Shown in pieces: positions 1 to 64,000 of a stretch of 64,000 nt of DNA (position 1 is the first letter of the stretch; every line of letters begins with the position of its first letter). The notes beneath the pieces were generated by a model. It ran no database searches. It saw only the letters and a list, made by a program, of their open reading frames with translations, and was not told where the DNA came from. Origin of the DNA: Actinopolyspora mzabensis (lineage in GTDB: Bacteria > Actinomycetota > Actinomycetes > Mycobacteriales > Pseudonocardiaceae); assembly GCF_900101095.1 (NCBI RefSeq), contig NZ_FNFM01000011.1:124001-188000 (forward strand). Direction: 5' to 3'. The translations under genes and the position numbers were made by a program.

Positions 1-1
1 G

Positions 2-1030
2 GCCGTCACGTCCGACAGCTGGCGCGAGATCAGGGACCGCTACGGCGAGGAGGGACTGCGGGAGTACGTACCGGCCGGGCATCCCTCGGGGCGGATCGGC
101 AGTGACACCCAGCTGCTGCTGTTCACCCTGGAGGGCACGATCCGGGCCGGAGTTTCCCGGCGCACGCTCGGCGGGGTGGGGCGCCCCACACGGCACGTGC
201 AGCACGCCTACCAGCGGTGGCTGCACACCCAGCACCTGAGCTGGCCCCGCGCGGCGGGCGAGTTCCGGTCCACCGCGGCCGAACCCGACGGCTGGCTGGT
301 GGAACTGCGCGGGCTGTTCCAGACCCGCAGTCCCGGCAGGACCATGATGCGCACGCTGATCGCCTTCGCGAAGGGGCAGCAAACCATGGGCTCGCCGGAG
401 GAGCCGGTCAGCGACTCGGATGGCAGCAGCGCGCTGCTCCGGGCGATCCCGGCGATGCTGTGGACGCCCCGCGCGGACGAGACCTTCCGGGTGGCCACCG
501 AGACGGCGGCACTCACCCACGGTCACCCCACCGCCTGGCTGAGCGCGGGCACGCTGGGGGTGGTCGTCTCGCGGCTGTCCCGGGACGAGGGGCTCTCGGA
601 AGCCGTCGACGCGGCCGTGACCGAGTTGGGACGGCATCCGGAGCACGAGGCCGTGACGCGCAGGATCGATGCGGCACGCAAGCTCGCCGAGTCGGGCGTG
701 GTCGAGCCGGAGCGGCTGGAACGCACCCTCGGCACGGGGTTCAACGCCGCCGAGGCGCTGGCGATCGGGCTGTACGCGGCACTGGTGGCCGAGGGGGACT
801 TCGCGGCCGGGCTGCGCACCGCCGTGAACCACTCCGGCAACAGCGGGGTTTGCGGCGCGGTGACGGGCACGCTGCTGGCGATGTCGGCGGACGAGGAGAT
901 CCCCGAGCACTGGACGCAGCAGCTCGAACTGGGCGAAACCGTCCGAGCGCTCGCCGCTGACGGCTGCCTGGAGTTCGGACCGAACCCGCCGGAGACCCCG
1001 GAGTGGTTCGAGCGTTACCCGGGATCCTGA
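2..1030 (+). CDS. ADP-ribosylglycohydrolase-like protein, 5' end outside window, probably metal-site defective
   Basis: The reading frame is open from base 2, so the N-terminus lies before the window; 342 residues are visible. The fold signature of the DraG/ARH family is recognisable: the first metal-site region (GRIGSDTQLLLFT), a YxRWLHTQ stretch, an LTHGHPTAW stretch and a C-terminal NHSGNSGVCGAVTG stretch. In active family members the first site reads T-D-D-T and the last G-D-S-D-S/T; those Asp and Thr residues bind the two magnesium ions. Here the first reads G-S-D-T and the last G-N-S-G-V, so most ligands are replaced. The family removes ADP-ribose from proteins or small molecules. This member may be a pseudoenzyme or a binding protein. 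Family assignment is good; loss of activity is inference. Confidence 0.82.
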   Translation, partial: AVTSDSWREIRDRYGEEGLREYVPAGHPSGRIGSDTQLLLFTLEGTIRAGVSRRTLGGVGRPTRHVQHAYQRWLHTQHLSWPRAAGEFRSTAAEPDGWLVELRGLFQTRSPGRTMMRTLIAFAKGQQTMGSPEEPVSDSDGSSALLRAIPAMLWTPRADETFRVATETAALTHGHPTAWLSAGTLGVVVSRLSRDEGLSEAVDAAVTELGRHPEHEAVTRRIDAARKLAESGVVEPERLERTLGTGFNAAEALAIGLYAALVAEGDFAAGLRTAVNHSGNSGVCGAVTGTLLAMSADEEIPEHWTQQLELGETVRALAADGCLEFGPNPPETPEWFERYPGS

Positions 1031-1159
1031 ACGGCGGAACTTTCGGATACGCACGTGGTCACGGCCGTGCCGCGGTGATCGTCCCGCGGTTCACGGGAAT
1101 CGGACCGCCGTCCGCGGGCGGATCAGTGGGAGAGCGAGACGACAGGAGCGTTTTCAGCG

Positions 1160-1402
1160 ATGCGGCGAACGAACCGCGGAACGAACCAGATCCACCTCTT
1201 CCTGTTGATCGCCGTAGGAGCGCTTTTCCCGCTGCTGGCGGAGTGGACGCTCGGTCCCGTGGAAAAGGCGCCCTGGTGGTCGCTCATCGCGCTGGCGACG
1301 CCGCTGTTCGGATGCTTCTCCCTGATTTTCCTGGGCACCACCAAAGCGATCCGACGCAAAAACGGAAAAGCGTCACGAGCACCGACTATGAGCCACCAAT
1401 GA
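1160..1402 (+). CDS. small two-TM membrane protein, copy 1
   Basis: An 80-residue protein with two hydrophobic segments, about residues 12-28 (HLFLLIAVGALFPLLA) and 39-60, and a basic C-terminal tail. ATG at 1160 is preceded by AGGAG at 1144-1148. The first 192 bases of the gene recur almost unchanged at 3371-3562, where they encode a second version with a different tail. No function is recognised. The two copies flank the toxin-antitoxin pair at 1818-3232, so one is probably a duplication product made when that cassette arrived or moved. That it is a real gene is moderately likely: the open frame is conserved between the copies, with few substitutions. Confidence 0.55.
   Translation: MRRTNRGTNQIHLFLLIAVGALFPLLAEWTLGPVEKAPWWSLIALATPLFGCFSLIFLGTTKAIRRKNGKASRAPTMSHQ
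1161..1352 (+). repeat. direct repeat, copy 1 (192 bp)
   Basis: Matches 3371-3562 in the same orientation with three substitutions by eye (in the accaga/accgga, cttttccc/cttctccc and cctgatt/cccgatt stretches). Identity falls away sharply on both sides. The two copies are 2.2 kb apart and enclose the toxin-antitoxin genes. No transposase or terminal inverted repeat is visible. Confidence 0.9.
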
Positions 1403-1817
1403 GGTTGCTCGAACCCGCCCTGGTCGAGACGAGGCAGGAGTGAGCTCTGACTACCGCGGAGTTCCGTAGGCCCTTTACCTGATCGACGCCTTGACCGCGC
1501 GAAAGGTCAGCGTGGCGCGCAAGCGAACGCACCGGATAAGTATCGGTCTCCCGGATCACGATTCGCCGGCACCACTGAGGCACGAGAAACCTTCCCACCC
1601 TGCGACAAGACCGGGCACAAGGAGTTTACCGGGCTGTTACGGCCAATACGGGCCTCACGAATGGCCGATCGGCTCGCCGACGAGAGACAAGCCGCCCGGA
1701 GAACGGACTCCCGAACGTCACACCTCGAAAAATTTGTCCCCGACAGGCTGTCGGAGAGACGAGCTGCGTACTGTCGCCCCGGTGCGGCTGGGTGGGTGAC
1801 GCGTTGTCCGCGAGTGG
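1403..1817. other. gene-free stretch downstream of the AbiEii toxin
   Basis: About 415 bp with no convincing gene. Short open frames on both strands have neither a good ribosome binding site nor natural-looking protein composition. The stretch lies between the first copy of the 192-bp repeat and the 3' end of the toxin gene. No tRNA, terminator with long arms or transposon end was found. Confidence 0.5.
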
Positions 1818-2597
1818 TCACCGAGCATTTCCGTCGTGGTTCTCCTGTGATGAGGCGTCGAGCCAGGTGTCGCGGACGTGGGCGAGGGCGGCGTGCGCGG
1901 TGATGTCGAGGTGGGTTTGCCCCGCGAGTTCTCGCTGCCACGTTTCCTCGTCGGGGGCGTGGGTGAAGAGTGCGTTCGACGGAGGCCTGTTGGTGGGGCC
2001 GAAGCGTGTGAACAGCTCCGCCGCCTCGGTGGTGATGGCCCCGAGACAGGCGAGCAGCCAGAGATCGTAGAGATCTCGGGAGGTGGCGCGGTGCGCCCAG
2101 GCGGTGGTTTTCCAGGCCGCGAAGGCGGCTGCGGTGGGCACACGCAGCGCGGCGGGTCCGGCATCGCTGTAACGCTGCACGAGCCGGCACCGCTCGGTCG
2201 GCCAGGGCGCGTAACCGGTGGAGCTCAGCAGCTGCACTCGCACGGTCGGGCCTTCGGGGGCGACGAGCACGGCGGGCGTCACATCGCGGACCGAGGTGAG
2301 TGCCGGTTGCCAGCGTAGCCCTGGAAATTCGCGCCGGGTCCCGCGAAGCAGGGTCGTCTCGAGCACGTCGGCCGTGCTGCTGCGACTGCTGCGAGCGATG
2401 AGGTCGATGTCTTCGGACAGCCGCCCCTCGGGGGCCAACGTGCGGGAGAGCGCGGTGCCGCCGAAGAAGACGACCTCGTCGGCCAGCCGGTCACTGATGG
2501 CCGCGAGCAGGTGAGAGATGAGATGGTCCCGGCGCACCTGGGCGCGGGCCACGCCGAACTGCTCGGCGACGGCGGCTTCCTCCTGAGGGTCGAGCAT
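1818..2597 (-). CDS. nucleotidyltransferase toxin, AbiEii/AbiGii (MenT-like) family
   Basis: A 259-residue member of the DUF1814/AbiEii nucleotidyltransferase family. The pol-beta-type active site is visible: FFGGTALSR at residues 44-52, then RLSEDIDLI with Asp63 and Asp65, then a Lys/Asp pair in AAWK (Lys163) and RDLYDLW (Asp175). Characterised relatives are the AbiEii phage-abortive toxin and mycobacterial MenT toxins, which add nucleotides to tRNA acceptor ends and stop translation. The gene starts with ATG only 2 nt after the stop of the upstream AbiEi-like gene, the classic antitoxin-then-toxin order of type IV abortive-infection pairs. All key acidic residues are present, so the toxin looks intact. 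Confidence 0.88.
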   Translation of the reverse strand: MLDPQEEAAVAEQFGVARAQVRRDHLISHLLAAISDRLADEVVFFGGTALSRTLAPEGRLSEDIDLIARSSRSSTADVLETTLLRGTRREFPGLRWQPALTSVRDVTPAVLVAPEGPTVRVQLLSSTGYAPWPTERCRLVQRYSDAGPAALRVPTAAAFAAWKTTAWAHRATSRDLYDLWLLACLGAITTEAAELFTRFGPTNRPPSNALFTHAPDEETWQRELAGQTHLDITAHAALAHVRDTWLDASSQENHDGNAR

Positions 2598-2599
2598 GG

Positions 2600-3232
2600 T
2601 CAGGCCGCTTCGAGTAGACGGGCAAGGCTGGCTTGACGGCGCTGTCCGACCGCCAGTTCGTCCAGCAGTCGACGATCACAACGGTCCAACAGATCGTGGG
2701 CGGCGGCACGAGCCTGCTCGGGCAGCCCCCCCAGATCGGGGCGGGCGACAAGATCGAGCACCGTCTGTTCGACCGTGGTGACCCACCCCTGGCCCAGCTC
2801 ACTGGTGTGGCGTTGCACGTCCAGGGCGGCTACGCGACGACGAACGAAACGCACGGTGGCCTCGCGGTCGGCCAACCGCAACGTCGGCCGGTGACGAGTG
2901 GCAGCCACGACCGCAACCCCCAGTGCCCGCGGGACGGCCCCGTGAACACGGGCGGCGGACAACCCCATCAGCGCGACCGAGTCGATACCCACGTCAGCGA
3001 CCGCGATACCCAACGCGGCCGCCTCCAGCTCGGGAATCCAGCCCCGATCGAGCTGATCATCGGGAACCACGGCGTAATAACCGGTCGCCAACCGGTGCAA
3101 CGCCCCGGCACGGGCCAGCCGCGCGAACTCAGGACGCGGGTTCACATACACACCGGCAGCGTCGCGAGGCCGCAACACTCTGGAAGACCCCCGCAGCAGC
3201 ACTGCGGGCACCCGCGCCGTGATGTGTGCCAT
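2600..3232 (-). CDS. AbiEi-type antitoxin / transcriptional regulator
   Basis: A 210-residue protein in the AbiEi antitoxin family. It has an N-terminal winged-helix part (about residues 10-60, with LARAGALHRLATGYYAVVP) and a C-terminal antitoxin part containing the typical TVEQTVLDLV segment. ATG at 3232 is preferred over an upstream in-frame GTG at 3241, because GGAGGTGA lies 5-13 nt before the ATG and includes that GTG. Known AbiEi proteins repress their own operon by binding inverted repeats and neutralise AbiEii; a matching palindrome lies just upstream at 3246-3262. It is cotranscribed with the toxin. Confidence 0.85.
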   Translation of the reverse strand: MAHITARVPAVLLRGSSRVLRPRDAAGVYVNPRPEFARLARAGALHRLATGYYAVVPDDQLDRGWIPELEAAALGIAVADVGIDSVALMGLSAARVHGAVPRALGVAVVAATRHRPTLRLADREATVRFVRRRVAALDVQRHTSELGQGWVTTVEQTVLDLVARPDLGGLPEQARAAAHDLLDRCDRRLLDELAVGQRRQASLARLLEAA

Positions 3233-3245
3233 TACCGTCACCTCC

Positions 3246-3262
3246 GTAGGCTAACAGCCTAC
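3246..3262 (-). promoter_or_regulatory. candidate AbiEi operator, 17-bp inverted repeat
   Basis: GTAGGCT-AAC-AGCCTAC: perfect 7-bp arms with a 3-nt spacer, immediately upstream of the antitoxin ribosome binding site. AbiEi-type antitoxins autorepress through inverted repeats in their promoter. The exact promoter hexamers are unclear. Confidence 0.6.
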
Positions 3263-3360
3263 TCTCGTGCCATACACAAGCATACCTGCGCGCTGGCATC
3301 CTCGCGCTGGACCCAACCAGCGTGCGGCTTCAGCCAAAGCTCGGTGGCGCGGTCTGGCTG

Positions 3361-3612
3361 GTGTTGTCGCTGCGGCGAACGAACCGCGGAACGAACCGGA
3401 TCCACCTCTTCCTGTTGATCGCCGTAGGAGCGCTTCTCCCGCTGCTGGCGGAGTGGACGCTCGGTCCCGTGGAAAAGGCGCCCTGGTGGTCGCTCATCGC
3501 GCTGGCGACGCCGCTGTTCGGATGCTTCTCCCCGATTTTCCTGGGCACCACCAAAGCGATCCAGCGCAAGAATCGGAGCAAGAACACAGCTCACCGGGAG
3601 AGCCGTACATAA
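3361..3612 (+). CDS. small two-TM membrane protein, copy 2
   Basis: An 83-residue near-twin of the protein at 1160-1402. The shared part differs at only a few residues and the C-terminal tails diverge (KNGKASRAP versus KNRSKNTAH). A GTG at 3361 gives a length similar to copy 1; an in-frame GTG at 3322 is the alternative, and neither has a strong ribosome binding site. Its sequence upstream of base 3371 is unrelated to that of copy 1, so its promoter may have been lost. Function unknown. Confidence 0.45.
   Translation: MLSLRRTNRGTNRIHLFLLIAVGALLPLLAEWTLGPVEKAPWWSLIALATPLFGCFSPIFLGTTKAIQRKNRSKNTAHRESRT
3371..3562 (+). repeat. direct repeat, copy 2 (192 bp)
   Basis: Second copy of the 192-bp repeat at 1161-1352, same orientation, three substitutions. 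It borders the AbiEi/AbiEii cassette on its promoter side. Confidence 0.9.
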
Positions 3613-3658
3613 CTCTCCGCATCGCCGAAGTAGCGACCGTCGAATCCGAGGAAAGTCC

Positions 3659-4888
3659 TCACTCATTCGCGCCGGAGAGGCGTCGTAGCCGGTGTCTGAG
3701 GTGTTGTCGCTCGGCGAGATTGACGGTGGCGGCGATGGCTCTCCGGTAGGCGTTCGCCGCGTCCTCGGGTCTGTCGGCCTGCTCCAGCAGGTGTGCTCGT
3801 ACGGCGTTGAGCCGGGGAAGGCGGGGATGCTCGGCTTCCAGCACATCGATCCGGGCGAGCGCGGTGTCGTTTCCGTCAACCATGGCCTGGGCAACGATGC
3901 GGTTGAGAGTGATCGTGGGGTTGCCGTGACCGGTCACGAGTTCGAGGACCCGGTAGAGCGCGAGGATCTCGTCCCAATCCGTCGTCGCGATGTCGGGGGC
4001 TTCGGCATGCAGGGCCGCGATGCATGCCTGGAGCAGGTAAGGGCCTGGTTCGGCACCTGGAGCGGCTTGTTCGACGAGCTCGGTTCCCTCGTCGATCAGT
4101 TCCCGGTCCCACAACGTACGATCCTGCTCGTCGAATGGCTTGAGGCTCCCGTCCGGCCCTACTCTCGCGGGGTGGCGGGACTCGCTGAGCAGCATCAACG
4201 CGAGAAGCCCCGCGACCTCGGTGGACTCGGGGAGGCTCTGGCGAAGGAGCCGGGTCAGGTGAATCGCCTCCGCGGCGAGATCCGCGTCGCGGGGTGGTGC
4301 GCCGGTGGTCGTGTGGTGTGCCTCGGTGAACATCACGTAGAGCACGTCGAGCACGGCGGTGACGCGCTCCGCGGCGTGTTCGGGGGACGGGAGCGGCCGG
4401 CCGAGTTCGGAGACTCGCCGCTTGGCCCGTGTGATCCGCTGGGCGATGGTGCTCTCGGGGACCTGGTAGACATTGGCGATCTGTGCCGTGGTCAGTCCGG
4501 CGACGGCCCGTAGGGTCAACGCGACCTGCCCGGAGCGTGGCAGGTCGGGGTGGCAGCACAACTGCAGCACCAGCAGCGAGTCGTCACGCTGGGCGGCCTC
4601 CGGCGCCACGGGAGGATGCGACGACGCGGCACGGGTCTCGCGATGGCGGCGCCGGGCGTCGCTGCGGGCGTGGTCGGCATATCGGCGGCGGGCGGTCGCC
4701 GTGAGCCAACCCAGCGGGTCGTCCGGGAACTGCGTCGGCCACCGCTGGTGCGCGTGCAGGAGTGCCTCCTGCACGGCGTCTTCGCACAGGTCGAACCGGG
4801 CGCTGCCGTAGGTGCGCACCAGCCGGGCGAGGGCCTGTCGCGTGAGTTCACGCCACAGCCCCTCGCCCGCCCGAGGATCGGCAGTCAC
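3659..4888 (-). CDS. RNA polymerase sigma factor, ECF42-like, with long C-terminal extension
   Basis: A 409-residue ECF sigma factor. Region 2 lies at about residues 10-80 (FDLCEDAVQEALLHAHQRWP, DDPLGWLTATARRRYAD). Region 4 lies at about 110-165, with an HTH in LTTAQIANVYQVPESTIAQR. A C-terminal half of about 230 residues (DUF6596/TPR-like) is characteristic of ECF42. That group is typically linked to DGPF/YCII proteins rather than a membrane anti-sigma factor, and exactly such a gene sits directly upstream: its stop overlaps this ATG by 4 nt (ATGA), implying translational coupling. The extension is thought to control sigma activity. Target genes cannot be read from the window. Confidence 0.88.
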   Translation of the reverse strand: MTADPRAGEGLWRELTRQALARLVRTYGSARFDLCEDAVQEALLHAHQRWPTQFPDDPLGWLTATARRRYADHARSDARRRHRETRAASSHPPVAPEAAQRDDSLLVLQLCCHPDLPRSGQVALTLRAVAGLTTAQIANVYQVPESTIAQRITRAKRRVSELGRPLPSPEHAAERVTAVLDVLYVMFTEAHHTTTGAPPRDADLAAEAIHLTRLLRQSLPESTEVAGLLALMLLSESRHPARVGPDGSLKPFDEQDRTLWDRELIDEGTELVEQAAPGAEPGPYLLQACIAALHAEAPDIATTDWDEILALYRVLELVTGHGNPTITLNRIVAQAMVDGNDTALARIDVLEAEHPRLPRLNAVRAHLLEQADRPEDAANAYRRAIAATVNLAERQHLRHRLRRLSGANE

Positions 4889-5253
4889 CCGTCCCCCAGG
4901 TCGGCGAACATCACCGGACGCAGTTCGAGTGCGAGGCCGGGAATGTTCGCATCGGGGATCTGCTCGGCGAGCTCCACCGCGCGGGCCTCGTCCACGACAT
5001 CGATGAGGTAGAAGCCCCCCATGAACTCCTTGCTCTCGACGAACGGCCCATCGGTCACCTCGGGCCCGCTCCCGGAGCTGCGAACGACCTTCGACTGACT
5101 GGGGTCGGCGAGAGCCTGAGTGGCGATGAACTCACCTCGCTCCTTGGTATCGGCTATGAACGCGGCGTGCCCCTCCTGGAGCTGCCGCTGCTGCTCGTCG
5201 GTGAGCTGCTCCAGCACCGCCGGGTCGACCTGCATCAGGATCAAGTACTTCAC
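4885..5253 (-). CDS. YCII-related (DGPF domain) protein
   Basis: A 122-residue YCII/DGPF-fold protein with the family signature VTDGPFVESKEFMGGFYLID at about residues 68-87. The frame stays open far upstream, but GTG at 5253 is chosen because GAGGAGGAAAC precedes it and the protein then starts with the usual MKYLILMQ. It overlaps the downstream sigma gene by ATGA. Proteins of this kind are the regular genomic partners of ECF42 sigma factors; their biochemical role is not settled. The operon starts here and runs to 3659. Confidence 0.88.
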   Translation of the reverse strand: MKYLILMQVDPAVLEQLTDEQQRQLQEGHAAFIADTKERGEFIATQALADPSQSKVVRSSGSGPEVTDGPFVESKEFMGGFYLIDVVDEARAVELAEQIPDANIPGLALELRPVMFADLGDG

Positions 5254-5497
5254 CGTTTCCTCCTCGGTAAGCGAACCACCCTTGTGGCGACTCACCAGAG
5301 GGTCGTCACCGACCCGGCGAACACGACACCACGCGAGCAGAATTTTCATCCGGGAGTTTCCGGCACCACGCCCCGCGTCCTCCGCCCGAGGGTTCGATCC
5401 CACGGCCGTGCTCCGGCTGACCCGCTCGGAAACGAGACCGGCTCGTTCGACGAGCGCACCGTAGTGACACACCACGAGTACGGCTAGGCTGCGGCGC

Positions 5498-6274
5498 ATG
5501 GCTGACGAACTCGTGCACCGCGAGGTGACCGGCGGGATCGCCACGATCACGCTGGACTCGCCGCACAACCGCAACGCGCTGTCCGCGCAGCTGCGCAGGG
5601 AGCTACTGGCTGCGCTGCGGAACTCGATCGACGACGAGACGGTGCGGGTGATCCTGCTGACCCACACCGGCACCGTCTTCTGCGCGGGCATGGACCTCAA
5701 GGAGTCCCGCTCGGAGAGCGCGGAGAACCAGGGGATCAACGAGGTGCCCGGACTGCTGGAGTGCGTCCGGAACAGCCCGAAGCCGGTGGTGGCCAAACTG
5801 AGCGGCCCCGCGCGGGCCGGTGGCATCGGGATCGTGGCCGCCTGCGACATCGCCGTGGCGGCCGAGGACGCCACCTTCGCGTTCAGCGAGGTGCGGATCG
5901 GGGTCGTGCCCGCGGTGATCTCGGTGACGGTGCTGCCCAGGCTGCACGCCAGGCAGGCCCACGAACTGTTCCTGACCGGGGAGACCTTCGACGCCAACCG
6001 AGCCGAGGCGATCGGACTGCTCAACGCGGCGGTTCCGGAGTCGGAACTGGACAGCGCCGCGGAGCGCTACCTCGACATGCTGGCGAAGGGCGGACCGAAC
6101 GCGATGGCGGCCACCAAGGGGATGCTGCGGCAACCCCGTCCGGACGACGTGGACAAGGCATTCGCGGACATGCTGCGGCTGTCCGCCGAGCACTTCGCGG
6201 GCGAGGAGGGGCAGGAGGGCATGCGGGCATTCGCCGAGAAGCGCTCCCCGAACTGGGTCCCAGACCGGGGCTGA
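5498..6274 (+). CDS. enoyl-CoA hydratase/isomerase family protein
   Basis: A 258-residue crotonase-fold protein. It has the N-terminal ATITLDSPHNRNALS, the oxyanion-hole stretch FCAGMDLKE at about 68-76 and a second oxyanion segment KLSGPARAGGIGIVAACD at about 105-122. Enzymes of this fold hydrate enoyl-CoA or act on related CoA thioesters, and the exact substrate cannot be assigned. It stands alone on the plus strand, divergent from the YCII/sigma operon. Its 3' end faces the barstar gene across a spacer that holds one copy of the structured repeat. Confidence 0.85.
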   Translation: MADELVHREVTGGIATITLDSPHNRNALSAQLRRELLAALRNSIDDETVRVILLTHTGTVFCAGMDLKESRSESAENQGINEVPGLLECVRNSPKPVVAKLSGPARAGGIGIVAACDIAVAAEDATFAFSEVRIGVVPAVISVTVLPRLHARQAHELFLTGETFDANRAEAIGLLNAAVPESELDSAAERYLDMLAKGGPNAMAATKGMLRQPRPDDVDKAFADMLRLSAEHFAGEEGQEGMRAFAEKRSPNWVPDRG

Positions 6275-6440
6275 TTCCTTGCGGGGGCGTCGCCCTGTCC
6301 GAAGGGTGCGGCGTCCCCGTTCTCCCGTGCGTCCTGCGCAGCACCTTTCAGTCCCACTGGCTCCCACCGAGGACTCCCGGTACGTGGATGAGAGCCGAGC
6401 GATGGTGTTCTTCGGCGCGCGAGCGCCGAATCACCACTCA

Positions 6441-6560
6441 CGCAGTCGGCACCGCCGCGGGTTCTCCCGTGCGGCTCTCGCGAGGAAGGCCCGACGTGGC
6501 GTAGGTGGCTACTCGATGTCGGGCCTCCCGCAGCGAGAGCCGTGCGAGAGGTTCCGCCAC
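6441..6560 (-). repeat. structured intergenic repeat, copy A
   Basis: About 120 bp with nested inverted repeats: outer CGGCTCTCG (6472-6480) with CGAGAGCCG (6534-6542), inner AGGCCCGAC (6487-6495) with GTCGGGCCT (6518-6526), and a GTAG/CTAC apex. Read on the minus strand it begins 35 nt after the barstar stop codon. Related copies lie at 7736, 32981, 45727 and 59335. Confidence 0.85.
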
Positions 6561-6595
6561 CCGCACCGCCCGGCAAACCGAGCGGCCGAGTGCGC

Positions 6596-7015
6596 TCAGT
6601 CCGTAGTGCAGACGGCGCGGAACACTCGTTCGCCCGATTCCTGCGCCGCCGCCACCAGCACCGAACCGATGCCGCGGTACGCCTTGGGGTCGTGCTCGGC
6701 CAACACTTGGTAACCGGACCAGATCAACACGTGCTCCCCGCTCGGGAGCCAGGACAGGTCGATCAGGCAGTCGTAGAGGGCGTCGAGATTGCGTCCGGCC
6801 CATTCCGGGAACGAGAGCTGGGCGGCGATCGCGCACAGCATCATGCGCTTGTTGACCAGTTCGCTGCCGTCGACCACGTGGGGCCAGGCCCCAGCCGAGC
6901 GGACCTGCTCGACCGCCTGTGCGGTGGTGCCCACGACGGGCAGCGGGGCGGGCTCGACCACTGCTGTGTCCTTCCTGGCGTGTCGCTTCAGGAAGCCTAC
7001 CGCATTCATCATCAT
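6596..7015 (-). CDS. barstar family protein
   Basis: A 139-residue protein of the barstar (barnase inhibitor) superfamily. The signature is FPEWAGRNLDALYDCLIDL at about residues 70-88, with a preceding DGSELVNKRMM stretch that corresponds to the first inhibitor helix. Barstar proteins bind and block small secreted ribonucleases. No barnase-like gene is visible nearby, so this may protect against foreign or relocated toxins. Several consecutive ATG codons at 7009-7015 leave the exact start open by a few residues. Two small membrane-protein genes precede it on the same strand (7185-7466 and 7065-7157) and could share its transcript. Confidence 0.85.
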   Translation of the reverse strand: MMMNAVGFLKRHARKDTAVVEPAPLPVVGTTAQAVEQVRSAGAWPHVVDGSELVNKRMMLCAIAAQLSFPEWAGRNLDALYDCLIDLSWLPSGEHVLIWSGYQVLAEHDPKAYRGIGSVLVAAAQESGERVFRAVCTTD

Positions 7016-7064
7016 CAACCGTGCGATTCAATCCTGCCGGATCGGTGCCTGGAGTCCACGACGC

Positions 7065-7157
7065 TCACATTCCGTCGACGTACTGGCCCACCCAGCCGAG
7101 AACGACCAGTGCGAGCAACAGCACCAGGGTGCCGGTGATCCGAGCGCGCGAACTCAT
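7065..7157 (-). CDS. 30-residue single-span membrane peptide
   Basis: A very short gene of 31 codons including the stop. The product starts MSSRARITG and then has one hydrophobic helix (TLVLLLALVVLGWVGQYV), ending DGM. A strong ribosome binding site, GGGGGAGGCG, precedes the ATG by a few bases. It sits 27 nt after the stop of the 93-residue membrane protein and 49 nt before barstar. The positively charged N-terminus and single helix suggest insertion in the cytoplasmic membrane. No family recognised. Confidence 0.6.
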   Translation of the reverse strand: MSSRARITGTLVLLLALVVLGWVGQYVDGM

Positions 7158-7184
7158 CCACGCCTCCCCCGGAACGACACGTGA

Positions 7185-7466
7185 TCACGAAACACCGTGC
7201 CACTCCCGTGCGGAGTCGTCACGGTTCGAGCTCGTCCCCGCGGCACCCGCGTGGCGCTCATAGCTCTCCTTGCTGCGCAACGGAGGTTCGGCGTCGCGAA
7301 TCCTACTCGCCTTGGCCGAGATCTCGTCGACGATGCGGTCGACGAGTCGCGCCACCAACCAGCACAGCGGCACGAGAACCACGAGTACCAGCGCCACCTG
7401 GAACGGGTAGGGAAGCAGCACGAGCCACGACTCGACCCCGTCCCACAACGCGACCAGCTCGCCCAT
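7185..7466 (-). CDS. small membrane protein, unknown function
   Basis: A 93-residue protein with a hydrophobic segment at about residues 15-42 (WLVLLPYPFQVALVLVVLVP and beyond). It is followed by RLVDRIVDEI and a charged, probably cytoplasmic tail rich in Ser, Arg and Glu. ATG at 7466 follows an alternative GTG one codon earlier. It may head a three-gene transcript with the 30-residue peptide and barstar; this is inferred from strand and spacing only. Confidence 0.65.
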   Translation of the reverse strand: MGELVALWDGVESWLVLLPYPFQVALVLVVLVPLCWLVARLVDRIVDEISAKASRIRDAEPPLRSKESYERHAGAAGTSSNRDDSAREWHGVS

Positions 7467-7735
7467 CACGGACCGTCAGCGTACTCCCGGGGTGGTTCCA
7501 GCGTGCGCCGGGCACCCCGGGCGACGGAACGGCCCACGACACCGAGCCTTGCTTGACCGGTCCAGCCGGGTACTCCTGGATCGGACGTGAATCGGCTGCC
7601 GTACTCGGTCGCGTCGATTCCGACCAGACGCTCGCCCCTCGCACCCGCGCCGAACACCCGTCTTCGCGGGCCAAACTCCCACCACTCCCGCAGGCCGAGC
7701 CCCGACCACCCTCGCAAGTCGCACTCCGACCACTT

Positions 7736-7857
7736 ACGCGGTCGGCACCGCCGCGGGTTCTCCCGTACGGCTCTCGCGAGGAAGGCCCGACGGTGTGTAG
7801 GTCGCTACCCGATGTCGGGCCTCCCCGGAGCGAGAGCCGTGCCAGAGGTTCCGCCAC
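7736..7857 (-). repeat. structured intergenic repeat, copy B
   Basis: Same element as at 6441-6560: outer arms CGGCTCTCG/CGAGAGCCG, inner arms around GGCCCGAC/GTCGGGCC, GTAG/CTAC at the apex. On the minus strand it begins 46 nt after the mmsB stop codon. The rest of the 434-bp spacer (7470-7903) holds no gene. Confidence 0.83.
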
Positions 7858-7903
7858 CCGCACCGCTATGCGGGCCGAACCGCGAACCCCGTGAGGGCCA
7901 CAG

Positions 7904-8791
7904 TTAGCTTTCGGAGTGGCGCCGGATGGACTCGATCACGGCGCTGAAGTCGTAACCACCGCCGCCCTCCGAGTTGAACCGGTCGTAGATCCGCGCGGCC
8001 AACCGCCCCACCTCGGTGTCGGTGCCGCTCTGCTCGGCCGCCGAAACGGCGAGGTTGAGGTCCTTGAGCATCAGCGAGGCCGCGAAACCCGGCTCGTAGT
8101 CGTGATTGGCCCTGCTGGTTTCCACCATGCCCGGCACGGGGCAGTTGGTGGTAAGCGACCAGCTCTGTCCGGTGGACACGGAGGTCACGTCGTAGAGCGC
8201 CTGGTGCGGGAGTCCGAGTTTCTCCCCCAGCACGAACGCTTCGGCCGTGCCGAGCATGGCCGTCGCCAGCATGAGGTTGTTGCACATCTTGGTGACCTGG
8301 CCGTTGCCGTCGCCACCGCAGTGGATCACCTTCCGCGCCATGGGTTCCAGGAAGGGCTCCGCGGCCTGGTAGGCCCGCTCGGAGCCGCCGACCATGAACG
8401 TCAGCGTGCCAGCCTCGGCACCGGCGGTGCCGCCGGAAACGGGGGCGTCGATCGCGTCCAGCCCCGCGGCCGCGGCCAGCTCGTGCGCCCGGCGCGAGTC
8501 GGCCACGTCCACGGTGGAGGAGTCGATCAGCAGCGTGCCCGGCGCGACCGAGCCCAGCATCCCGTCGTAGCAGTCCAGCAACTGCTTTCCCCCCGGCAAC
8601 ATCGTGATCACGGCGTCGGCGCCGGTAACCACCTCGGCCGCGGAGTCGACCGTGGTAACCCCGTTCGCCGCCGCGCGCTCGATCACTTCCGGCATCAGGT
8701 CGAAACCCCGCACGGTGTGACCTGCGTTGACCAGGTTCGTCGACATCGGGCCGCCCATGTGCCCCAACCCGATGAATCCGATGACTGCCAT
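7904..8791 (-). CDS. mmsB: 3-hydroxyisobutyrate dehydrogenase
   Basis: A 295-residue NAD(P)-dependent beta-hydroxyacid dehydrogenase. The Rossmann motif FIGLGHMGGPM is at residues 5-15, the substrate-binding DAPVSGGTAGAEAGTL at about 120-135, and the catalytic-lysine region GNGQVTKMCNNLM at about 165-177. It oxidises 3-hydroxyisobutyrate to methylmalonate semialdehyde in valine degradation. Upstream on the same strand are the acyl-CoA hydrolase, acyl-CoA dehydrogenase and methylmalonate-semialdehyde dehydrogenase that complete the route, so the assignment is well supported by context. Confidence 0.93.
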   Translation of the reverse strand: MAVIGFIGLGHMGGPMSTNLVNAGHTVRGFDLMPEVIERAAANGVTTVDSAAEVVTGADAVITMLPGGKQLLDCYDGMLGSVAPGTLLIDSSTVDVADSRRAHELAAAAGLDAIDAPVSGGTAGAEAGTLTFMVGGSERAYQAAEPFLEPMARKVIHCGGDGNGQVTKMCNNLMLATAMLGTAEAFVLGEKLGLPHQALYDVTSVSTGQSWSLTTNCPVPGMVETSRANHDYEPGFAASLMLKDLNLAVSAAEQSGTDTEVGRLAARIYDRFNSEGGGGYDFSAVIESIRRHSES

Positions 8792-8850
8792 GGTCGATTA
8801 CCTTTCTCGCGATCCGACACTGTCACGAAAACCGGGGGTGTGCGGGGAGA

Positions 8851-9909
8851 TCAGCCGGACAGACCGAGATCCCCGTTGGTGGGAGCGCGGAAGAACGCGG
8901 CGACGTGCTCCTCGCCCACGTCCTCCAGCTGGGCCGGGGACCAGGCCGGGTTACGGTCCTTGTCCACGAGGGTGGCGCGCACGCCCTCCAGGAAGTCACC
9001 GCGGTGCACGCAGGCCAGCGAGACCCGGTACTCCTGGTCGAGCACTTCCTCCAGGGAGTTCAGCCTCGCGGCCGACCGCAGCGCGCGCAGCGTCACCTTC
9101 AGCGAGGTGGGCGACTTCGTGGCGATGGTCTCGGCCGCTTCCCCGGCCTCCGGCTCGTCGCGGGAGCGGAGTTCGGTCAGGATTCCCTCCACGGACTCGG
9201 CCGCGTAGACCTCGTCGATCCAGCTCGCGGCGGCACGAAGCCCGGAGTCGGGAGCCGTGGTGGCGTACTTGTCCAGCACGGCCGAGGCGTCACCCTCGGT
9301 GAGGGCGTTGACCAGTTCGTGGAGTTCGGAACTGTCGACGTAGTGGTCGGCCAGCCCGCAGTGGATCGCGTCCGCGCCGCTGACGGGAGCTCCGGTCAGG
9401 GCCATGTGAGTGCCGAGCTCCCCGGGGGCGCGGGAGAGCAGATAGGTGCCGCCCACATCAGGGGCGAAGCCGATACCGACCTCGGGCATGCCGACCTTGG
9501 AGCGCTCGGTGACCACGCGGTGCGAACCGTGCGCCGAGATTCCGACGCCGCCGCCCATGCAGATGCCGTCCATGATGCCGACGACCGGTTTGGGGTAGTG
9601 CGACAGCGCGGCGTTCATCCGGTACTCGGCCGCCCAGAACTCCTCGGTGTGTTCGGGCTCGCCCGCCTTGACCGCGTCGTACATGGCGCGGATGTCCCCG
9701 CCCGCGCACAGTCCGCGGTCCCCGGCTCCCTCGATGAGCACCGTGCGCACCCGGTCGTCGGCGCGCCACCGTTCCAGCGCGTCCAGCACCGCGGTGACCA
9801 TCTCCATGGTCAGCGAGTTGAGGGCCTTCGGCCGGTTGAGCGTGATCCGACCGAGGGATCCCTGCACGTCGAGCAGCACCTGCTGCTGTTCGGCGTCGTG
9901 AGTTGTCAT
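8851..9909 (-). CDS. 3-hydroxyisobutyryl-CoA hydrolase (crotonase superfamily)
   Basis: A 352-residue crotonase-fold protein. At this length, and with GDRGLCAGGDIRAMYDAVK at about residues 60-78 and MPEVGIGFAPDVGGTYLLS at about 140-158, it matches 3-hydroxyisobutyryl-CoA hydrolases rather than short enoyl-CoA hydratases. It releases 3-hydroxyisobutyrate for mmsB. ATG at 9909 overlaps the stop of the acyl-CoA dehydrogenase by ATGA; the frame is open much further upstream, but that part is antisense-like sequence over the dehydrogenase. Translational coupling with the upstream gene is likely. Confidence 0.87.
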   Translation of the reverse strand: MTTHDAEQQQVLLDVQGSLGRITLNRPKALNSLTMEMVTAVLDALERWRADDRVRTVLIEGAGDRGLCAGGDIRAMYDAVKAGEPEHTEEFWAAEYRMNAALSHYPKPVVGIMDGICMGGGVGISAHGSHRVVTERSKVGMPEVGIGFAPDVGGTYLLSRAPGELGTHMALTGAPVSGADAIHCGLADHYVDSSELHELVNALTEGDASAVLDKYATTAPDSGLRAAASWIDEVYAAESVEGILTELRSRDEPEAGEAAETIATKSPTSLKVTLRALRSAARLNSLEEVLDQEYRVSLACVHRGDFLEGVRATLVDKDRNPAWSPAQLEDVGEEHVAAFFRAPTNGDLGLSG

Positions 9910-11087
9910 TGGTTCGACTCCAACAGTCCACGGGAAATGATCAGTCGCATGATCTCGTTCGTACCCTCCAGGATCTGATGCACCCGCAGGTCGCGAACGA
10001 TCTTTTCGATGCCGTACTCGGCAAGGTATCCGTAACCCCCGTGGAGCTGAAGGGCTTCGTTGGCCACGTTGAATCCGCTGTCGGTGGCGAGTCGCTTGGC
10101 CATGGCACAGAGCTTGGTCGCTTCGGGGTCCTTGGCGTCCAGCGCGGCGGCGGCGCGCCACAGCAGGGTGCGGGCGGCCTCCAGTTCGGTGGCCATGTCG
10201 GCCAGTTTGAACCGCAGCGCCTGGAAATCGCCGATCCTGCTTCCGAAGGCGGAGCGCTGTCCGACGTAGGCCGTACCACGTTCCAGCGCGGCGCGAGCCC
10301 CGCCGAGTGAGCAGGCGCCGATGTTGAGCCTGCCGCCGTCCAGTCCGGACATGGCGATGCGGAAACCGAGGCCTTCCGCACCGAGCCGGTTGCGCACCGG
10401 AACCCGCACGTCGGTGAACACGACCTGGCGGGTGGGCTGGGCGTTCCAGCCCATCTTGGCCTCTTCGGGTCCGAACGAGATGCCCTCGCTGGCGCCGTCG
10501 ACGACGAGGGCGGAGATACCGCCGGGGCCGGGTTCGCCGGTGCGGACCATCACCACGTAGACACCGGAGTAGCCGCTTCCGGAGATGAACTGCTTGACCC
10601 CGTTGACCACGTACTCGTCGCCGTCGAGCACCGCCCTGGTGCGCAGCGCGGCCGCGTCCGAACCGGCGTCGGGTTCGGTGAGGCAGTAACTGCCCAGACT
10701 CCGCATGGCGCACAGCTCGGGCAGCCACTGTTCGCGTTGCCACTGGTCGCCGAACGCGTCGATCATCCAGGCGACCATGTTGTGTATCGAGATGTAGGCC
10801 GCGATGGTGGGACACCCGGTGGCCAGCTCCTCGAACACGAGGGCGGCGTCGAACCGGCTGAGGCCGGTGCCGCCGTACTGCTCGTCGACGTAGATCCCAC
10901 CCATGCCGAGCTCGCCCGCCTCGGCCAGCACGTCCACGGGGAAGTGTTTCTCCCGGTCCCATCGCAGCGCGTCGGGGGCGATGCGCTCCGCGGCGAACTC
11001 GCCGGCCGTCTCCTTGAGCGCACGCTGGTCGTCGGTGAGCGCGAAGGGGGATCGCGGTGTTTCGGAGGCGATCACGGAAGCGGTCAT
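9906..11087 (-). CDS. acyl-CoA dehydrogenase, probably isobutyryl-CoA dehydrogenase
   Basis: A 393-residue FAD-dependent acyl-CoA dehydrogenase. It has the signatures CLTEPDAGSDAAAL (about 138-151), QFISGSGYSGVYVVM and the C-terminal QLHGGYGYLAEYGIEKIVRD. The catalytic Glu lies in HQILEGTNEIMR near the C-terminus. The family oxidises acyl-CoA to 2-enoyl-CoA. Its neighbours handle 3-hydroxyisobutyryl-CoA, 3-hydroxyisobutyrate and methylmalonate semialdehyde, so isobutyryl-CoA is the likely substrate (inference). It overlaps the next gene by 4 nt and is separated from mmsA by a strong hairpin at 11174-11206. Confidence 0.87.
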   Translation of the reverse strand: MTASVIASETPRSPFALTDDQRALKETAGEFAAERIAPDALRWDREKHFPVDVLAEAGELGMGGIYVDEQYGGTGLSRFDAALVFEELATGCPTIAAYISIHNMVAWMIDAFGDQWQREQWLPELCAMRSLGSYCLTEPDAGSDAAALRTRAVLDGDEYVVNGVKQFISGSGYSGVYVVMVRTGEPGPGGISALVVDGASEGISFGPEEAKMGWNAQPTRQVVFTDVRVPVRNRLGAEGLGFRIAMSGLDGGRLNIGACSLGGARAALERGTAYVGQRSAFGSRIGDFQALRFKLADMATELEAARTLLWRAAAALDAKDPEATKLCAMAKRLATDSGFNVANEALQLHGGYGYLAEYGIEKIVRDLRVHQILEGTNEIMRLIISRGLLESNQ

Positions 11088-11173
11088 GTGGACTCCTGCT
11101 CGATCGGGGACGCCGGATCGCGGCGTCGGGCCTCGCGCGGTGGCGGCACCACCGGTTCGCGGTCCGTGGTGGT

Positions 11174-11206
11174 CACGCCGCCGGTGGGGTCACCACCGGC
11201 GGCGTG
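11174..11206 (-). terminator. strong hairpin after mmsA
   Basis: CACGCCGCCGGTG and CACCGGCGGCGTG form perfect 13-bp arms around a 7-nt loop, about 55 nt after the mmsA stop. There is no U-tract. It probably reduces read-through from mmsA into the acyl-CoA dehydrogenase or stabilises the mmsA message. Confidence 0.6.
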
Positions 11207-11261
11207 AACCGGTCGGCACGACGGTGCGGCGGACGGCCCACCGGGTCGCCGGCGGAGCGGC

Positions 11262-12761
11262 TCAGTGCATGGTCGGGATCGTGAAGCTGGCCTCCTCCTT
11301 CCGGCCGGAGGGCCAGCGCGAGGTGACGGTCTTGGTCCTGGTGTAGAACCGGATCGAGTCGGGGCCGTGCTGGTTGAGGTCGCCGAATCCGGAGCGCTTC
11401 CAGCCGCCGAACGTGTGGTAGGCGATCGGCACCGGGATCGGCACGTTGATACCGACCATGCCGGTGTCCACCCGGCCCGCGAACTCGCGTGCGGCGTCGC
11501 CGTCCCTGGTGAAGATCGCGACACCGTTGCCGTACTGGTGCTGACTGGGCAGCCGCAGCGCCTCCTCGTAGACGGCGGCGCGGACCACCGAGAGCACGGG
11601 GCCGAAGATCTCCTCGTTGTAGATCCGCATGTCCGAGGTGACGTTGTCGAACAGCGACGCACCGGTGAAGAAGCCGTTCTCGTGTTCGGGCATGCGGAAG
11701 CCGCGGCCGTCGACCAGCAGGTCCGCGCCCTCCTCGACGCCGATGCCGATGTAGTCGTCGACCCGCTGCTTGGCGGCGGCCGTCACCAGTGGGCCGAAGT
11801 CGGCGGAGTCGTCGAAGCTGGTCCCGATCCGGAGTCCGTTGACTCGTTCGGTGAGCTTTTCCACCAGCGCCTCGGCGGTGGGCTGTCCGACCGGCACGGC
11901 CACCGAGATGGCCATGCAGCGCTCACCCGCGGAGCCGTACCCGGCGCCCACCAGGGCTTCCACCGCCTGGTCGAGGTCGGCGTCGGGCATGATGATCATG
12001 TGGTTCTTCGCCCCGCCGAAGCACTGCGCCCGCTTGCCGTGGGCGGTGGCCGTGGAGTGGATGTACTCGGCGATGTCGGAGGAGCCGACGAAGCCGACCG
12101 CGGCAACGTCCTGGTGGGTCAGCAGCGCGTCCACCGCGGTCTTGTCGCCGTTGACCACGTTGAACACGCCGGGTGGCAGCCCGGCCTCCACGAACAGTTC
12201 GGCGAGCCGCAGCGGCACCGAGGGGTCGCGTTCGGAGGGTTTGAGCACGAAGGAGTTGCCGCAGGCGATGGCCGGGGCGGCCTTCCACAGCGGGATCATC
12301 GCCGGGAAGTTGAACGGGGTTATTCCCACGGCCACCCCCAGGGGCTGGCGCATCGAGTAGACGTCGATGCCCGCGCCCGCTCCTTCGGTGTACTCCCCCT
12401 TCAACAGGTGGGGAATGCCCGTGGCGAACTCGACGACCTCCAGGCCGCGCTGCACGTCGCCCTTGGCGTCGGGCACCGTCTTACCGTGTTCGGAGGCCAG
12501 CAGCCGCGCCAGCGAGTCCATCTCCTCGCGGCACAGTTCGAGGAACCTCATCAGCACGCGCGCCCGGCGCTGGGGGTTCCAGTTCGCCCACTCGCGTTGC
12601 GCCTCGGCGGCGCCGCGCACGGCGGCGTCGACCTCACCGGAGGAGGCCAGCGGCACCCTGGCCTGCACGCCTCCGGTGTTCGGATCGAACACGTCGTCGT
12701 GGTTACCGGAGGTCCCGGCGACGCGCTTGCCGTCGATGAAGTGCTCCAGCTCGGTGGTCAT
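11262..12761 (-). CDS. mmsA: methylmalonate-semialdehyde dehydrogenase (acylating)
   Basis: A 499-residue aldehyde dehydrogenase of the MmsA type. It has the N-terminal HFIDGKRVAG, the glycine-rich VGFVGSSDIAEYIH, and the catalytic cysteine in GSAGERCMAIS at about residue 285. The enzyme converts methylmalonate semialdehyde plus CoA and NAD to propionyl-CoA and carbon dioxide, the end of valine degradation. ATG at 12761 gives the usual length; an upstream in-frame extension of 32 codons lacks support. It heads the catabolic cluster, and its upstream region contains inverted TCACA/TGTGA sequences that may be regulatory. Confidence 0.92.
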   Translation of the reverse strand: MTTELEHFIDGKRVAGTSGNHDDVFDPNTGGVQARVPLASSGEVDAAVRGAAEAQREWANWNPQRRARVLMRFLELCREEMDSLARLLASEHGKTVPDAKGDVQRGLEVVEFATGIPHLLKGEYTEGAGAGIDVYSMRQPLGVAVGITPFNFPAMIPLWKAAPAIACGNSFVLKPSERDPSVPLRLAELFVEAGLPPGVFNVVNGDKTAVDALLTHQDVAAVGFVGSSDIAEYIHSTATAHGKRAQCFGGAKNHMIIMPDADLDQAVEALVGAGYGSAGERCMAISVAVPVGQPTAEALVEKLTERVNGLRIGTSFDDSADFGPLVTAAAKQRVDDYIGIGVEEGADLLVDGRGFRMPEHENGFFTGASLFDNVTSDMRIYNEEIFGPVLSVVRAAVYEEALRLPSQHQYGNGVAIFTRDGDAAREFAGRVDTGMVGINVPIPVPIAYHTFGGWKRSGFGDLNQHGPDSIRFYTRTKTVTSRWPSGRKEEASFTIPTMH

Positions 12762-12840
12762 TCCGCTACGCACCCTTCCCTCGCACCGGTCGCCGACTCC
12801 CGCTATGCGCTTGGAAGCCAAACTTTTGGTGTTCCAATCA

Positions 12841-12900
12841 TTGCCCCAATGCAACACATCACAACAGGGTGTGCTGTGTCACAACACGATTGTGTGAGGT
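12841..12900. promoter_or_regulatory. repeat-rich upstream region of mmsA
   Basis: Lower-GC stretch with recurring CACAACA/TGTTGTG words, an imperfect palindrome TCACAACACGATTGTGTGA and CATTG-CCC-CAATG. It lies 80-140 bp upstream of mmsA and could bind a regulator of valine catabolism. No regulator gene is adjacent, so this is tentative. Confidence 0.35.
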
Positions 12901-12931
12901 CAACGGCCGAACCGGAAGGAGGCGCGGTCCC

Positions 12932-13090
12932 GTGGTCCGCGCACTTCGCCACGCTCACCAGCGGCACCCCGCCGGCACGCGAGCAGCGGCAGCGGGAGAG
13001 GATCCGGCAACGGGGGACGATCCGGCGGCGGAGCCGATTCACGTACCGTTCGCCACCTTGCCGACCAACGAGATTCGGGAGCTCACGTGA
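12932..13090 (+). CDS. small ORF coupled to MazF-like toxin, candidate antitoxin
   Basis: A 52-residue open frame starting at GTG 12932, preceded by GGAAGGAGG. Its stop overlaps the MazF-like gene start as GTGA. The C-terminus (HVPFATLPTNEIRELT) has natural composition; the N-terminal part is rich in Arg, His and Ala. Position and coupling suggest an antitoxin, but no DNA-binding RHH or AbrB motif is evident, so the assignment rests on context. It could also be a non-coding leader. Confidence 0.42.
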   Translation: MVRALRHAHQRHPAGTRAAAAGEDPATGDDPAAEPIHVPFATLPTNEIRELT

Positions 13091-13428
13091 CCGTCCAACC
13101 GATCAGTCCCGGTGACGTCTGGATCGTCGATCTCGATCCGGTGCACGACGAGGAACAGGGCGGGCAGTGCCCGGTTCTCGTGGTCTCGTCGCGCTTCCAC
13201 CTGGAATCGACCAACAGCGCACTGGTCAACGTGTTGCCGTTGACCGGCGCGGAAGGGAGCGAGCGCTCGCAGCGTGTCCACGTGGCAGCCGCCGACAGCT
13301 GGGTCGCCACCGAGCGGGTACGCACCGTGGCCGCGCGAGATCTCCGACGGTTCGCTCCGGAACTGGCTCCCACCGAGGAGGAACTCGCCGAGGTGCGGCG
13401 AGCACTCGCCCGCACGCTCGACGTCTGA
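13087..13428 (+). CDS. type II toxin-antitoxin system PemK/MazF-family toxin
   Basis: A 113-residue MazF-fold protein beginning at GTG 13087. The hallmark start ISPGDVWIVDLDPVHDEEQG is followed by QCPVLVVSS with the conserved P-V-L-V core strand. VNVLPLTGAE and ARDLRRF correspond to later MazF motifs (the usual lysine region reads V-A-A-R-D-L). MazF toxins cleave single-stranded RNA at short motifs. It overlaps a 52-codon upstream ORF by 4 nt, which may encode its antitoxin. It is divergent from the mmsA cluster. Confidence 0.78.
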   Translation: MTVQPISPGDVWIVDLDPVHDEEQGGQCPVLVVSSRFHLESTNSALVNVLPLTGAEGSERSQRVHVAAADSWVATERVRTVAARDLRRFAPELAPTEEELAEVRRALARTLDV

Positions 13429-13563
13429 CACCCGTCACCACCGATCACCGGGACCGTCGCGGACGAACCCGCACCTCGGAAAAGCATTGTCACGCGCACC
13501 GGTAACCGAGCACGCGAACGAGTTCCACCATCGGTTCTCGGGGAACGGGAGCGGCGGAGACCG

Positions 13564-14190
13564 CTAGCGAACCTTCGCCGCCCAGTCCTCGGGTAGATCG
13601 GGCTCGGCCGCCGCCACGTGTTCGGCCAGTTCGGGCGTCGCGCGCCCCATCCGGAACGCGAAGAGTTCGGCGACGGTCACACCGTGCTCCGGCCGGTACA
13701 ACACCTCGCGAGGGTCGCCGGCGGTGATCTCCCCTGGCTGCTCCACCGCCAGATAGGCTCCCGGTCTGCCGTAGTCGGTGAAACGCTTGATCAGCCCCGG
13801 CATGTCCCAGAAACCCGCGAAAACCCTGCAGGGAGTGCGCGGTCCGGTCACGCGCAGCACGGCCGTGCCGATCCGCCAGCGCTCCCCGATCACCGCGTTG
13901 CCGCAGTCGCAGCCTTCCAGGGTCAGGTTCTCCCCGACATTGCCCGGTCGCAGCTCCCGCCCGGTCGCGCCGGACCAGTGCCGCAGGTCCTCGATGTCGT
14001 AGGCGTAGACGGCCTGGAACCAGCGGCCGTGGTTGTCGGTGTCGCAGACCGTGTCACCCGCGACTCCCGAGACCTCGACCCGCACCGGCCCCCGCACCGG
14101 TCGCTTGTCGATTCCGCTGGCACCGATCCGTCCCGTCCACTCTCCCGTGCTGGCGGTGACTGCGAGGTTGATCTCGTTCACGCGACTCAC
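13564..14190 (-). CDS. MOSC domain-containing protein
   Basis: A 208-residue single-domain MOSC protein (YiiM-like). It shows RPVRGPVRVEVSGVAGD near the N-terminus, the substrate-pocket stretch GNVGENLTLEG at about residues 85-95, and the conserved cysteine in TGPRTPCRVFAGF at about residue 125. MOSC proteins are sulfur-carrier or molybdenum-cofactor-linked reductase components; several detoxify N-hydroxylated bases. The start GTG at 14190 has an alternative GTG three codons later. It is monocistronic, between the MazF-like gene and aceA, with strong hairpins upstream. Confidence 0.85.
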   Translation of the reverse strand: MSRVNEINLAVTASTGEWTGRIGASGIDKRPVRGPVRVEVSGVAGDTVCDTDNHGRWFQAVYAYDIEDLRHWSGATGRELRPGNVGENLTLEGCDCGNAVIGERWRIGTAVLRVTGPRTPCRVFAGFWDMPGLIKRFTDYGRPGAYLAVEQPGEITAGDPREVLYRPEHGVTVAELFAFRMGRATPELAEHVAAAEPDLPEDWAAKVR

Positions 14191-14354
14191 GGGGCCAGCC
14201 TATGCGTCCCACCTCGCCCGATCGAGCAAAATTCGAAATCCGCTCGGAATACGGGCACAGCCCTCGCTCGGCGATCCGACCGTCGGGCACGGAGCGTGGA
14301 ACGTAGCCGGTTCCACTGCGGCGAGCGGGCACCGCTGGGCCCGACACACAAGCA

Positions 14355-14388
14355 TGGGCGGGAACCCACCGATCCGGGTTCCCGCCCA
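14355..14388. terminator. hairpin in the aceA-MOSC spacer
   Basis: TGGGCGGGAACCC and GGGTTCCCGCCCA form perfect 13-bp arms with an 8-nt loop. It is about 270 nt downstream of the aceA stop and 165 nt upstream of the MOSC gene start. It may act as a second barrier to aceA read-through. Confidence 0.5.
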
Positions 14389-14482
14389 CTCGCACCATCG
14401 CGATCATCACACCCCGCCACAGGGCCGCTGGTGCGTCTTGATGAGCGCCGCCGCAGGAGTACGGCGCTCACTGTCGTCGCCC

Positions 14483-14527
14483 TCCGCCGCGAGAGCCGGA
14501 AGGCGCCTCACCGGCTCTCGCGGCGGA
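14483..14527 (-). terminator. 17-bp stem hairpin downstream of aceA
   Basis: Perfect 17-bp arms (TCCGCCGCGAGAGCCGG and its complement) around an 11-nt loop, 132 nt after the aceA stop. No U-tract follows, as is common for actinobacterial terminators. The nearby CCCGACATCGGGCCT at about 14580 resembles the core of the dispersed structured repeat and may be a decayed copy. Confidence 0.6.
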
Positions 14528-14659
14528 AGGGGTCTGGCCGTACCGCGGCTCACCACGGGCCGCGGCACGAGCATCGCCACCCGACATCGGGCCTACCCGA
14601 GCGGTGGCCGGAGATTCCGTCCCGGGAAACCACTCGTCAACCGGCCCGGGAGGGCTCCC

Positions 14660-15982
<1,323 letters not shown>

Positions 15983-16097
15983 GGCTTTCACCTTCCGATC
16001 GCTTGCGGCCTGTTGATCCCAGTGTTGGTACTCGACCAAGAAAAAACGAGCCCCAATCCGGGCAAAATTTTTTGATTTTTCTGCTAGAGTGAACTGC
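15983..16097. promoter_or_regulatory. aceA-ramB divergent promoter region
   Basis: 115-bp AT-rich spacer with CAAAATTTTTTG at about 16063-16074 and TAGAGT at 16085-16090, just 7 nt before ATG 16098. The latter would place transcription start at or next to the ATG, giving a leaderless ramB message. RamB homologues bind AAACTTTGCAAA-like sites; here only TTTTGC on the minus strand is similar. Confidence 0.45.
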
Positions 16098-17573
16098 ATG
16101 TCGGAGTTTACGGCTGAGTCAACGGAAGAACGCGGCACTTTTTCCAACGAGCAGGACCTGCTCGTCTTCGGGCAGCGGCTGCGCCACATGCGCAAGGCGG
16201 CCGGATTGACCCTCTCCGAGCTGGGACAACGGGTCGATCGAGCACCATCGCAGCTCTCGCTGCTGGAGAACGGACACCGCGAACCGAAGCTGTCACTGCT
16301 GCGCTCGCTGGCCGTGGCGTTGAACAGCTCGGTGGACGAACTGATGTCCAAGAAGCCGCCGAACCGGCGTGCCGAGCTGGAGATAGCCGTGGAGCAGGCA
16401 CAGCTGGACCCGCTCTACCAGCAGCTGGACGTGCCACCGCTGAAGATCGGCAAGCGAGTCCCCACCGAGGCGTTGGAACACGTGCTGGCGCTCTACGAGG
16501 AGCTGCGGCGCAGGGAGACGAAACGGGTGGCCACCCCCGAGGAGGCCCGGGCGGCCAACGCGGAGTTGCGCGGCATGATGCGCGAGCACGGCAACTACTT
16601 CCCCGAGATCGAGAAATCGGCGGGCGAGATCCTGCGGGGTATCGGCTACCACGGGGGGCCGTTGTCCGAAGGGCTGATCCAGTCGATCGCCACGCACCTC
16701 GGGTACGGGCTTCGCTTCGTCACCGACCTGCCCCGTTCGGTGCGGTCGGTGACCGATCTGCGGCACAACCGGATCTTCCTGCGACGCGAATCGCTGGGAA
16801 TGCACAGCCCCCGCACGATCCTGCTGCAGACCCTCGGACACCTGACCCTCGGCCACCGCCAGCCACGCGACTTCGCCGACTTCCTGCGACAGCGCGTGGA
16901 GGCGAACTACTTCGCAGCCGCCGTGCTGATTCCCGAGAGCGCCGCGGTGAGCTACCTGCGCCAGGCCAAAGCGGATCGGGATCTGGCCGTGGAGGACCTG
17001 CGCGACGTGTTCTCGGTCTCCTACGAGATGGCCGCCCACCGGTTCACCAACCTCGCCACGCAGTACCTGGATCTGGTCTGCCACTTCGTGCGCAACGACG
17101 AGACCGGGATCATCTACAAGGCATACGCCAACGACGGATTGGAGTTCCCCGCCGACCCCACCGGGGCGATCGAGGGACAGCGGATGTGTCGGTACTGGGC
17201 CGGGCGGCAGGTGTTCGCCTCCCCGGACCGCTACTCCACCCACTACCAGTACACCGACAAGCCCGGCGCCACCCACTGGTGTGTGGCACACGTCGACCCG
17301 AGCCGGGGACGCGACTTCGCCATCACACTCGGCGTGCCCTACACCGAGTCGCGCTGGTTCCGGGGGCGTGAGACCACGAACCACTCCAAGTCGGGCTGTC
17401 CGAGCGGCGAGTGCTGCCAACGCCCGCCCGCCGAACTGGCCAACCGCTGGCAGGGCATGGTCTGGCCCTCGGCACGGGCACACTCGCACGTGCTGTCGGC
17501 GTTGCCTTCGGACACCTTCCCCGGTGTGGACGAGGCCGACGTCTACTCGTTCCTGGAAACCCACCAGGGGTGA
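16098..17573 (+). CDS. ramB: RamB-like regulator of acetate/glyoxylate metabolism
   Basis: A 491-residue regulator. An XRE-type HTH lies at about residues 22-80 ([35 protein letters not shown]). The middle is an ImmA/IrrE-like metallopeptidase-fold domain, and the C-terminus is cysteine-bearing ([12 protein letters not shown]) as in ShortTF/RamB proteins. RamB proteins bind promoters of glyoxylate-cycle and acetate genes. ATG at 16098 is preferred over GTG/ATG codons at 16089 because the -10-like TAGAGT overlaps the earlier start. Divergent aceA is the obvious target. A strong terminator follows at 17602. Confidence 0.9.
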
Positions 17574-17601
17574 GCCGCTTCCGCGAGCGGCGTTCCGAAA
17601 A

Positions 17602-17637
17602 GGACGCTCCTCCCGCGCGATTCCGGGAGGAGCGTCC
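17602..17637 (+). terminator. terminator after ramB
   Basis: GGACGCTCCTCCCG and CGGGAGGAGCGTCC form perfect 14-bp arms around an 8-nt loop, 28 nt after the ramB stop codon. Confidence 0.75.
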
Positions 17638-17671
17638 ACGACGGCGCGAAGCGCCGAGAGTCGCGTGGCGA

Positions 17672-17851
17672 TCAACTCGACGTGGTAACCCGTGCGCCGG
17701 AGCCGCCGGAAGAAGACGCTCCCGCGCCGGCCTCGGCCGGCGACTCGGGCTTGGTCCCCTCGGCCCACAGCACACACGCCACCAATTCGAGCAAGGTGCC
17801 CTCGCGTCCGAAATACATGGTCACCGAGGCACCCAACCGGTCCGAGGACAT
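17672..17851 (-). CDS. small hypothetical protein
   Basis: A 59-residue open frame from ATG 17851. The N-terminal half, MSSDRLGASVTMYFGREGTL, continues into the hydrophobic LLELVACVLWAEG. The C-terminal half is low-complexity, rich in Ala, Ser and Gly. No strong ribosome binding site is seen. The natural composition of its first half and its place just downstream of the BCCT carrier on the same strand suggest a real gene. An alternative start at the internal Met12 is possible. Function unknown. Confidence 0.42.
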   Translation of the reverse strand: MSSDRLGASVTMYFGREGTLLELVACVLWAEGTKPESPAEAGAGASSSGGSGARVTTSS

Positions 17852-17898
17852 CGGGACCGGATCCGGCTATCGCGGATAACCGTGATCATCGGCAGTGG

Positions 17899-19563
17899 TT
17901 ACCGGAGGTGCACACGCTCGTCGGAATGTTCCTCACCTCCGGCCCGCCGATCCCCTGCCTCGCTGTCCTCTGAGTCACCGTCCCCTGAGTCGCGGTTCTC
18001 GGGCTCGCGGCTCTCGGGCTCGGTGGATCGACCGTACGAGGGTTCCGCCAGGTAGGGAGCGTGCTCCTTGGACAGGGTCTTGTGGAAGGCCACGCAGATG
18101 CCGATCAGGACGATCGTGAACGGTGTCCCGATGAGCACCGAGGCTTTCTGCAGCGCGCCGAGGCCGCCGGAGACCAACAGGACCGCCGCGACGCCCGCCA
18201 GCAGGAGTCCCCACAGCAGTCGGACCCAGACCTTGGGATTCGAAGAGCCGCCGGTGGACAGTTCGCCCAGCACCACGGTTCCGGCGTCGGCACCGGCGAC
18301 GAAGAACACCCACAGCACCACCAGCGTGATGATCGACAGGAGCACGGGCAACGGGTACTGCTGGATGAACACGAACATCCCCGCGGCCGGGCTCTGCGCC
18401 ACGGTCCCGGCGATGTCGGAGGCCTGCCCTTCACGAGCCAGCCGCAGCGCCGCTCCACCGAACACGGCGATCCAGATTATGCTGACCACGCTGGGGACGA
18501 GAACGGTGGCTCCGACGAACTCGCGGATGCTGCGTCCGCGGGAGATGCGGGCCATGAACATCCCCACGTACGGGGCCCAGGCGATCCACCACGACCAGTA
18601 GAAAACGGTCCAGCTTCCCAACCACTCCGTGTTCGCGCTGAACGCGTCCAACCGGAAACTCATCGGGATTATGTTGGTCAGGTAGTCACCGATGCCCTCG
18701 GTGAGGACGTTGAGCTGTGTGACGGTCGGCCCGACGACGAAGTAGAAGAGCAGCAGCAGCGGAGCGATGAGCATGCTGATATTGGCGAGCCACTTGATGC
18801 CGTGCTCGATCCGCGTGGTGGCGGAGACCATGAACGCCGCCGTGGTGAGGCCGAGGACCACGAGCTGCACCAACATCACCGTGGGCAACCCGAACGTCTG
18901 GCCGAGCCCCGCTGTTATCTGCAGTCCGGCCTGTCCCAGGGCGACGGCGATCCCGAACACGACCGCCAACACCGCCAGCACGTCGATCGTCTTTCCGATC
19001 GGACCGTCGACGCGGTCGCCGATCAAAGGCCGGAAAATGGCGCTGATCAGTGCCTTCTCACCTTTGTAGTGGGTGAAGTAAGCCACGGCCAGGCCGGCGG
19101 TGGCGTAGATCGCCCAGGGGTGCAGCGCCCAGTGGAAGAAGGAGTACTGCACAGCCACCCCGGCGGCTTCCTCCGTACCGGGCTCGGCAAGGCCGAACGG
19201 GACGTTGACATAGTGCGACAGCGGCTCGGCCAGGCCCCAGAAGATAATTGAGGGCCCCATGCCCGCCTGAAACATCATGGCGAACCAGGACAACCGACCG
19301 AAATCGGGTCTGTCGTCCTTCTTTCCGAGTTTGATCCTGCCGTATCTGCTCAGGCCCAGGTAGATCACGTATACCAGGAACAAGTTCGCCGCGAGCAGGA
19401 AAAGCCAACTCAGATCCGAAACGACGTGGTCGAACAGCCGATTGGTGGCGGCTTCGAACCCCTTCGGCGCCACCACGCCCCACAGGACGACCAGCGCCGA
19501 GACCGCGACGGACACGAAGAAAACGACTCCGATCGCGGAGCGATTCGTTCTTGACGTTTGCAT
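17899..19563 (-). CDS. BCCT family betaine/choline/carnitine transporter
   Basis: A 554-residue membrane carrier with about 12 transmembrane helices. The BCCT signature is present: FQAGMGPSIIFWGLAEPLSH at about residues 98-117, and the tryptophan-rich FYWSWWIAWAPYVGMF at about 310-325. The C-terminal tail of about 55 residues is strongly acidic (many Glu and Asp) and could be an osmosensory region. Such carriers import compatible solutes such as glycine betaine with sodium or protons. ATG 19563 or GTG 19572 may be the start; neither has a clear ribosome binding site. The adjacent LysR/sulfatase genes may indicate a sulfated or quaternary amine substrate, which is speculative. Confidence 0.93.
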   Translation of the reverse strand: MQTSRTNRSAIGVVFFVSVAVSALVVLWGVVAPKGFEAATNRLFDHVVSDLSWLFLLAANLFLVYVIYLGLSRYGRIKLGKKDDRPDFGRLSWFAMMFQAGMGPSIIFWGLAEPLSHYVNVPFGLAEPGTEEAAGVAVQYSFFHWALHPWAIYATAGLAVAYFTHYKGEKALISAIFRPLIGDRVDGPIGKTIDVLAVLAVVFGIAVALGQAGLQITAGLGQTFGLPTVMLVQLVVLGLTTAAFMVSATTRIEHGIKWLANISMLIAPLLLLFYFVVGPTVTQLNVLTEGIGDYLTNIIPMSFRLDAFSANTEWLGSWTVFYWSWWIAWAPYVGMFMARISRGRSIREFVGATVLVPSVVSIIWIAVFGGAALRLAREGQASDIAGTVAQSPAAGMFVFIQQYPLPVLLSIITLVVLWVFFVAGADAGTVVLGELSTGGSSNPKVWVRLLWGLLLAGVAAVLLVSGGLGALQKASVLIGTPFTIVLIGICVAFHKTLSKEHAPYLAEPSYGRSTEPESREPENRDSGDGDSEDSEAGDRRAGGEEHSDERVHLR

Positions 19564-19611
19564 GGAAATCACTATCCAAAGATCGGGGACATGCGGACCG
19601 GACGAGCGCTG

Positions 19612-19710
19612 TCACCAGACCGGAAACAACGACTCCCGGAACGGGAACCAGCGCCCCGTGGATCCGCTTGCGGACCACCCCACCAACGTCGACAACACCA
19701 ACCCCGCCAT
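19612..19710 (-). CDS. possible 32-residue leader peptide upstream of the BCCT gene
   Basis: A short open frame from ATG 19710 with a very good ribosome binding site (GGGAGGTG 4-11 nt upstream), encoding MAGLVLSTLVGWSASGS and then GRWFPFRESLFPVW. It ends 49 nt before the carrier start. It could be a small membrane peptide or a leader. The rest of the 420-bp spacer to 19992 has no gene; bases 19711-19992 are upstream sequence only. Confidence 0.3.
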   Translation of the reverse strand: MAGLVLSTLVGWSASGSTGRWFPFRESLFPVW

Positions 19711-19992
19711 GCCACACCTCCCTTCCGTTCACGATGTCGCACACCGGCGAACAAATCCGACTAGGATTGTTCGAAAATCCTGCGAATCAGGACCTCCGGA
19801 CGAAGTCCCGCTGCGCAAGGGGTTCACCGTGCCACCCGAAACATTTTTCGAACAAGCCTCGATTCAGCTGTCTCTCGATTTCCGAAAGAGAAAATTCCGA
19901 ACCGGATCGTGTCGCCTCCCGAAATGGGAACGACCAGTTCCGCTCAGCGGCGCGCGGCGAACGAGGAGCCGTTGGTCCGCCCCGCACCGCCA

Positions 19993-20898
19993 CTACACTC
20001 CGGAGCGATCTCCCGGCCCACGTCGCACGAGTTCCTCCACCAGGCTCACGAACTCCGCAGCCGACGGCGACAGCGGACCGCGGCGCCAGAACAGCACCCC
20101 GCGCCGGATCACCCGGGGCCGCAGCGAGACGGTCACCGCGCCGCGTTCGGCGGCCTCCCGGGCCATCGACGCGGGCAGCAGCGTGGCCCCCGCTCCGGCC
20201 AGCACGCTGGGAACGATCATCGCCTGGTGGGCGGTCTCGACCGCCACGTGTGGACTGCTGCCCTGGGTGCCCACGGTGTTCTCGATGACCTCGCGGGGCG
20301 CGGTTCCCTTCGGGGTACTGACCCAGTCCAGCGCAGCGAGGTCGGCGGGCGTCAGCGCGGAACGTCCCGGATCGGCCGAGGCCGGCAGCACCGCCAGGAA
20401 CTCCCGTCCCGGCAGCACCATGCTGCCGAGATCGTCCACAGTGTCCTCGGTGGAGTCGACCATGCCGAGCTCGCACTCGCCCGCCCGTACGGCGGCCGTG
20501 ACATCGGATCCCAGCTCCGGGTCCGTGATGCGCACGGCCACCTTCGGATGCATGCGCAGGAACGAACCGACCAGATCGGCCAACGGGTCCACGGCCAGGG
20601 TGGTCTGGGCGACGATGTCCAACCTACCGCCCGCGAGCCCCAGCACCCTGCGCACCGAGTCGGTGGCCGTGCTGAAGTCACGCATCACCTGCCGTGCCGG
20701 CTCCAGCAGCGCCTCGCCCGCCGGGGTCAGGCTCACGCCCTGTGCGAGCCGGTGGAACACCCTCCCGCCGAGCCGGTTCTCCAGCGAGGCGATCGCGTGC
20801 GACAGCGAGGGCTGCGCGACACGCAGCGTCTGGGCCGCGGCCGTGAAACTCCCCTGGTCGGCAATGGTCAGGAAGTACTCGAGCTCCCTGCGTTCCAT
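19993..20898 (-). CDS. LysR family transcriptional regulator
   Basis: A 301-residue LysR regulator. The N-terminal winged HTH runs over residues 1-60 (MERRELEYFLTIADQGSFTA, VAQPSLSHAIASLENRLGGR), followed by the periplasmic-binding-like effector domain. ATG at 20898 lies inside the 3' end of the formylglycine-generating enzyme gene, a 31-nt same-strand overlap, so it is cotranscribed as the third gene of the sulfatase operon. LysR regulators usually control adjacent genes. Here the candidates are its own operon and the downstream BCCT carrier. The effector is unknown. Confidence 0.9.
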   Translation of the reverse strand: MERRELEYFLTIADQGSFTAAAQTLRVAQPSLSHAIASLENRLGGRVFHRLAQGVSLTPAGEALLEPARQVMRDFSTATDSVRRVLGLAGGRLDIVAQTTLAVDPLADLVGSFLRMHPKVAVRITDPELGSDVTAAVRAGECELGMVDSTEDTVDDLGSMVLPGREFLAVLPASADPGRSALTPADLAALDWVSTPKGTAPREVIENTVGTQGSSPHVAVETAHQAMIVPSVLAGAGATLLPASMAREAAERGAVTVSLRPRVIRRGVLFWRRGPLSPSAAEFVSLVEELVRRGPGDRSGV

Positions 20899-21875
20899 CC
20901 CGCCGCCTCCTGCTCCTCGTCACTCGACCACACGTCGCGGACGCACCGGAACCCGATGTTGCCGATGGACGAGTCAGGGGTGACTCCCTGACGCGCCGAA
21001 ACCCGGTAACGCCGACAGTAGGACTCGTGGCACAGGTAGGAACCGCCGCGCGCACTGCGACGTTCTCCCCGCTCGGGCCCCTTCGGGTTGAGCCGGGTGT
21101 CCCGCGCCGGGAAATCCGGGTCGAACCGGTCGGCACACCACTCCCACACGTTGCCGGTGGTGTTGTGCAGCCCGTAGCCGTTCGGCTCGAAGGCGTCCAC
21201 GGGGCAGGTTCCGTACCAACCGTCCGAGCACTCGTTGCGTCCGGGGAACTCACCCTGCCAGACGTTCATCCGGTGCCGTCCGGAAGGTTCCAGCTGTTCA
21301 CCCCACGGAAAGGGTTTTCCATCGAGCCCTCCCCTGGCCGCGTACTCCCACTCGGCCTCGGTCGGCAGCCGCAGCCCGGCCCAGTCGCAGTAGGCGAGCG
21401 CGTCCCGGAAGGAGACGTGGGTGACCGGGTGATCGGGGCGCTCCCCGGCATCGGATCCGGGCCCCTCCGGTCGCCACCAGTAGGCGCCCTCGACCTGGCG
21501 CCACCAGGGAGCGGCCGCGACTCCGCGCGTGGGCGGGAAGTCGTCCGGCAGCAGCCCGCCGAACACGAACGACCACCCCCACCGTTCGGCGTCGGTACGG
21601 TAGGCGGTGGCGTCCACGAAGGCCGCGAAGTCGGCCACCGACACGGCCGTCGGACTGATCCAGAAGGGGTCGAGCCGCACCATCCGCACCGGCCCCTCGC
21701 CGTCCTGCGGGTAAGCCTCGTCCCGCTCACTTCCCATTCGGAACTCGCCACCGTCGAGCCGCACCAGCCCCACGGTGGAGCCGGAGTGAGCCCGAGTACG
21801 TGCCGTCTCCGTCCGCGACGCCTCACCCGCGGGCCGGGTGGGTGCGCAGCAGTCTCCCGTAGTCGTGTCAGTCAT
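20868..21875 (-). CDS. formylglycine-generating enzyme (sulfatase-modifying factor)
   Basis: A 335-residue FGE-sulfatase-domain protein. It opens with VRLDGGEFRMGSERDEAYPQ at about residues 38-57, has FFISP-type strands and PVTHVSFRDALAYCDWAGLR, and ends in GGSYLCHESYCRRYRVSAR. The Cys-x4-Cys pair there (about residues 283 and 288) matches the copper-binding active-site cysteines of FGE. The enzyme oxidises the sulfatase Cys in C-x-P/S-x-R to formylglycine. ATG at 21875 overlaps the sulfatase stop by 8 nt, so enzyme and maturase are translationally linked; the sulfatase carries the matching CSPTR motif. Confidence 0.92.
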   Translation of the reverse strand: MTDTTTGDCCAPTRPAGEASRTETARTRAHSGSTVGLVRLDGGEFRMGSERDEAYPQDGEGPVRMVRLDPFWISPTAVSVADFAAFVDATAYRTDAERWGWSFVFGGLLPDDFPPTRGVAAAPWWRQVEGAYWWRPEGPGSDAGERPDHPVTHVSFRDALAYCDWAGLRLPTEAEWEYAARGGLDGKPFPWGEQLEPSGRHRMNVWQGEFPGRNECSDGWYGTCPVDAFEPNGYGLHNTTGNVWEWCADRFDPDFPARDTRLNPKGPERGERRSARGGSYLCHESYCRRYRVSARQGVTPDSSIGNIGFRCVRDVWSSDEEQEAAGWNAGSSSTS

Positions 21876-24231
21876 GGGCCGCCCTGAACAGTTCGCGGTC
21901 GCGCTCGCTGTCGCTGTCGCTGTGCAGATCGTCACCGAGATCCACCCGCACGCTGTGCAGCGTGCCCGTGTAGGCGTTGTCCACCGGCGGGTAGTCGTCG
22001 GTGACCGGTGACGCACGGTCGACTCCGATGTCGAACGTCTCGTCGAAGGCGAAATAGTACGGGATGGTGCCGCCCACCCGCTGCTGTCCGCGCTGCTCAC
22101 CGTCGACGTGGAGGGTCGCGATCCCGCCCATGCCGACACCGCCACCGTCATAGGCGAAGTCGAGCACGATCTCGTGCTCACCGGTGGGGAGCGGTTCGTC
22201 CGTGCTCACCCGGTAGAGCTCGAGTCCGAAGTAGTTGTACGCGTAGCAGGCGCGTCCCTGGTGTACGTACAGCGACCAGCCGCCGAACCGTCCGCCCTGG
22301 GCCACCAGCACCCCGTCCGCACCGGACTCGGGGACCTCGATACGCGCGGTCAGCGTGTGCGAGCGGTTCTTGACGTTGGGCGCCGTCTCCTCGGTCAACC
22401 GTGAGGCGGAGGCGTGGAAGGTGATCGACCGACGGTCGCCGTGCAGGTCGCGCCGTCCGGCCTCACGCGGGTTCTCCCGCTCGGTCATGCGGTCGTCGAG
22501 GGGGAACACGTTGTAACGGCTGGCCTCCACCAGGAACAGCTGTTGCAGCTCCCGGAGCTTGCCCGGGTGCTCCGCCGCGAGGTCGTGGGCCTGGCTCCAG
22601 TCCACATTCGTGTCGTAGAGCTCCCAGCGGTCGTCGTCGAAGTAGTGCCGGGTGCCGTCCTGGACCATGTCCCACGGGGTGCCGTGCCTGGTGACCGCCA
22701 TCCAACCGTCGTGGTAGATGCCCCGGTTGCCCACCATCTCGAAGTACTGGATCCGGCGGCGTTCCGCCGCTGAGGCGTCGTTGAAGCTGTAGAGCATGCT
22801 CGTGCCCTCCACCGGCTGCTGCGTGACCCCGTTCACCTCGTCGGGCTGCGGGATCCCGGCGGCTTCGAGGACGGTGGGCAGCACGTCGATGACGTGGTGG
22901 AACTGATCACGGATACCACCACGGTCGGCGATGCCGCGTGGCCAGTGCACGATCATGCCGTCCCTGGTTCCACCGAAGTGCGAGGCGACCTGTTTCGTCC
23001 ACTGGTAGGGCGTGTTCATCGCCAGGGCCCAGCCGACCGGATAGTGGGCGTGCGTGGTCGCGTCACCCAGTTCCTCCCGGTGGCGGTTGATCGTCTCGGC
23101 GTCGTCCGGGATACCGCTGGCGTGCCGGTGCTCGTTGAGCGTCCCGCCGAGTCCTCCCTCGGCGGAGGCGCCGTTGTCACCGAGGATGTAGACGAACAGG
23201 GTGTTGTCGAGTTCGCCCTGCTGCTCCAGCTCGTTGACGAGACGACCGATCTGGTCGTCGGTGTGCTCGGCGAATCCCGCGTAGAGCTCCATCAACGAGG
23301 CGGCGGACTCTTGCTCCTGTTCGGACAGTTCGTCCCAGTGCGGCACGCCCTCGGCCCAAGGGGCCAGTTCCGTTTCGGGGGGAACGACTCCCAGTTCCTT
23401 CTGCCGCTCCAGGGTGATCTCACGCTGCCGGTCCCAGCCGTGGTCGAACCTGCCCCGGTACTTGTCCCGGTACTCCTTCGGAACGTGGTAGGGCGCGTGG
23501 GTCGCGCCGAAGGGGAGGTAGGCGAAGAAGGGGGTTTCGGGCTTGAGCGACTTCTGGTCGCGCACCCAGTCGATCGCGCGGTCGACCAGGTCCTCGGAGA
23601 GGTGGTAACCGTCCTCCGGTCCGCGGTCGGGTTCCACCGGTGTGGTGCCGTCGAACAGCACGGGGTACCAGTGGTTCATCTCCGCGCACAGGAAGCCGTA
23701 GAACTTCTCGAAGCCCTCACCGGTGGGCCAACGGTCGAACGGACCCGCCACGCTGACGTCACGCGCCGGGGTCTGGTGCCACTTGCCGAACGCCGCCGTG
23801 TTGTAGCCGTTACCGGACAGGATCTGGCCCATCGTGCCCGCGCTCAGCGGCCGTATCCCGTTGTATCCCGGGGCGGCGCTGGCCATCTCGGTGGTGACGC
23901 CCATTCCCACCGAGTGGTGGTTACGGCCGGTCAGCAACGACTGCCGGGTCGGCGAGCACACCGCGGTCACGTGGAACCGCGTGTAGCGCAGTCCGCCCTC
24001 TGCCAACCGGTCGGCCGTGGGCATCTCGCACGGCCCACCGAAGGCGCTGGGGGCGCCGAAACCCATGTCGTCCAGCAGTACGACCACCACGTTGGGAGCC
24101 CCCTCGGGCGCGCTCGGCGGCTCCGGTGGGGAGAACTGCGGGTCCTGCTCGCGGATGTCCAGCGATGACGCGTGCTGCCGAGTTCCTCCCCGGATAGGGA
24201 GACTCGTCCGCGACATCTCCGGATCACTCAT
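21868..24231 (-). CDS. arylsulfatase, formylglycine-dependent, AtsD-like
   Basis: A 787-residue type I sulfatase. The metal-binding Asp pair is in VLLDDMGFGAPS (residues 52-63), the modified cysteine is Cys92 in CSPTRQSLLTG, and KWHQTP, FGATHAPYH and DNGASAEGG follow. The C-terminal third is a beta-rich extension with GGRFGGWSLYVHQGR. Length and architecture match large actinobacterial arylsulfatases such as mycobacterial AtsD. There is no signal peptide, so it is probably cytoplasmic, where its maturase (next gene) acts. AGGAGG precedes the ATG at 24231. It likely releases sulfate from organic sulfate esters; substrate unknown. Confidence 0.93.
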   Translation of the reverse strand: MSDPEMSRTSLPIRGGTRQHASSLDIREQDPQFSPPEPPSAPEGAPNVVVVLLDDMGFGAPSAFGGPCEMPTADRLAEGGLRYTRFHVTAVCSPTRQSLLTGRNHHSVGMGVTTEMASAAPGYNGIRPLSAGTMGQILSGNGYNTAAFGKWHQTPARDVSVAGPFDRWPTGEGFEKFYGFLCAEMNHWYPVLFDGTTPVEPDRGPEDGYHLSEDLVDRAIDWVRDQKSLKPETPFFAYLPFGATHAPYHVPKEYRDKYRGRFDHGWDRQREITLERQKELGVVPPETELAPWAEGVPHWDELSEQEQESAASLMELYAGFAEHTDDQIGRLVNELEQQGELDNTLFVYILGDNGASAEGGLGGTLNEHRHASGIPDDAETINRHREELGDATTHAHYPVGWALAMNTPYQWTKQVASHFGGTRDGMIVHWPRGIADRGGIRDQFHHVIDVLPTVLEAAGIPQPDEVNGVTQQPVEGTSMLYSFNDASAAERRRIQYFEMVGNRGIYHDGWMAVTRHGTPWDMVQDGTRHYFDDDRWELYDTNVDWSQAHDLAAEHPGKLRELQQLFLVEASRYNVFPLDDRMTERENPREAGRRDLHGDRRSITFHASASRLTEETAPNVKNRSHTLTARIEVPESGADGVLVAQGGRFGGWSLYVHQGRACYAYNYFGLELYRVSTDEPLPTGEHEIVLDFAYDGGGVGMGGIATLHVDGEQRGQQRVGGTIPYYFAFDETFDIGVDRASPVTDDYPPVDNAYTGTLHSVRVDLGDDLHSDSDSERDRELFRAAHD

Positions 24232-24598
24232 GCCAGACCTCCTGAAATCGTAATGAGCGGGACAGCATCCGGTATCCCACCGGCGGAAAACGAAAAACCG
24301 CGGGTGGCGGACGAGGATCCTCTTTGATCAATCACGCACACCCGTGGGCACCAACCGACGATTTCACCGGATCACCGAACGCATCGAAACCGCCGTTATT
24401 CGCTGGGGCATACTATCCGACGACACGGGAAACGCAACCCCAAGACGCCGAGACGCCTCGCCACAGCGCCGCGCAGAATCGAAGCCGACAAAAGATAAAC
24501 GCAGGTCAACATGCAAATCCGACATCAGCCAGACCATTTTTGAATTAAAGACATAGACGTTATCTATAGGGAAAAGCGGAAACGGTAGGGCGGGACAG

Positions 24599-24609
24599 CC
24601 CCCCCCCCC
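24599..24609. repeat. C11 homopolymer tract
   Basis: Eleven consecutive C bases in a non-coding region, between AT-richer flanks. Such runs are prone to slippage and to sequencing error. Confidence 0.9.
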
Positions 24610-24674
24610 GAATATTTGTCACCACCGGAAAGGTAACCAACGAACCACGCTGAGTGCCCGCCGCGGAGCGATAT

Positions 24675-24720
24675 CCCAGCCCAGGGGTCGATTTCGCGCG
24701 AAATCGACCCCTGGGCTGGG
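24675..24720 (-). terminator. 46-bp perfect palindrome downstream of the OsmC gene
   Basis: Two 23-base halves are exact reverse complements with no unpaired centre (the first half starts CCCAGCCCAGGGGTCG and meets the second at TTTCGC|GCGAAA). It starts 33 nt after the OsmC stop codon, as expected for a terminator. Its central 16 bases, GATTTCGCGCGAAATC, occur twice more at 27931 and 28004. Confidence 0.75.
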
Positions 24721-24753
24721 CGACAAGAAGGCCGGATCGGCCCCGCGGCCCGA

Positions 24754-25227
24754 TCAGCTCGCTACACGGATTCCGGGCTCGTGACGGACCGGAAAGTTCA
24801 CGGAATTGGCGATGAAGCACTTGCGGTGCGCCTGCTCGTGCAGTTTCGCGGCCCTGTCGCGCATCGACTCGCTTCGCACGGTCACCACCGGGCGCAGCAC
24901 CACCTCGGTGAAGCGGCCGCCACCGCCCCGCTCCTCGGTCATGGTGCCGCGAGCCGCGTCAAGGTACTCGGTGACCACGACGCCGGACGAGGCACAGATC
25001 CCCAGATACCAGAGCATGTGACACTGCGCGAGCGAGGCGACCAGCAGCTCCTCCGGGTTCAGCAGTTCCGGATCCCCCAGGAAGGCCGGATCGGCCGAGC
25101 CACGCAGGGACGCCTTGCCCGCGACCTCGACCAGGTGTTCACGGCCGTAGGAGTCGTACTGCTCGGTACCGCTGCCCCGATTCCCGGTCCAGCGCACCAC
25201 GGTCTCGTAATCGTGCCTTTCGGACAT
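24754..25227 (-). CDS. OsmC family protein
   Basis: A 157-residue OsmC/Ohr-fold protein. It shows both family cysteine regions: SLAQCHMLWYLG at about residues 70-81 and HRKCFIANSVNFPV near the C-terminus. The fold places two cysteines for thiol-dependent reduction of organic hydroperoxides. The subgroup resembles YhfA/OsmC-like proteins more than classical Ohr. ATG at 25227 is preceded by GAGGGGACG; the frame is open for 66 codons further upstream but with unnatural composition. It is monocistronic, ended by the palindrome at 24675-24720. Confidence 0.88.
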   Translation of the reverse strand: MSERHDYETVVRWTGNRGSGTEQYDSYGREHLVEVAGKASLRGSADPAFLGDPELLNPEELLVASLAQCHMLWYLGICASSGVVVTEYLDAARGTMTEERGGGGRFTEVVLRPVVTVRSESMRDRAAKLHEQAHRKCFIANSVNFPVRHEPGIRVAS

Positions 25228-25451
25228 CGTCCCCTCGTTTCGGTCCTCGATTGCGACGAAGATCGATCCTAGGGAAAACGGTCCGGTGCTGCCCCGTCGT
25301 TTTTCGGATCCGCACCAGCGGTTCGGCCCGCACCGACGAGCTCCCGTGCCGGAGGAGCACCAGCCCCGAAGCGGCGGCACGCGGGAGGTTCCACCGAACG
25401 AGCCCGGCGAAAACCGGGGCGGCAATACGCCGCTGCTACTTTCCCACCAGG

Positions 25452-27314
25452 CTACTTCTTGCCCTTGGAGTCTCCCTTGGAATCGTCCTTGGCGGACTCG
25501 TCGGTGGACAGCGCGGCCACGAACGCCTCCTGCGGTACCTCGACGCGGCCGACCGTCTTCATCTTCTTCTTGCCTTCCTTCTGCTTCTCCAGCAGCTTGC
25601 GCTTACGGCTGATATCACCGCCGTAGCACTTGGCGAGTACGTCCTTGCGCATGGCGCGAATCGTCTCGCGGGCGATGATCCGCGACCCCACGGCCGCCTG
25701 GATCGGCACCTCGAACTGCTGGCGCGGGATGAGCTCTCGGAGCTTGGAGGCCATCTTGGTGCCGTAGGAGTAGGCGTTGTCCTTGTGCACGATCGCGCTG
25801 AAGGCGTCCACCGCCTCGTGCTGCAGCAGGATGTCGACCTTGACCAGGTCCGAGGCCTGCGTGCCCGACTCCTCGTAGTCCATGGAGGCGTAACCACGGG
25901 TGCGCGACTTGAGGTGATCGAAGAAGTCGAACACGATCTCGGCCAACGGGATGGTGTAGCGGAGCTCGACGCGGCTCTCGGAGAGGTAGTCCATGCTGTC
26001 GAGCCGCCCGCGCCTGCTCTGGCACAGCTCCATGATCGCACCGACGAACTCGGAGGGAGCGATCACCGTGCACTTCGCGATCGGCTCGCGCACTTCCTGG
26101 ATCTTGCCCTCGGGCCAGTCCGAGGGGTTGGTGACCTCCAGCTCGGTGCCGTCCTGCAGGGTGACGCCGTAGACCACGTTGGGGGCGGTGGAGATGAGGT
26201 TGAGGTTGTACTCGCGCTCCAGCCGCGCCCTGGTGATCTCCAGGTGCAGCAGCCCCAGGAAACCGCAGCGGAAACCGAATCCGAGCGCACCGGAGGTCTC
26301 CGGCTCGTAGGTCAGCGCGGCGTCGTTGAGCAGCAGCTTGTCCAGCGCGTCGCGCAGCACCGGATAGTCGGACCCCTCGATCGGGTAGAGCCCGGAGTAG
26401 ACCATCGGGATCGGGTCGCGGTAGCCGGGCAGTGGCTTGTCGGCACCGTTCTTGGCGAAGGTGACCGTGTCACCCACCCGGGACTGGCGAACGTCCTTGA
26501 CACCGGTGATCAGGTAGCCGACCTCACCGACCCCGAGCCCCTCGGACCGTTTCTGGTCGGGTGAGATGATGCCGACTTCGAGCAGCTCGTGGGTGGCTCC
26601 GGTCGACATCATCCGGATCTTCTCGCGAGGGGTGATGCTGCCGTCGACCACCCGGATGTAGGTGATCACGCCCCGGTAGGTGTCGTAGACCGAGTCGAAG
26701 ATCATCGCCCTGGCGGGCGAGTCGTGCTCGCCGACCGGCGCGGGAACGTTGAGCACCACGGCGTCGAGCACGTCGGCGACACCCTCGCCGCTCTTGGCCG
26801 AGACCCGCAGCACGTCGGACTCCGAGCAGCCGATGATGTGGGCCAGCTCCGCGGCGTAGTGGTCGGGGTCCGCGGCGGGGAGGTCGATCTTGTTGAGCAC
26901 GGGGATGATCTCCAGGTCGTGCTCCATGGCCAGGTAGAGGTTGGCCAGCGTCTGCGCCTCGATCCCCTGGGCGGCGTCCACCAGCAGGATCGCACCCTCG
27001 CAGGCGGCGAGCGAGCGGCTGACCTCGTAGGTGAAGTCGACGTGGCCGGGAGTGTCGATCAGATGCAGCACGTAGTCCTCACCGTCGACCTGCCACGGCA
27101 GTCGCACGTTCTGGGACTTGATCGTGATGCCGCGCTCGCGCTCCAGGTCCATCCGGTCGAGGTACTGGTCCCGGTACGCGCGCTCGTCGAGCACCTCGGT
27201 GAGCTGCAACACCCTGTCGGCCAACGTCGACTTGCCGTGGTCAATGTGGGCGATGATGCAGAAGTTCCTGATGCGTTCAGGAGACGTGAAGGTCGTGTCT
27301 GCGAAGGTGCTCAC
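25452..27314 (-). CDS. lepA: elongation factor 4
   Basis: A 620-residue translational GTPase. It has the P-loop/G1 [14 protein letters not shown] at about residues 18-31, the G2/G3 motifs with RGITIKSQ and DTPGHVDF, G4 NKIDLP, and the LepA-specific C-terminal domain ending in [16 protein letters not shown]. LepA/EF4 back-translocates or remodels stalled ribosomes. GTG at 27314 with GAGGAAG upstream gives MSTFADTTF and normal length. In actinobacteria lepA, rpsT, holA and comEC commonly lie close together, as here. Confidence 0.96.
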
Positions 27315-27438
27315 TGAAGTCTTCCTCGCGGGATGTCGACTCGCGTACGGGCAGGGCTTGTGCCCATGGTCCCACGAAAGTGCGGAATGCCCGACCCCAA
27401 CCCGGGAGTGCGACCGCGCGTCGCGCGTCGCGACGGAA

Positions 27439-27467
27439 CGGGGCGGGCGGGTGACCCGACCGCCCCG
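27439..27467 (-). terminator. hairpin after the VOC protein gene
   Basis: CGGGGCGG and CCGCCCCG arms around a GC-rich loop, 22 nt after the stop codon of the VOC gene and before lepA on the same strand. Confidence 0.5.
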
Positions 27468-27489
27468 CCGGGGCCACGCGGACAGCGGA

Positions 27490-27873
27490 TCAGGGATCTT
27501 GCCGAACGTCACTGCGCAGCGGATGTTCGGGTGGCACCTCCACCAGCACGATCCGCACTCCGTCGGGGTCGGCGACGGTTCCCTCGATCAGCCCCCAGGG
27601 CTGCCGTTCCGGTTCGGCGAGCACCTCGACGCCGAGCTCACGCAGTTCACGGACGCTCTCGGCGGCGTCGCGCACCTGCAGCCACAGCATCTGGTCCTGG
27701 CTGGGGCCGCTGCTGCCGGTTCCGGACACTTCCAGCAGCCCCTGCCCGAGGAAGAACACCGTGCCGCCGGGAAACTCGCGGTGGATCGCGAGTCCGAGCG
27801 TGTCGCGGTAGAACCGCACCGAGCGATCGTGGTCACCGGGACGCAGGATCATCCTGCTGCTGAGAACCTCCAT
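27490..27873 (-). CDS. VOC/glyoxalase-fold protein
   Basis: A 127-residue vicinal-oxygen-chelate protein. The opening strand [20 protein letters not shown] continues with the characteristic TLGLAI, and the closing metal-ligand strand is [21 protein letters not shown]. Members range from glyoxalases to antibiotic-binding proteins, so no reaction is assigned. Its 5' end overlaps the end of a longer, doubtful open frame (27833-28375) on the same strand. Terminator-like hairpins lie on its downstream side. Confidence 0.85.
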
Positions 27874-28375
27874 GCCCCCGTCCTACCCGATCGGGTAGGG
27901 ATCCGCCGAGCAGCGGTACCGCTCGGCGGCGATTTCGCGCGAAATCACCGCGCGAATCGGGATGAATCGGCAGGGCACAACACTGTTGCCGGGTCGGATC
28001 GTCGATTTCGCGCGAAATCCGCGAACGGAGCGGGGAATCTCGGTAGGCCGGCGGGAACAGCCCCACCAGCATCACTTCGCGCCGGTTTCCGGACCAGACA
28101 GCCACGCTCCGCTCTCTCCGGCCCCAGGCGTACGGCGCGAACAGCGCCACCCGGGCCAGCTGGTTGGCCCAGCCGAACAGCAGCGGTGCCAGCGCCAGCG
28201 CGGTGACGGCGTAGGCGTCCCAGACGGTGTACAACGCGATCACGCTGCCGGTGAGCAGTCCGAACCCGATCGCGGCCAACTGTCCGGCCGCCGGGGGCGG
28301 CTTAATCCCCTGTTCCCCACCGGTCCCCCACGAGTAACCGAGATCATCCGGCGGTTTCCGGCTTTGCCCCCACAT
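27833..28375 (-). CDS. hypothetical membrane protein, 3' end invaded by palindromic repeats
   Basis: Open frame of 180 codons from ATG 28375. The N-terminal half looks natural, with two hydrophobic stretches (AAIGFGLLTGSVIALYTVWD and AYAVTALALAPLLFGWANQL). The C-terminal 70 residues are Arg-rich and encode two copies of the GATTTCGCGCGAAATC palindrome. The frame then overlaps the VOC gene by 41 bp. The true gene probably ended earlier and lost its stop when repeats were inserted, or only the first half is expressed. It is divergent from the SPFH gene across a palindromic promoter. Confidence 0.38.
   Translation of the reverse strand: MWGQSRKPPDDLGYSWGTGGEQGIKPPPAAGQLAAIGFGLLTGSVIALYTVWDAYAVTALALAPLLFGWANQLARVALFAPYAWGRRERSVAVWSGNRREVMLVGLFPPAYRDSPLRSRISREIDDPTRQQCCALPIHPDSRGDFARNRRRAVPLLGGSLPDRVGRGHGGSQQQDDPASR
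27931..27946. repeat. 16-bp palindrome GATTTCGCGCGAAATC, copy 2
   Basis: Exact match to the centre of the 46-bp palindrome at 24690-24705. A hairpin with 9-bp arms (CCGCCGAGC / GCTCGGCGG) lies directly beside it at 27903-27929. Confidence 0.8.
28004..28019. repeat. 16-bp palindrome GATTTCGCGCGAAATC, copy 3
   Basis: Third exact copy, 73 bp from copy 2; a one-mismatch relative, AATTTCTCGCGAAATC, is at about 45651. Flanks differ among the copies, so only the palindrome is conserved. Confidence 0.8.
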
Positions 28376-28382
28376 CGTAAAA

Positions 28383-28394
28383 AGTGATATCACT
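28383..28394. promoter_or_regulatory. 12-bp palindrome AGTGATATCACT, candidate operator
   Basis: Perfect palindrome 46 bp upstream of the SPFH start and 8 bp upstream of the divergent ATG at 28375. TATCAC could serve as a -10 element in both directions, so a bound regulator would block both promoters. The regulator is not identified. Confidence 0.5.
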
Positions 28395-28439
28395 ATGATG
28401 TCTTCCAGAAATCAGGAAACACGGCAGGGGAGGAAACGG

Positions 28440-29357
28440 ATGGGTACCGAGGAAACCGGAACGGGAGTGGCGATGCCGGAATCGGAGATCAGGGAACAGC
28501 CCGCCAGGGGAGCCTCGGGACTCCCGATGCTCGGGCTGGGTGTCCTGCTGCTGCTCCTGGCCGCCGCACTGGCCGCCCTCGGCGGCGTAACCTCCACGTG
28601 GTGGCTGCTCGCGGTCGGGATCGCACTGGGGGTCGCCACCCTGGTGGGGCTGGCCGGACTGGTGACGGTCTCACCCGGCGAGGCACGGGTACTGCAGTTC
28701 TTCGGTCGCTACACGGGGACGCTGCGCCAGGAGGGACTGCACTGGATCAATCCGCTGACCACCGACCGGACCCGCGTCTCCACCCGCATCCGCAACCACG
28801 AGACCAGCGTGATGAAGGTCAACGACGCCGAGGGCAACCCCATCGAGATCGCCGCGGTGGTGGTCTGGCAGGTCGACGACACCGCACAGGCATCCTTCAG
28901 CGTCGACGACTTCGTCGAGTTCGTGCAGACCCAGACGGAAACGGCGGTGCGGCACATCGCGACCAACTACGCCTACGACACCAGGGGCGGGCAGGAGCTC
29001 TCGCTGCGGGAGAACGCCGAGGAGATCACCGCCAAGCTCTCCAAGGAGATCGCCGACCGGGTTCACTCGGCGGGCGTGAAGGTCGTCGAGTCCCGGCTCA
29101 CCCACCTCGCGTATGCTCCCGAGATCGCGCAGTCGATGCTGCAGCGTCAGCAGGCCGACGCCGTCGTGGCCGCACGGCAGCGCATCGTCGAGGGAGCGGT
29201 GGGCATGGTCGAATCGGCGCTGGGGCAGCTGGCGGAAGACGAGGTCGTCGAACTGGACGAGGAGCGCAAGGCGTCGATGGTCAGCAACCTGCTGGTCGTG
29301 CTCTGCGGTGACAAGGCGACCCAACCGGTGGTCAACACCGGCTCGCTGTACCAGTGA
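28440..29357 (+). CDS. SPFH domain / band 7 protein
   Basis: A 305-residue membrane protein. Two adjacent N-terminal hydrophobic helices at about residues 28-75 ([15 protein letters not shown] and [20 protein letters not shown]) are followed by an SPFH domain with [20 protein letters not shown] and a C-terminal coiled part ([20 protein letters not shown]). SPFH proteins form membrane scaffolds or protease-regulating cages. ATG at 28440 is chosen because GGGGAGG precedes it; upstream ATGs at 28395/28398 touch the palindrome and lack a binding site. It is followed after 9 nt by a ribbon-helix-helix gene, probably an operon. Confidence 0.9.
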
Positions 29358-29366
29358 GGGAATCGC

Positions 29367-29573
29367 GTGGCATCCCGCAAGAGCTTCCTGCTCCGCCTGG
29401 ATCCGGCGGTACACGACGCGCTCGCGCGTTGGGCGGGCGACGAACTGCGCAGCACGAACGCGCAGATAGAGTTCCTGCTGCGCAAGGCACTGCAGGATGC
29501 GGGCAGGCTGCCGGGTGGGACCGGGCGGCAGCGCGGCAGGGGAAGACCCCGCAAGGACGACGACTCGGCCTGA
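29367..29573 (+). CDS. ribbon-helix-helix (Arc-like) DNA-binding protein
   Basis: A 68-residue protein with an Arc/HicB-type RHH fold: [20 protein letters not shown] and [14 protein letters not shown]. The C-terminal tail is basic ([13 protein letters not shown]). GTG at 29367 with GAGGG upstream, 9 nt after the SPFH stop. The RHH protein could repress the SPFH operon, perhaps through the palindrome at 28383-28394, though that palindrome is not proven to be its site. No toxin partner is visible. Confidence 0.8.
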
Positions 29574-29875
29574 GCGACCACGGCGGCGACCACCCGCTAC
29601 TCGGGCGCACCGCCGACCCCTGGCCCCCGCATCGGGCACCTCGAACGGGCAGCGTCCTGACCAGCGGAGCCGGGCACGGCGGTGCGGCGCGGTGTTGCTA
29701 CGATGGCCGATCGCACCGCGCGGCATTTCCGACGTGGAGGAAGGCTGCCCGCGAACCGTCGTACCGAACTGCCGGTGAGCCGGAAATCCCCGGCGAGCCG
29801 GAGGGTCCCGCGATGGGGCAGCGCCGTTCGAGCGCGGTCGCGACATTCGAGTCGATCAGTGAAAGAGGCGCAACA

Positions 29876-30136
29876 GTGGCCAACATCAAGTCCTCCAAGA
29901 AGCGAGTCCTGATCAACGAGCGCAACCGGCTTCGCAACAAGTCGGTCAAGACGTCGATGAAGACCGCGATGCGCCGGTTCCGGGAGGCCGCTGCCACCGG
30001 CGACAGGGAAAAGGCCGCCGAGATGGAGCGCGCCGCCACCCGCCTGGTCGACAAGGCCGCCAAGAAGGGCGTTATCCACCGCAACCAGGCGGCCAACAAG
30101 AAGTCCTCCATGGCCAGGCAGCTCAACCAGCTCTGA
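29876..30136 (+). CDS. rpsT: 30S ribosomal protein S20
   Basis: An 86-residue S20 starting [20 protein letters not shown], with the characteristic [13 protein letters not shown] and basic C-terminal [12 protein letters not shown]. It binds 16S rRNA helices in the 30S body. GTG at 29876 follows AGAGGCG; the frame extends upstream but with no ribosomal similarity. It is convergent with holA, and two overlapping hairpins separate them. Confidence 0.97.
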
Positions 30137-30191
30137 TCGGACTCCCCGGACGGGCGACGACGATCGGGAACCGTTCGGGAAACGCCGGTAC

Positions 30192-30241
30192 ACGGGCCTC
30201 TTCGCACGCAGCGGAGAGGCCCGTACTCCGCGGGCCTCTCC
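30192..30241. terminator. two mutually exclusive hairpins between rpsT and holA
   Basis: ACGGGCCTCT (30192-30201) pairs with AGAGGCCCGT (30215-30224). Alternatively GGAGAGGCCCG (30213-30223) pairs with CGGGCCTCTCC (30231-30241). The shared middle strand can form only one at a time. They lie between convergent genes, so each direction may use its own stem as terminator. Confidence 0.65.
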
Positions 30242-30288
30242 CCTGCTCGGCCTCACCCCCTGCCCGGTGACCCGACCGGATCTCCCGC

Positions 30289-31269
30289 TCATCCCTGGTT
30301 CCGGGAACTCCGGGTCGCGATCAACCCCAGCACGGCGCGTTCCAGGGCGTAGTCGGCGTCGGCGGCCTGCCCCTTGACCTGACCGTTGAGCGAGGCGACC
30401 AGCTGCATCGCCTCGGCCACTCCCGCCGCGTTCCAGCCCCGCGCCTGCGAGAGCGCCTTCTTGACCTTCCAAGCCGGCATGCCGAGCTCCCGGGCGAGCC
30501 GGTACTGATCCCCGCCTCCGGCACTGGCCACTCGCCCGATGGTGCGCACGGCGTCGGCCAACGCATCGGCGATCAGCACGTGCGGCACCCCCAGCTGCAG
30601 CGCCCAGCGCAACGCCTCCAACGCGCCGGCGCGATCCCCCATCACGGCCTTCTCCGCCACCACGAAGCCGGTGACCTCGGCCTTGCCCTGGTGGTAACGC
30701 CGCACCGCCGCCTCGTCGACCTTGCCGTCGGTATCGGCCACCAGCTGGGACACCGAGGAGGACAGCTCGCGCAGATCGTTGCCGACGGTCTCCACGAGAG
30801 CGCTCACCGCGGCCGAGTCGATGCGCCCACCGGCCCTGGTGGCCTCCGCCCGGACGAAGCTCTCCCGCTCGGCTGGCCGCGTGATCCGGTTGCACTCGGT
30901 GACGGCGGCCCCCATACCGCGCAGCTCGCCGGGGAGTTCCTTGGCGTGCTTGGCCCTGCCACCGCCGTTGTGCAACACCACGAGCACCACGCCTTCGGCC
31001 GGGGCGCGCGCGTGGCGGAGCACCGCCTCGGCGATCTCCTTGCTCGCGTCCTGCGCACTGTCCAACGCGATCACGCGCCCCTCCGCGAACAACGAGGGAC
31101 TCAGCATCTCGTCGAGCTCGGGAGGGGTGAGGTCACTCACCTTGGAACGGCGTAGCTCGGCTTCGGGATCGGCCCGGCGGGCGGCGGCGAGGGATTCGGA
31201 AACAGCACGCTCGACCAGCAGTTCTTCGTCACCGAGCACGAGATGCAACGAGGCGGGAGCCGAGTTCAT
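30289..31269 (-). CDS. holA: DNA polymerase III delta subunit
   Basis: A 326-residue clamp-loader delta subunit. It has the N-terminal HLVLGDEELLVERAVSE, a middle AAA+-like region with SLFAEGRVIALDSAQD and VLVVLHNGGGRAK, and the C-terminal collar ending in KGQAADADYALERAVLG. It opens the sliding clamp for loading on DNA. ATG at 31269 or 31278 can serve as start (GGGAG lies just upstream of both). In many actinobacteria comEC directly precedes holA; here the thrC unit and repeat-rich spacers intervene. Confidence 0.93.
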   Translation of the reverse strand: MNSAPASLHLVLGDEELLVERAVSESLAAARRADPEAELRRSKVSDLTPPELDEMLSPSLFAEGRVIALDSAQDASKEIAEAVLRHARAPAEGVVLVVLHNGGGRAKHAKELPGELRGMGAAVTECNRITRPAERESFVRAEATRAGGRIDSAAVSALVETVGNDLRELSSSVSQLVADTDGKVDEAAVRRYHQGKAEVTGFVVAEKAVMGDRAGALEALRWALQLGVPHVLIADALADAVRTIGRVASAGGGDQYRLARELGMPAWKVKKALSQARGWNAAGVAEAMQLVASLNGQVKGQAADADYALERAVLGLIATRSSRNQG

Positions 31270-31377
31270 GGTCCGCATTCTCCCACTCGGGCCGACGGTC
31301 AACCCCGTCCCGGATGCTGGATCAAAGTGGTCGGATGACGGGTTCATGCCGTAGCGTTGCCGAAACAACTTGGATAG

Positions 31378-31504
31378 CTCATCCAGAGGGGCAGAGGGAC
31401 CGGCCCGGCGAAGCCCCGGCAACCAGCGTCGGCACCGCGACCACGTTCGTGGCGCGGTTCGGCGAAAACGGTGCCAATTCCGACCCGCCAGCGGGACAGA
31501 TGAG
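31378..31504 (+). ncRNA. SAM riboswitch (SAM-I / S-box type)
   Basis: The S-box core is easily read. P1 strands are CTCATC (31378-31383) and GATGAG (31499-31504). Between them lie AGAGGGGCAGAGGGACCGGC, the core AAGCCCCGGCAACC (31411-31424) and the pseudoknot/P3 stretch GGTGCCAATTCC (31470-31481). The ribosome binding site GGGGAAGGA follows P1 within a few bases, so control is probably at translation initiation, or partly through the adjacent CCCGC-CA-GCGGG stem. SAM binding normally turns such genes off. Confidence 0.93.
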
Positions 31505-31519
31505 GGGAAGGACCTCGCG

Positions 31520-32791
31520 ATGACAGCTGCCGCCCGAACACAGTCCGAGACGACCGACCGGAAGTTCGACCTCGGCCCCGCGGCCGAGCTCGTGTCCAAG
31601 GAAGAGGGGCATCGGCAACCCCTGGCTCCGGAGTTCGTCTGCCTGGAGGACTTCTCGCCGCTGGAAGTCGCCTACGACTTCGGCCGCGTGCGCAGGGAGG
31701 ACATCGAGTCCGGCCCGCGCTCGATCTGGCGCTACAAGAACCTGCTGCCTGTTCCGTCCGATGTGGAGCAGCATCCGAACACCGATCCGGGCTGTACGAG
31801 GTTGGTCCGGGCAGACGCACTCGCCAACGCGCTGGGCGTCAAACGCATCTGGATCAAGGACGACACGGGCAACCCCACCCACTCCTTCAAGGACCGGGTC
31901 GTGGCGGTGGCACTGGCCGCCGCGCGCGAGTTCGGCTTCAAGGTACTGGCATGCCCCTCCACCGGTAACCTCGCCAACGCGGTGGGAGCGGCCGCGGCAC
32001 GCGCGGGCTGGGACTCGGTGGTGCTCGTCCCCTCCTCGCTGGAACGCGCCAAGGTACTGATGACCGCCGTCTACGACGGCTCGCTGCTGGCCGTCGACGG
32101 CAACTACGACGACGTGAATCGCCTGGCCACCGAGCTGGCCGGAGAGCACGAGGACTGGGCGTTCGTCAACGTCAACGTGCGGCCCTACTACTCGGAGGGC
32201 TCCAAGACCCTCGCCTTCGAGGTGGCCGAACAGCTCGGCTGGCGCATTCCGGAGCAGGTGGTGGTTCCCATCGCGTCCGGCTCGCAGCTCACCAAGGTCG
32301 ACAAGGGATTCCGCGAGCTCGGCGAGGTCGGGCTGGTGGAACAGAGCCCCTACCGGATCTTCGGTGCGCAGGCCACGGGCTGCTCCCCCGTGGCAGACGC
32401 CTACAAGCAGAACCACGACGTGGTGCAGCCGGTGCGGCCCGACACCATCGCGCGTTCGCTGGCGATCGGCGCCCCCGCCGATGGTCCGTACGTACTCGAC
32501 ACCGTGCGCCGCACCAACGGAGCGATCGAGGACGTCAGCGACGAGGAAGTCGTCGAGGGCATCCGGCTGCTGGCTCGCACGGAGGGCATCTTCGCCGAGA
32601 CCGCGGGCGGGGTCACCGTGGCCACCACGAAGAAGCTGATCGAGTCCGGACAACTGGACCCGGACTCGGAGACGGTACTGATGATCACCGGCGACGGTCT
32701 CAAGACGATGGACTCGCTGCAGGATCACGTCGGGCCGAAGGCCACCGTGGCGCCGAACACCGAAGCAGTGGACGAGGCACTGAACCTCTGA
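31520..32791 (+). CDS. thrC: threonine synthase family PLP enzyme
   Basis: A 423-residue PLP enzyme of the threonine synthase family. The lysine motif is GNPTHSFKDRV at about residues 117-127 (Schiff-base Lys in SFKD), the phosphate cradle is STGNLANAVGAAAA, and the loops VIPIASGSQ-like VVVPIASGSQLTKVDKG and ITGDGLKTM follow. Threonine synthase converts O-phosphohomoserine to threonine. ATG at 31520 sits 7-15 nt after the ribosome binding site at the foot of a SAM riboswitch. That control links the gene to methionine/SAM levels and leaves open a role in sulfur amino acid synthesis. It is monocistronic, flanked by structured repeats. Confidence 0.88.
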   Translation: MTAAARTQSETTDRKFDLGPAAELVSKEEGHRQPLAPEFVCLEDFSPLEVAYDFGRVRREDIESGPRSIWRYKNLLPVPSDVEQHPNTDPGCTRLVRADALANALGVKRIWIKDDTGNPTHSFKDRVVAVALAAAREFGFKVLACPSTGNLANAVGAAAARAGWDSVVLVPSSLERAKVLMTAVYDGSLLAVDGNYDDVNRLATELAGEHEDWAFVNVNVRPYYSEGSKTLAFEVAEQLGWRIPEQVVVPIASGSQLTKVDKGFRELGEVGLVEQSPYRIFGAQATGCSPVADAYKQNHDVVQPVRPDTIARSLAIGAPADGPYVLDTVRRTNGAIEDVSDEEVVEGIRLLARTEGIFAETAGGVTVATTKKLIESGQLDPDSETVLMITGDGLKTMDSLQDHVGPKATVAPNTEAVDEALNL

Positions 32792-32831
32792 GGAACGGTA
32801 CCGCTGAGCGACTTTCACGCTCGGTCGGTTA

Positions 32832-32932
32832 CCGGTCGCTGAGGCGGACGCTTGCCGCGTTGGGCCGCTCTTGAGTAGCTCGCTACGCGGCAGAGCGGCC
32901 CTGCCGCACAATCGAGCCACCTCAGCGACCGG
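32832..32932 (+). repeat. nested inverted repeat downstream of thrC
   Basis: CCGGTCGCTGAGG (32832-32844) pairs with CCTCAGCGACCGG (32920-32932). Inside, GGGCCGCTCT pairs with AGAGCGGCCC, and the tip carries GTAGC-TC-GCTAC. The architecture matches the dispersed repeat family but the sequence is different. It lies 41 nt after the thrC stop codon, a plausible terminator or 3' stabiliser. Confidence 0.8.
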
Positions 32933-32980
32933 GGTTCTGTCGTTCCCAACCTGCTACTGAGGTCGTCGAAGTACTGCAGG

Positions 32981-33095
32981 GCGGAACCTCTCGCACCGCT
33001 CTCGCTCCGGGAGGCCCGACATCGGGTAGCCGATCTACCCAACGTCGGGCCTCCCGCCCGAGAGAACCCACGGCGGTGCCGACGGCGTGCGTGGG
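32981..33095 (+). repeat. structured intergenic repeat, copy D
   Basis: Same element as copies A, B, E and F, here in plus-strand transcript orientation. It begins GCGGAACCTCTCGC, has inner arms GAGGCCCGAC / GTCGGGCCTC with GGGTAG/CTACCC at the apex, and ends near GGCGGTGCCGAC. It lies between convergent thrC and comEC, behind the nested hairpin. The full spacer 32792-33198 holds no gene. Confidence 0.83.
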
Positions 33096-33198
33096 CATTC
33101 GGCGCTGCCGCGCCGAGGAACAGCGGCAGCGGTCTACCGCACCCGAGCAGAGCTCGGGTATCTACTCCTCGGCCACATCCCGCACCAGAGATCTACTC

Positions 33199-35580
33199 TC
33201 ACTCGTCGGGACGGAGCGGGTCGCCGGTGCTGGCGGTCAGCATGCCGCGGTTTCCGCCCAGCACGGCGATGGCGCCACGGCGATCGGTACGGCGCACCGC
33301 GGCGCCGAGGTCGCGCAGTGTCGTGACGATCTCGTCACTGGGATGTCCGTAGTCGTTGCCGTGTCCCACGCTGATCAGCGCCACCTCCGGGGAAACGGCC
33401 CGGAGGAACTCCTCGCTGGTGTACCTCGAACCGTGGTGCGGCACCTTGAGCACTTCCGCGTCCAGCCGAACCCCCGCCGCGAGGAGCTCCCGCTGCCCGG
33501 CCAGTTCGATGTCGCCGGTCAGCAGTACCCGCCCTGCCGGGGTGTTCGCCCGCAGCACCAGCGAGGCGTCGTTGACCCGGTCCGCCGCCACGGGCGCGGC
33601 GTCCCCGTCCGGGGCCAGCACCTCGATCGCCAGAGCGGGCCAGCGGATCAGTTGCCCCGCGGACAGCCGCACCAGGTGCGCGTCGTTGTCGCGCGCACGT
33701 CGTCGAACGTCGGTGTCCGACCAGATGGACGGACGAGCAGCTCCCGTCGCCACCGCATCGACCTCGCGTCCCACCAGCACTCCGGAGATCCCGGCGTAGT
33801 GATCGGCGTGCGGGTGGGTGAGCACCAGCAGCGGAACGTGGCGCACCCCGAGGCGGTCGAGACACCGATCGACCGGGGCGGCGCTGGGACCGGTGTCCAC
33901 CACGACAGCGGTGCCGCGCACTCCGGTGGCCAGCACCAGGCTGTCACCCTGGCCGACGTCGCAGGCCACGACACTCCAACCCGCCACAGGCCAACCACCG
34001 GGCCGCACTCCGATCGTGACCAGCAGCAGTAGCACGGACAACAGCGAACCGGCCAACAACATCCGGCCGGTACGGAACCGGAGCAGCAGCAGGATCGCGG
34101 CCACCAGGGCGACCACGAGCGGGATCCCCGGCGCCCCGGAAGGCAACGGGATCGTCGCCAGCGGTGAACTCGCGGCACACCGGGCAACCAGCAGCACCCA
34201 CTCCAATTCCGGAGCGGCCAGCAGCACCAGGAGTTCACCCAGCGGGGAGAACCAGGGGGCGAGCAACGTCGCGGCCACACCGAGCACCGTGGCCGGGGCG
34301 ATCACCGGTTCCACCAGCACGTTCGCTGCGACACCGACCAGGCTGAGCTCGCCGGACAGCGCGACCACGAGCGGCGCGGTGGCGAGTTGCGCGGCGGCCG
34401 GTGCCACCAGCGCCTGGGCCAGCCGGAGGGGCATCCCACGTCGCCGCAGCCACCCCGACCACGCCGGGGCGAGCAGCACCAGGGCGGCCGTGGCCGCGAC
34501 CGACAACGCGAACCCCGGACTGACGGCCAGCTCGGGGTGCCACAACAGCAGCAGGATCACACAGCCCGCGAGCGCGGGCAGTGCGGTTCCGTTACGGCCC
34601 AACACGAGCGCGAGCAACCCGAGCGCCCCCATGACGGCCGCACGGAGCACGCTCGGTTCGCCCCCGGCGAGAACCACGAATCCCGCCAACGCCGCCCCCG
34701 CACATCCCGCGGCCAGCGGCGGCGGAGCACGCATCGCACGGAGCAGCAGCAGTACGGCGCCGCAGACGATCGCCAGGTTCGCACCGGAAACCGCGGTCAG
34801 ATGGGTCAGCCCCGCCTTGCCGAAATCCCGGCGGACCGTGTCGAGCAACCCGCTGGTGTCGCCCACCACCAGACCGGGAAGCAGTCCTTCGGCGCGTGGG
34901 GAGAGCACGGACTCGGAGACATCGCGCAGTCCGGCACGCAGCCGCTCGGCGAACCGCTGGGCCACGGGGGGCCGAGTCACGTTCTCCGGCGGCTGGTGGA
35001 CCGCGAGAACGAGGACCAGCAGATCGGCTCCACGTGGACGGAGCGCCGCACCAGTGGTGGTGGCTCGCTGTCCCCGCAACAGTCCGCCCCAGGTTTCGGC
35101 GGGCACCAGCAACAGCACCGAACCGGAAGCCGGGTGCCACCGCTCCCGCTGTCTTACCGCTCGGATACGGGCTCGGACCACCGACCGCTTCCCGACCCCG
35201 CCTCCGCCGCCCGCCGAGGCGCCGCTCACTGGCGTGGGGCGTTCGGTGAGTTCGACGCGCAGCCGTACGCTCTCGCCGCGGGAGGCGACTTCCCGAAGCG
35301 GGTGGTTCTCGACGGGCCGCAATCGCACCGCCAGCCCGAAACCCGCGGTTCCCACCAGAACCGAGCACACGATCACCCCGATGGCCCATCTCCGCCCCGT
35401 GACGAACAGGCACGCAGCTGCCGCCAGGGCACCGCAGCACGCCAGCAGGGCGGCGGCGACCCAGCCGGTGTGCAGCCCGGCCAACGTGGCACCCCAGACT
35501 CCGAGCGCTGCAGGTACCAGCCGAAGGTCCAGCGGGCGAGGAGCCGACGCGGCAGTGGTCGACGCCGTGGGGCCGGTCAT
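33199..35580 (-). CDS. comEC: ComEC/Rec2 family DNA-uptake channel protein
   Basis: A 793-residue polytopic membrane protein. N-terminal hydrophobic helices and a DUF4131-like domain lead into the Competence domain at about residues 220-490 (GLTHLTAVSGANLAIVCGAV, LALVLGRNGTALPALAGC). The C-terminal metallo-beta-lactamase-like domain begins VVACDVGQGDSLVLATG and contains THPHADHYAG (HxHxDH). ComEC transports single-stranded DNA through the membrane; the lactamase domain is thought to degrade one strand. It starts 7 nt after comEA. Its 3' end faces thrC across structured repeats. Confidence 0.92.
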   Translation of the reverse strand: MTGPTASTTAASAPRPLDLRLVPAALGVWGATLAGLHTGWVAAALLACCGALAAAACLFVTGRRWAIGVIVCSVLVGTAGFGLAVRLRPVENHPLREVASRGESVRLRVELTERPTPVSGASAGGGGGVGKRSVVRARIRAVRQRERWHPASGSVLLLVPAETWGGLLRGQRATTTGAALRPRGADLLVLVLAVHQPPENVTRPPVAQRFAERLRAGLRDVSESVLSPRAEGLLPGLVVGDTSGLLDTVRRDFGKAGLTHLTAVSGANLAIVCGAVLLLLRAMRAPPPLAAGCAGAALAGFVVLAGGEPSVLRAAVMGALGLLALVLGRNGTALPALAGCVILLLLWHPELAVSPGFALSVAATAALVLLAPAWSGWLRRRGMPLRLAQALVAPAAAQLATAPLVVALSGELSLVGVAANVLVEPVIAPATVLGVAATLLAPWFSPLGELLVLLAAPELEWVLLVARCAASSPLATIPLPSGAPGIPLVVALVAAILLLLRFRTGRMLLAGSLLSVLLLLVTIGVRPGGWPVAGWSVVACDVGQGDSLVLATGVRGTAVVVDTGPSAAPVDRCLDRLGVRHVPLLVLTHPHADHYAGISGVLVGREVDAVATGAARPSIWSDTDVRRRARDNDAHLVRLSAGQLIRWPALAIEVLAPDGDAAPVAADRVNDASLVLRANTPAGRVLLTGDIELAGQRELLAAGVRLDAEVLKVPHHGSRYTSEEFLRAVSPEVALISVGHGNDYGHPSDEIVTTLRDLGAAVRRTDRRGAIAVLGGNRGMLTASTGDPLRPDE

Positions 35581-35587
35581 CGGCGCC

Positions 35588-36436
35588 TCACACCCGAACC
35601 AGATCGCGCAGCCGCGAGAGCCGCACCGTCCCGATCCCGTCGACCTCGCGAAGCTGGGTCACCGACTCGAATCCCTCGTTCTCGGCACGCCAGCGCAGGA
35701 TCGCTGCTGCCGTGACCGGACCGATGCCGGGCAGTTCCCGCAACTGTTGTTCATCGGCCCGATTGAGATCCACCTTCGAGGACTCGGTGGCGGTGGTGCC
35801 TTCCGGTGCCGACCTCGAGGCACGTGACGGCACCGGGATCCCGACGTAGAGCTGTTCCCCGTCGGACAGTTCCCGAGCCAGGTTCAACGCCAGGGTGTCC
35901 GTCTCGGGTAACGGACCTCCCGCCGCTCGCAGCGCGTCGGCGACACGGGACCCCGCCGCCACGGTCACCAGTCCCGGCTCGTGCACTCGTCCCACTACGC
36001 TGACCACCAGCTCGGTTTCAGGGGAGGTGGTGACGGCCGCACCGGTCACCGCTGCCGACTCCGGAGCGGGAATCCGAGTCGAGGGAACAGGTGTGGTCCC
36101 ACCACCGGAATCACGGCTCAGCAGCAGGACGCCGCAGCCGATCACCGCGGCGAGAACGACGCCGATGCACCCCACCCGGCCCGGATCCAGCAGCACCTCG
36201 CGCGGTGTTCGGGGCAACCACCGCCGCGCCCGGTCCCCGGTTTCCGTCCTCTCGTGGATTTCCGTCGCCTCGGCGGAATCCGCGGTATCGGCCGCGGAGA
36301 CCGTTTCGGTCGTACCGTCCTCGGAACCCATCAACTGCCGCAGCCGTCGACGCGCCGGGGGAAGCTCGTCGTTGGCCGCGGCGACGATCCGTTCGTCCGA
36401 AGGGGACGAGTCCTCGGGCCGGAAGAGATCGGGCAT
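35588..36436 (-). CDS. comEA: ComEA family DNA-binding protein
   Basis: A 282-residue membrane-anchored protein. A cytoplasmic N-terminal part of about 100 residues is followed by one transmembrane helix (GCIGVVLAAVIGCGVLLL) and a Thr/Pro-rich linker. Next comes an SLBB-like domain (VSVVGRVHEPGLVTVAAGSR) and a C-terminal double helix-hairpin-helix domain (VDLNRADEQQLRELPGIGPV and VDGIGTVRLSRLRDLV). ComEA binds incoming double-stranded DNA outside the membrane for ComEC. ATG at 36436 gives natural composition; upstream frame is low quality. Confidence 0.9.
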   Translation of the reverse strand: MPDLFRPEDSSPSDERIVAAANDELPPARRRLRQLMGSEDGTTETVSAADTADSAEATEIHERTETGDRARRWLPRTPREVLLDPGRVGCIGVVLAAVIGCGVLLLSRDSGGGTTPVPSTRIPAPESAAVTGAAVTTSPETELVVSVVGRVHEPGLVTVAAGSRVADALRAAGGPLPETDTLALNLARELSDGEQLYVGIPVPSRASRSAPEGTTATESSKVDLNRADEQQLRELPGIGPVTAAAILRWRAENEGFESVTQLREVDGIGTVRLSRLRDLVRV

Positions 36437-36715
36437 ACCGGCGAAGCTAACCGGCGGCGCACCGGCCGGGAACACCGAAGAACGCCTCCGGTGGACAGCC
36501 GAGTACGTTGTGGACACGTACGCGGCGAGCCGCACGATACGAGGCGGAGCCGAGTGCCGCGCGGCGAAGTGGCGAACCGGAACGCGCCGCAGGGCGCCGC
36601 GCCCGGATCACTGCCCGGATCACTGTCGGGATCGCTGCCCAGTCACGCGGTCGAGTTCCGCCGAACGAGCGCCTCGACGCCCCGACGCCCCGACGACCCG
36701 AGCGGAGAATCCCGA

Positions 36716-37642
36716 TCAGTCGCCGAAAGGTGGGGTGCCGGTGGTACTCCACCCACCGGGCAGCACGACGACTCCCACCGACCCCGGCCCGATGTGGGCT
36801 CCGATGGTGGCTCCGACCTCGGAAACAACGCAGTCGGAGCACCCCGGCAATCGCTCTCGGATGTTTCGGGCGAGCGTCTCGGCGCGTCCCGGTGCCGCCA
36901 GGTGGTGGACGGCCAGCGCCGGTCCCCGCGGGTCGCCGGTGGGGAACCGCTGCGTGGGCGCCGTCTCCGCCACCGCCTCGACGGCCAGCTGCTCCAACCT
37001 TCGCACGGCCGCGCTGGTGGTCCGCACCTTCTCGGCGGCGTCGATCACGCCGTCGTGCAGGTGCAGCAGCGGCTTGATCGCCAGGGCCGTTCCCAACAGG
37101 GCTGAGGCGGTGCCGATCCGCCCGCCCCGGCGCAGGTACTCCAGTGTCTGCACCGAGAAGAGGATGGTTCCGCGCTCCGCCACGCGCTCGGCCACTCCGG
37201 TGACCTCCTCCAACCCGGCACCCTCGGCGGCCAGCTCGGCGGCGGCCAGCACGGCGAATCCCAGCCCCATGGCCACGGAGCGGGAGTCGACCACGTTGAT
37301 GGCCGAGGGCGCCACTTCGCGCGCGGCGGTGCGAGCGGCATCCACCGTGCCGGAGAGCTCGCCGGAGAGGTGGATCGAGAGCACACCATCGGCTCCCCGG
37401 TCCAGCGCCGCGCGGTAGGCGGCGGCGAACTCGGCAACCGCCGCCCCCGAGGTGGTGACCCGCCTGCCGCGACGCAGCTCCTCGGTCAGTCGCCCCGGAC
37501 CGAACGAGGTCTCGTCGCTGTACTGCTCGGCCTCCGTGCTCACGTGCAGCGGAATCACACGTACGCCGTAGTACTCGACCCGTCGCGCGGGCAGGTACGC
37601 GGTCGAATCGGTGACCACGGCGACGCTCAACGCGAGCCCCAC
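36716..37642 (-). CDS. DegV family fatty-acid-binding protein
   Basis: A 308-residue DegV protein. It has VAVVTDSTAYLPARR near the start, TTSGAAVAEFAAAY, and LSIHLSGELSGTVDAARTA with the conserved S-x-x-L-S-G-T region. TLEYLRRGGRIG follows, and the C-terminal domain has VVSEVGATIGAHIGPGSVGV. Family members (FakB) bind a fatty acid and present it to a kinase. No FakA is visible here. A GTG at 37642 is used as start; a TTG four codons later would give the more usual N-terminus. Confidence 0.88.
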   Translation of the reverse strand: MGLALSVAVVTDSTAYLPARRVEYYGVRVIPLHVSTEAEQYSDETSFGPGRLTEELRRGRRVTTSGAAVAEFAAAYRAALDRGADGVLSIHLSGELSGTVDAARTAAREVAPSAINVVDSRSVAMGLGFAVLAAAELAAEGAGLEEVTGVAERVAERGTILFSVQTLEYLRRGGRIGTASALLGTALAIKPLLHLHDGVIDAAEKVRTTSAAVRRLEQLAVEAVAETAPTQRFPTGDPRGPALAVHHLAAPGRAETLARNIRERLPGCSDCVVSEVGATIGAHIGPGSVGVVVLPGGWSTTGTPPFGD

Positions 37643-37670
37643 CGAGAACCACGAGCGGACCGGGGGAGCG

Positions 37671-38285
37671 TCATTCGACGAACCCGCCGTTGTAGGTCGT
37701 CAGTCGCCAGCCGTGCTTGCCGAGGGTGCTGCGGGAGAGCACGGTCCAACCGCAGTTGCCCACCCCGCCGAGGCTGGACCAGATCTCGGTCGGCCACCCG
37801 AGCAGTCTTGCGGTCAGCGCGGTTATCAGACCGCCGTGCGCGCACAGCAGCGCCGTGCCCTCCATGACCTCGTCGAGTTCACACACCACCTCGTAGGCGC
37901 GTTCGGCGACCTCCACCCTGGTCTCGCCGTCCGGTGGTGCCCAGGTCGGCTGGGTGCGCCACGTCCCCATCGCCCCGGGCCATCCCTGCTCCACCTCGGC
38001 GCCGCTGAGTCCTTGCCACTGCCCCAGGTGGGTTTCGCGCAGCCGCTCGTCCAGCCGGACCTCCTGCCCGGTGAACTCGGCGAACGCCGCGGCGGTGGTG
38101 CTGGCACGACGCAGGTCCGAGCTCACCGCCACCTCGGGGCCGAACCCGGCTACCAGGGGCGCGGTGCGTTTGGCCTGTTCCAGACCGAGTTCGGTGAGTT
38201 CGGAGTCGAGGTGCCCCTGGATACGGCCTGCCAGGTTGTAGTCCGTCTCGCCGTGCCGCCAGAGCACCAGACGTTGCAGGGTCAC
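37671..38285 (-). CDS. histidine phosphatase family protein, GpgP-like
   Basis: A 204-residue phosphoglycerate-mutase-fold phosphatase. The catalytic LVLWRHGETDYN (RHGE) is at residues 7-18, with SSDLRRASTTA and the second catalytic His in LLCAHGGLITAL. In mycobacteria the gene in this position after rsfS encodes glucosyl-3-phosphoglycerate phosphatase, needed for methylglucose lipopolysaccharide synthesis; synteny suggests the same role here. Its GTG start overlaps the rsfS stop by 4 nt (GTGA), so the two are translationally coupled. Confidence 0.87.
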   Translation of the reverse strand: MTLQRLVLWRHGETDYNLAGRIQGHLDSELTELGLEQAKRTAPLVAGFGPEVAVSSDLRRASTTAAAFAEFTGQEVRLDERLRETHLGQWQGLSGAEVEQGWPGAMGTWRTQPTWAPPDGETRVEVAERAYEVVCELDEVMEGTALLCAHGGLITALTARLLGWPTEIWSSLGGVGNCGWTVLSRSTLGKHGWRLTTYNGGFVE

Positions 38286-38692
38286 GCTTGACTGCCCTCT
38301 TCACTGTGCTGTTCGGCGGAGTCGGCGGGAGCACCGTCGTGGTCGAACTCGATGACCGGGCAGTCCTTCCAGAGCCGTTCCAGCTCGTAGAAGGCGCGCT
38401 CCTCGGAGTGCTGCACGTGCACGATGACGTCGACGAAGTCGAGCAGCACCCAACGTCCTTCCCGGGTGCCCTCCCTGCGAACCGGTTTCGTACCCGCGGC
38501 CCGCATCTTCTCCTCGATCGCTTCGACGATCGCTCCGACCTGCCGCTCGTTGGAGGCGGAGGCGATCACGAAGCAGTCGGTGATGATCAGTCGGTCGGAC
38601 ACGTCCAGCAGAAGCAGTTCCTCGGCCTTCTTGTCCGCCGCCGCCCGCGCGGCCACCAACGCCAAGCTGCGGGCGTTCTCACTGGCTGCCAC
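38282..38692 (-). CDS. rsfS: ribosome silencing factor
   Basis: A 136-residue RsfS/Iojap protein. It contains AADKKAEELLLLDVSDRLII, TDCFVIASASNERQVGAIVE and the C-terminal WVLLDFVDVIVHVQHSEERA. It binds ribosomal protein L14 and blocks subunit joining in poor conditions. GTG at 38692 with GAGAGGAG upstream gives the expected N-terminus; a GTG 21 nt earlier is also possible. It is usually directly downstream of nadD; here 1.2 kb with a DUF421 gene on the other strand separates them. Confidence 0.93.
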   Translation of the reverse strand: MAASENARSLALVAARAAADKKAEELLLLDVSDRLIITDCFVIASASNERQVGAIVEAIEEKMRAAGTKPVRREGTREGRWVLLDFVDVIVHVQHSEERAFYELERLWKDCPVIEFDHDGAPADSAEQHSEEGSQA

Positions 38693-39358
38693 ATCGCTCC
38701 TCTCGGTGGTCACGGTCTGCCACCTGTACTCCGAACGAGGATAACCGTCCCCCGCTCGGCGGGCGGAATCCACCGTACCGGCCGGGGCAGGGGACGAGCT
38801 CCGTGCGCAGGACCCGAGAGCTCGCTCCGCATGAGGAGTTTTCACCTGTTCACAACTCGCGTGAAGCTGTGAGCACTGCACTCAAGCTTTTCCAGGACTC
38901 GTGCTTTCAGCAAGTACACGGAAGAGATCGATCGGATATTCGCTCCCGTGCAGTCGTGACATTCGCGAACGCACGGCACAACGCACGGCTCCGTGAAACG
39001 ATCGCGAGTCACCGGAGTACCGGCGAAGCAGTGAGTATTCATCATGAGTCGGTGCTGAACGGACGGGAACGAGATGTTCGAGCTGCTGGCGAAAGTCTCG
39101 CACAACGCCGCGCCAAACTTCGCGAGATCGCGGGAAAAGCGGCGGGCAGGAAGCGCTGATCACTCGATCCGGACGGTTTCGGTGTGTCCGATGAGGGGTA
39201 CGCCACACACAGCTCCGTTGTCTTGTCTTGACACGAGATCAGCCGGGATAGCGAAGCAGCGTGGTTAAGCAGGCAGCCGGGCTGCGAAGCTCCGTTCGGC
39301 GTGTCAGTGGCATGGTGCCGCTGCTGCGTCTCTCAAGTACTTACCCGGGAGGTATGCG
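38693..39358. other. gene-poor spacer between rsfS and DUF421 gene
   Basis: 666 bp without a clear gene. A plus-strand open frame at 38803-39159 ends in the plausible RRAKLREIAGKAAGRKR, but it lacks a binding site and has mixed composition; it might begin internally at GTG 38955. TTGACA at 39228-39233 resembles a -35 element pointing to the DUF421 gene, without a clear -10. The GC content is somewhat lower than in the neighbours. Confidence 0.4.
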
Positions 39359-39949
39359 GTGTTCAGCGGCTTGATCACGAGTTGGCAGGCGCTCGTACTA
39401 GTGGTCATCTCCACATTGGGAATCTACGTGGCAATGATCATTTTTTCGCGTGTCGCGGGGCTCCGATCGTTCTCCCAAATGACGAACTTCGATTTCGCGG
39501 CGACGGTCGCGTTCGGCTCGATAATGGCGACCACCGCCGTGAGTTCGGGGGTGAGCCTGCTGCAAGGAATCATCGCCCTGGGAATGCTCTTGGCGGCACA
39601 GACGTCGATCGCCGCCCTACGAAAACGAGGGAGCTTCGAGCGGCTCACCGATAACCGACCCCTGCTGTTGATGGACGGGCGGGAGGAACTCAGTCGCAAC
39701 CTCGAACGCGCCCAGATGACCCGCGACGACCTCTACTCGAAACTACGTCTCGCGGGAGTAACGCACTTGGAGCAGGTCCAAGCTGTCGTGTTGGAAACCA
39801 CGGGCGAGGTTTCGGTACTTACGGTCGACCCCAATGGGCGCTCCTTGGAGAACCGTATGCTCTCCAGCGTCGAAACTTCCCCGGAGTCGCCGCGACACGC
39901 ACCTCCCGATCCACCGAACCGGAACTCTTCCGGCCAACAAGACACCTGA
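39359..39949 (+). CDS. DUF421 (YetF-like) membrane protein
   Basis: A 196-residue protein. Three N-terminal hydrophobic helices within residues 8-90 (LVLVVISTLGIYVAMIIFSR, FDFAATVAFGSIMATTAV, LLQGIIALGMLLAAQTSI) are followed by the DUF421 soluble domain: LLMDGREELSRNLERAQMTR, DDLYSKLRLAGV, and LETTGEVSVL. GTG at 39359 with GGGAGG upstream. Its stop TGA abuts the nadD stop on the opposite strand to form TGATCA. The gene is inserted, convergent, into the usual nadD-rsfS pair. Function of the family is unknown, with links to stress and sporulation in firmicutes. Confidence 0.85.
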   Translation: MFSGLITSWQALVLVVISTLGIYVAMIIFSRVAGLRSFSQMTNFDFAATVAFGSIMATTAVSSGVSLLQGIIALGMLLAAQTSIAALRKRGSFERLTDNRPLLLMDGREELSRNLERAQMTRDDLYSKLRLAGVTHLEQVQAVVLETTGEVSVLTVDPNGRSLENRMLSSVETSPESPRHAPPDPPNRNSSGQQDT

Positions 39950-40573
39950 TCACGGCCCCCACTCCTGCGCCGGGGACTGGCCGAAGCGGCGGTAGAGGCC
40001 GCGTTTGCTGATGTACTGGACTATTCCGTCCGGAACGAGGTACCAGACCGGCAGGCCGGACGCGACGCGCTGCCGGCATCCGGTGGAGGAGATGGCCATG
40101 GCGGGGATCTCGACCAGGCTGACCGAACCACGCGGCAGGTGTTCGTCGTCCAGGGAATACCCCGGACGTGTGACTCCGATGAAGTGCGCCAGGCCGAACA
40201 GGTCATCCACCCGGTGCCAGGAGAGAATCTGCTCGAGCGCATCCGCCCCGGTTATGAAGTACAACTCCACGTCGGGGTACTGCCGCCGCAGGTCGGAGAG
40301 CGTGTCTATCGTGTAGGTCGGCCCACCGCGGTCGATGTCGACCCTGCTGACCGAGAACCGCGGGTTGGAGGCGGTGGCGATCACCGTCATCAGGTAACGG
40401 TCCTCCGCCGAGCTCACATCCTCGTGCCCCTTCTGCCAGGGCTGCCCGGTCGGCACGAACAGCACCTGCTCCATGCCGAACTGGGCCTGCACCTCACTCG
40501 CTGCGACGAGATGGCCGTGATGGACGGGGTCGAAGGTTCCCCCCATGACGCCGATTCGGCGAGGACGCGACAT
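39950..40573 (-). CDS. nadD: nicotinate-nucleotide adenylyltransferase
   Basis: A 207-residue nucleotidyltransferase. It has the N-terminal ATP-binding [15 protein letters not shown] (H-x-G-H) and the C-terminal [13 protein letters not shown] (I-S-S-T-x-x-R). The middle shows [11 protein letters not shown] and [15 protein letters not shown]. The enzyme forms nicotinic acid adenine dinucleotide in NAD synthesis. ATG at 40573 with GGGGAA upstream. Convergent with the DUF421 gene; stops are adjacent without a spacer, so transcripts must overlap. Confidence 0.95.
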
Positions 40574-40700
40574 GGTTCCCCAGCATAGTCGCCACCCGAC
40601 GGGAAGATCCCGGAAGGACGCCGTGCCGTGACTGACCCCACGAGGGACGACGCACGCTCACCCGCGGGACACGGCGGGCACCGCTAGGAGCGCGCCGCGG

Positions 40701-40922
40701 TCACGGCTCGGGCGCCAAGGTACGGCCCGACTGCGCGTCGCGAACACGGATCGCCTCCACCGGACAGGACTCGGCCGCGTCCACCACGTCGTCATTCGGC
40801 TCGGTGTCCGTTCGTAACGGGCGCGAGACACCGTCGACCAGCTGGAAATGCTTCTCGGCGATGGCGGCGCACATCCCCGAGCCGATACACGTCTCGCCGT
40901 CGACCTCGACCTGCCAACTCAT
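40701..40922 (-). CDS. ferredoxin, [3Fe-4S] type
   Basis: A 73-residue ferredoxin with cluster cysteines in ETCIGSGMCAAIA (C-x5-C) and the distal AAESCPVEAI. The second cysteine of a 4Fe-4S pattern is absent, as in 3Fe-4S ferredoxins that serve actinobacterial cytochromes P450. It lies 151 bp downstream of a P450 gene on the same strand and is probably its electron donor. ATG at 40922; AAAGGTGATCGG lies upstream. Confidence 0.9.
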   Translation of the reverse strand: MSWQVEVDGETCIGSGMCAAIAEKHFQLVDGVSRPLRTDTEPNDDVVDAAESCPVEAIRVRDAQSGRTLAPEP

Positions 40923-41073
40923 CCGATCACCTTTCGCGTTTTACGGCGCTGACGTCACTGGTTCCGCGTGTTCCTCCCACGGTTTCCGCTCCCGACACGG
41001 TGAGACCGGCGGACGGAAGGCTCCACCGGAATCCGGGCAGCACGGCGCTGCCACCGAGCACCAAGTCGCCGAA

Positions 41074-42273
41074 TCACCAGGTCACCGGGAGATCCCTCGG
41101 TCCGCGCACCAGCATCCCGGTCTTCCAGGAGACATCCGGTTCCTCCACGGCGAGCCGCAGATTCTCGAAGTCCCGCAGCAACGTGCCCAGCGCCACCTGC
41201 AGTTCCATCCGCGCCAGCTGCGCTCCGAGACAGTGGTGCGGCCCGTGCCCGAAGCCGATGTGGGAGTTGGAGTCACGTCGCAGATCGAGCCGGTCGGCCT
41301 CTTCGAAGACGGACTCGTCGCGGTTGGCCGAAGCGAGACTGGCCAGGACCGGCTCACCCGCACGGATCAGCACCCCGCCGAGCTCGACGTCCTCCAGGGC
41401 GTAACGCGGAAAAGCCGCGTTGACTCCCAACGGGACGAACCGCATGAGTTCCTCGACGGCGGCGGGGATCCGGTCCGGATCGGCACGCAGCCACTCGAGC
41501 TCCTCGGGATGCGTCAACAGCACGTAGACGAAGTTGGGGATCTGGGTGGCCGTGGTCTCGTGACCGGCCACGAGCAACCCCACCGAGAGGTCCAGCAGTT
41601 CGGTCTCGGAGAGCTTGTCCTGTTCGTCCCTCGCCTGGATCAGCGCGCTGAGCAGATCGTCGGCGGGACGCTCCCGCCGCTGCTCGACCAACCCGGCCAT
41701 GTAGGCGCGCATCTGTCCGATGTAGTCGTTGACCTGCTGCTCGGACAGCTTGCTCGTGGACAGGAAGGCGTCCGACCAGACCCGGAAGTCGGTCCTGTCC
41801 TCGTAGGGAACACCGAGCAACTCGCAGATCACGGTGATCGGCAGCGGCAACGCGAACTCCTCGACCAGATCCAGCGGGGGCCCGCTGCGCCGCATGGCCC
41901 GGCTCAGGTCGTCGGCGATCCGCTGCGCGCGTGGCCGCAGCTGCTCGACCCTGCGAGCGGTGAACGCCTTGGCCACCAGCTTGCGCAACCTGGTGTGCTC
42001 CGGTGGGTCCATCGTCAGGATGCCGGTCTGCTGCGGGTTCGGGCGTGCGCGTGGCTCGTCCTTGCCCACCGTGGCCGCGCGACTGAAACGCGGATCAGCG
42101 AAGACTGTTCGCACATCGGAGTGTCTGGTGGCCAACCATGCCGCCTCGCCGTAGGGAAGCTGCACCCGCGACACCGGTTCCTGCTTGCGCAGCTCCGCGT
42201 AGAACGGATCCAGCCGCAGCCTGTCGGGCGCGCTGAACGGATAGGTTCGCGGCGTCGGGTCGACGGTGGTCAT
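41074..42273 (-). CDS. cytochrome P450
   Basis: A 399-residue bacterial class I P450. The I-helix oxygen-binding motif is LLVAGHETTATQ at about residues 235-246, the K-helix ExxR is in AVEELMRF, and the heme-binding loop is FGHGPHHCLGAQLARMEL with the axial Cys at about residue 347. ATG at 42273 with GGGAGCC upstream; an earlier TTG at 42300 falls in the operator palindrome. A ferredoxin follows and a TetR regulator gene precedes it; the palindrome at 42300-42317 suggests repression by that regulator. Substrate unknown; similarity in style to CYP105/107-type enzymes only. Confidence 0.93.
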   Translation of the reverse strand: MTTVDPTPRTYPFSAPDRLRLDPFYAELRKQEPVSRVQLPYGEAAWLATRHSDVRTVFADPRFSRAATVGKDEPRARPNPQQTGILTMDPPEHTRLRKLVAKAFTARRVEQLRPRAQRIADDLSRAMRRSGPPLDLVEEFALPLPITVICELLGVPYEDRTDFRVWSDAFLSTSKLSEQQVNDYIGQMRAYMAGLVEQRRERPADDLLSALIQARDEQDKLSETELLDLSVGLLVAGHETTATQIPNFVYVLLTHPEELEWLRADPDRIPAAVEELMRFVPLGVNAAFPRYALEDVELGGVLIRAGEPVLASLASANRDESVFEEADRLDLRRDSNSHIGFGHGPHHCLGAQLARMELQVALGTLLRDFENLRLAVEEPDVSWKTGMLVRGPRDLPVTW

Positions 42274-42299
42274 GCTCGGCTCCCGGACACGAGACGACA

Positions 42300-42317
42300 A
42301 GTAAGCAACTGCTTACT
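42300..42317. promoter_or_regulatory. TetR-type operator palindrome
   Basis: AGTAAGCA-AC-TGCTTACT: perfect 8-bp arms with a 2-nt centre, 27 bp upstream of the P450 start and 99 bp downstream of the tetR stop. Length and symmetry are typical of TetR operators. The adjacent regulator gene is the natural candidate. Confidence 0.7.
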
Positions 42318-42415
42318 ATCCGAATGGTAAGAGTCCGAACCGGGCCACGCATTCCGCCGAACAGGTAACGGACGTCCCCGTAGCCCGGGAACAAGCCCGG
42401 ACCGGACGACACCGG

Positions 42416-43033
42416 TCACTCCTCTCCGGAAGACGCGTTCCGCTCCAGGAGCAGCGGAACGGCACGCATCAGGTACTCGACGACCACCTCGGGCGAAGCC
42501 TCGGCCAACGGGCTCTTGCGCAGCACGGATCGCATCATGCCCACACCGAAGAACCAGGCGAGCACGAGGTCGGCGCGCAACTCGGCATCCGGGGCGTCGG
42601 TGAGCGAGGCCAGCCGATCCGAATAGGAACCACCCAGCTCGTCGCGCAACAACGTGGCCGCCCGCTCGTCACTGAGGGAACGCAACAGGGCCACCAGCGT
42701 GTGTTCGGCACCGGAACGCGTGTGCTCGGACAGCACGCTCTCCAGGATGCGACGCGGCAGTTCCGCCGCGGGCTCGCTGCGCAGCAGCGCCTCGCTGTTG
42801 TGGCTGAGCACCTCGGCGAACAGCTCCTGTTTGGAACCGAAGTACCGGAACAGCAGTGCCTGGTTCACCTCGGCACGCGCGGCGACCTCGCGGACCGTGG
42901 TCTGGCCGAAACCGCGCTCGGCGAACAGTTCGCCCGCCGCACGCAACAGCGCCGTCCTGGTGGCCGTCGGATCACGCTTTCGCCGTGGCTGCCGGTCCTC
43001 GCACAAACCCGCCTCCCGAGACGGTGCCGACAC
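42416..43033 (-). CDS. TetR family transcriptional regulator
   Basis: A 205-residue TetR regulator. Its N-terminal HTH domain (about residues 20-70) reads ATRTALLRAAGELFAERGFG, TTVREVAARAEVNQALLFRY and FGSKQELFAEVL; the C-terminal ligand domain resembles TetR_C of AcrR-like proteins. GTG at 43033 is the working start; a TTG at 43006 with GGGAGG upstream is also possible. It lies directly upstream of, and cotranscription-oriented with, the P450-ferredoxin genes. The intervening palindrome suggests it represses the P450 and perhaps responds to the P450 substrate. Confidence 0.88.
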   Translation of the reverse strand: MSAPSREAGLCEDRQPRRKRDPTATRTALLRAAGELFAERGFGQTTVREVAARAEVNQALLFRYFGSKQELFAEVLSHNSEALLRSEPAAELPRRILESVLSEHTRSGAEHTLVALLRSLSDERAATLLRDELGGSYSDRLASLTDAPDAELRADLVLAWFFGVGMMRSVLRKSPLAEASPEVVVEYLMRAVPLLLERNASSGEE

Positions 43034-43196
43034 GCTCGTCAGATCACCGGAAGTGCCGCACCGACCGCCGGAAATCGTGACACGACCCACTACAACACAG
43101 GAGTGAGCCGAGCAACACTTCAGCCGTGTCCGGTTGATGGTCACCCAAAGCGGTCGGCCGTGCTCGGCGGCCCCCTCTCGCTACGCTCGACCCTCC

Positions 43197-43251
43197 GCCG
43201 CTGGTTCGCCGGGCCGCGCCGCTGGTTCGCCGGGCCGCGCCGCTGGGCCGC
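43197..43251. repeat. 21-bp tandem repeat upstream of recQ
   Basis: Two full copies of a 21-bp unit (GCCGCTGGTTCGCCGGGCCG plus C) at 43197-43217 and 43218-43238, and a partial third. Non-coding, between tetR and recQ. Confidence 0.85.
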
Positions 43252-43385
43252 ACCGTTGGGCCCCGAACCGTACGCGAGCCACGTGGGCGTCGCGGTGCTT
43301 CAACAGCCCCGGAGAAGCCGACATGCGATGGGCGAGCACCCACCCGTTGGGCCCGACGACAGCGGGTTTCGGTAAGAATCGGCCC

Positions 43386-45500
43386 GTGGACGAACAGGCG
43401 CTTCGAGAAATGGCCGAGGAACACCTCCGCGCGCTGGCCGGACCGACGGCCACGCTGCGCGAGGACCAGTGGAGCGCCATCCGCGCCCTGGTGCTGGAGC
43501 GGCGTCGAGCCCTCGTGGTGCAGCGGACCGGTTGGGGCAAGTCGGCCGTCTACTTCGTGGCCACGGCCCTGCTGCGCGACCTGGGCGAAGGACCGACCGT
43601 CATCGTCTCCCCACTGCTGGCGCTGATGCGCAACCAGGTCGAGGCCGCAGCCGCGGCGGGTGTGCACGCCGCCACCATAAACTCGGCCAACCAGGAGGAG
43701 TGGGCCTCGATCGAGGAGGAAGTCGCCGTCGGCGATGTGGACGTACTGTTGGTCAGCCCGGAGCGACTGAACAACCCCGACTTCAGGGACAACGTACTGC
43801 CGGAACTCACCCGCAACACCGGGCTCGTGGTGGTCGACGAGGCCCACTGCATCTCCGACTGGGGGCACGACTTCCGACCCGACTACCGCAGACTGCGAAC
43901 CCTGCTGACCGAACTGCCCGAGGGGGTGCCGGTACTGGCCACGACCGCTACCGCCAACGACCGCGTGGTGCACGACGTCTCCGAGCAGCTCGGCGTCACC
44001 GAGGACTCGGCCTCCCCCAACCCCCCGCTGGTGTTGCGCGGCTCGCTGGACCGCGAGAGCCTCCGACTCGGCGTGGTTCCGCTGCACTCCACCCGGGAAC
44101 GCCTGGCGTGGCTGGCCGACAACCTCGAACGACTTCCCGGTTCCGGGATCATCTACACCCTGACGGTCTCCACCGCGGAGGAGGTCGCGGACTTCCTGAC
44201 GGACCGCGGTTTCACGGTCAGCTCCTACTCCGGCCGCACCGAGGCGAACGAGCGGGCCGCAGCGGAGTCGGCACTGCTGAACAACGAGGTCAAGGCACTG
44301 GTGGCTACCTCCGCGCTGGGTATGGGCTTCGACAAACCGGACCTCGGTTTCGTGCTACACCTGGGTGCCCCCGCCTCCCCCATCGCCTACTACCAGCAGA
44401 TCGGCCGCGCCGGACGCGGTGTCGAACGCGCCGAGGTGGTGCTGCTGCCCGGCGACGAGGACCGTCGGATCTGGGACTACTTCACTTCACTGACCTTCCC
44501 CGGCGAGGAGACCGTGCGCGCGGTACTGGCGACGCTGGAGAGCGCCGACAAGCCGCTTTCCACCGCCGCGCTGGAACCGCACGTGGAGTTGAGCAGGTCC
44601 CGGCTGGAGATGGTGCTCAAGGTGCTCGATGTGGACGGTGCGGTGCGGCGCGTGAAGGGCGGCTGGACCGCTACCGGCGTCGCGTGGTCCTACGAGAGCG
44701 AACGTTACGAACGGATCGCGCGGCAACGAGAGGTCGAACAGCAGTCGATGCTGGAGTACCAGCGAACCGCGAAGTGCCGCATGGAGTTCCTGCGTGCCGA
44801 GCTGGACGATCCGCACGCCGCACCGTGCGGGCGTTGCGACAACTGCACCGGAACGAGGTACTCCACCGAGGTGAGCCCGGACACCTCCGAGTCCGCCCGG
44901 CAGCGGCTGGAACGCGCCGGGATCACACTGAGCCCCCGCAAGATGTGGCCGAACGGGATGCGGGAGGTCGGGATCCCGGTCTCCGGCAAGATCCCGCCTG
45001 CCGAACAACACGAACCGGGACGTGCGCTCGGCAGGCTGAGCGACATCGGCTGGGGTGACAAGCTGCGCGAGCTGCTGCGTGCGGACGCTTCCGACCGCGA
45101 GGCACCGGAGGAACTGGTGCAGGCCTGTGTACGGGTTCTCGCCGAATGGAACTGGAAGGACCGGCCGGCGGGAGTCGTGGCCGTGGGCTCGTCCTCGCGG
45201 CCGACGCTGGTTTCCGGCTTGGCGGAGCGGATCGCCACCATCGGCAGGCTGCGGCTGCTCGGTCATGTGGCACCCGATCCGAGCCGGGCCCCACGAGGCA
45301 GTCACAACAGCGCACGGCGGTTGGCCGGGTTGTGGTCACGCTTCAGCCTGCCGGAGGAACTCCCCCTCACCGACCTCGACGGACCGGTGTTGCTGGTGGA
45401 CGACTACACCGACACGGGGTGGACCCTCACGGTGGTGGCCCGCATGCTGCGCAAGTCCGGGGCCTCCGGGGTGCTCCCCCTCACCCTCGCGAGCACTTGA
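43386..45500 (+). CDS. RecQ-family helicase fused to a phosphoribosyltransferase domain
   Basis: A 704-residue protein. The helicase core shows Walker A QRTGWGKSAVYF (about residue 45), the DExH box VVVDEAHCISDWGHDFRPDY, TATAN, VATSALGMGFDKPD and motif VI YYQQIGRAGRG. A zinc-binding CRMEFLRAEL...CGRCDNC segment follows at about residues 465-490. The last 120 residues form a PRTase-like domain with the PRPP-loop VLLVDDYTDTGWT. RecQ enzymes unwind recombination and repair intermediates; the role of the PRTase part is unknown. GTG 43386 is taken as start; ATG 43323 with GGAG upstream would add 21 residues. Confidence 0.9.
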   Translation: MDEQALREMAEEHLRALAGPTATLREDQWSAIRALVLERRRALVVQRTGWGKSAVYFVATALLRDLGEGPTVIVSPLLALMRNQVEAAAAAGVHAATINSANQEEWASIEEEVAVGDVDVLLVSPERLNNPDFRDNVLPELTRNTGLVVVDEAHCISDWGHDFRPDYRRLRTLLTELPEGVPVLATTATANDRVVHDVSEQLGVTEDSASPNPPLVLRGSLDRESLRLGVVPLHSTRERLAWLADNLERLPGSGIIYTLTVSTAEEVADFLTDRGFTVSSYSGRTEANERAAAESALLNNEVKALVATSALGMGFDKPDLGFVLHLGAPASPIAYYQQIGRAGRGVERAEVVLLPGDEDRRIWDYFTSLTFPGEETVRAVLATLESADKPLSTAALEPHVELSRSRLEMVLKVLDVDGAVRRVKGGWTATGVAWSYESERYERIARQREVEQQSMLEYQRTAKCRMEFLRAELDDPHAAPCGRCDNCTGTRYSTEVSPDTSESARQRLERAGITLSPRKMWPNGMREVGIPVSGKIPPAEQHEPGRALGRLSDIGWGDKLRELLRADASDREAPEELVQACVRVLAEWNWKDRPAGVVAVGSSSRPTLVSGLAERIATIGRLRLLGHVAPDPSRAPRGSHNSARRLAGLWSRFSLPEELPLTDLDGPVLLVDDYTDTGWTLTVVARMLRKSGASGVLPLTLAST

Positions 45501-45726
45501 GAATTCTCGGGACCGTTGTCGTGGGTGCTTCCGCGGTGGAACCTCCGACGGCGTCTCGCTGTGTTCCTGGGTCGGTCGCTCCGGCGCGGTGGTCGGGTAG
45601 CCGGTGCGACCCGCGTGGTCGCTTCTCGGCAGCGTTATCGGGGGCGTCAATTTCTCGCGAAATCGCCGGGCCACTTCGAGGCGAAGCGGAGCTCCCACCA
45701 CGTCCGCAAACCGAACTCCTACCCCC

Positions 45727-45849
45727 TACGCGGTCGGCACCGCCGCGGGTTCTCCGGTGCGGCTCTCGTGAGGAAGGCCCGACGTGGCGTAGGTGGCTAC
45801 TCGATGTCGGGCCTCACCGGAGCGAGAGCCGTGCGAGAGGTTCCGCCAC
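45727..45849 (-). repeat. structured intergenic repeat, copy E
   Basis: Same family as A, B, D and F: CGGCTCTCG / CGAGAGCCG outer arms, AGGCCCGAC / GTCGGGCCT inner arms, GTAG/CTAC apex. It lies between convergent recQ and proB. On the minus strand it begins 36 nt after the proB stop. The rest of the 385-bp spacer (45501-45885) has no gene but includes AATTTCTCGCGAAATC, close to the 16-bp palindrome seen elsewhere. Confidence 0.85.
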
Positions 45850-45885
45850 CCGGCCAACCGAGCAAAGCACCGTTCCGAGCGAAAC

Positions 45886-47022
45886 TCAGGTGAGGGGGGC
45901 CAGATCATCTGCGTGCACGACCTCACGCCGCTGTTCGAGCGGGAGCTCGTGACTGGAACGGCCGATCAGGCCGGGCAGTTCGGCAGCGTCGAAGCACACC
46001 ACGCCACGTGCCACCACCGAGCCGGACGGTCCGGCCAGTTCGACGACGTCGCCGCCCTCGAACGCCCCCTCGACCCCGGTGATACCCGCGGCCAGCAGGG
46101 AACGCCGTCGCCGCAGCACGGCGTCGACGGCTCCCTCGTCGAGGTGCAGCCTGCCCTGCGCTCCGGCGGCGTGGGCCAGCCAGAAACGTCGTGCGGACAA
46201 CCGCGGTCCGGTCGCCGCGAACACGGTGCCCACGTCGGCACTGCCGAGGGCATCGCCTGCCAGGTCCGCCGAGGTGAGCAGCACGGGTATACCGGCCGAA
46301 CAGGCCACCCGGGCGGCCTGCACCTTGGAGGCCATCCCGCCGGTTCCCACCCCGGAGGTTCCGCTCGTCCCGACGGTGATCCCTTCCAGATCGCGCGCTG
46401 CCGAGATCTCACGAACCGGACCGGCCGCACCGTCACGCGGGTCGCCGTCGTAGAGCGCGTCGACGTCGGAGAGCAGCACCAGGGCGTCGGCACCGACGAG
46501 GTGGGACACCAGCGCGGCCAGCCGGTCGTTGTCACCGAAGCGGATCTCGGCGGTGGCGACCGTGTCGTTCTCGTTGACCACCGGGACGGCGCCGAGGTTC
46601 AACAACCGGTGCAGCGTGCGGTGCGCGTTGCGGTAGTGCGCCCTGCGGACGACGTCGTCGGCGGTCAGCAGTACCTGTCCCACGGTGAGGCGGAACCTCG
46701 CGAACGAGGCGGCGTAGGCGTGTGCCAGCGCCTGCTGCCCCACGCTGGCGGCAGCCTGCTGGGTGGCCAGGTCCTTGGGCCGTTTCCCCAGTTCCAGCGG
46801 AGCGATCCCCGCCGCGATGGCTCCGGACGAGACGAGCACGAGCTGACTGCCCTTCGCCATCCGCGCGGCGAGGGTTTCCACCAGAGCCGTAAGACGGTTC
46901 TCGTCGAGACCGCCCTCGGCCGTCGTCAGCGAGGAGGAACCGATCTTGACCACGACCCGGTGCGCCGCCGAGATCGCGTTCCGGGTCGGAGATGACAGGG
47001 CGGCGAGTTCACCGGAACTCAT
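45886..47022 (-). CDS. proB: glutamate 5-kinase
   Basis: A 378-residue ProB. The amino-acid-kinase domain has [48 protein letters not shown] and [14 protein letters not shown]; the C-terminal PUA domain shows [20 protein letters not shown]. It phosphorylates glutamate in the first step of proline synthesis, relevant to osmoprotection. ATG at 47022 overlaps the obgE stop by ATGA, placing it in the rplU-rpmA-obgE-proB operon. Confidence 0.95.
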
Positions 47023-48515
47023 AGCGAGTCGTCCTCGTCGTCGGAGCCCTCGCTCGTGTCGTACTCGGCCATGGGGTGCCCGGACTCGTCGGTGGTCCCG
47101 GTACGTCGGGCACGTTTGGCGGCCTTGCGCTGGTCGGCCGAGGTCCGGGGCGGCCCCCCGGCACGAGTGGCACGCACGGCCGCGTTGCCCTCCGGGGTGG
47201 TGGGTTCCCAGTCGAAGGTGACCGAGCCGATCGTGACCTGACTGCCGGGCTGGGCTCCCTGCCTGGCCAGTTCCTCCTCGACACCGAGTTTGGCCAGCCT
47301 GTCGGAGAGGTAGTCGACGGCCTCCTCGTTGTCGAAGCTGGTCTGCATCACCCACCGCTCGGGCTTGTCCCCCCGCACCACGTAGGCATCGGGTTCCTCG
47401 GGATCGGCTTCCACGGTGAAACCACCGCTGTCCACGGCCTTCGGCCGCACCGTCGGGCGGCTGGGCTCGGGAGCGGGCAGACTCGCCCGGAACCGCTCCA
47501 CCTCCTCGGCCAGGGCGAAGCGGAGTTCCCGGAGTCCGTCGTGGGTGGCGGTGGAGACCTCGAACACCGGCCAGCCGCGTTCGCGCACCTGCTCGTGAAC
47601 CAGATCGGCCATGGCGCGGCCGTCGGGGATGTCCATCTTGTTGAGCACGATCAGGCGCGGACGTTCGGCGAGGTCCACCGCGCCCTGTTCCTCGCTCAGG
47701 GCAGGGGTGTAGCGGTCCAGCTCGCTTTCCAGCGCGTCGATGTCGGAGAGCGGGTCCCGCTCGGGCTCGAAACTCGCGCAGTCGACCACGTGGACCAGCA
47801 CCGCGCATCGTTCGAGATGCCGCAGGAACTCCAGTCCGAGGCCACGTCCCTCGCTGGCGCCGGGAATGAGCCCGGGGACATCGGCGACGGTGAAGACCTT
47901 GTCGTCCGCGCTCACCACACCCAGGTTGGGGGTGAGCGTGGTGAACGGGTATTCGGCGATGCGGGGTTTGGCGGCGGAAAGCACCGACACCAGGGAGGAC
48001 TTACCGGCCGAGGGGAAACCCACCAGCCCCACGTCGGCGACGGACTTCAGCTCCAGCACCACGTCCTGCCGCTGTCCGGGCTCACCCAGCAACGCGAAAC
48101 CGGGAGCCTTCCGGGCCCTGGAAACGAGCGCGGCATTGCCCAGGCCACCGCGGCCGCCACTTGCGACCACGAACCTGGTGCCCTCCCCGACGAGGTCGGC
48201 CAGCACCTCCCCGTCGGGGGTGGAGACGACGGTTCCCTCCGGAACCGGCAGTTCCAGGTCCGCACCGGCAGCGCCGTTGCGCATACTGCCGCGGCCCTGG
48301 GTACCGCGGGTCGCGGTGAGGTGCGGGCGGTAGTGGAAGTCCAGCAGGGTGTGCACCCCGGAATCCACCACGAGCGTGACGTCACCGCCCTTGCCGCCGT
48401 TGCCGCCGTCCGGTCCCCCCAGCGGCTTGAACTTCTCCCGGTGGATCGAGGCGCAACCATTACCTCCGTCACCTGCGGCGACATGGATCGTCACGCGATC
48501 GACGAAGCGCGACAC
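47019..48515 (-). CDS. obgE: GTPase ObgE/CgtA
   Basis: A 498-residue Obg GTPase. The glycine-rich Obg fold is at residues 1-160 ([30 protein letters not shown]). The G domain follows with [28 protein letters not shown] and NKMDIP, then an OCT domain and an acidic tail ([11 protein letters not shown]). It is a ribosome-assembly and stress GTPase. GTG at 48515 with GGAGG upstream; the open frame extends further but is not conserved. A hairpin with 14-bp arms separates it from rpmA. Confidence 0.95.
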
Positions 48516-48544
48516 GAAAACCTCCAGGACCGGGGAGAAACCAA

Positions 48545-48587
48545 GCGAGGGGCGGGTCACGGTGCACGGACCGGACCCGCCCCTCGC
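48545..48587 (-). terminator. hairpin between rpmA and obgE
   Basis: GCGAGGGGCGGGTC (48545-48558) pairs with GACCCGCCCCTCGC (48574-48587), perfect 14-bp arms. On the minus strand it is followed by TTGGTTTCT. It probably acts as a partial terminator that lowers obgE-proB expression relative to the ribosomal genes. Confidence 0.65.
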
Positions 48588-48694
48588 GGAAAACAAGTGC
48601 GTGCCCGAAAGCGGATCGCCCTACCGGAGTCGATCACCTCGTGCGAGGGAGTTCCGGTACGGGAGCCCGCTCCGGGGCACGTCGCGAAGCCGGT

Positions 48695-48952
48695 TCAGGC
48701 CTCGCTCGGTACGACGTTGACAAACTTCCGGCCGCGCCTGCGCGCGAACTCCACCGAGCCGGACGAGAGTGCGAACAGCGTGTCGTCGCCGCCGCGCCCC
48801 ACGTTGCCGCCGGGGTGGAACTTGGTGCCGCGCTGCCGCACCAGGATCTCGCCTGCGTTTACCTTCTGGCCGCCGAAACGCTTCACTCCCAGGAACTTGG
48901 GATTCGAGTCACGGCCGTTCCGAGAGTTGGACGCGCCCTTCTTGGTTGACAT
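48695..48952 (-). CDS. rpmA: 50S ribosomal protein L27
   Basis: An 85-residue L27 beginning [20 protein letters not shown], with the conserved [14 protein letters not shown] and [14 protein letters not shown]. Its N-terminus reaches the peptidyl-transferase centre; no cleavable extension is visible. It lies 14 nt after rplU. Confidence 0.97.
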
Positions 48953-48966
48953 GTATTCTCACGCCC

Positions 48967-49275
48967 TCACTTGGTGATGCCGGTGACCTCGACGCGGGTC
49001 AGCTTCTGCCGATGTCCCAGCCGCTTGTGATAGCCGGTCTTGTTCTTGAACTTGTGGATCCGGATCTTGGGACCCTTGGTCTGCTCGACCAGCTTGCCGG
49101 TCACCGAGACCTTCCGCAGCGCTTCGGCGTCGGCGGTGACTTCGGAGCCGTCGACGACCATCAGCGCCGGGAGGGTGACCTCGGAACCCTGCTCGCCCTC
49201 GAGCTTCTCAACCTCGACGACGTCCCCGACGGCCACCTTGTACTGTTTGCCGCCGGTCTTGACGATCGCGTACAT
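48967..49275 (-). CDS. rplU: 50S ribosomal protein L21
   Basis: A 102-residue L21: [20 protein letters not shown] at the start and [20 protein letters not shown] near the end. It heads the operon rplU-rpmA-obgE-proB. A long leader region lies upstream (49276-49504). Confidence 0.97.
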
Positions 49276-49504
49276 GAGTCGGAAGTCTCCTGCTGCTCGG
49301 TTTCGCTAGTTCACCAGTCTGCGACGGACGCCCTCCCCGGCTGTCCGGAGATCCCAGTACGCCGACCAGGCGGCGTCACAGGGGGTTCCCACCACAGCGA
49401 CGAAGCCGACCCTCCAGGGTGAGCCCCATCCGGATGAGCCCCGTCTCCTACAGGCGTGGAACCCCTGCCGCCCGTCCGGCGGCGAGAATTTCCCGCTTAT
49501 CATA
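49276..49504 (-). promoter_or_regulatory. rplU promoter and structured leader
   Basis: TATGAT at 49499-49504 (minus strand) is a good -10 element and would give a leader of about 215 nt. Within it, CAGGGGTTCC can pair with a distant GGAACCCC-CTG, and several GC-rich stems are possible. Ribosomal-protein autoregulation is a natural hypothesis. No gene fits in the 291-bp spacer. Confidence 0.45.
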
Positions 49505-49566
49505 CAGTCCGACATCCGGTGCCCCGCCGCAGGGGCCGAACCGTGCCGAGCCGGTGGAACAGTCGA

Positions 49567-50427
49567 TCATTCCAGGCTTATCTCCGCACCCGGTATGAAC
49601 AGTTTACCGCCGCTGAGCTCGGCGTTACGCACCACCGCGTCGCTGAACGTCAGCTCGGGCAGTTCCAGGAAGCCGAGGTCCACGTCGGGCAGCAGGAACG
49701 CCTCGGGCGACATTTCCACGGGAACCAGTGGATAGCCGACCACGTTGAGCGTGCCGGTCAGTTTTCGGGTGTAGAGCTCGATGGGCCCCTCGGTGACGCT
49801 CGACACCGACCCCGGGGCCGCCGCCACCCGAGCCACCTTTCCGTTGCCCAGGTCACCACGCTGCACGAGGTCACGGATCAGCAGCTCGTCGACGGTGAAG
49901 TGCATCGTGCGCACCTGCTCACCCGCGACCTCCCGCATGGCGAAACCTTGGTAGTGCACCCCGCGCAGCGTCAGGGAGCTCGCGGTCAGCGTCCAGCTGC
50001 GCCCCGGTCCCGGACGTACGTCCGGGGACTGTTCCGAGGCCAGCGGGAGCCGGGTCTCTCCCCTCTCGTGCGTGGGGGCCGTGGCACCGATGTCCGGGGA
50101 GTTCGATGGGGAGGAGCTCATCCCGCTCTCCGAGGGAGGTGCCTGCGATGCCGAGGGAACCGTGGCTTCCGAAGGCGCGGCCTCATCCGAAGTAGCGGTG
50201 GATTCCGGTCCGGCGGACGGTGACCCCGATTCGGTCGGGGCCACTTCCGACCGCGAGGGCTGCGGCTGTTGTGCCGCCACGAGCGCGGGCCGGCTGAGCC
50301 CGCCCGCACTTCCCAGCACCACCAGCCCGGCGAGCAGCGCGGCCACGGCGCCGAGACGGGGATGAGTGGGCACGAGTCCCGACACTCCTCCCGGACGACC
50401 CCGCCGGGTTCGCTGTTCCTCCCTCAC
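49567..50427 (-). CDS. hypothetical secreted or anchored protein in DUF6230/DUF6114 cassette
   Basis: A 286-residue protein. An N-terminal signal-like helix at about residues 26-45 (GAVAALLAGLVVLGSAGGLS) is followed by a Ser/Pro/Glu-rich low-complexity stretch of about 90 residues. The C-terminal domain (RSWTLTASSLTLRGVHYQGF, RTMHFTVDELLIRDLVQRGD) has a strand pattern similar to the DUF6230 protein upstream in the same cluster. GTG at 50427 overlaps the DUF6114 stop by GTGA, so it is translationally coupled. Function unknown; location at the cell surface is likely. Confidence 0.7.
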   Translation of the reverse strand: MREEQRTRRGRPGGVSGLVPTHPRLGAVAALLAGLVVLGSAGGLSRPALVAAQQPQPSRSEVAPTESGSPSAGPESTATSDEAAPSEATVPSASQAPPSESGMSSSPSNSPDIGATAPTHERGETRLPLASEQSPDVRPGPGRSWTLTASSLTLRGVHYQGFAMREVAGEQVRTMHFTVDELLIRDLVQRGDLGNGKVARVAAAPGSVSSVTEGPIELYTRKLTGTLNVVGYPLVPVEMSPEAFLLPDVDLGFLELPELTFSDAVVRNAELSGGKLFIPGAEISLE

Positions 50428-51005
50428 TTGTCTCCTTCGCCGATTCGCGTCGCCTCGGTGACCTCTACCGTCTCTCCCTCGTGTGTCCTCCCCCCGTCAC
50501 CCGTCCCGTTCGTCCGAGGGACCGGGGAGGGCTTGTACCCGGTGGGGCTCCGCCGGCCGTGCTCGGAAACTCCGGGGCGGTCGGCGGTGGTTTCCCGGGT
50601 TTCACGCCCCGGCGCGCGCCGGGGCGACCAGGCGATCGCGAGCGAGGAACCGATCACTCCCAGCGTCGTCCCGATCAGGAAGGAACCGAGATTGACGACC
50701 ACCAATGCCACCAGGGACAGCAACAGCGCCACGATGCCCGCGGACAACCGCCACTCGGGACGGATCCAGAACGAGAGCGCGCAGGCGATCATGACCACTC
50801 CGATCACCAGGGCGGAGATGCCGGCCGTCGTACGCAGTGACACCTCGATGTCGCCGAACTTCAACGAGGCGTAGGGCGGATACAACAGCAGCAGCGCCGC
50901 GAGCAGGGTGAACAGCCCACCCCAGAAGGGTCTCGTGCGACGCCAGCGCCGGAATCCGGCCAGTGTGGCCGGGACACCGCCACGGTTGCCGATGGTTCCT
51001 CTCAC
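50424..51005 (-). CDS. DUF6114 domain-containing membrane protein
   Basis: A 193-residue protein with four predicted helices in its first 130 residues (PFWGGLFTLLAALLLLYPPY, ISALVIGVVMIACALSFW, LSAGIVALLLSLVALVVV, LIGTTLGVIGSSLAIAW), then a charged cytoplasmic tail. RRTRPFWGG and the four-helix layout match DUF6114. GTG at 51005 with GGAGG upstream. It pairs with the DUF6230 gene 102 bp upstream, a recurrent actinobacterial arrangement of unknown function. Confidence 0.8.
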   Translation of the reverse strand: MRGTIGNRGGVPATLAGFRRWRRTRPFWGGLFTLLAALLLLYPPYASLKFGDIEVSLRTTAGISALVIGVVMIACALSFWIRPEWRLSAGIVALLLSLVALVVVNLGSFLIGTTLGVIGSSLAIAWSPRRAPGRETRETTADRPGVSEHGRRSPTGYKPSPVPRTNGTGDGGRTHEGETVEVTEATRIGEGDK

Positions 51006-51107
51006 CGTTGGTCCTCCCTCCCGGTGGGGCCGAGCCGTGGGCCGCTCCGCTCCTTCGACCGAGGCGGGGCCGCTCGCCGTGGAGTCGGGAGCGGTCCACC
51101 GCGGGAA

Positions 51108-51740
51108 TCAGAAGCAGGGGTGATGACCGGGTTTGGTCGTGATCTCGACATCTCGGAGATTGAGCGTGGAGGCGGTGGTCGACCACGCCTGTTGCCGCAG
51201 ACCGTCGATCCGCGCGCCGGTGGCCTGGATACCGAACGCGCCCGGCGAGCCGCCCACGCCCTCGGGGCCGAGGTCCAGCTGGGAGGCGTCCCTACCGATC
51301 TGCACGTTGTTGAGGGTGAGGTCGCCCTTGACCTTCTCCACGCCGAGCACGAGGCGCTGCGCCGCCATACCGCCGGGCGCCTCGATACGGACGGTGGCGT
51401 CACCGATCCCGGGCAGGTCCGGCACCACGAAGGACTGGCAGAAATTGCTCAGCTCGGCGTGCTTGAACGCGTTGACCAACACGGGGTGGTTCTTCTCGCC
51501 GGATCCCTTGTCGTAGGCGCCGAATTGGGCCACGCCCTCCGCCACCAATTCGTCGGCCGATGCCTTGTAGGTGACTCCCGACACGGCGAAGTTGGCGGCC
51601 ACCGCCCCCTTGGAAAGACCGGTCAGCATCAACGCGATCGCGGAAAAACTTCCGAGCAACATCAACGCGAAGACGCGCCATCGGGTACGCCCGTTGGGTG
51701 CATTGCCGTCATCGGTTCCGATCTCGCGATTCGCCGCCAT
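51108..51740 (-). CDS. DUF6230 family protein
   Basis: A 210-residue protein. One N-terminal transmembrane helix at about residues 25-45 (VFALMLLGSFSAIALMLTGL) is followed by an exported beta-rich domain: FAVSGVTYKASADELVAEGV, FKHAELSNFCQSFVVPDLP, and STLNLRDVEITTKPG. This matches DUF6230, sometimes labelled cholesterol esterase in databases without evidence. ATG at 51740 has GAGGTGA upstream. First gene of a three-gene cassette with DUF6114 and a related surface protein. Confidence 0.8.
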   Translation of the reverse strand: MAANREIGTDDGNAPNGRTRWRVFALMLLGSFSAIALMLTGLSKGAVAANFAVSGVTYKASADELVAEGVAQFGAYDKGSGEKNHPVLVNAFKHAELSNFCQSFVVPDLPGIGDATVRIEAPGGMAAQRLVLGVEKVKGDLTLNNVQIGRDASQLDLGPEGVGGSPGAFGIQATGARIDGLRQQAWSTTASTLNLRDVEITTKPGHHPCF

Positions 51741-52577
51741 GCATTCACCTCGGTGTGTGCGGTACTTGCTCGGACAGTCCCCACCGGAGTGGTGAGACAC
51801 AGAACACGGTGAGTGATCTGCATTACTCCTACCGAGGAGTAACCATAGACGGAAATCACAGCGAACGCCATACCGCGATCCTAAACACGAATGAGTTTCG
51901 TGAAGTTAGTCACTCTCTGCCACAATGCGTGTCCTCTTGCACCGGTAAAGCCGCCACCCCGAGACAGCGTTCGCATCACAAGAATCTCGCGCGAAAGAAT
52001 CAGACCGGAGCCGATCAAGCTGTTCGCAACCAACGCGATTGAGCGAGCACCGGTCGCGAAGCGGAAGAAATCGAACGAGGCTGTCCTCATCGCCGAAGCC
52101 TGCGGAGAAGTCGAAGCCGCGGCCCCGCCCGCATAACACGAAAACCGAAATCGGGCGGGACAACGAATATCGCCCGCCCGGGAACAGTTCTCGCCGAACC
52201 CCAGAAACCGTTTCCCACCCCGAAAAGAACGCCCCCAGCGGCGGTTCGAACGGGCGAATCGAGCTTTACCCGCGCTACACGAAATACCGGACTTGTCCGA
52301 AAACACCGGCTCGCCGGTGCTCCTCGGCGTGCCCGACCGCCGAAGAAAGCCCCCCAGTAGCCCGCCTCTCGGCCTGGCGTCGACGTCCACGGCAAAACGG
52401 GCACCCGAGGCAGGGCTCCCACCTCGCACCTACCGGGAAGGACTGACGTGGTACGACTGCCCACTCAAGATCGGCCCTGCCTCGGTGGGTGCGGGCGGGA
52501 GACCGTCCACCGGGTGTCCCGGCGAACCGGGACGACAACACTTCGCTACGACTCGCCACGAAGCGAGCGGGGCGATA
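51741..52577. other. gene-free region between rne and the DUF6230 cassette
   Basis: About 840 bp with no convincing gene; long frames here are Arg- and Gly-rich and lack binding sites. Two hairpins are visible: CGGGCGGG / CCCGCCCG at 52152-52180 and the rne terminator at 52516-52533. The stretch 51800-52130 is less GC-rich than average and probably holds the promoter of the DUF6230 operon. Confidence 0.55.
52516..52533 (-). terminator. UUCG-loop hairpin after rne
   Basis: On the minus strand GTCCCGG-TTCG-CCGGGAC: 7-bp stem closed by a stable TTCG tetraloop, about 45 nt after the rne stop. Confidence 0.55.
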
Positions 52578-55500
52578 TCACTCCGACTCGGAGCCCGTGC
52601 CTGCTTCGGCGGGAGGTCCGGCCGCTCGTCCGGCCGCACGCCGGGACGAACGTCGTACCGGCCCGGCGGAAACCGCGGTGGAACTCGTGGAGCCCGTGGG
52701 TTCGGAGACGTTGTCCGCCGTCCGCTCCGTGGGGGCCAGCACGACCGGTTGGGCAGCAGTGCCGGTGATACCGGTCGGCCTGCTGGCCTTGCGCCTCCCC
52801 CGCTGAGCCGGTTCGGGTTCGTTCCGAGCGGACTCGTCCGAGGTCGCTCGGTCCGCTGCGGGCTTGCCATCGGCGGCGTTGTCGGCAGCGGCGTCGTCAG
52901 CAGCGGCGGGCTCGGCGGCAGCGCCCTTGGCAGGAGCGCTCTCGGCGGCAGCGGCCCGCTGCGGCACCGGATCCACCGGGGCCTCCGGAGCCGCCGGGGC
53001 CTCCGAGGAATCCGACGAACGCGCGCTTCCGTTGGAACCCGACTTGGCAGGTTGCTCGGCCACGACGTCCTTGGCGGACTCGGCGGTCCGACGCGTCCCC
53101 TGCTCCGCGCTGCCCGAACCGTTCTGACGTCGCTGACGTCGACGAGAGCGGGAGTCGGATCCGGTGTCACCGTCGGTACGGGTGGTCTCGTTCTCGACCG
53201 CCGGGGTCTCCGCACGAGCGGGTTCCGTCACCTCACCGGTGCTCTCCGACTGCTGGCCCGACTTGTTGCGCTGCTTACCGCGGCGGGAGCCACTCGTGGC
53301 CGCGACGTGCTGACTGTGATCGATCGGCTCCGTGGAGACCAGAACACCGCGCCCACGGCAGTGCTCACAGGTACTGCTGTAGGCCTCCAGCAGACCCGTA
53401 CCGACCCGCTTGCGGGTCATCTGCACCAAACCGAGCGAGGTCACCTCGGCGACCTGATGCCGGGTCCGGTCCCTTCCGAGGCACTCGGTCAACCTGCGCA
53501 GCACCAGATCCCGGTTGGCCTCCAGGACCATGTCGATGAAGTCGATGACGATGATGCCACCGATGTCGCGCAACCTGAGCTGACGCACGATCTCCTCGGC
53601 GGCCTCCAAGTTGTTGCGGGTCACCGTCTCCTCGAGGTTGCCGCCGGAACCGGTGAACTTGCCGGTGTTGACGTCGATGACGGTCATCGCCTCGGTGCGG
53701 TCGACCACCAGGTAGCCGCCGGAAGGCAACCAGACCTTGCGGTCGAGGGCCTTGGAGATCTGCTCGTCGATCCGGTACTCGGTGAAGACGTCCTTGGTGC
53801 CCACGTGCTTGCTCAGCCGGGTCAGCAGATCCGGTGCCACGTGCTTGACGTAGGCCTCGATCGTTTCCCATGCCTGGCCGCCCTGCACCGTCAGCGAGGA
53901 GAAGTCCTCGGTGAACAGGTCCCGGACGACCTTGATCAGCAGGTCCGGTTCGGCGTAGAGCAACTGCGGGGCCTGCGCCCCGGCGGACTCGGACTTGTCC
54001 CGGATGTCCTCCCACTGCGCCTGCAGCCGGCGGACGTCCCGGTCCAGTGCCTGCTCGCTGGTTCCTTCCGAGGCGGTGCGGATGATCACACCCGAGTCCT
54101 CGGGGACGATCCGCTTGAGGATGTCCTTGAGACGCTTGCGCTCGTTGTCCGGCAGTTTGCGACTGATGCCGGTGGCACCACCGCCCGGCACGTACACCAG
54201 GAAACGTCCCGGAAGGCTGATCTGGGTGGTCAGCCTGGCGCCCTTGTGCCCCAGCGGATCCTTGGTCACCTGCACCAACACGCTGTCGCCCGTGGAGAGG
54301 GCCTGCTCGATCCGACGGGACTTACCGGCCAGCCCGGCGGATTCCCAGTCGACCTCACCCGCGTAGAGCACCGCGTTACGGCCCCTACCGATGTCGACGA
54401 ACGCGGCCTCCATGCTCGGCAGCACGTTCTGCACACGCCCCAGGTAGACGTTACCGACCAGGGAGTCACTACCCGATGAGGTCACGAAGTTCTCGACCAG
54501 GACGTCGTCCTCCAGGACGGCGACCTGGGTCTGCCCCTCGTTCTCACGCACGACCATCTTGCGGTCGACCGACTCCCGGCGCGCCAGGAACTCGGACTCG
54601 GACAGCACCGGAGCACGTTTGCGGCCGGCTTCCCTGCCGTCCCGGCGCCGCTGCCGCTTGGCCTCCAGTCGGGTGGAGCCCTTGACGGAGCGGACCTCGT
54701 CCTCCGCGTCCTGTCGGGAGTTGTCGGGCGCGGTCTCGCGCACGTGCACGACGGTGTTCGGCGGATCGTCGTCCCGGCTGGTCACGTTCTCGGACTCGCC
54801 CGAGGACTTGCGGCGCCTGCGGCGCCTGCGTTTGCTGCCCGCACCACCACTGCCGGATTCGGCGTCCTCGTCCACCGCATCGGAGCGTTCGGCTTCCCGC
54901 TCGCTCGTCTCGGCCGGTTCCTCCGAACCGGAGCCGCGGGAACCACCACTCCGCTGCCCGTTGGACTTGTTCTCGCCCTCCGCGGACTTGTCCTTCTTGT
55001 CCTTCTTGCTCTTCTTGTCCTTCTTCGAGCCCCGGGAGGGTTTCTCGACGTTGTCCGGCTCGGCCGTGGCCTCGGCTTCCGTGCCGGACTCGGCGGTCGA
55101 GCCCTCGGGCTCGGTGGAGTTCTCGGAGTCGCCCTCACCGCCGCGTCCCCGACCGCGACCGCGCCTGCCCCGGCGCCGCCGACGGCGCGTCGCGACGCTC
55201 TCGGACTGCTCCTCCTCATCAGCCGTCCCACCGGAGTCGGACGAGGAATCCTCGGACTCCTCCTCTGCCTCGGGGGCGGATTTCTCGGATTCCGGCTGCG
55301 CCGGCGAGCTCGTCTCGGACGGGGCCAGGAACATGGCCTGCGGGGCCGCGAAGGCCGGCGCGAGCGCACTGTCGTCCGGAGTGCCGTCGCCGGCGGGGCT
55401 CCCGTCCGAACCGCTGTCCCTGTCCGTACGCACCTCGTCGGAGGCGGTGCCGCTCTTCACTGCCGCATCCTCACCGCTGTCGGTAGCCGCCCCCTGCTCC

Positions 55501-55919
55501 GTCGTCGACGTGTCCGCGGCGGGCGCCGCCTCGGACACGTCCGAGCGCCGGGAACCGGAACCAGCCGCCGAACGGCCGTCCCGGGCCTCCGAGGCCGTGC
55601 CCCGGTCGTCGGTGGCCTGCTGTTCGGACTTCCCCTCCGCCTCGGACTGGATCCGGTCCGGACGCAACGAGCGCACCACGTTGAGCGCGACGTCCCGGGT
55701 GATGTTGGACTGCGCACTGCGCACGGACTCACCGAGCTCACCGAGTGTGGCTATGACCTCGCGACTGGTGGCCCCCAGCATCTTGGCCAGCGCGTGTACC
55801 CGCAGTTTGGCGGGCATCTCGAAAGTCCGGTGAGCGGATTCGCCCTGTGCCCGCTCCTGCTGCTCCGATGTAGCCGAAGGTCCGCTGGAGTTACCAGCGG
55901 ACGTCTCCCTGTTCAACAT
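52578..55919 (-). CDS. rne: ribonuclease E/G with N-terminal IF-2 domain
   Basis: A 1113-residue Rne/Rng-family endoribonuclease. Residues about 37-85 form an IF2_N-type helical domain (KLRVHALAKMLGATSREVIA). A long disordered acidic and basic region follows to about 440. The catalytic core includes the S1 domain (VGNVYLGRVQNVLPSMEAAF), the DNase-I-like domain with the magnesium Asp in VIDVNTGKFTGSGG (about 746), IIVIDFIDM, and the zinc-link cysteines CEHCRGRG (about 853). The C-terminal 230 residues are low-complexity. It processes rRNA and degrades mRNA. ATG at 55919 has AGGAG 4 nt upstream. Confidence 0.93.
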   Translation of the reverse strand: MLNRETSAGNSSGPSATSEQQERAQGESAHRTFEMPAKLRVHALAKMLGATSREVIATLGELGESVRSAQSNITRDVALNVVRSLRPDRIQSEAEGKSEQQATDDRGTASEARDGRSAAGSGSRRSDVSEAAPAADTSTTEQGAATDSGEDAAVKSGTASDEVRTDRDSGSDGSPAGDGTPDDSALAPAFAAPQAMFLAPSETSSPAQPESEKSAPEAEEESEDSSSDSGGTADEEEQSESVATRRRRRRGRRGRGRGRGGEGDSENSTEPEGSTAESGTEAEATAEPDNVEKPSRGSKKDKKSKKDKKDKSAEGENKSNGQRSGGSRGSGSEEPAETSEREAERSDAVDEDAESGSGGAGSKRRRRRRRKSSGESENVTSRDDDPPNTVVHVRETAPDNSRQDAEDEVRSVKGSTRLEAKRQRRRDGREAGRKRAPVLSESEFLARRESVDRKMVVRENEGQTQVAVLEDDVLVENFVTSSGSDSLVGNVYLGRVQNVLPSMEAAFVDIGRGRNAVLYAGEVDWESAGLAGKSRRIEQALSTGDSVLVQVTKDPLGHKGARLTTQISLPGRFLVYVPGGGATGISRKLPDNERKRLKDILKRIVPEDSGVIIRTASEGTSEQALDRDVRRLQAQWEDIRDKSESAGAQAPQLLYAEPDLLIKVVRDLFTEDFSSLTVQGGQAWETIEAYVKHVAPDLLTRLSKHVGTKDVFTEYRIDEQISKALDRKVWLPSGGYLVVDRTEAMTVIDVNTGKFTGSGGNLEETVTRNNLEAAEEIVRQLRLRDIGGIIVIDFIDMVLEANRDLVLRRLTECLGRDRTRHQVAEVTSLGLVQMTRKRVGTGLLEAYSSTCEHCRGRGVLVSTEPIDHSQHVAATSGSRRGKQRNKSGQQSESTGEVTEPARAETPAVENETTRTDGDTGSDSRSRRRQRRQNGSGSAEQGTRRTAESAKDVVAEQPAKSGSNGSARSSDSSEAPAAPEAPVDPVPQRAAAAESAPAKGAAAEPAAADDAAADNAADGKPAADRATSDESARNEPEPAQRGRRKASRPTGITGTAAQPVVLAPTERTADNVSEPTGSTSSTAVSAGPVRRSSRRAAGRAAGPPAEAGTGSESE

Positions 55920-56087
55920 TCAGCTCCTTCGCCCCCGGGCGCGTCCGACGCGGACGCGGCCGCACGAGGGTCTGCATACGTTCGCTGCCCTCCGCCACTG
56001 GTGGCGGCAATTCTGTTCGTTCCCCCTGCTTCCCTGGTCCGAACCCAGGAACCGCACGGTGGGTCGACGGCGCCCCCGCCGAATCCG

Positions 56088-56294
56088 TCACCCTAGGGTG
56101 AGATCCACCTGTCGAGATCCGGCCGCCGCCCTGTCCGCGGACAGCGGATCGGCGATCGCGCCTCCTCCGTCGAGCCGACCCTGCGCCAACCGTGTGGCTC
56201 GCGCAACCCCCGGCACGGGCGAGTCGGCGACGACGCGAAGGGCGTCGAGTACGTCGTCGGGTCGCACGACCGGACTAACGTGCCGTACGACCAT
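56088..56294 (-). CDS. small hypothetical protein, probably leaderless
   Basis: A 68-residue frame from ATG 56294: MVVRHVSPVVRPDDVLDALR, then VVADSPVPGVARATRLAQGR and a Gly/Asp-rich C-terminus. A strong -10-like GATAAT (56299-56304, minus strand) ends 4 nt before the ATG, so transcription would start at the ATG, as in leaderless actinobacterial messages. No ribosome binding site is present, consistent with that. It lies 168 bp upstream of rne on the same strand. No family recognised. Confidence 0.48.
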   Translation of the reverse strand: MVVRHVSPVVRPDDVLDALRVVADSPVPGVARATRLAQGRLDGGGAIADPLSADRAAAGSRQVDLTLG

Positions 56295-57040
56295 TACGAT
56301 TATCCCATATTGTCTCGCACGATCCGGGCAATCGTCCGTCTGTGGGGCGTCCACCGAAAAACGGTCACGCACCGCGTTCAGCCGGACACCCCGCCCGGAA
56401 AAGCCGCGGCTCGGTAGACCACCACCGTGCCACGGGTTTCACAACACGTCGCCCTTCGTAGCGGCATCCTCCCGGCACCGCCCGGCTACCCGCTGCGACC
56501 GCAGGAAAACGGGCAACGGGAGTGGATCGGCTGCGTACCGACCGACCCGGGGAGCCGCGTAACGCGTGCTCGAAAGTACGCGCCGGATCACGGCGCGAGA
56601 CGAACCGTGACTGATCACGTCCGAAGACCCGGTCAAAAGCTCTCCGCGCCGGCACGGCCGCGGCCTGGTAGTGGCTCAGCGTTTCCTCCGTAATCCGATC
56701 GAAGGTCCGCCCCACCGAAACCGCTCGGGAGGCACCCCGCACCCTACAGTTTAGGCCGGATGCACACGGCCGCTCCGAAAGGAGCGTCTCGGACCGCGAG
56801 GACACGGCGAACCCCGAGGGCTCCGCCAACCGACGGCTCCACCGGGCCCGACTGATGCGCCGGAAGTACGGCGCGCCGGTCGAACCGCGCATCGGGGGCC
56901 CACGGCCGCATCGGCGCGGCACGCAGGAGACCACCACCGCAGCCGAGGTTCCCCTTCCCGAACGAGCGCGCCCCCGGGCGGGTGATCACAGCCCCGAGCG
57001 GGGCCCGCGCCCCGTACCGCGGCCCACTCGGACCATCCGA
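56295..57040. other. gene-free stretch upstream of rne region
   Basis: About 750 bp with no gene supported. Open frames on both strands are Arg/Pro-rich shadows without binding sites. TAGGGT near 56742 (minus strand) is a possible -10. It may hold distal promoters for rne. Confidence 0.45.
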
Positions 57041-57577
57041 TCAGAGGTCGCGGGTCAACCAGACCTCGTCCCTCGATTCGCCTTCCCCTACGAGCAACGA
57101 CCCGGGCCAGCGGCCACGTTCGACCCAGCCCCGCTCGGTGTAGAAGCTCTCCGAGTCGGGGGCCGAACGCATCCGCAGCTGCAACCGGTTGAGCCCCAGC
57201 GCACGGGCGTGCGACTCGACGGCGTCCAGCAGCTGTGCACCGATGCCACGTTCGACCACCTGCGGATCGACCAGCAGCCACTCCAGCTCGGCCCGGTGCT
57301 GCTCCACCGGGAGTTCTCCCGGACGCAGCACCACCGCACCGGCGAGGGTGTGTTGCTTGCCCGCCGTGAGCACGTGGCGACGTTTCGGCCTGGTGGAAGC
57401 GTCGTCGACGATCGCCTGCGCGGTGGTGGTCAGCGTCTCCAACTCGGCATCCGCGGTGAACCCGGTGGCACCACCTGCCACGGTGACCCGCCCCAGCAGG
57501 TCGGCCAGCGCCTGCGCGAGCTCGGGATGCGGCTGGTCCACCCGGTGGGGGCCGCTGATGAATTCCGGGTCGGTCAT
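57041..57577 (-). CDS. GNAT family N-acetyltransferase
   Basis: A 178-residue GNAT-fold protein. The acetyl-CoA-binding segment [20 protein letters not shown] (Q/R-x-x-G-x-G/A type) is at about residues 108-127, followed by the strand [11 protein letters not shown] and the [12 protein letters not shown] loop. ATG at 57577 overlaps the ndk stop by ATGA; the open frame extends 7 codons further upstream. Substrate unknown. Cotranscription with ndk is likely. Confidence 0.85.
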
Positions 57578-57990
57578 GCCGACAGATCCGGGAACCACAG
57601 CTTGAGCTCACGCTCGGCGGACTCGGCGGAGTCGGAACCGTGCACCAGGTTGTACTGCACTTCCAGCCCGTAGTCGCCGCGCAGCGTCCCCGCCTCGGCC
57701 TTCTCCACCGGGTCGGTGCCGCCCGCGAGCTGCCGGAAAGCGGCTACGGCCTTGGGGCCCTCCACCACGGCGGCCACCACCGGGCCCGACATGATGAACT
57801 CCAGCAACGAACCGAAGAAGGGCTTGCCGTCGTGCTCGGCGTAGTGCTGCTCGGCGAGTTGGCGGTCGACCTGGCGCATTTCGAGCGCGACCAGCTTGAG
57901 ACCCTTGCGCTCGATCCGGCTGATCACCTCACCGACCAGACCTCGCTCGACGCCATCGGGTTTGACGAGGACGAGAGTGCGCTCGCTCAA
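57574..57990 (-). CDS. ndk: nucleoside diphosphate kinase
   Basis: A 138-residue Ndk: [20 protein letters not shown] at the start, [20 protein letters not shown] in the middle, and the active-site histidine in [15 protein letters not shown]. It equilibrates nucleoside triphosphate pools. TTG at 57990 is the start because AAGGAG lies 9 nt upstream and the protein then has the standard length; the longer frame adds an unconserved 16 residues. It overlaps the GNAT gene by 4 nt. Confidence 0.95.
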
Positions 57991-58198
57991 CGGGTGTTCT
58001 CCTTGGTTTGCTGGGGCCGTCACGGGCCCGGTCGACAACGGTCGATGCTTACGTTGTCAAGGGTATTCGCAACCGGTGCGATACCGGTGGGGTGGGTAGC
58101 TACCCGATGTCAAGTCTGGTCCGCGCTTCGTCGGCGCGATAGCTTCTGGGCGAGCATACCGACTGGCTGGTCTGTCGCCGAGTGATGAGGAGCCCCGC

Positions 58199-59296
58199 AT
58201 GCGCGCCGCCGTACACACCGCAGTGAACGAGCCGCTGCGGATCGAGGAGATCGAAGCCGAGCGTCCCGCCGACGGCGAGGTGGCCATCGACGTGACTTCC
58301 TGCGGTGCGTGCCACTCGGACCTGCACGTGCTGAAGGGCGAGTTGCCGTTTCCCACCCCCGCGGTGCTCGGGCACGAGGTCGCCGGGGTGGTCAGCGAAC
58401 TAGGGAGTTCGGTCAGCGGTCTGGAGGTCGGTGACCGCGTGGTCACCAGCTTCATCATGCCGTGCGGCAGATGCGCGCAGTGCGCGGCGGGCAACGAGGA
58501 GATCTGCCTGGAGTTCTTCGCCTACAACCGAGCCAAGGGCCAGCTCTACGACGGGCGGACGAGGCTCTCGCGCGACGGCGAACCGGTGTGGATGTACTCG
58601 ATGGGTGGGCTGGCCCAACGCGCGGTAACCCCCGCCACCTCGGTGTACCGGGTGCCGGAGGGGGTGGAACTCGCCGACGTGGCGGCTGTCGGTTGTTCGA
58701 CCATGACCGCCTACGGGGCGCTGCGGCACGCCGCCGACGTGCGGGTGGGCGACACGGTGGCCGTGGTCGCGGCCGGCGGCGTGGGCTCGGCGCTGATCCA
58801 GCTGGCGCGGGTCTTCGGGGCCGCCGAGATCATCGCGGTGGACGTCGCGGCGGAGAAGCTGGCGGCGGCTCAGGAGCTCGGCGCCACCAGCACGGTCAAC
58901 TCGAGCGAGACGGACCCGGCGACGGCGGTGCGCGAAATCACCGGTGGACGCGGTGTGGACGTCGCCTTCGAGGCGCTGGGCTCGTCACGGACCTTCGAGG
59001 TGGCGCGGGACTCGGTGGTCGAGGGCGGTCAGGTCGTCGTGGTGGGCATCGCGCCGCCAGGCGACACCGGGGAACTGAACCTGGGCACCATCGCCAGGCG
59101 CAAGCTGCAGGTCAAAGGCTCCTACGGCGCCAAACCGCGCAGGGACATGCCGGTGCTGCTGGATCTGGTGGCCCGTGGGCTGCTACGGCCGCAGGACGCG
59201 ATCAGCAAGCACTACCCGCTGGAGGAGGCGGCCGAGGCGTTCGCCGCGCTGGATCGGGGCGAGATCCGCGGGAGGGCCGTGATCGACGTGGCGTGA
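58199..59296 (+). CDS. zinc-dependent alcohol dehydrogenase (MDR family)
   Basis: A 365-residue medium-chain dehydrogenase. The catalytic zinc site is CGACHSDLHV (about residues 35-44) plus GHEVAGVV; the structural zinc cysteines are in PCGRCAQCAAGNEEIC (about 88-103), and the Rossmann motif is VVAAGGVGSALIQLA. It oxidises an alcohol or reduces an aldehyde with NAD(P). GAGGAG precedes the ATG. Just upstream GGGTAGCTACCC (58094-58105) resembles the tip of the structured repeat; downstream lies copy F of that repeat, 38 nt after the stop. Confidence 0.9.
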   Translation: MRAAVHTAVNEPLRIEEIEAERPADGEVAIDVTSCGACHSDLHVLKGELPFPTPAVLGHEVAGVVSELGSSVSGLEVGDRVVTSFIMPCGRCAQCAAGNEEICLEFFAYNRAKGQLYDGRTRLSRDGEPVWMYSMGGLAQRAVTPATSVYRVPEGVELADVAAVGCSTMTAYGALRHAADVRVGDTVAVVAAGGVGSALIQLARVFGAAEIIAVDVAAEKLAAAQELGATSTVNSSETDPATAVREITGGRGVDVAFEALGSSRTFEVARDSVVEGGQVVVVGIAPPGDTGELNLGTIARRKLQVKGSYGAKPRRDMPVLLDLVARGLLRPQDAISKHYPLEEAAEAFAALDRGEIRGRAVIDVA

Positions 59297-59334
59297 TCGG
59301 AGCTTCTGGTTTCCGGCCTGTCAAGGTGATTGAA

Positions 59335-59458
59335 GTGGCGGAACCTCTCGCACGGCTCTCGCTCCGGCGAGGCCCGACATCGAGTAGCCCACCTACGCCA
59401 CGTCGGGCCTTCCTCACGAGAGCCGCACGCGAGAACCCGCGGCGGTGCCGACTGCGTG
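59335..59458 (+). repeat. structured intergenic repeat, copy F
   Basis: Element in plus-strand transcript orientation: starts GTGGCGGAACCTCTCGCACG, outer arms CGGCTCTCG / CGAGAGCCG, inner arms AGGCCCGAC / GTCGGGCCT, apex GTAG/CTAC. Begins 38 nt after the alcohol dehydrogenase stop, between convergent genes. The remaining spacer to 59608 has no gene. Confidence 0.85.
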
Positions 59459-59608
59459 AGTGGTCGGAGTTCGGCGTGCGTAGTGGGAGTTCGACTTCGG
59501 GAACGCCGGAGAAAACCAGCGGGAGGATTCCGCCACCGAGCCCCTGTCCCACCAATGAGGAGAATTCCGTTTCACAGCCGGAGACGAAGACCTTCACATC
59601 GCGGGCGA

Positions 59609-59851
59609 TCACTCTTCGTCCATCACATCCCGCAACGAAGCATTGTCCGAAATATCCACATCTGGCTTGTAGCCGCCCAGGTCAACGGTCGCGAGCGTGA
59701 ACGGCTCGGGTTGCCTCCGCATGCTGCTCAACCGCCCCCGCGGACTTTCCCCCACGAAGTCGCTCACCGTCCGATGGGCCTGCGAAGCCTGCTGCTTGAC
59801 TTCGTCCAGTAATCCCTGATCGAGAGTGATGGTCGTTCTCGCGGTGGCCAT
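59609..59851 (-). CDS. VapB-like antitoxin, apparently orphan
   Basis: An 80-residue protein. An N-terminal ribbon-helix-helix (MATARTTITLDQGLLDEVKQ, ASQAHRTVSDFVGE) is followed by the toxin-binding-type C-terminus NASLRDVMDEE, as in VapB antitoxins that end in a D-L-M-D-E-like segment. ATG at 59851 gives the typical start; the frame continues upstream without support. A vapC toxin should follow directly, but the next open frame (from GTG 59612) has no PIN-domain residues and runs into the structured repeat, so the toxin seems lost. Confidence 0.72.
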   Translation of the reverse strand: MATARTTITLDQGLLDEVKQQASQAHRTVSDFVGESPRGRLSSMRRQPEPFTLATVDLGGYKPDVDISDNASLRDVMDEE

Positions 59852-59956
59852 GTATCCGAGCATGGCCGCCATGCACACTGATGCGCATCGCTCGAACGAG
59901 CGGGATTCGAGGAAGGCCGTCGGACGAATCACTGGGCGGCGCGACCGCGAGCGGCC

Positions 59957-60421
59957 TCACCGGGAGGGCGGATGGCCGGGCGGGTGGCCGAGCTGGTCGG
60001 CCAGCCTTCCCTCCCGCATCCGCTTGGCCACGTCGTTGCGCACGTAGAGGATGTAGCCCCAGATTGCCGCGAAGATCACTCCCATGATTCCCACCGCCGG
60101 GTGCACGAAGTAGCAGCCGATCAGGCACAGCTGCAGCGCCAGCGCCACGCCGAGCCCCCACCGGCGGCCCTGCACCCCGCTCGCCGCCAGCAGCAGCACG
60201 GTCAGTACCGCGACCACCACGAACCCTGCACTGCTCACTCCCGCCCCGAGCTGCCAGATCACCGGCAGCGCCAGGCCGAACACGATGAACTCCAGAACGA
60301 GCGTGCCCGCCATGATGCCGCGCAGCCCCTTCCAGGGATCGCGCACCTCGGGCGGCGCCTCGGGAAGTCCCGAACCGCGCCGCCCGGTGTCCTCACCATG
60401 GGAATCGCGCTGGTCGCTCAC
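59957..60421 (-). CDS. DUF4233 domain-containing membrane protein
   Basis: A 154-residue protein with four hydrophobic helices (GTLVLEFIVFGLALPVIWQL, AGFVVVAVLTVLLLAASGV, WGLGVALALQLCLIGCYF, AVGIMGVIFAAIWGYILYVR) and the DUF4233 opening DPWKGLRGIMAGTLVLE. GTG at 60421 overlaps the folC stop by GTGA. DUF4233 genes regularly follow folC in actinobacteria; function unknown. Confidence 0.88.
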   Translation of the reverse strand: MSDQRDSHGEDTGRRGSGLPEAPPEVRDPWKGLRGIMAGTLVLEFIVFGLALPVIWQLGAGVSSAGFVVVAVLTVLLLAASGVQGRRWGLGVALALQLCLIGCYFVHPAVGIMGVIFAAIWGYILYVRNDVAKRMREGRLADQLGHPPGHPPSR

Positions 60422-61845
60422 GTGGGCTCCTTGCCGAACAGGGCGCGGGCCTCGCCCGCGGTGACCACCGAACCGGTGATCACGATTCCCGCCCCCGAGA
60501 TGGACTCGCTCGGATCGGTGGTGTGCTCGGCGAGGCTGATCGCCGAGGCGACCGCGTCGTCCAGCCTCGGCTCGGTGTGCACCCGGTCCCTGCCGAAGAG
60601 TTCCTCGGCCAACGCCGCGAGATCGTCCGGGTCCATGGACCGCGGCGCGGAGTTGCGGGTGACGACGAGCTCCTCGACCACCGGTTCCAGTTCCGCCAGG
60701 ATACCCCTGGCGTCCTTGTCGGCCATGACACCGACCACGCCGATCAGCCGACGGAACGAGAACTCGGAGCTGACGGCGTCGGCCAGCGCGCGTGCGCCGT
60801 GGGGATTGTGCGCGGCGTCGACCAGTACGCTGGGGGCCGAGCGCACCCGCTCCAGCCTGCCGGGGGTGATCACCTCGGCGAAGGCGTCCCTGACCTGCTC
60901 GATGTCGAGCTGACGCTCCGAACCGGCACCGAAGAACGCCTCCACGGCCGCCAGCGCGAGCGCCGCGTTGTGCGCCTGGTGCTCCCCGTGCACGGGCAGG
61001 AACACGTCCTCGTAGACACCGCCCAGGCCCTGCAGCCGCAGCATCTGGCCGCCGACGGCCACGGAGCGCTCCAGCACGCCGAACTCGTGGCCGGCGCGGG
61101 CCACGGTGGCGTCGACCTCGGCCACCCGCCGCAGGATCGGCTCCTGCGCCTCGGGGGTCTGCGAGGCCAGCACCACCACCGAGCCCTCCTTGATGATGCC
61201 CGCCTTCTCCTCGGCGATGCCCGCGACGTCGTTGCCGAGGTACTCGGCGTGGTCCAGCGAGATCGGGCACAGCACCGCGACCTGGGCGTCGGCCACGTTG
61301 GTGGCGTCCCAGCCGCCCCCCAGGCCGACCTCCAGCACGGCCGCCTCCACCGGGGCCTCGGCGAAGGCGGCGAAGGCCATGCCGGTCAGCACCTCGAACT
61401 TGCTCATCGGGACCTCACTGTTGGAGTCCACGATGGACACGTACGGCGCGATGTCGCGGTAGGCCTCGACGTAGCCCGCCGGGCTGATCGGGGCGCCGTC
61501 GATGCTGATGCGCTCGGTGACCAGCTGCAGGTGCGGGCTGCTGTAGCGGCCGACCCGCAGGCCGATGCGGCTCAGCAGCGCGTCGACCATGCGGGCGGTG
61601 GAGGACTTGCCGTTGGTCCCCCCTACGTGCACGACCGGGTAACCACGCTGCGGCTCGGCGAGCAGATCGGTCAGCGCCCTGATCCGGTCCAGCGTGGGCT
61701 CGATCTTGGTTTCGGGCCAGCGCTCGTTGAGCTCGGACTCGACGACCCGCAGCTCCTGCAGGTTGCCGGGCTCGGAGTCGGCCACCAATTCACTCTCCCT
61801 CCAGGTGCGGTCGTCTCGCTCGACGGCCGCACCGGACACGGTCAC
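60418..61845 (-). CDS. folC: folylpolyglutamate synthase / dihydrofolate synthase
   Basis: A 475-residue Mur-ligase-fold enzyme. The ATP-binding P-loop is [19 protein letters not shown] at about residues 75-93, [11 protein letters not shown] follows, and C-terminal [16 protein letters not shown]. It adds glutamate to folates. GTG at 61845 overlaps the valS stop by GTGA, so translation is coupled along valS, folC and DUF4233. Confidence 0.94.
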
Positions 61846-64000
61846 GCCCCCGGAAGCGATTCCAGCCGGGTGTTGATTCGTTCGATCTCGGCGAGCGCGT
61901 TGGCGCGCCGCGTGCGGATCTTCTCCACGACCTCGTCGGGTGCCTTCTCGGTGAACGAGGGGTTGTTCAGCTTCTGCTCGGTACCGGCGAGTTCCTTCTC
62001 GGCGGCCTCGAGGTCCTTGTGCAGGCGCTTGCGTTCCGCCGCGACGTCCACCGCCCCCGACAGGTCCAGCCGCACGGCCACGTCGCCGCCGGGCAGGCCG
62101 ACCTGCAGCTCCGAGGAGGCGTTGAAGTTCTCCCCCGGTTCGGTGAGCTTGACCAGCGCACGGATCGCCGTCCCGTGCTCGGCGATGCCGACCTCGGACA
62201 GCCCGTCCAGTTCGGCCGTGACCTTCTGGTTGGGTTTGACCCCCTGATCCGCCCGGAACCTGCGGATCTCGGTGACCAGCGAGCGAACCGCGTCGATCCG
62301 TTCGGCTGCCGCGGTGTCGGCCGGGTGCCGCGTCGAGGTGGGCCAGTCGGCGATGACGACCGATTCCCGGCCGGTCAGCGCCGTCCACAGCGCCTCGGTC
62401 ACGAACGGGATCGTGGGGTGCAGCAGCCGCAGCAGGACGTCGAGCACGTGGCCCAGCACCTCTCGGGTGGCCTCGGCGCGCCTTCCGCCCTCGTCCAGCT
62501 GGACCTTGGACAGCTCCACGTACCAGTCGCAGAACTCGTCCCAGGTGAAGTGGTAGAGCGCCTCGACCGACTTGGCGAACTGGAAGTCCTCCAGCAGCTC
62601 GTCCACCTCGGTGACCAACGCGTCCGCCCGGTCCAGGATCCAGCGGTCGGCGTCGGTGAGCTCGGCGCGCTCCGGCAGCCGCTCGGGAACGCGGGCGTCC
62701 TTGCCGAGGGCGAACTTGGTGGCGTTGAACAGCTTGGTCACGAAGCTGCGCGCCCCGGCGACCCACTCGTCGCTCATCGGGGCGTCGGCGCCGGGATTGG
62801 CCCCCCTGGCGAGCGTGAACCGCACGGCGTCGGTGCCGTAGGTCTCGATCCACTGCAGCGGGTCCACGGTGTTGCCGGAGGACTTCGACATCTTCTTGCC
62901 GTGCTTGTCCCGCACGATGCCGTGCAGCGCGATCCTGCGGAAGGGCACGGCCTGCTCCGGCTCGCGGTCGGACATGCCGTAGAGCCCCAGCATCATCATC
63001 CGCGCCACCCAGAAGAACAGGATGTCGTAGCCGGTGACCAGCACGCTGGTTGGGTAGAACTTGCGCAGGTCGGCGGTGTCGTCCGGCCACCCCAGGGTGG
63101 AGAACGGCCACAGCCCGGAGGAGAACCAGGTGTCGAGCACGTCCTCGTCCTGGTGCCACCCCTCGCCGGTGGGGGGCTGCTCGTCCGGTCCGACGCAGAC
63201 GACCTCGCCCCGCGGTCCGTACCAGATGGGAATGCGGTGGCCCCACCACATCTGCCTGGAGATGGCCCAGTCGTGCAGGTTGTCGATCCAGTCGAAGTAG
63301 CGCTTGGCCAGTTCCGGCGGGTGCACCTCGACCCGGCCGTCGCGCACCGCGTCACCGGCGGCCTTCGCCAGCGGCCCGACCTTGACGAACCACTGCATGG
63401 AAAGCCGCGGCTCGATGGGCTCCTTGGAGCGCGAGCTGTGGCCCACGCTGTGGGTGTAGGGGCGCTTCTCCGCGACGATGCGGTCCTGCTCCCGCAGGGC
63501 CTCCCGCACGGCGACGCGGGCCTCGAACCGGTCCATGCCGTCGAACCGGGTGCCGGTCCCGGCGATCCGCCCGCGTTCGTCCATGATCGTGGGCATGGGC
63601 AGGTCGTGCCTGCGGCCGATCTCGAAGTCGTTCGGGTCGTGCGCCGGGGTCACCTTGACGGCGCCGCTGCCGAACTCCGGGTCGACGTGCTCGTCGGCCA
63701 CGATCGGGATCCCGCGCCCGGCCAGCGGGAGCTCGATCTCGGTGCCGACCAGGTGGCGGTATCGCTCGTCGTCGGGGTGCACCGCGACCGCCGTGTCGCC
63801 GAGCATGGTCTCCACCCGGGTGGTGGCCACCTCGAGGGCCGAGTCCCCGTCGCCGTAGCGCATGGTGACGAGTTCGCCCTCGACCTCGCGGTGCTCGACC
63901 TCGATGTCGGAGATGGCGGTACGCATCTCCGGCGACCAGTTGACCAGCTGTTCGGCGCGGTAGATCAGCCCGTCGTCGTAGAGCCGCTTGAACATCGTGT
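61842..64000 (-). CDS. valS: valyl-tRNA synthetase, N-terminal part outside window
   Basis: The visible C-terminal 719 codons encode a class I synthetase. The editing (CP1) domain comes first ([20 protein letters not shown] and [20 protein letters not shown]). The catalytic KMSKS loop is [14 protein letters not shown], followed by the anticodon-binding domain ([20 protein letters not shown]) and the C-terminal coiled coil characteristic of ValRS. The HIGH motif lies beyond the right edge. It charges tRNA-Val and edits threonine. It overlaps folC by 4 nt. Confidence 0.96.

Follow-up and report, generated by a model that had tools for sequence, protein, structure and literature searches.

The locus and its leader

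The window, meaning here the whole 64-kb stretch of DNA that was analysed (C7:124001-188000 of G000), comes from an Actinopolyspora genome of 5.0 Mb, assembled in 24 contigs and 99.64% complete. On its forward strand, a SAM-I (S-box) riboswitch aptamer (31376..31506) precedes the gene of a MetM-like PLP enzyme of the ThrC family (31520..32791, 423 aa), which matches PF00291 and TIGR00260 and falls in the MetM clade of a quick tree. The ATG at 31520 that opens this switched gene lies 13 nt past the end of the aptamer. By the switched protein, the nearest named relatives are Actinopolyspora righensis and A. alba, each 99% identical. Elsewhere in the window, on the reverse strand, a 787-aa ORF (21868-24231) was tentatively assigned by eye to the sulfatases (motif CSPTR), two ORFs (33199-36535) to ComEC- and ComEA-like DNA-uptake proteins and a 408-aa ORF (41074-42300) to the cytochromes P450.

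The aptamer was detected by cmscan with 70.5 bits (E 1.9e-14) against a gathering cut-off of 44.4, in an untruncated match that spans positions 1-108 of the 108 of the model; RF00162 is the sole Rfam 15 family above its gathering score in the whole 64-kb window. Sequence and P1-P4 structure together place the element in RF00162 above the curated score, and SAM binding is predicted. In SAM-I aptamers, the P2 loop also forms a pseudoknot with J3/4, which covariance models do not score. As read from the sequence and the cmscan structure line, the P1 helix pairs CTCATC (31378..31383) with GATGAG (31499..31504), both on the forward strand, and is followed on the same strand by the Shine-Dalgarno sequence AAGGA (31508..31512), 3 nt past P1 and 7 nt ahead of the ATG. 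AAGGA is the best Shine-Dalgarno outside P1, while an alternative candidate, GAGGGG, overlaps P1. The initial annotation had placed an S-box aptamer ahead of a thrC-family gene, with P1 abutting the ribosome binding site; place, strand and kind are all borne out by cmscan and the sequence.

Folding suggests that the last bases of the 3′ strand of P1 could alternatively serve as the 5′ arm of a small hairpin. This possible RNAfold structure, TGAGG-(7 nt)-CCTCG (31501..31517, forward strand), holds the Shine-Dalgarno in its loop and is mutually exclusive with P1; the stretch 31499-31522 folds at -6.1 kcal/mol, with a z of -1.97 against 200 mononucleotide shuffles. A terminator-like hairpin was looked for in 31250-31560 and none was found, hence transcription attenuation at the switched gene was rejected. 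The leader is thus like other RF00162 elements in its full-length match and unlike them in that P1 abuts the Shine-Dalgarno and no terminator was found, so that a translational platform is most likely. The S-box core lies upstream in all 80 named homologue loci, which argues that the pairing of aptamer and gene is not due to chance. These 80 loci, the best-ranked among 581 confirmed, belong by their titles mainly to Actinopolyspora and to genera of the Pseudonocardiaceae.

The switched protein and the routes to homocysteine

The switched protein matches PF00291 with an E of 3.3e-67 and the thrC model TIGR00260 with 276.3 bits, above the cut-off of 167.1, which gives it the NCBIfam name threonine synthase; it reaches 70.3 bits with the cysteate synthase model TIGR03844, below the cut-off of 324.9. 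Besides the TIGR00260 score, it has in common with ThrC the fold family and the presumed PLP lysine, Lys124 (codon 31889..31891, forward strand; motif NPTHSFKDR), which aligns with the ThrC lysine residue 61 of 1uim, taken here to be the PLP lysine. It is unlike ThrC in its separate clade, in its changed residues and in being encoded outside the hom-thrC-thrB cluster. A quick maximum-likelihood tree built from 98 proteins separates 67 MetM-type proteins, the window protein among them, with an SH-aLRT of 100 from 30 ordinary ThrC proteins and a divergent protein encoded on contig C15, and the switched protein is placed as a ThrC paralogue in a clade of its own kind. At 38 alignment columns, the 67 MetM and the 30 ThrC proteins each show one residue in at least 93%, which differs between the groups. 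Residues T91, S158, R163 and N191 of the genome's own ThrC are invariant in 30/30 ThrC proteins; the corresponding residues of 67/67 MetM proteins are L, N, Y and S. The window protein, in which L151, N219, Y224 and S253 align with Thermus T88, S155, R160 and N188 (1uim alignment), does not carry these residues fixed in ordinary ThrC. The four Thermus residues presumably bind phosphate; a literature search on this role in ThrC gave no confirmation.

A TIGR00260 search of the genome revealed two places above the cut-off, namely the switched gene (277 bits) and C18:161099 (286.3 bits), as well as C15:407013 (113.1 bits) and five weak matches below it. The C18 gene is an ordinary thrC located between the genes of homoserine dehydrogenase (hom) and homoserine kinase (thrB), both over their model cut-offs. 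The initial annotation had considered that another thrC might exist in the genome, and had held that its reading would fail if the switched gene were the sole threonine synthase, with ordinary activity and an aptamer that does not bind SAM; the C18 gene bears out the first point and removes the sole-synthase premise of the second, as threonine need not rely on the switched gene. A close ThrC match (E<=1e-60) was present in 40/40 class genomes searched, with 61-71% identity outside the own genome. The apparent paradox of SAM shutting off a thrC is therefore removed, since the genome has a second, ordinary thrC, while the product of the switched gene falls in a MetM-like clade of its own. The C15 protein (C15:407013-407978; L016:6777-8003) is a third, divergent ThrC-like protein with CxxC motifs of its own.

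An excerpt of PMC12172450, citing Hasebe et al. 2024 (AEM 90:e01247-24), describes MetM as a Streptomyces homocysteine synthase that also has cyanobacterial homologues. The same excerpt gives the metM gene of S. albulus an upstream SAM riboswitch, unlike the Microcystis gene, the product of which is a threonine synthase and deaminase that does not seem to fill the MetM role completely in cells. The upstream SAM riboswitch stated for S. albulus metM is also found at the window gene. In addition, PMC4365011 states that none of metE, metH and metK has a SAM riboswitch in streptomycetes, so that metM could be the step under this control.

Other routes to homocysteine were searched for in the genome. 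No MetX (TIGR01392) match reached E<=0.001, in a search that matched 9 of 14 control genomes, in none of them above the curated cut-off. Neither MetA (PF04204) nor HcyBio (PF01837) was matched in the genome, with searches that matched in 8 and 3 controls, respectively; the missing PF01837 match led to the rejection of a homocysteine route from aspartate semialdehyde. As no acyl-homoserine maker was found, O-phosphohomoserine is the obvious donor left. It is quite improbable that homocysteine is formed from it by a plant-like cystathionine gamma-synthase, leaving the switched gene with another job, e.g., threonine deamination. Three PLP genes of Cys/Met metabolism are prominent in the genome: a homologue of the PRK07811 cystathionine gamma-synthase (664 bits, above the cut-off of 513), a gene nearest methionine gamma-lyase (under its cut-off) and a cystathionine gamma-lyase (over its cut-off). 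The first of these speaks for such a route, but neither of the two S-box matches of the genome lies at this gene, and the cystathionine gamma-lyase is present too. Moreover, PRK07811-type genes in this group presumably serve reverse transsulfuration, which was counted against this route. The only two S-box matches are found at metM and ahead of metNIQ-like genes. The second, a SAM-I riboswitch of 61.4 bits (C15:201365-201454; L015:5366-5455), precedes MetN-, MetI- and MetQ-like genes, so called after the NCBIfam models that they match best, although none reaches its cut-off. Between this aptamer and the metN-like start lie 217 nt, in which no terminator-like site was found.

Distribution and direction of the switch

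In a sample of 246 genomes of the class, metM was present in 162, presence being defined by a match to the window protein at E<1e-100 and five weaker matches being counted as absent. An RF00162 match (E<=0.001) was found in 162/162 metM genomes vs 8/84 others. Among the matches listed, 140 genomes offer a place for both metM and the riboswitch, and in 140/140 the two are adjacent and on the same strand, with a coordinate difference of 14-104 from the aptamer end to the start of the protein match; ten listed metM places come without a listed riboswitch place and ten vice versa. MetX, scored by E<1e-60 because the curated 500 bits were reached by no genome, was absent in 88/162 metM genomes vs 5/84 others (Fisher 2e-15, in statistics that ignore kinship). 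Here, eight intermediate MetX scores are treated as absences; treating them as presences would bring the figures to 81/162 vs 4/84. Consequently, MetX occurs alongside metM in 74/162 metM genomes.

These data also bear on whether the switched gene is an ordinary second threonine synthase, in which case its shut-off by SAM would be regulatory cross-talk. The TIGR00260 score above the cut-off and the threonine synthase activity reported for the Microcystis homologue in the excerpt of PMC12172450 speak for such an enzyme, but a close ordinary ThrC was present in every one of the 40 class genomes searched, the four residues constant in ThrC are replaced throughout the 67 MetM proteins, and MetX is missing mostly where the switched gene is present, which makes a second threonine synthase quite unlikely. 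The initial suggestion that the enzyme serves methionine or homocysteine formation is strengthened instead: judged from sequence comparison, the separate clade, the distribution and the genomic context would fit a conversion of O-phosphohomoserine into homocysteine.

The direction of the switch was modelled on 55 distinct leaders, many of them close kin, with 10-20 nt between the 3′ strand of P1 and the chosen start codon and with a Shine-Dalgarno that either overlaps P1 or comes shortly after it. With P1 formed, modelled ribosome binding was weaker by >0.5 kcal/mol in 50/55 leaders, about equal in 5/55 and stronger in 0/55, in a model biased toward OFF since it denies the ribosome access to the P1 bases by design; owing to these closed bases, 11 of the 50 weakened leaders were left without any site. 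The modelled change is small in the leader of the window itself (-3.1 kcal/mol with P1 formed vs -3.9).

The initial annotation had also allowed for an ON switch, in which the P1 formed by SAM would break the small hairpin that hides the Shine-Dalgarno. On average, the stretch after P1 indeed forms more stable folds than its mononucleotide shuffles (mean z of -1.43 over the 55 leaders, with z <=-1 in 36/55), and the AAGGA of the window lies in the hairpin loop. However, z is zero or positive in 9/55 leaders, the folds are not all one common hairpin, the only good Shine-Dalgarno of some families (GAGGAG) overlaps P1 by three bases, and the model, with its bias, strengthened ribosome binding in no leader, leaving the ON direction unsupported and very improbable. 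The hairpin after P1 in the window could represent the SAM-free alternative state or, if the switch were ON, the blocking state. SAM-I switches usually act as OFF switches, and the OFF direction is favoured because it fits both this behaviour and the pathway. Hence, the riboswitch is most likely a translational OFF switch in which P1 touches the Shine-Dalgarno.

Taken together, the locus very probably encodes a MetM-type homocysteine synthase under a translational SAM-I OFF switch, with threonine made by the separate, ordinary ThrC. We infer that the switched protein converts O-phosphohomoserine and sulfur into homocysteine and is turned off by SAM. In the proposed mechanism, this PLP enzyme descended from ThrC would draw O-phosphohomoserine from the threonine pathway and exchange its phosphate for sulfur, the resulting homocysteine leading to methionine and SAM. 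Bound SAM would stabilise P1, the 3′ strand of which overlaps or abuts the Shine-Dalgarno, and the formed P1 would exclude the ribosome and halt MetM synthesis at high SAM. The threonine synthase and deaminase activity of the Microcystis homologue, as given in the excerpt of PMC12172450, counts against a confident transfer of the MetM function. Further points against the MetM reading are the retention of MetX in 74 of the 162 metM genomes, the missing metO and the TIGR00260 score above the cut-off.

The missing metO and the sulfur carrier

MetM reportedly uses O-phosphohomoserine together with the thiocarboxylate of the carrier MetO. In many members of the class, metM is directly followed by metO, a CysO-like gene the ~90-aa product of which ends in SVIPAVAGG or a similar sequence. 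No metO was detected at the window locus, in the family relative G227 or, by tblastn with MetO and CysO (E<1e-4), at any of the 80 named homologue loci kept from the 581 confirmed. It is also missing in several other families, and the solo cases are scattered over several places in the quick tree. Among 162 loci with a metM match, which are loci and not genomes, so that the window and some other genomes are counted more than once, tblastn found metO in 57 and none in 102, 3 being too short. The window gene is thus like the MetM/MetO system of Streptomyces in encoding a ThrC-family enzyme behind a SAM riboswitch, and its product is ~58-76% identical to the class relatives listed, many of which have an adjoining metO; it is unlike that system in having no adjoining metO and in the loss of a CxxC..CxxC motif. 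As no dedicated MetO is encoded beside it, it was filed as a MetM-like enzyme and not as a MetM/MetO system.

The genome encodes three ThiS-family proteins, all on contigs other than that of metM; from their sequences, one is read as probably CysO-like and the other two as ThiS and MoaD. The CysO-like protein is 51.6% identical to a MetO, and its gene adjoins cysteine-synthase and JAMM-like genes. Within the class sample, a CysO-type carrier match (E<=1e-8) was found in 162/162 metM genomes vs 35/84 others. Of the 30 metM loci with the highest scores (L136-L165, among them that of the window), the 20 with metO come from genomes that all hold two carriers, while 9 of the 10 genomes of the loci without metO hold one. 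An enlarged set, which includes stretches picked after the carrier counts were seen, comprises 28 metO genomes, all with at least two carriers, and 19 solo genomes, of which 17 have one and 2 have two; MetX is lacking in 9 of these 19. In solo genomes, the CysO-type protein is present away from metM and is mostly the only carrier.

Of the MetMs scored, 28/28 metO-linked and 39/98 solo proteins retain the N-terminal CxxC..CxxC motif; L177, a further solo MetM, also carries the motif but fell outside the scoring pattern. The 59 solo MetMs that lost the motif are the window protein and those of 58 named loci from the set of 80. Its place is taken by SKEEG..EDFS or similar in Actinopolyspora, Saccharopolyspora, Amycolatopsis and others (L026-L105 and the window), and the motif is kept at the Lentzea and Saccharothrix loci. 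Its loss was observed only at loci lacking metO, as though the motif served the carrier, a pattern that reflects few evolutionary events.

In the CysO/CysM/Mec pathway, O-phosphoserine is converted into cysteine. The carrier proposed here for MetM is the CysO-like protein of the genome, as in that pathway, with the difference that it would be common to MetM as well. We infer that sulfur is donated either by the CysO-like protein, as its thiocarboxylate, or by sulfide. It is plausible, if short of probable, that in Pseudonocardiaceae, Actinopolyspora and some other actinomycete families one CysO feeds both CysM (with O-phosphoserine) and MetM (with O-phosphohomoserine). The dedicated MetO would have been lost, the MetM of one lineage would then have shed its CxxC..CxxC motif, and the SAM riboswitch would set the share of CysO sulfur that goes to methionine. 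In a partial literature collection, no title on CysO as a carrier for methionine synthesis was found.

The system is known in kind, as MetM behind a SAM riboswitch, and is found here in a variant without the carrier partner metO. Actinomycete "thrC" genes located behind a SAM riboswitch are most likely misnamed, and in genomes without MetX such SAM-switched genes seem to form the branch point to methionine. Many actinomycetes are producers of natural products, with a heavy demand for SAM. The MetO-less variant poses a direct question, namely whether one carrier serves both sulfur amino acids.
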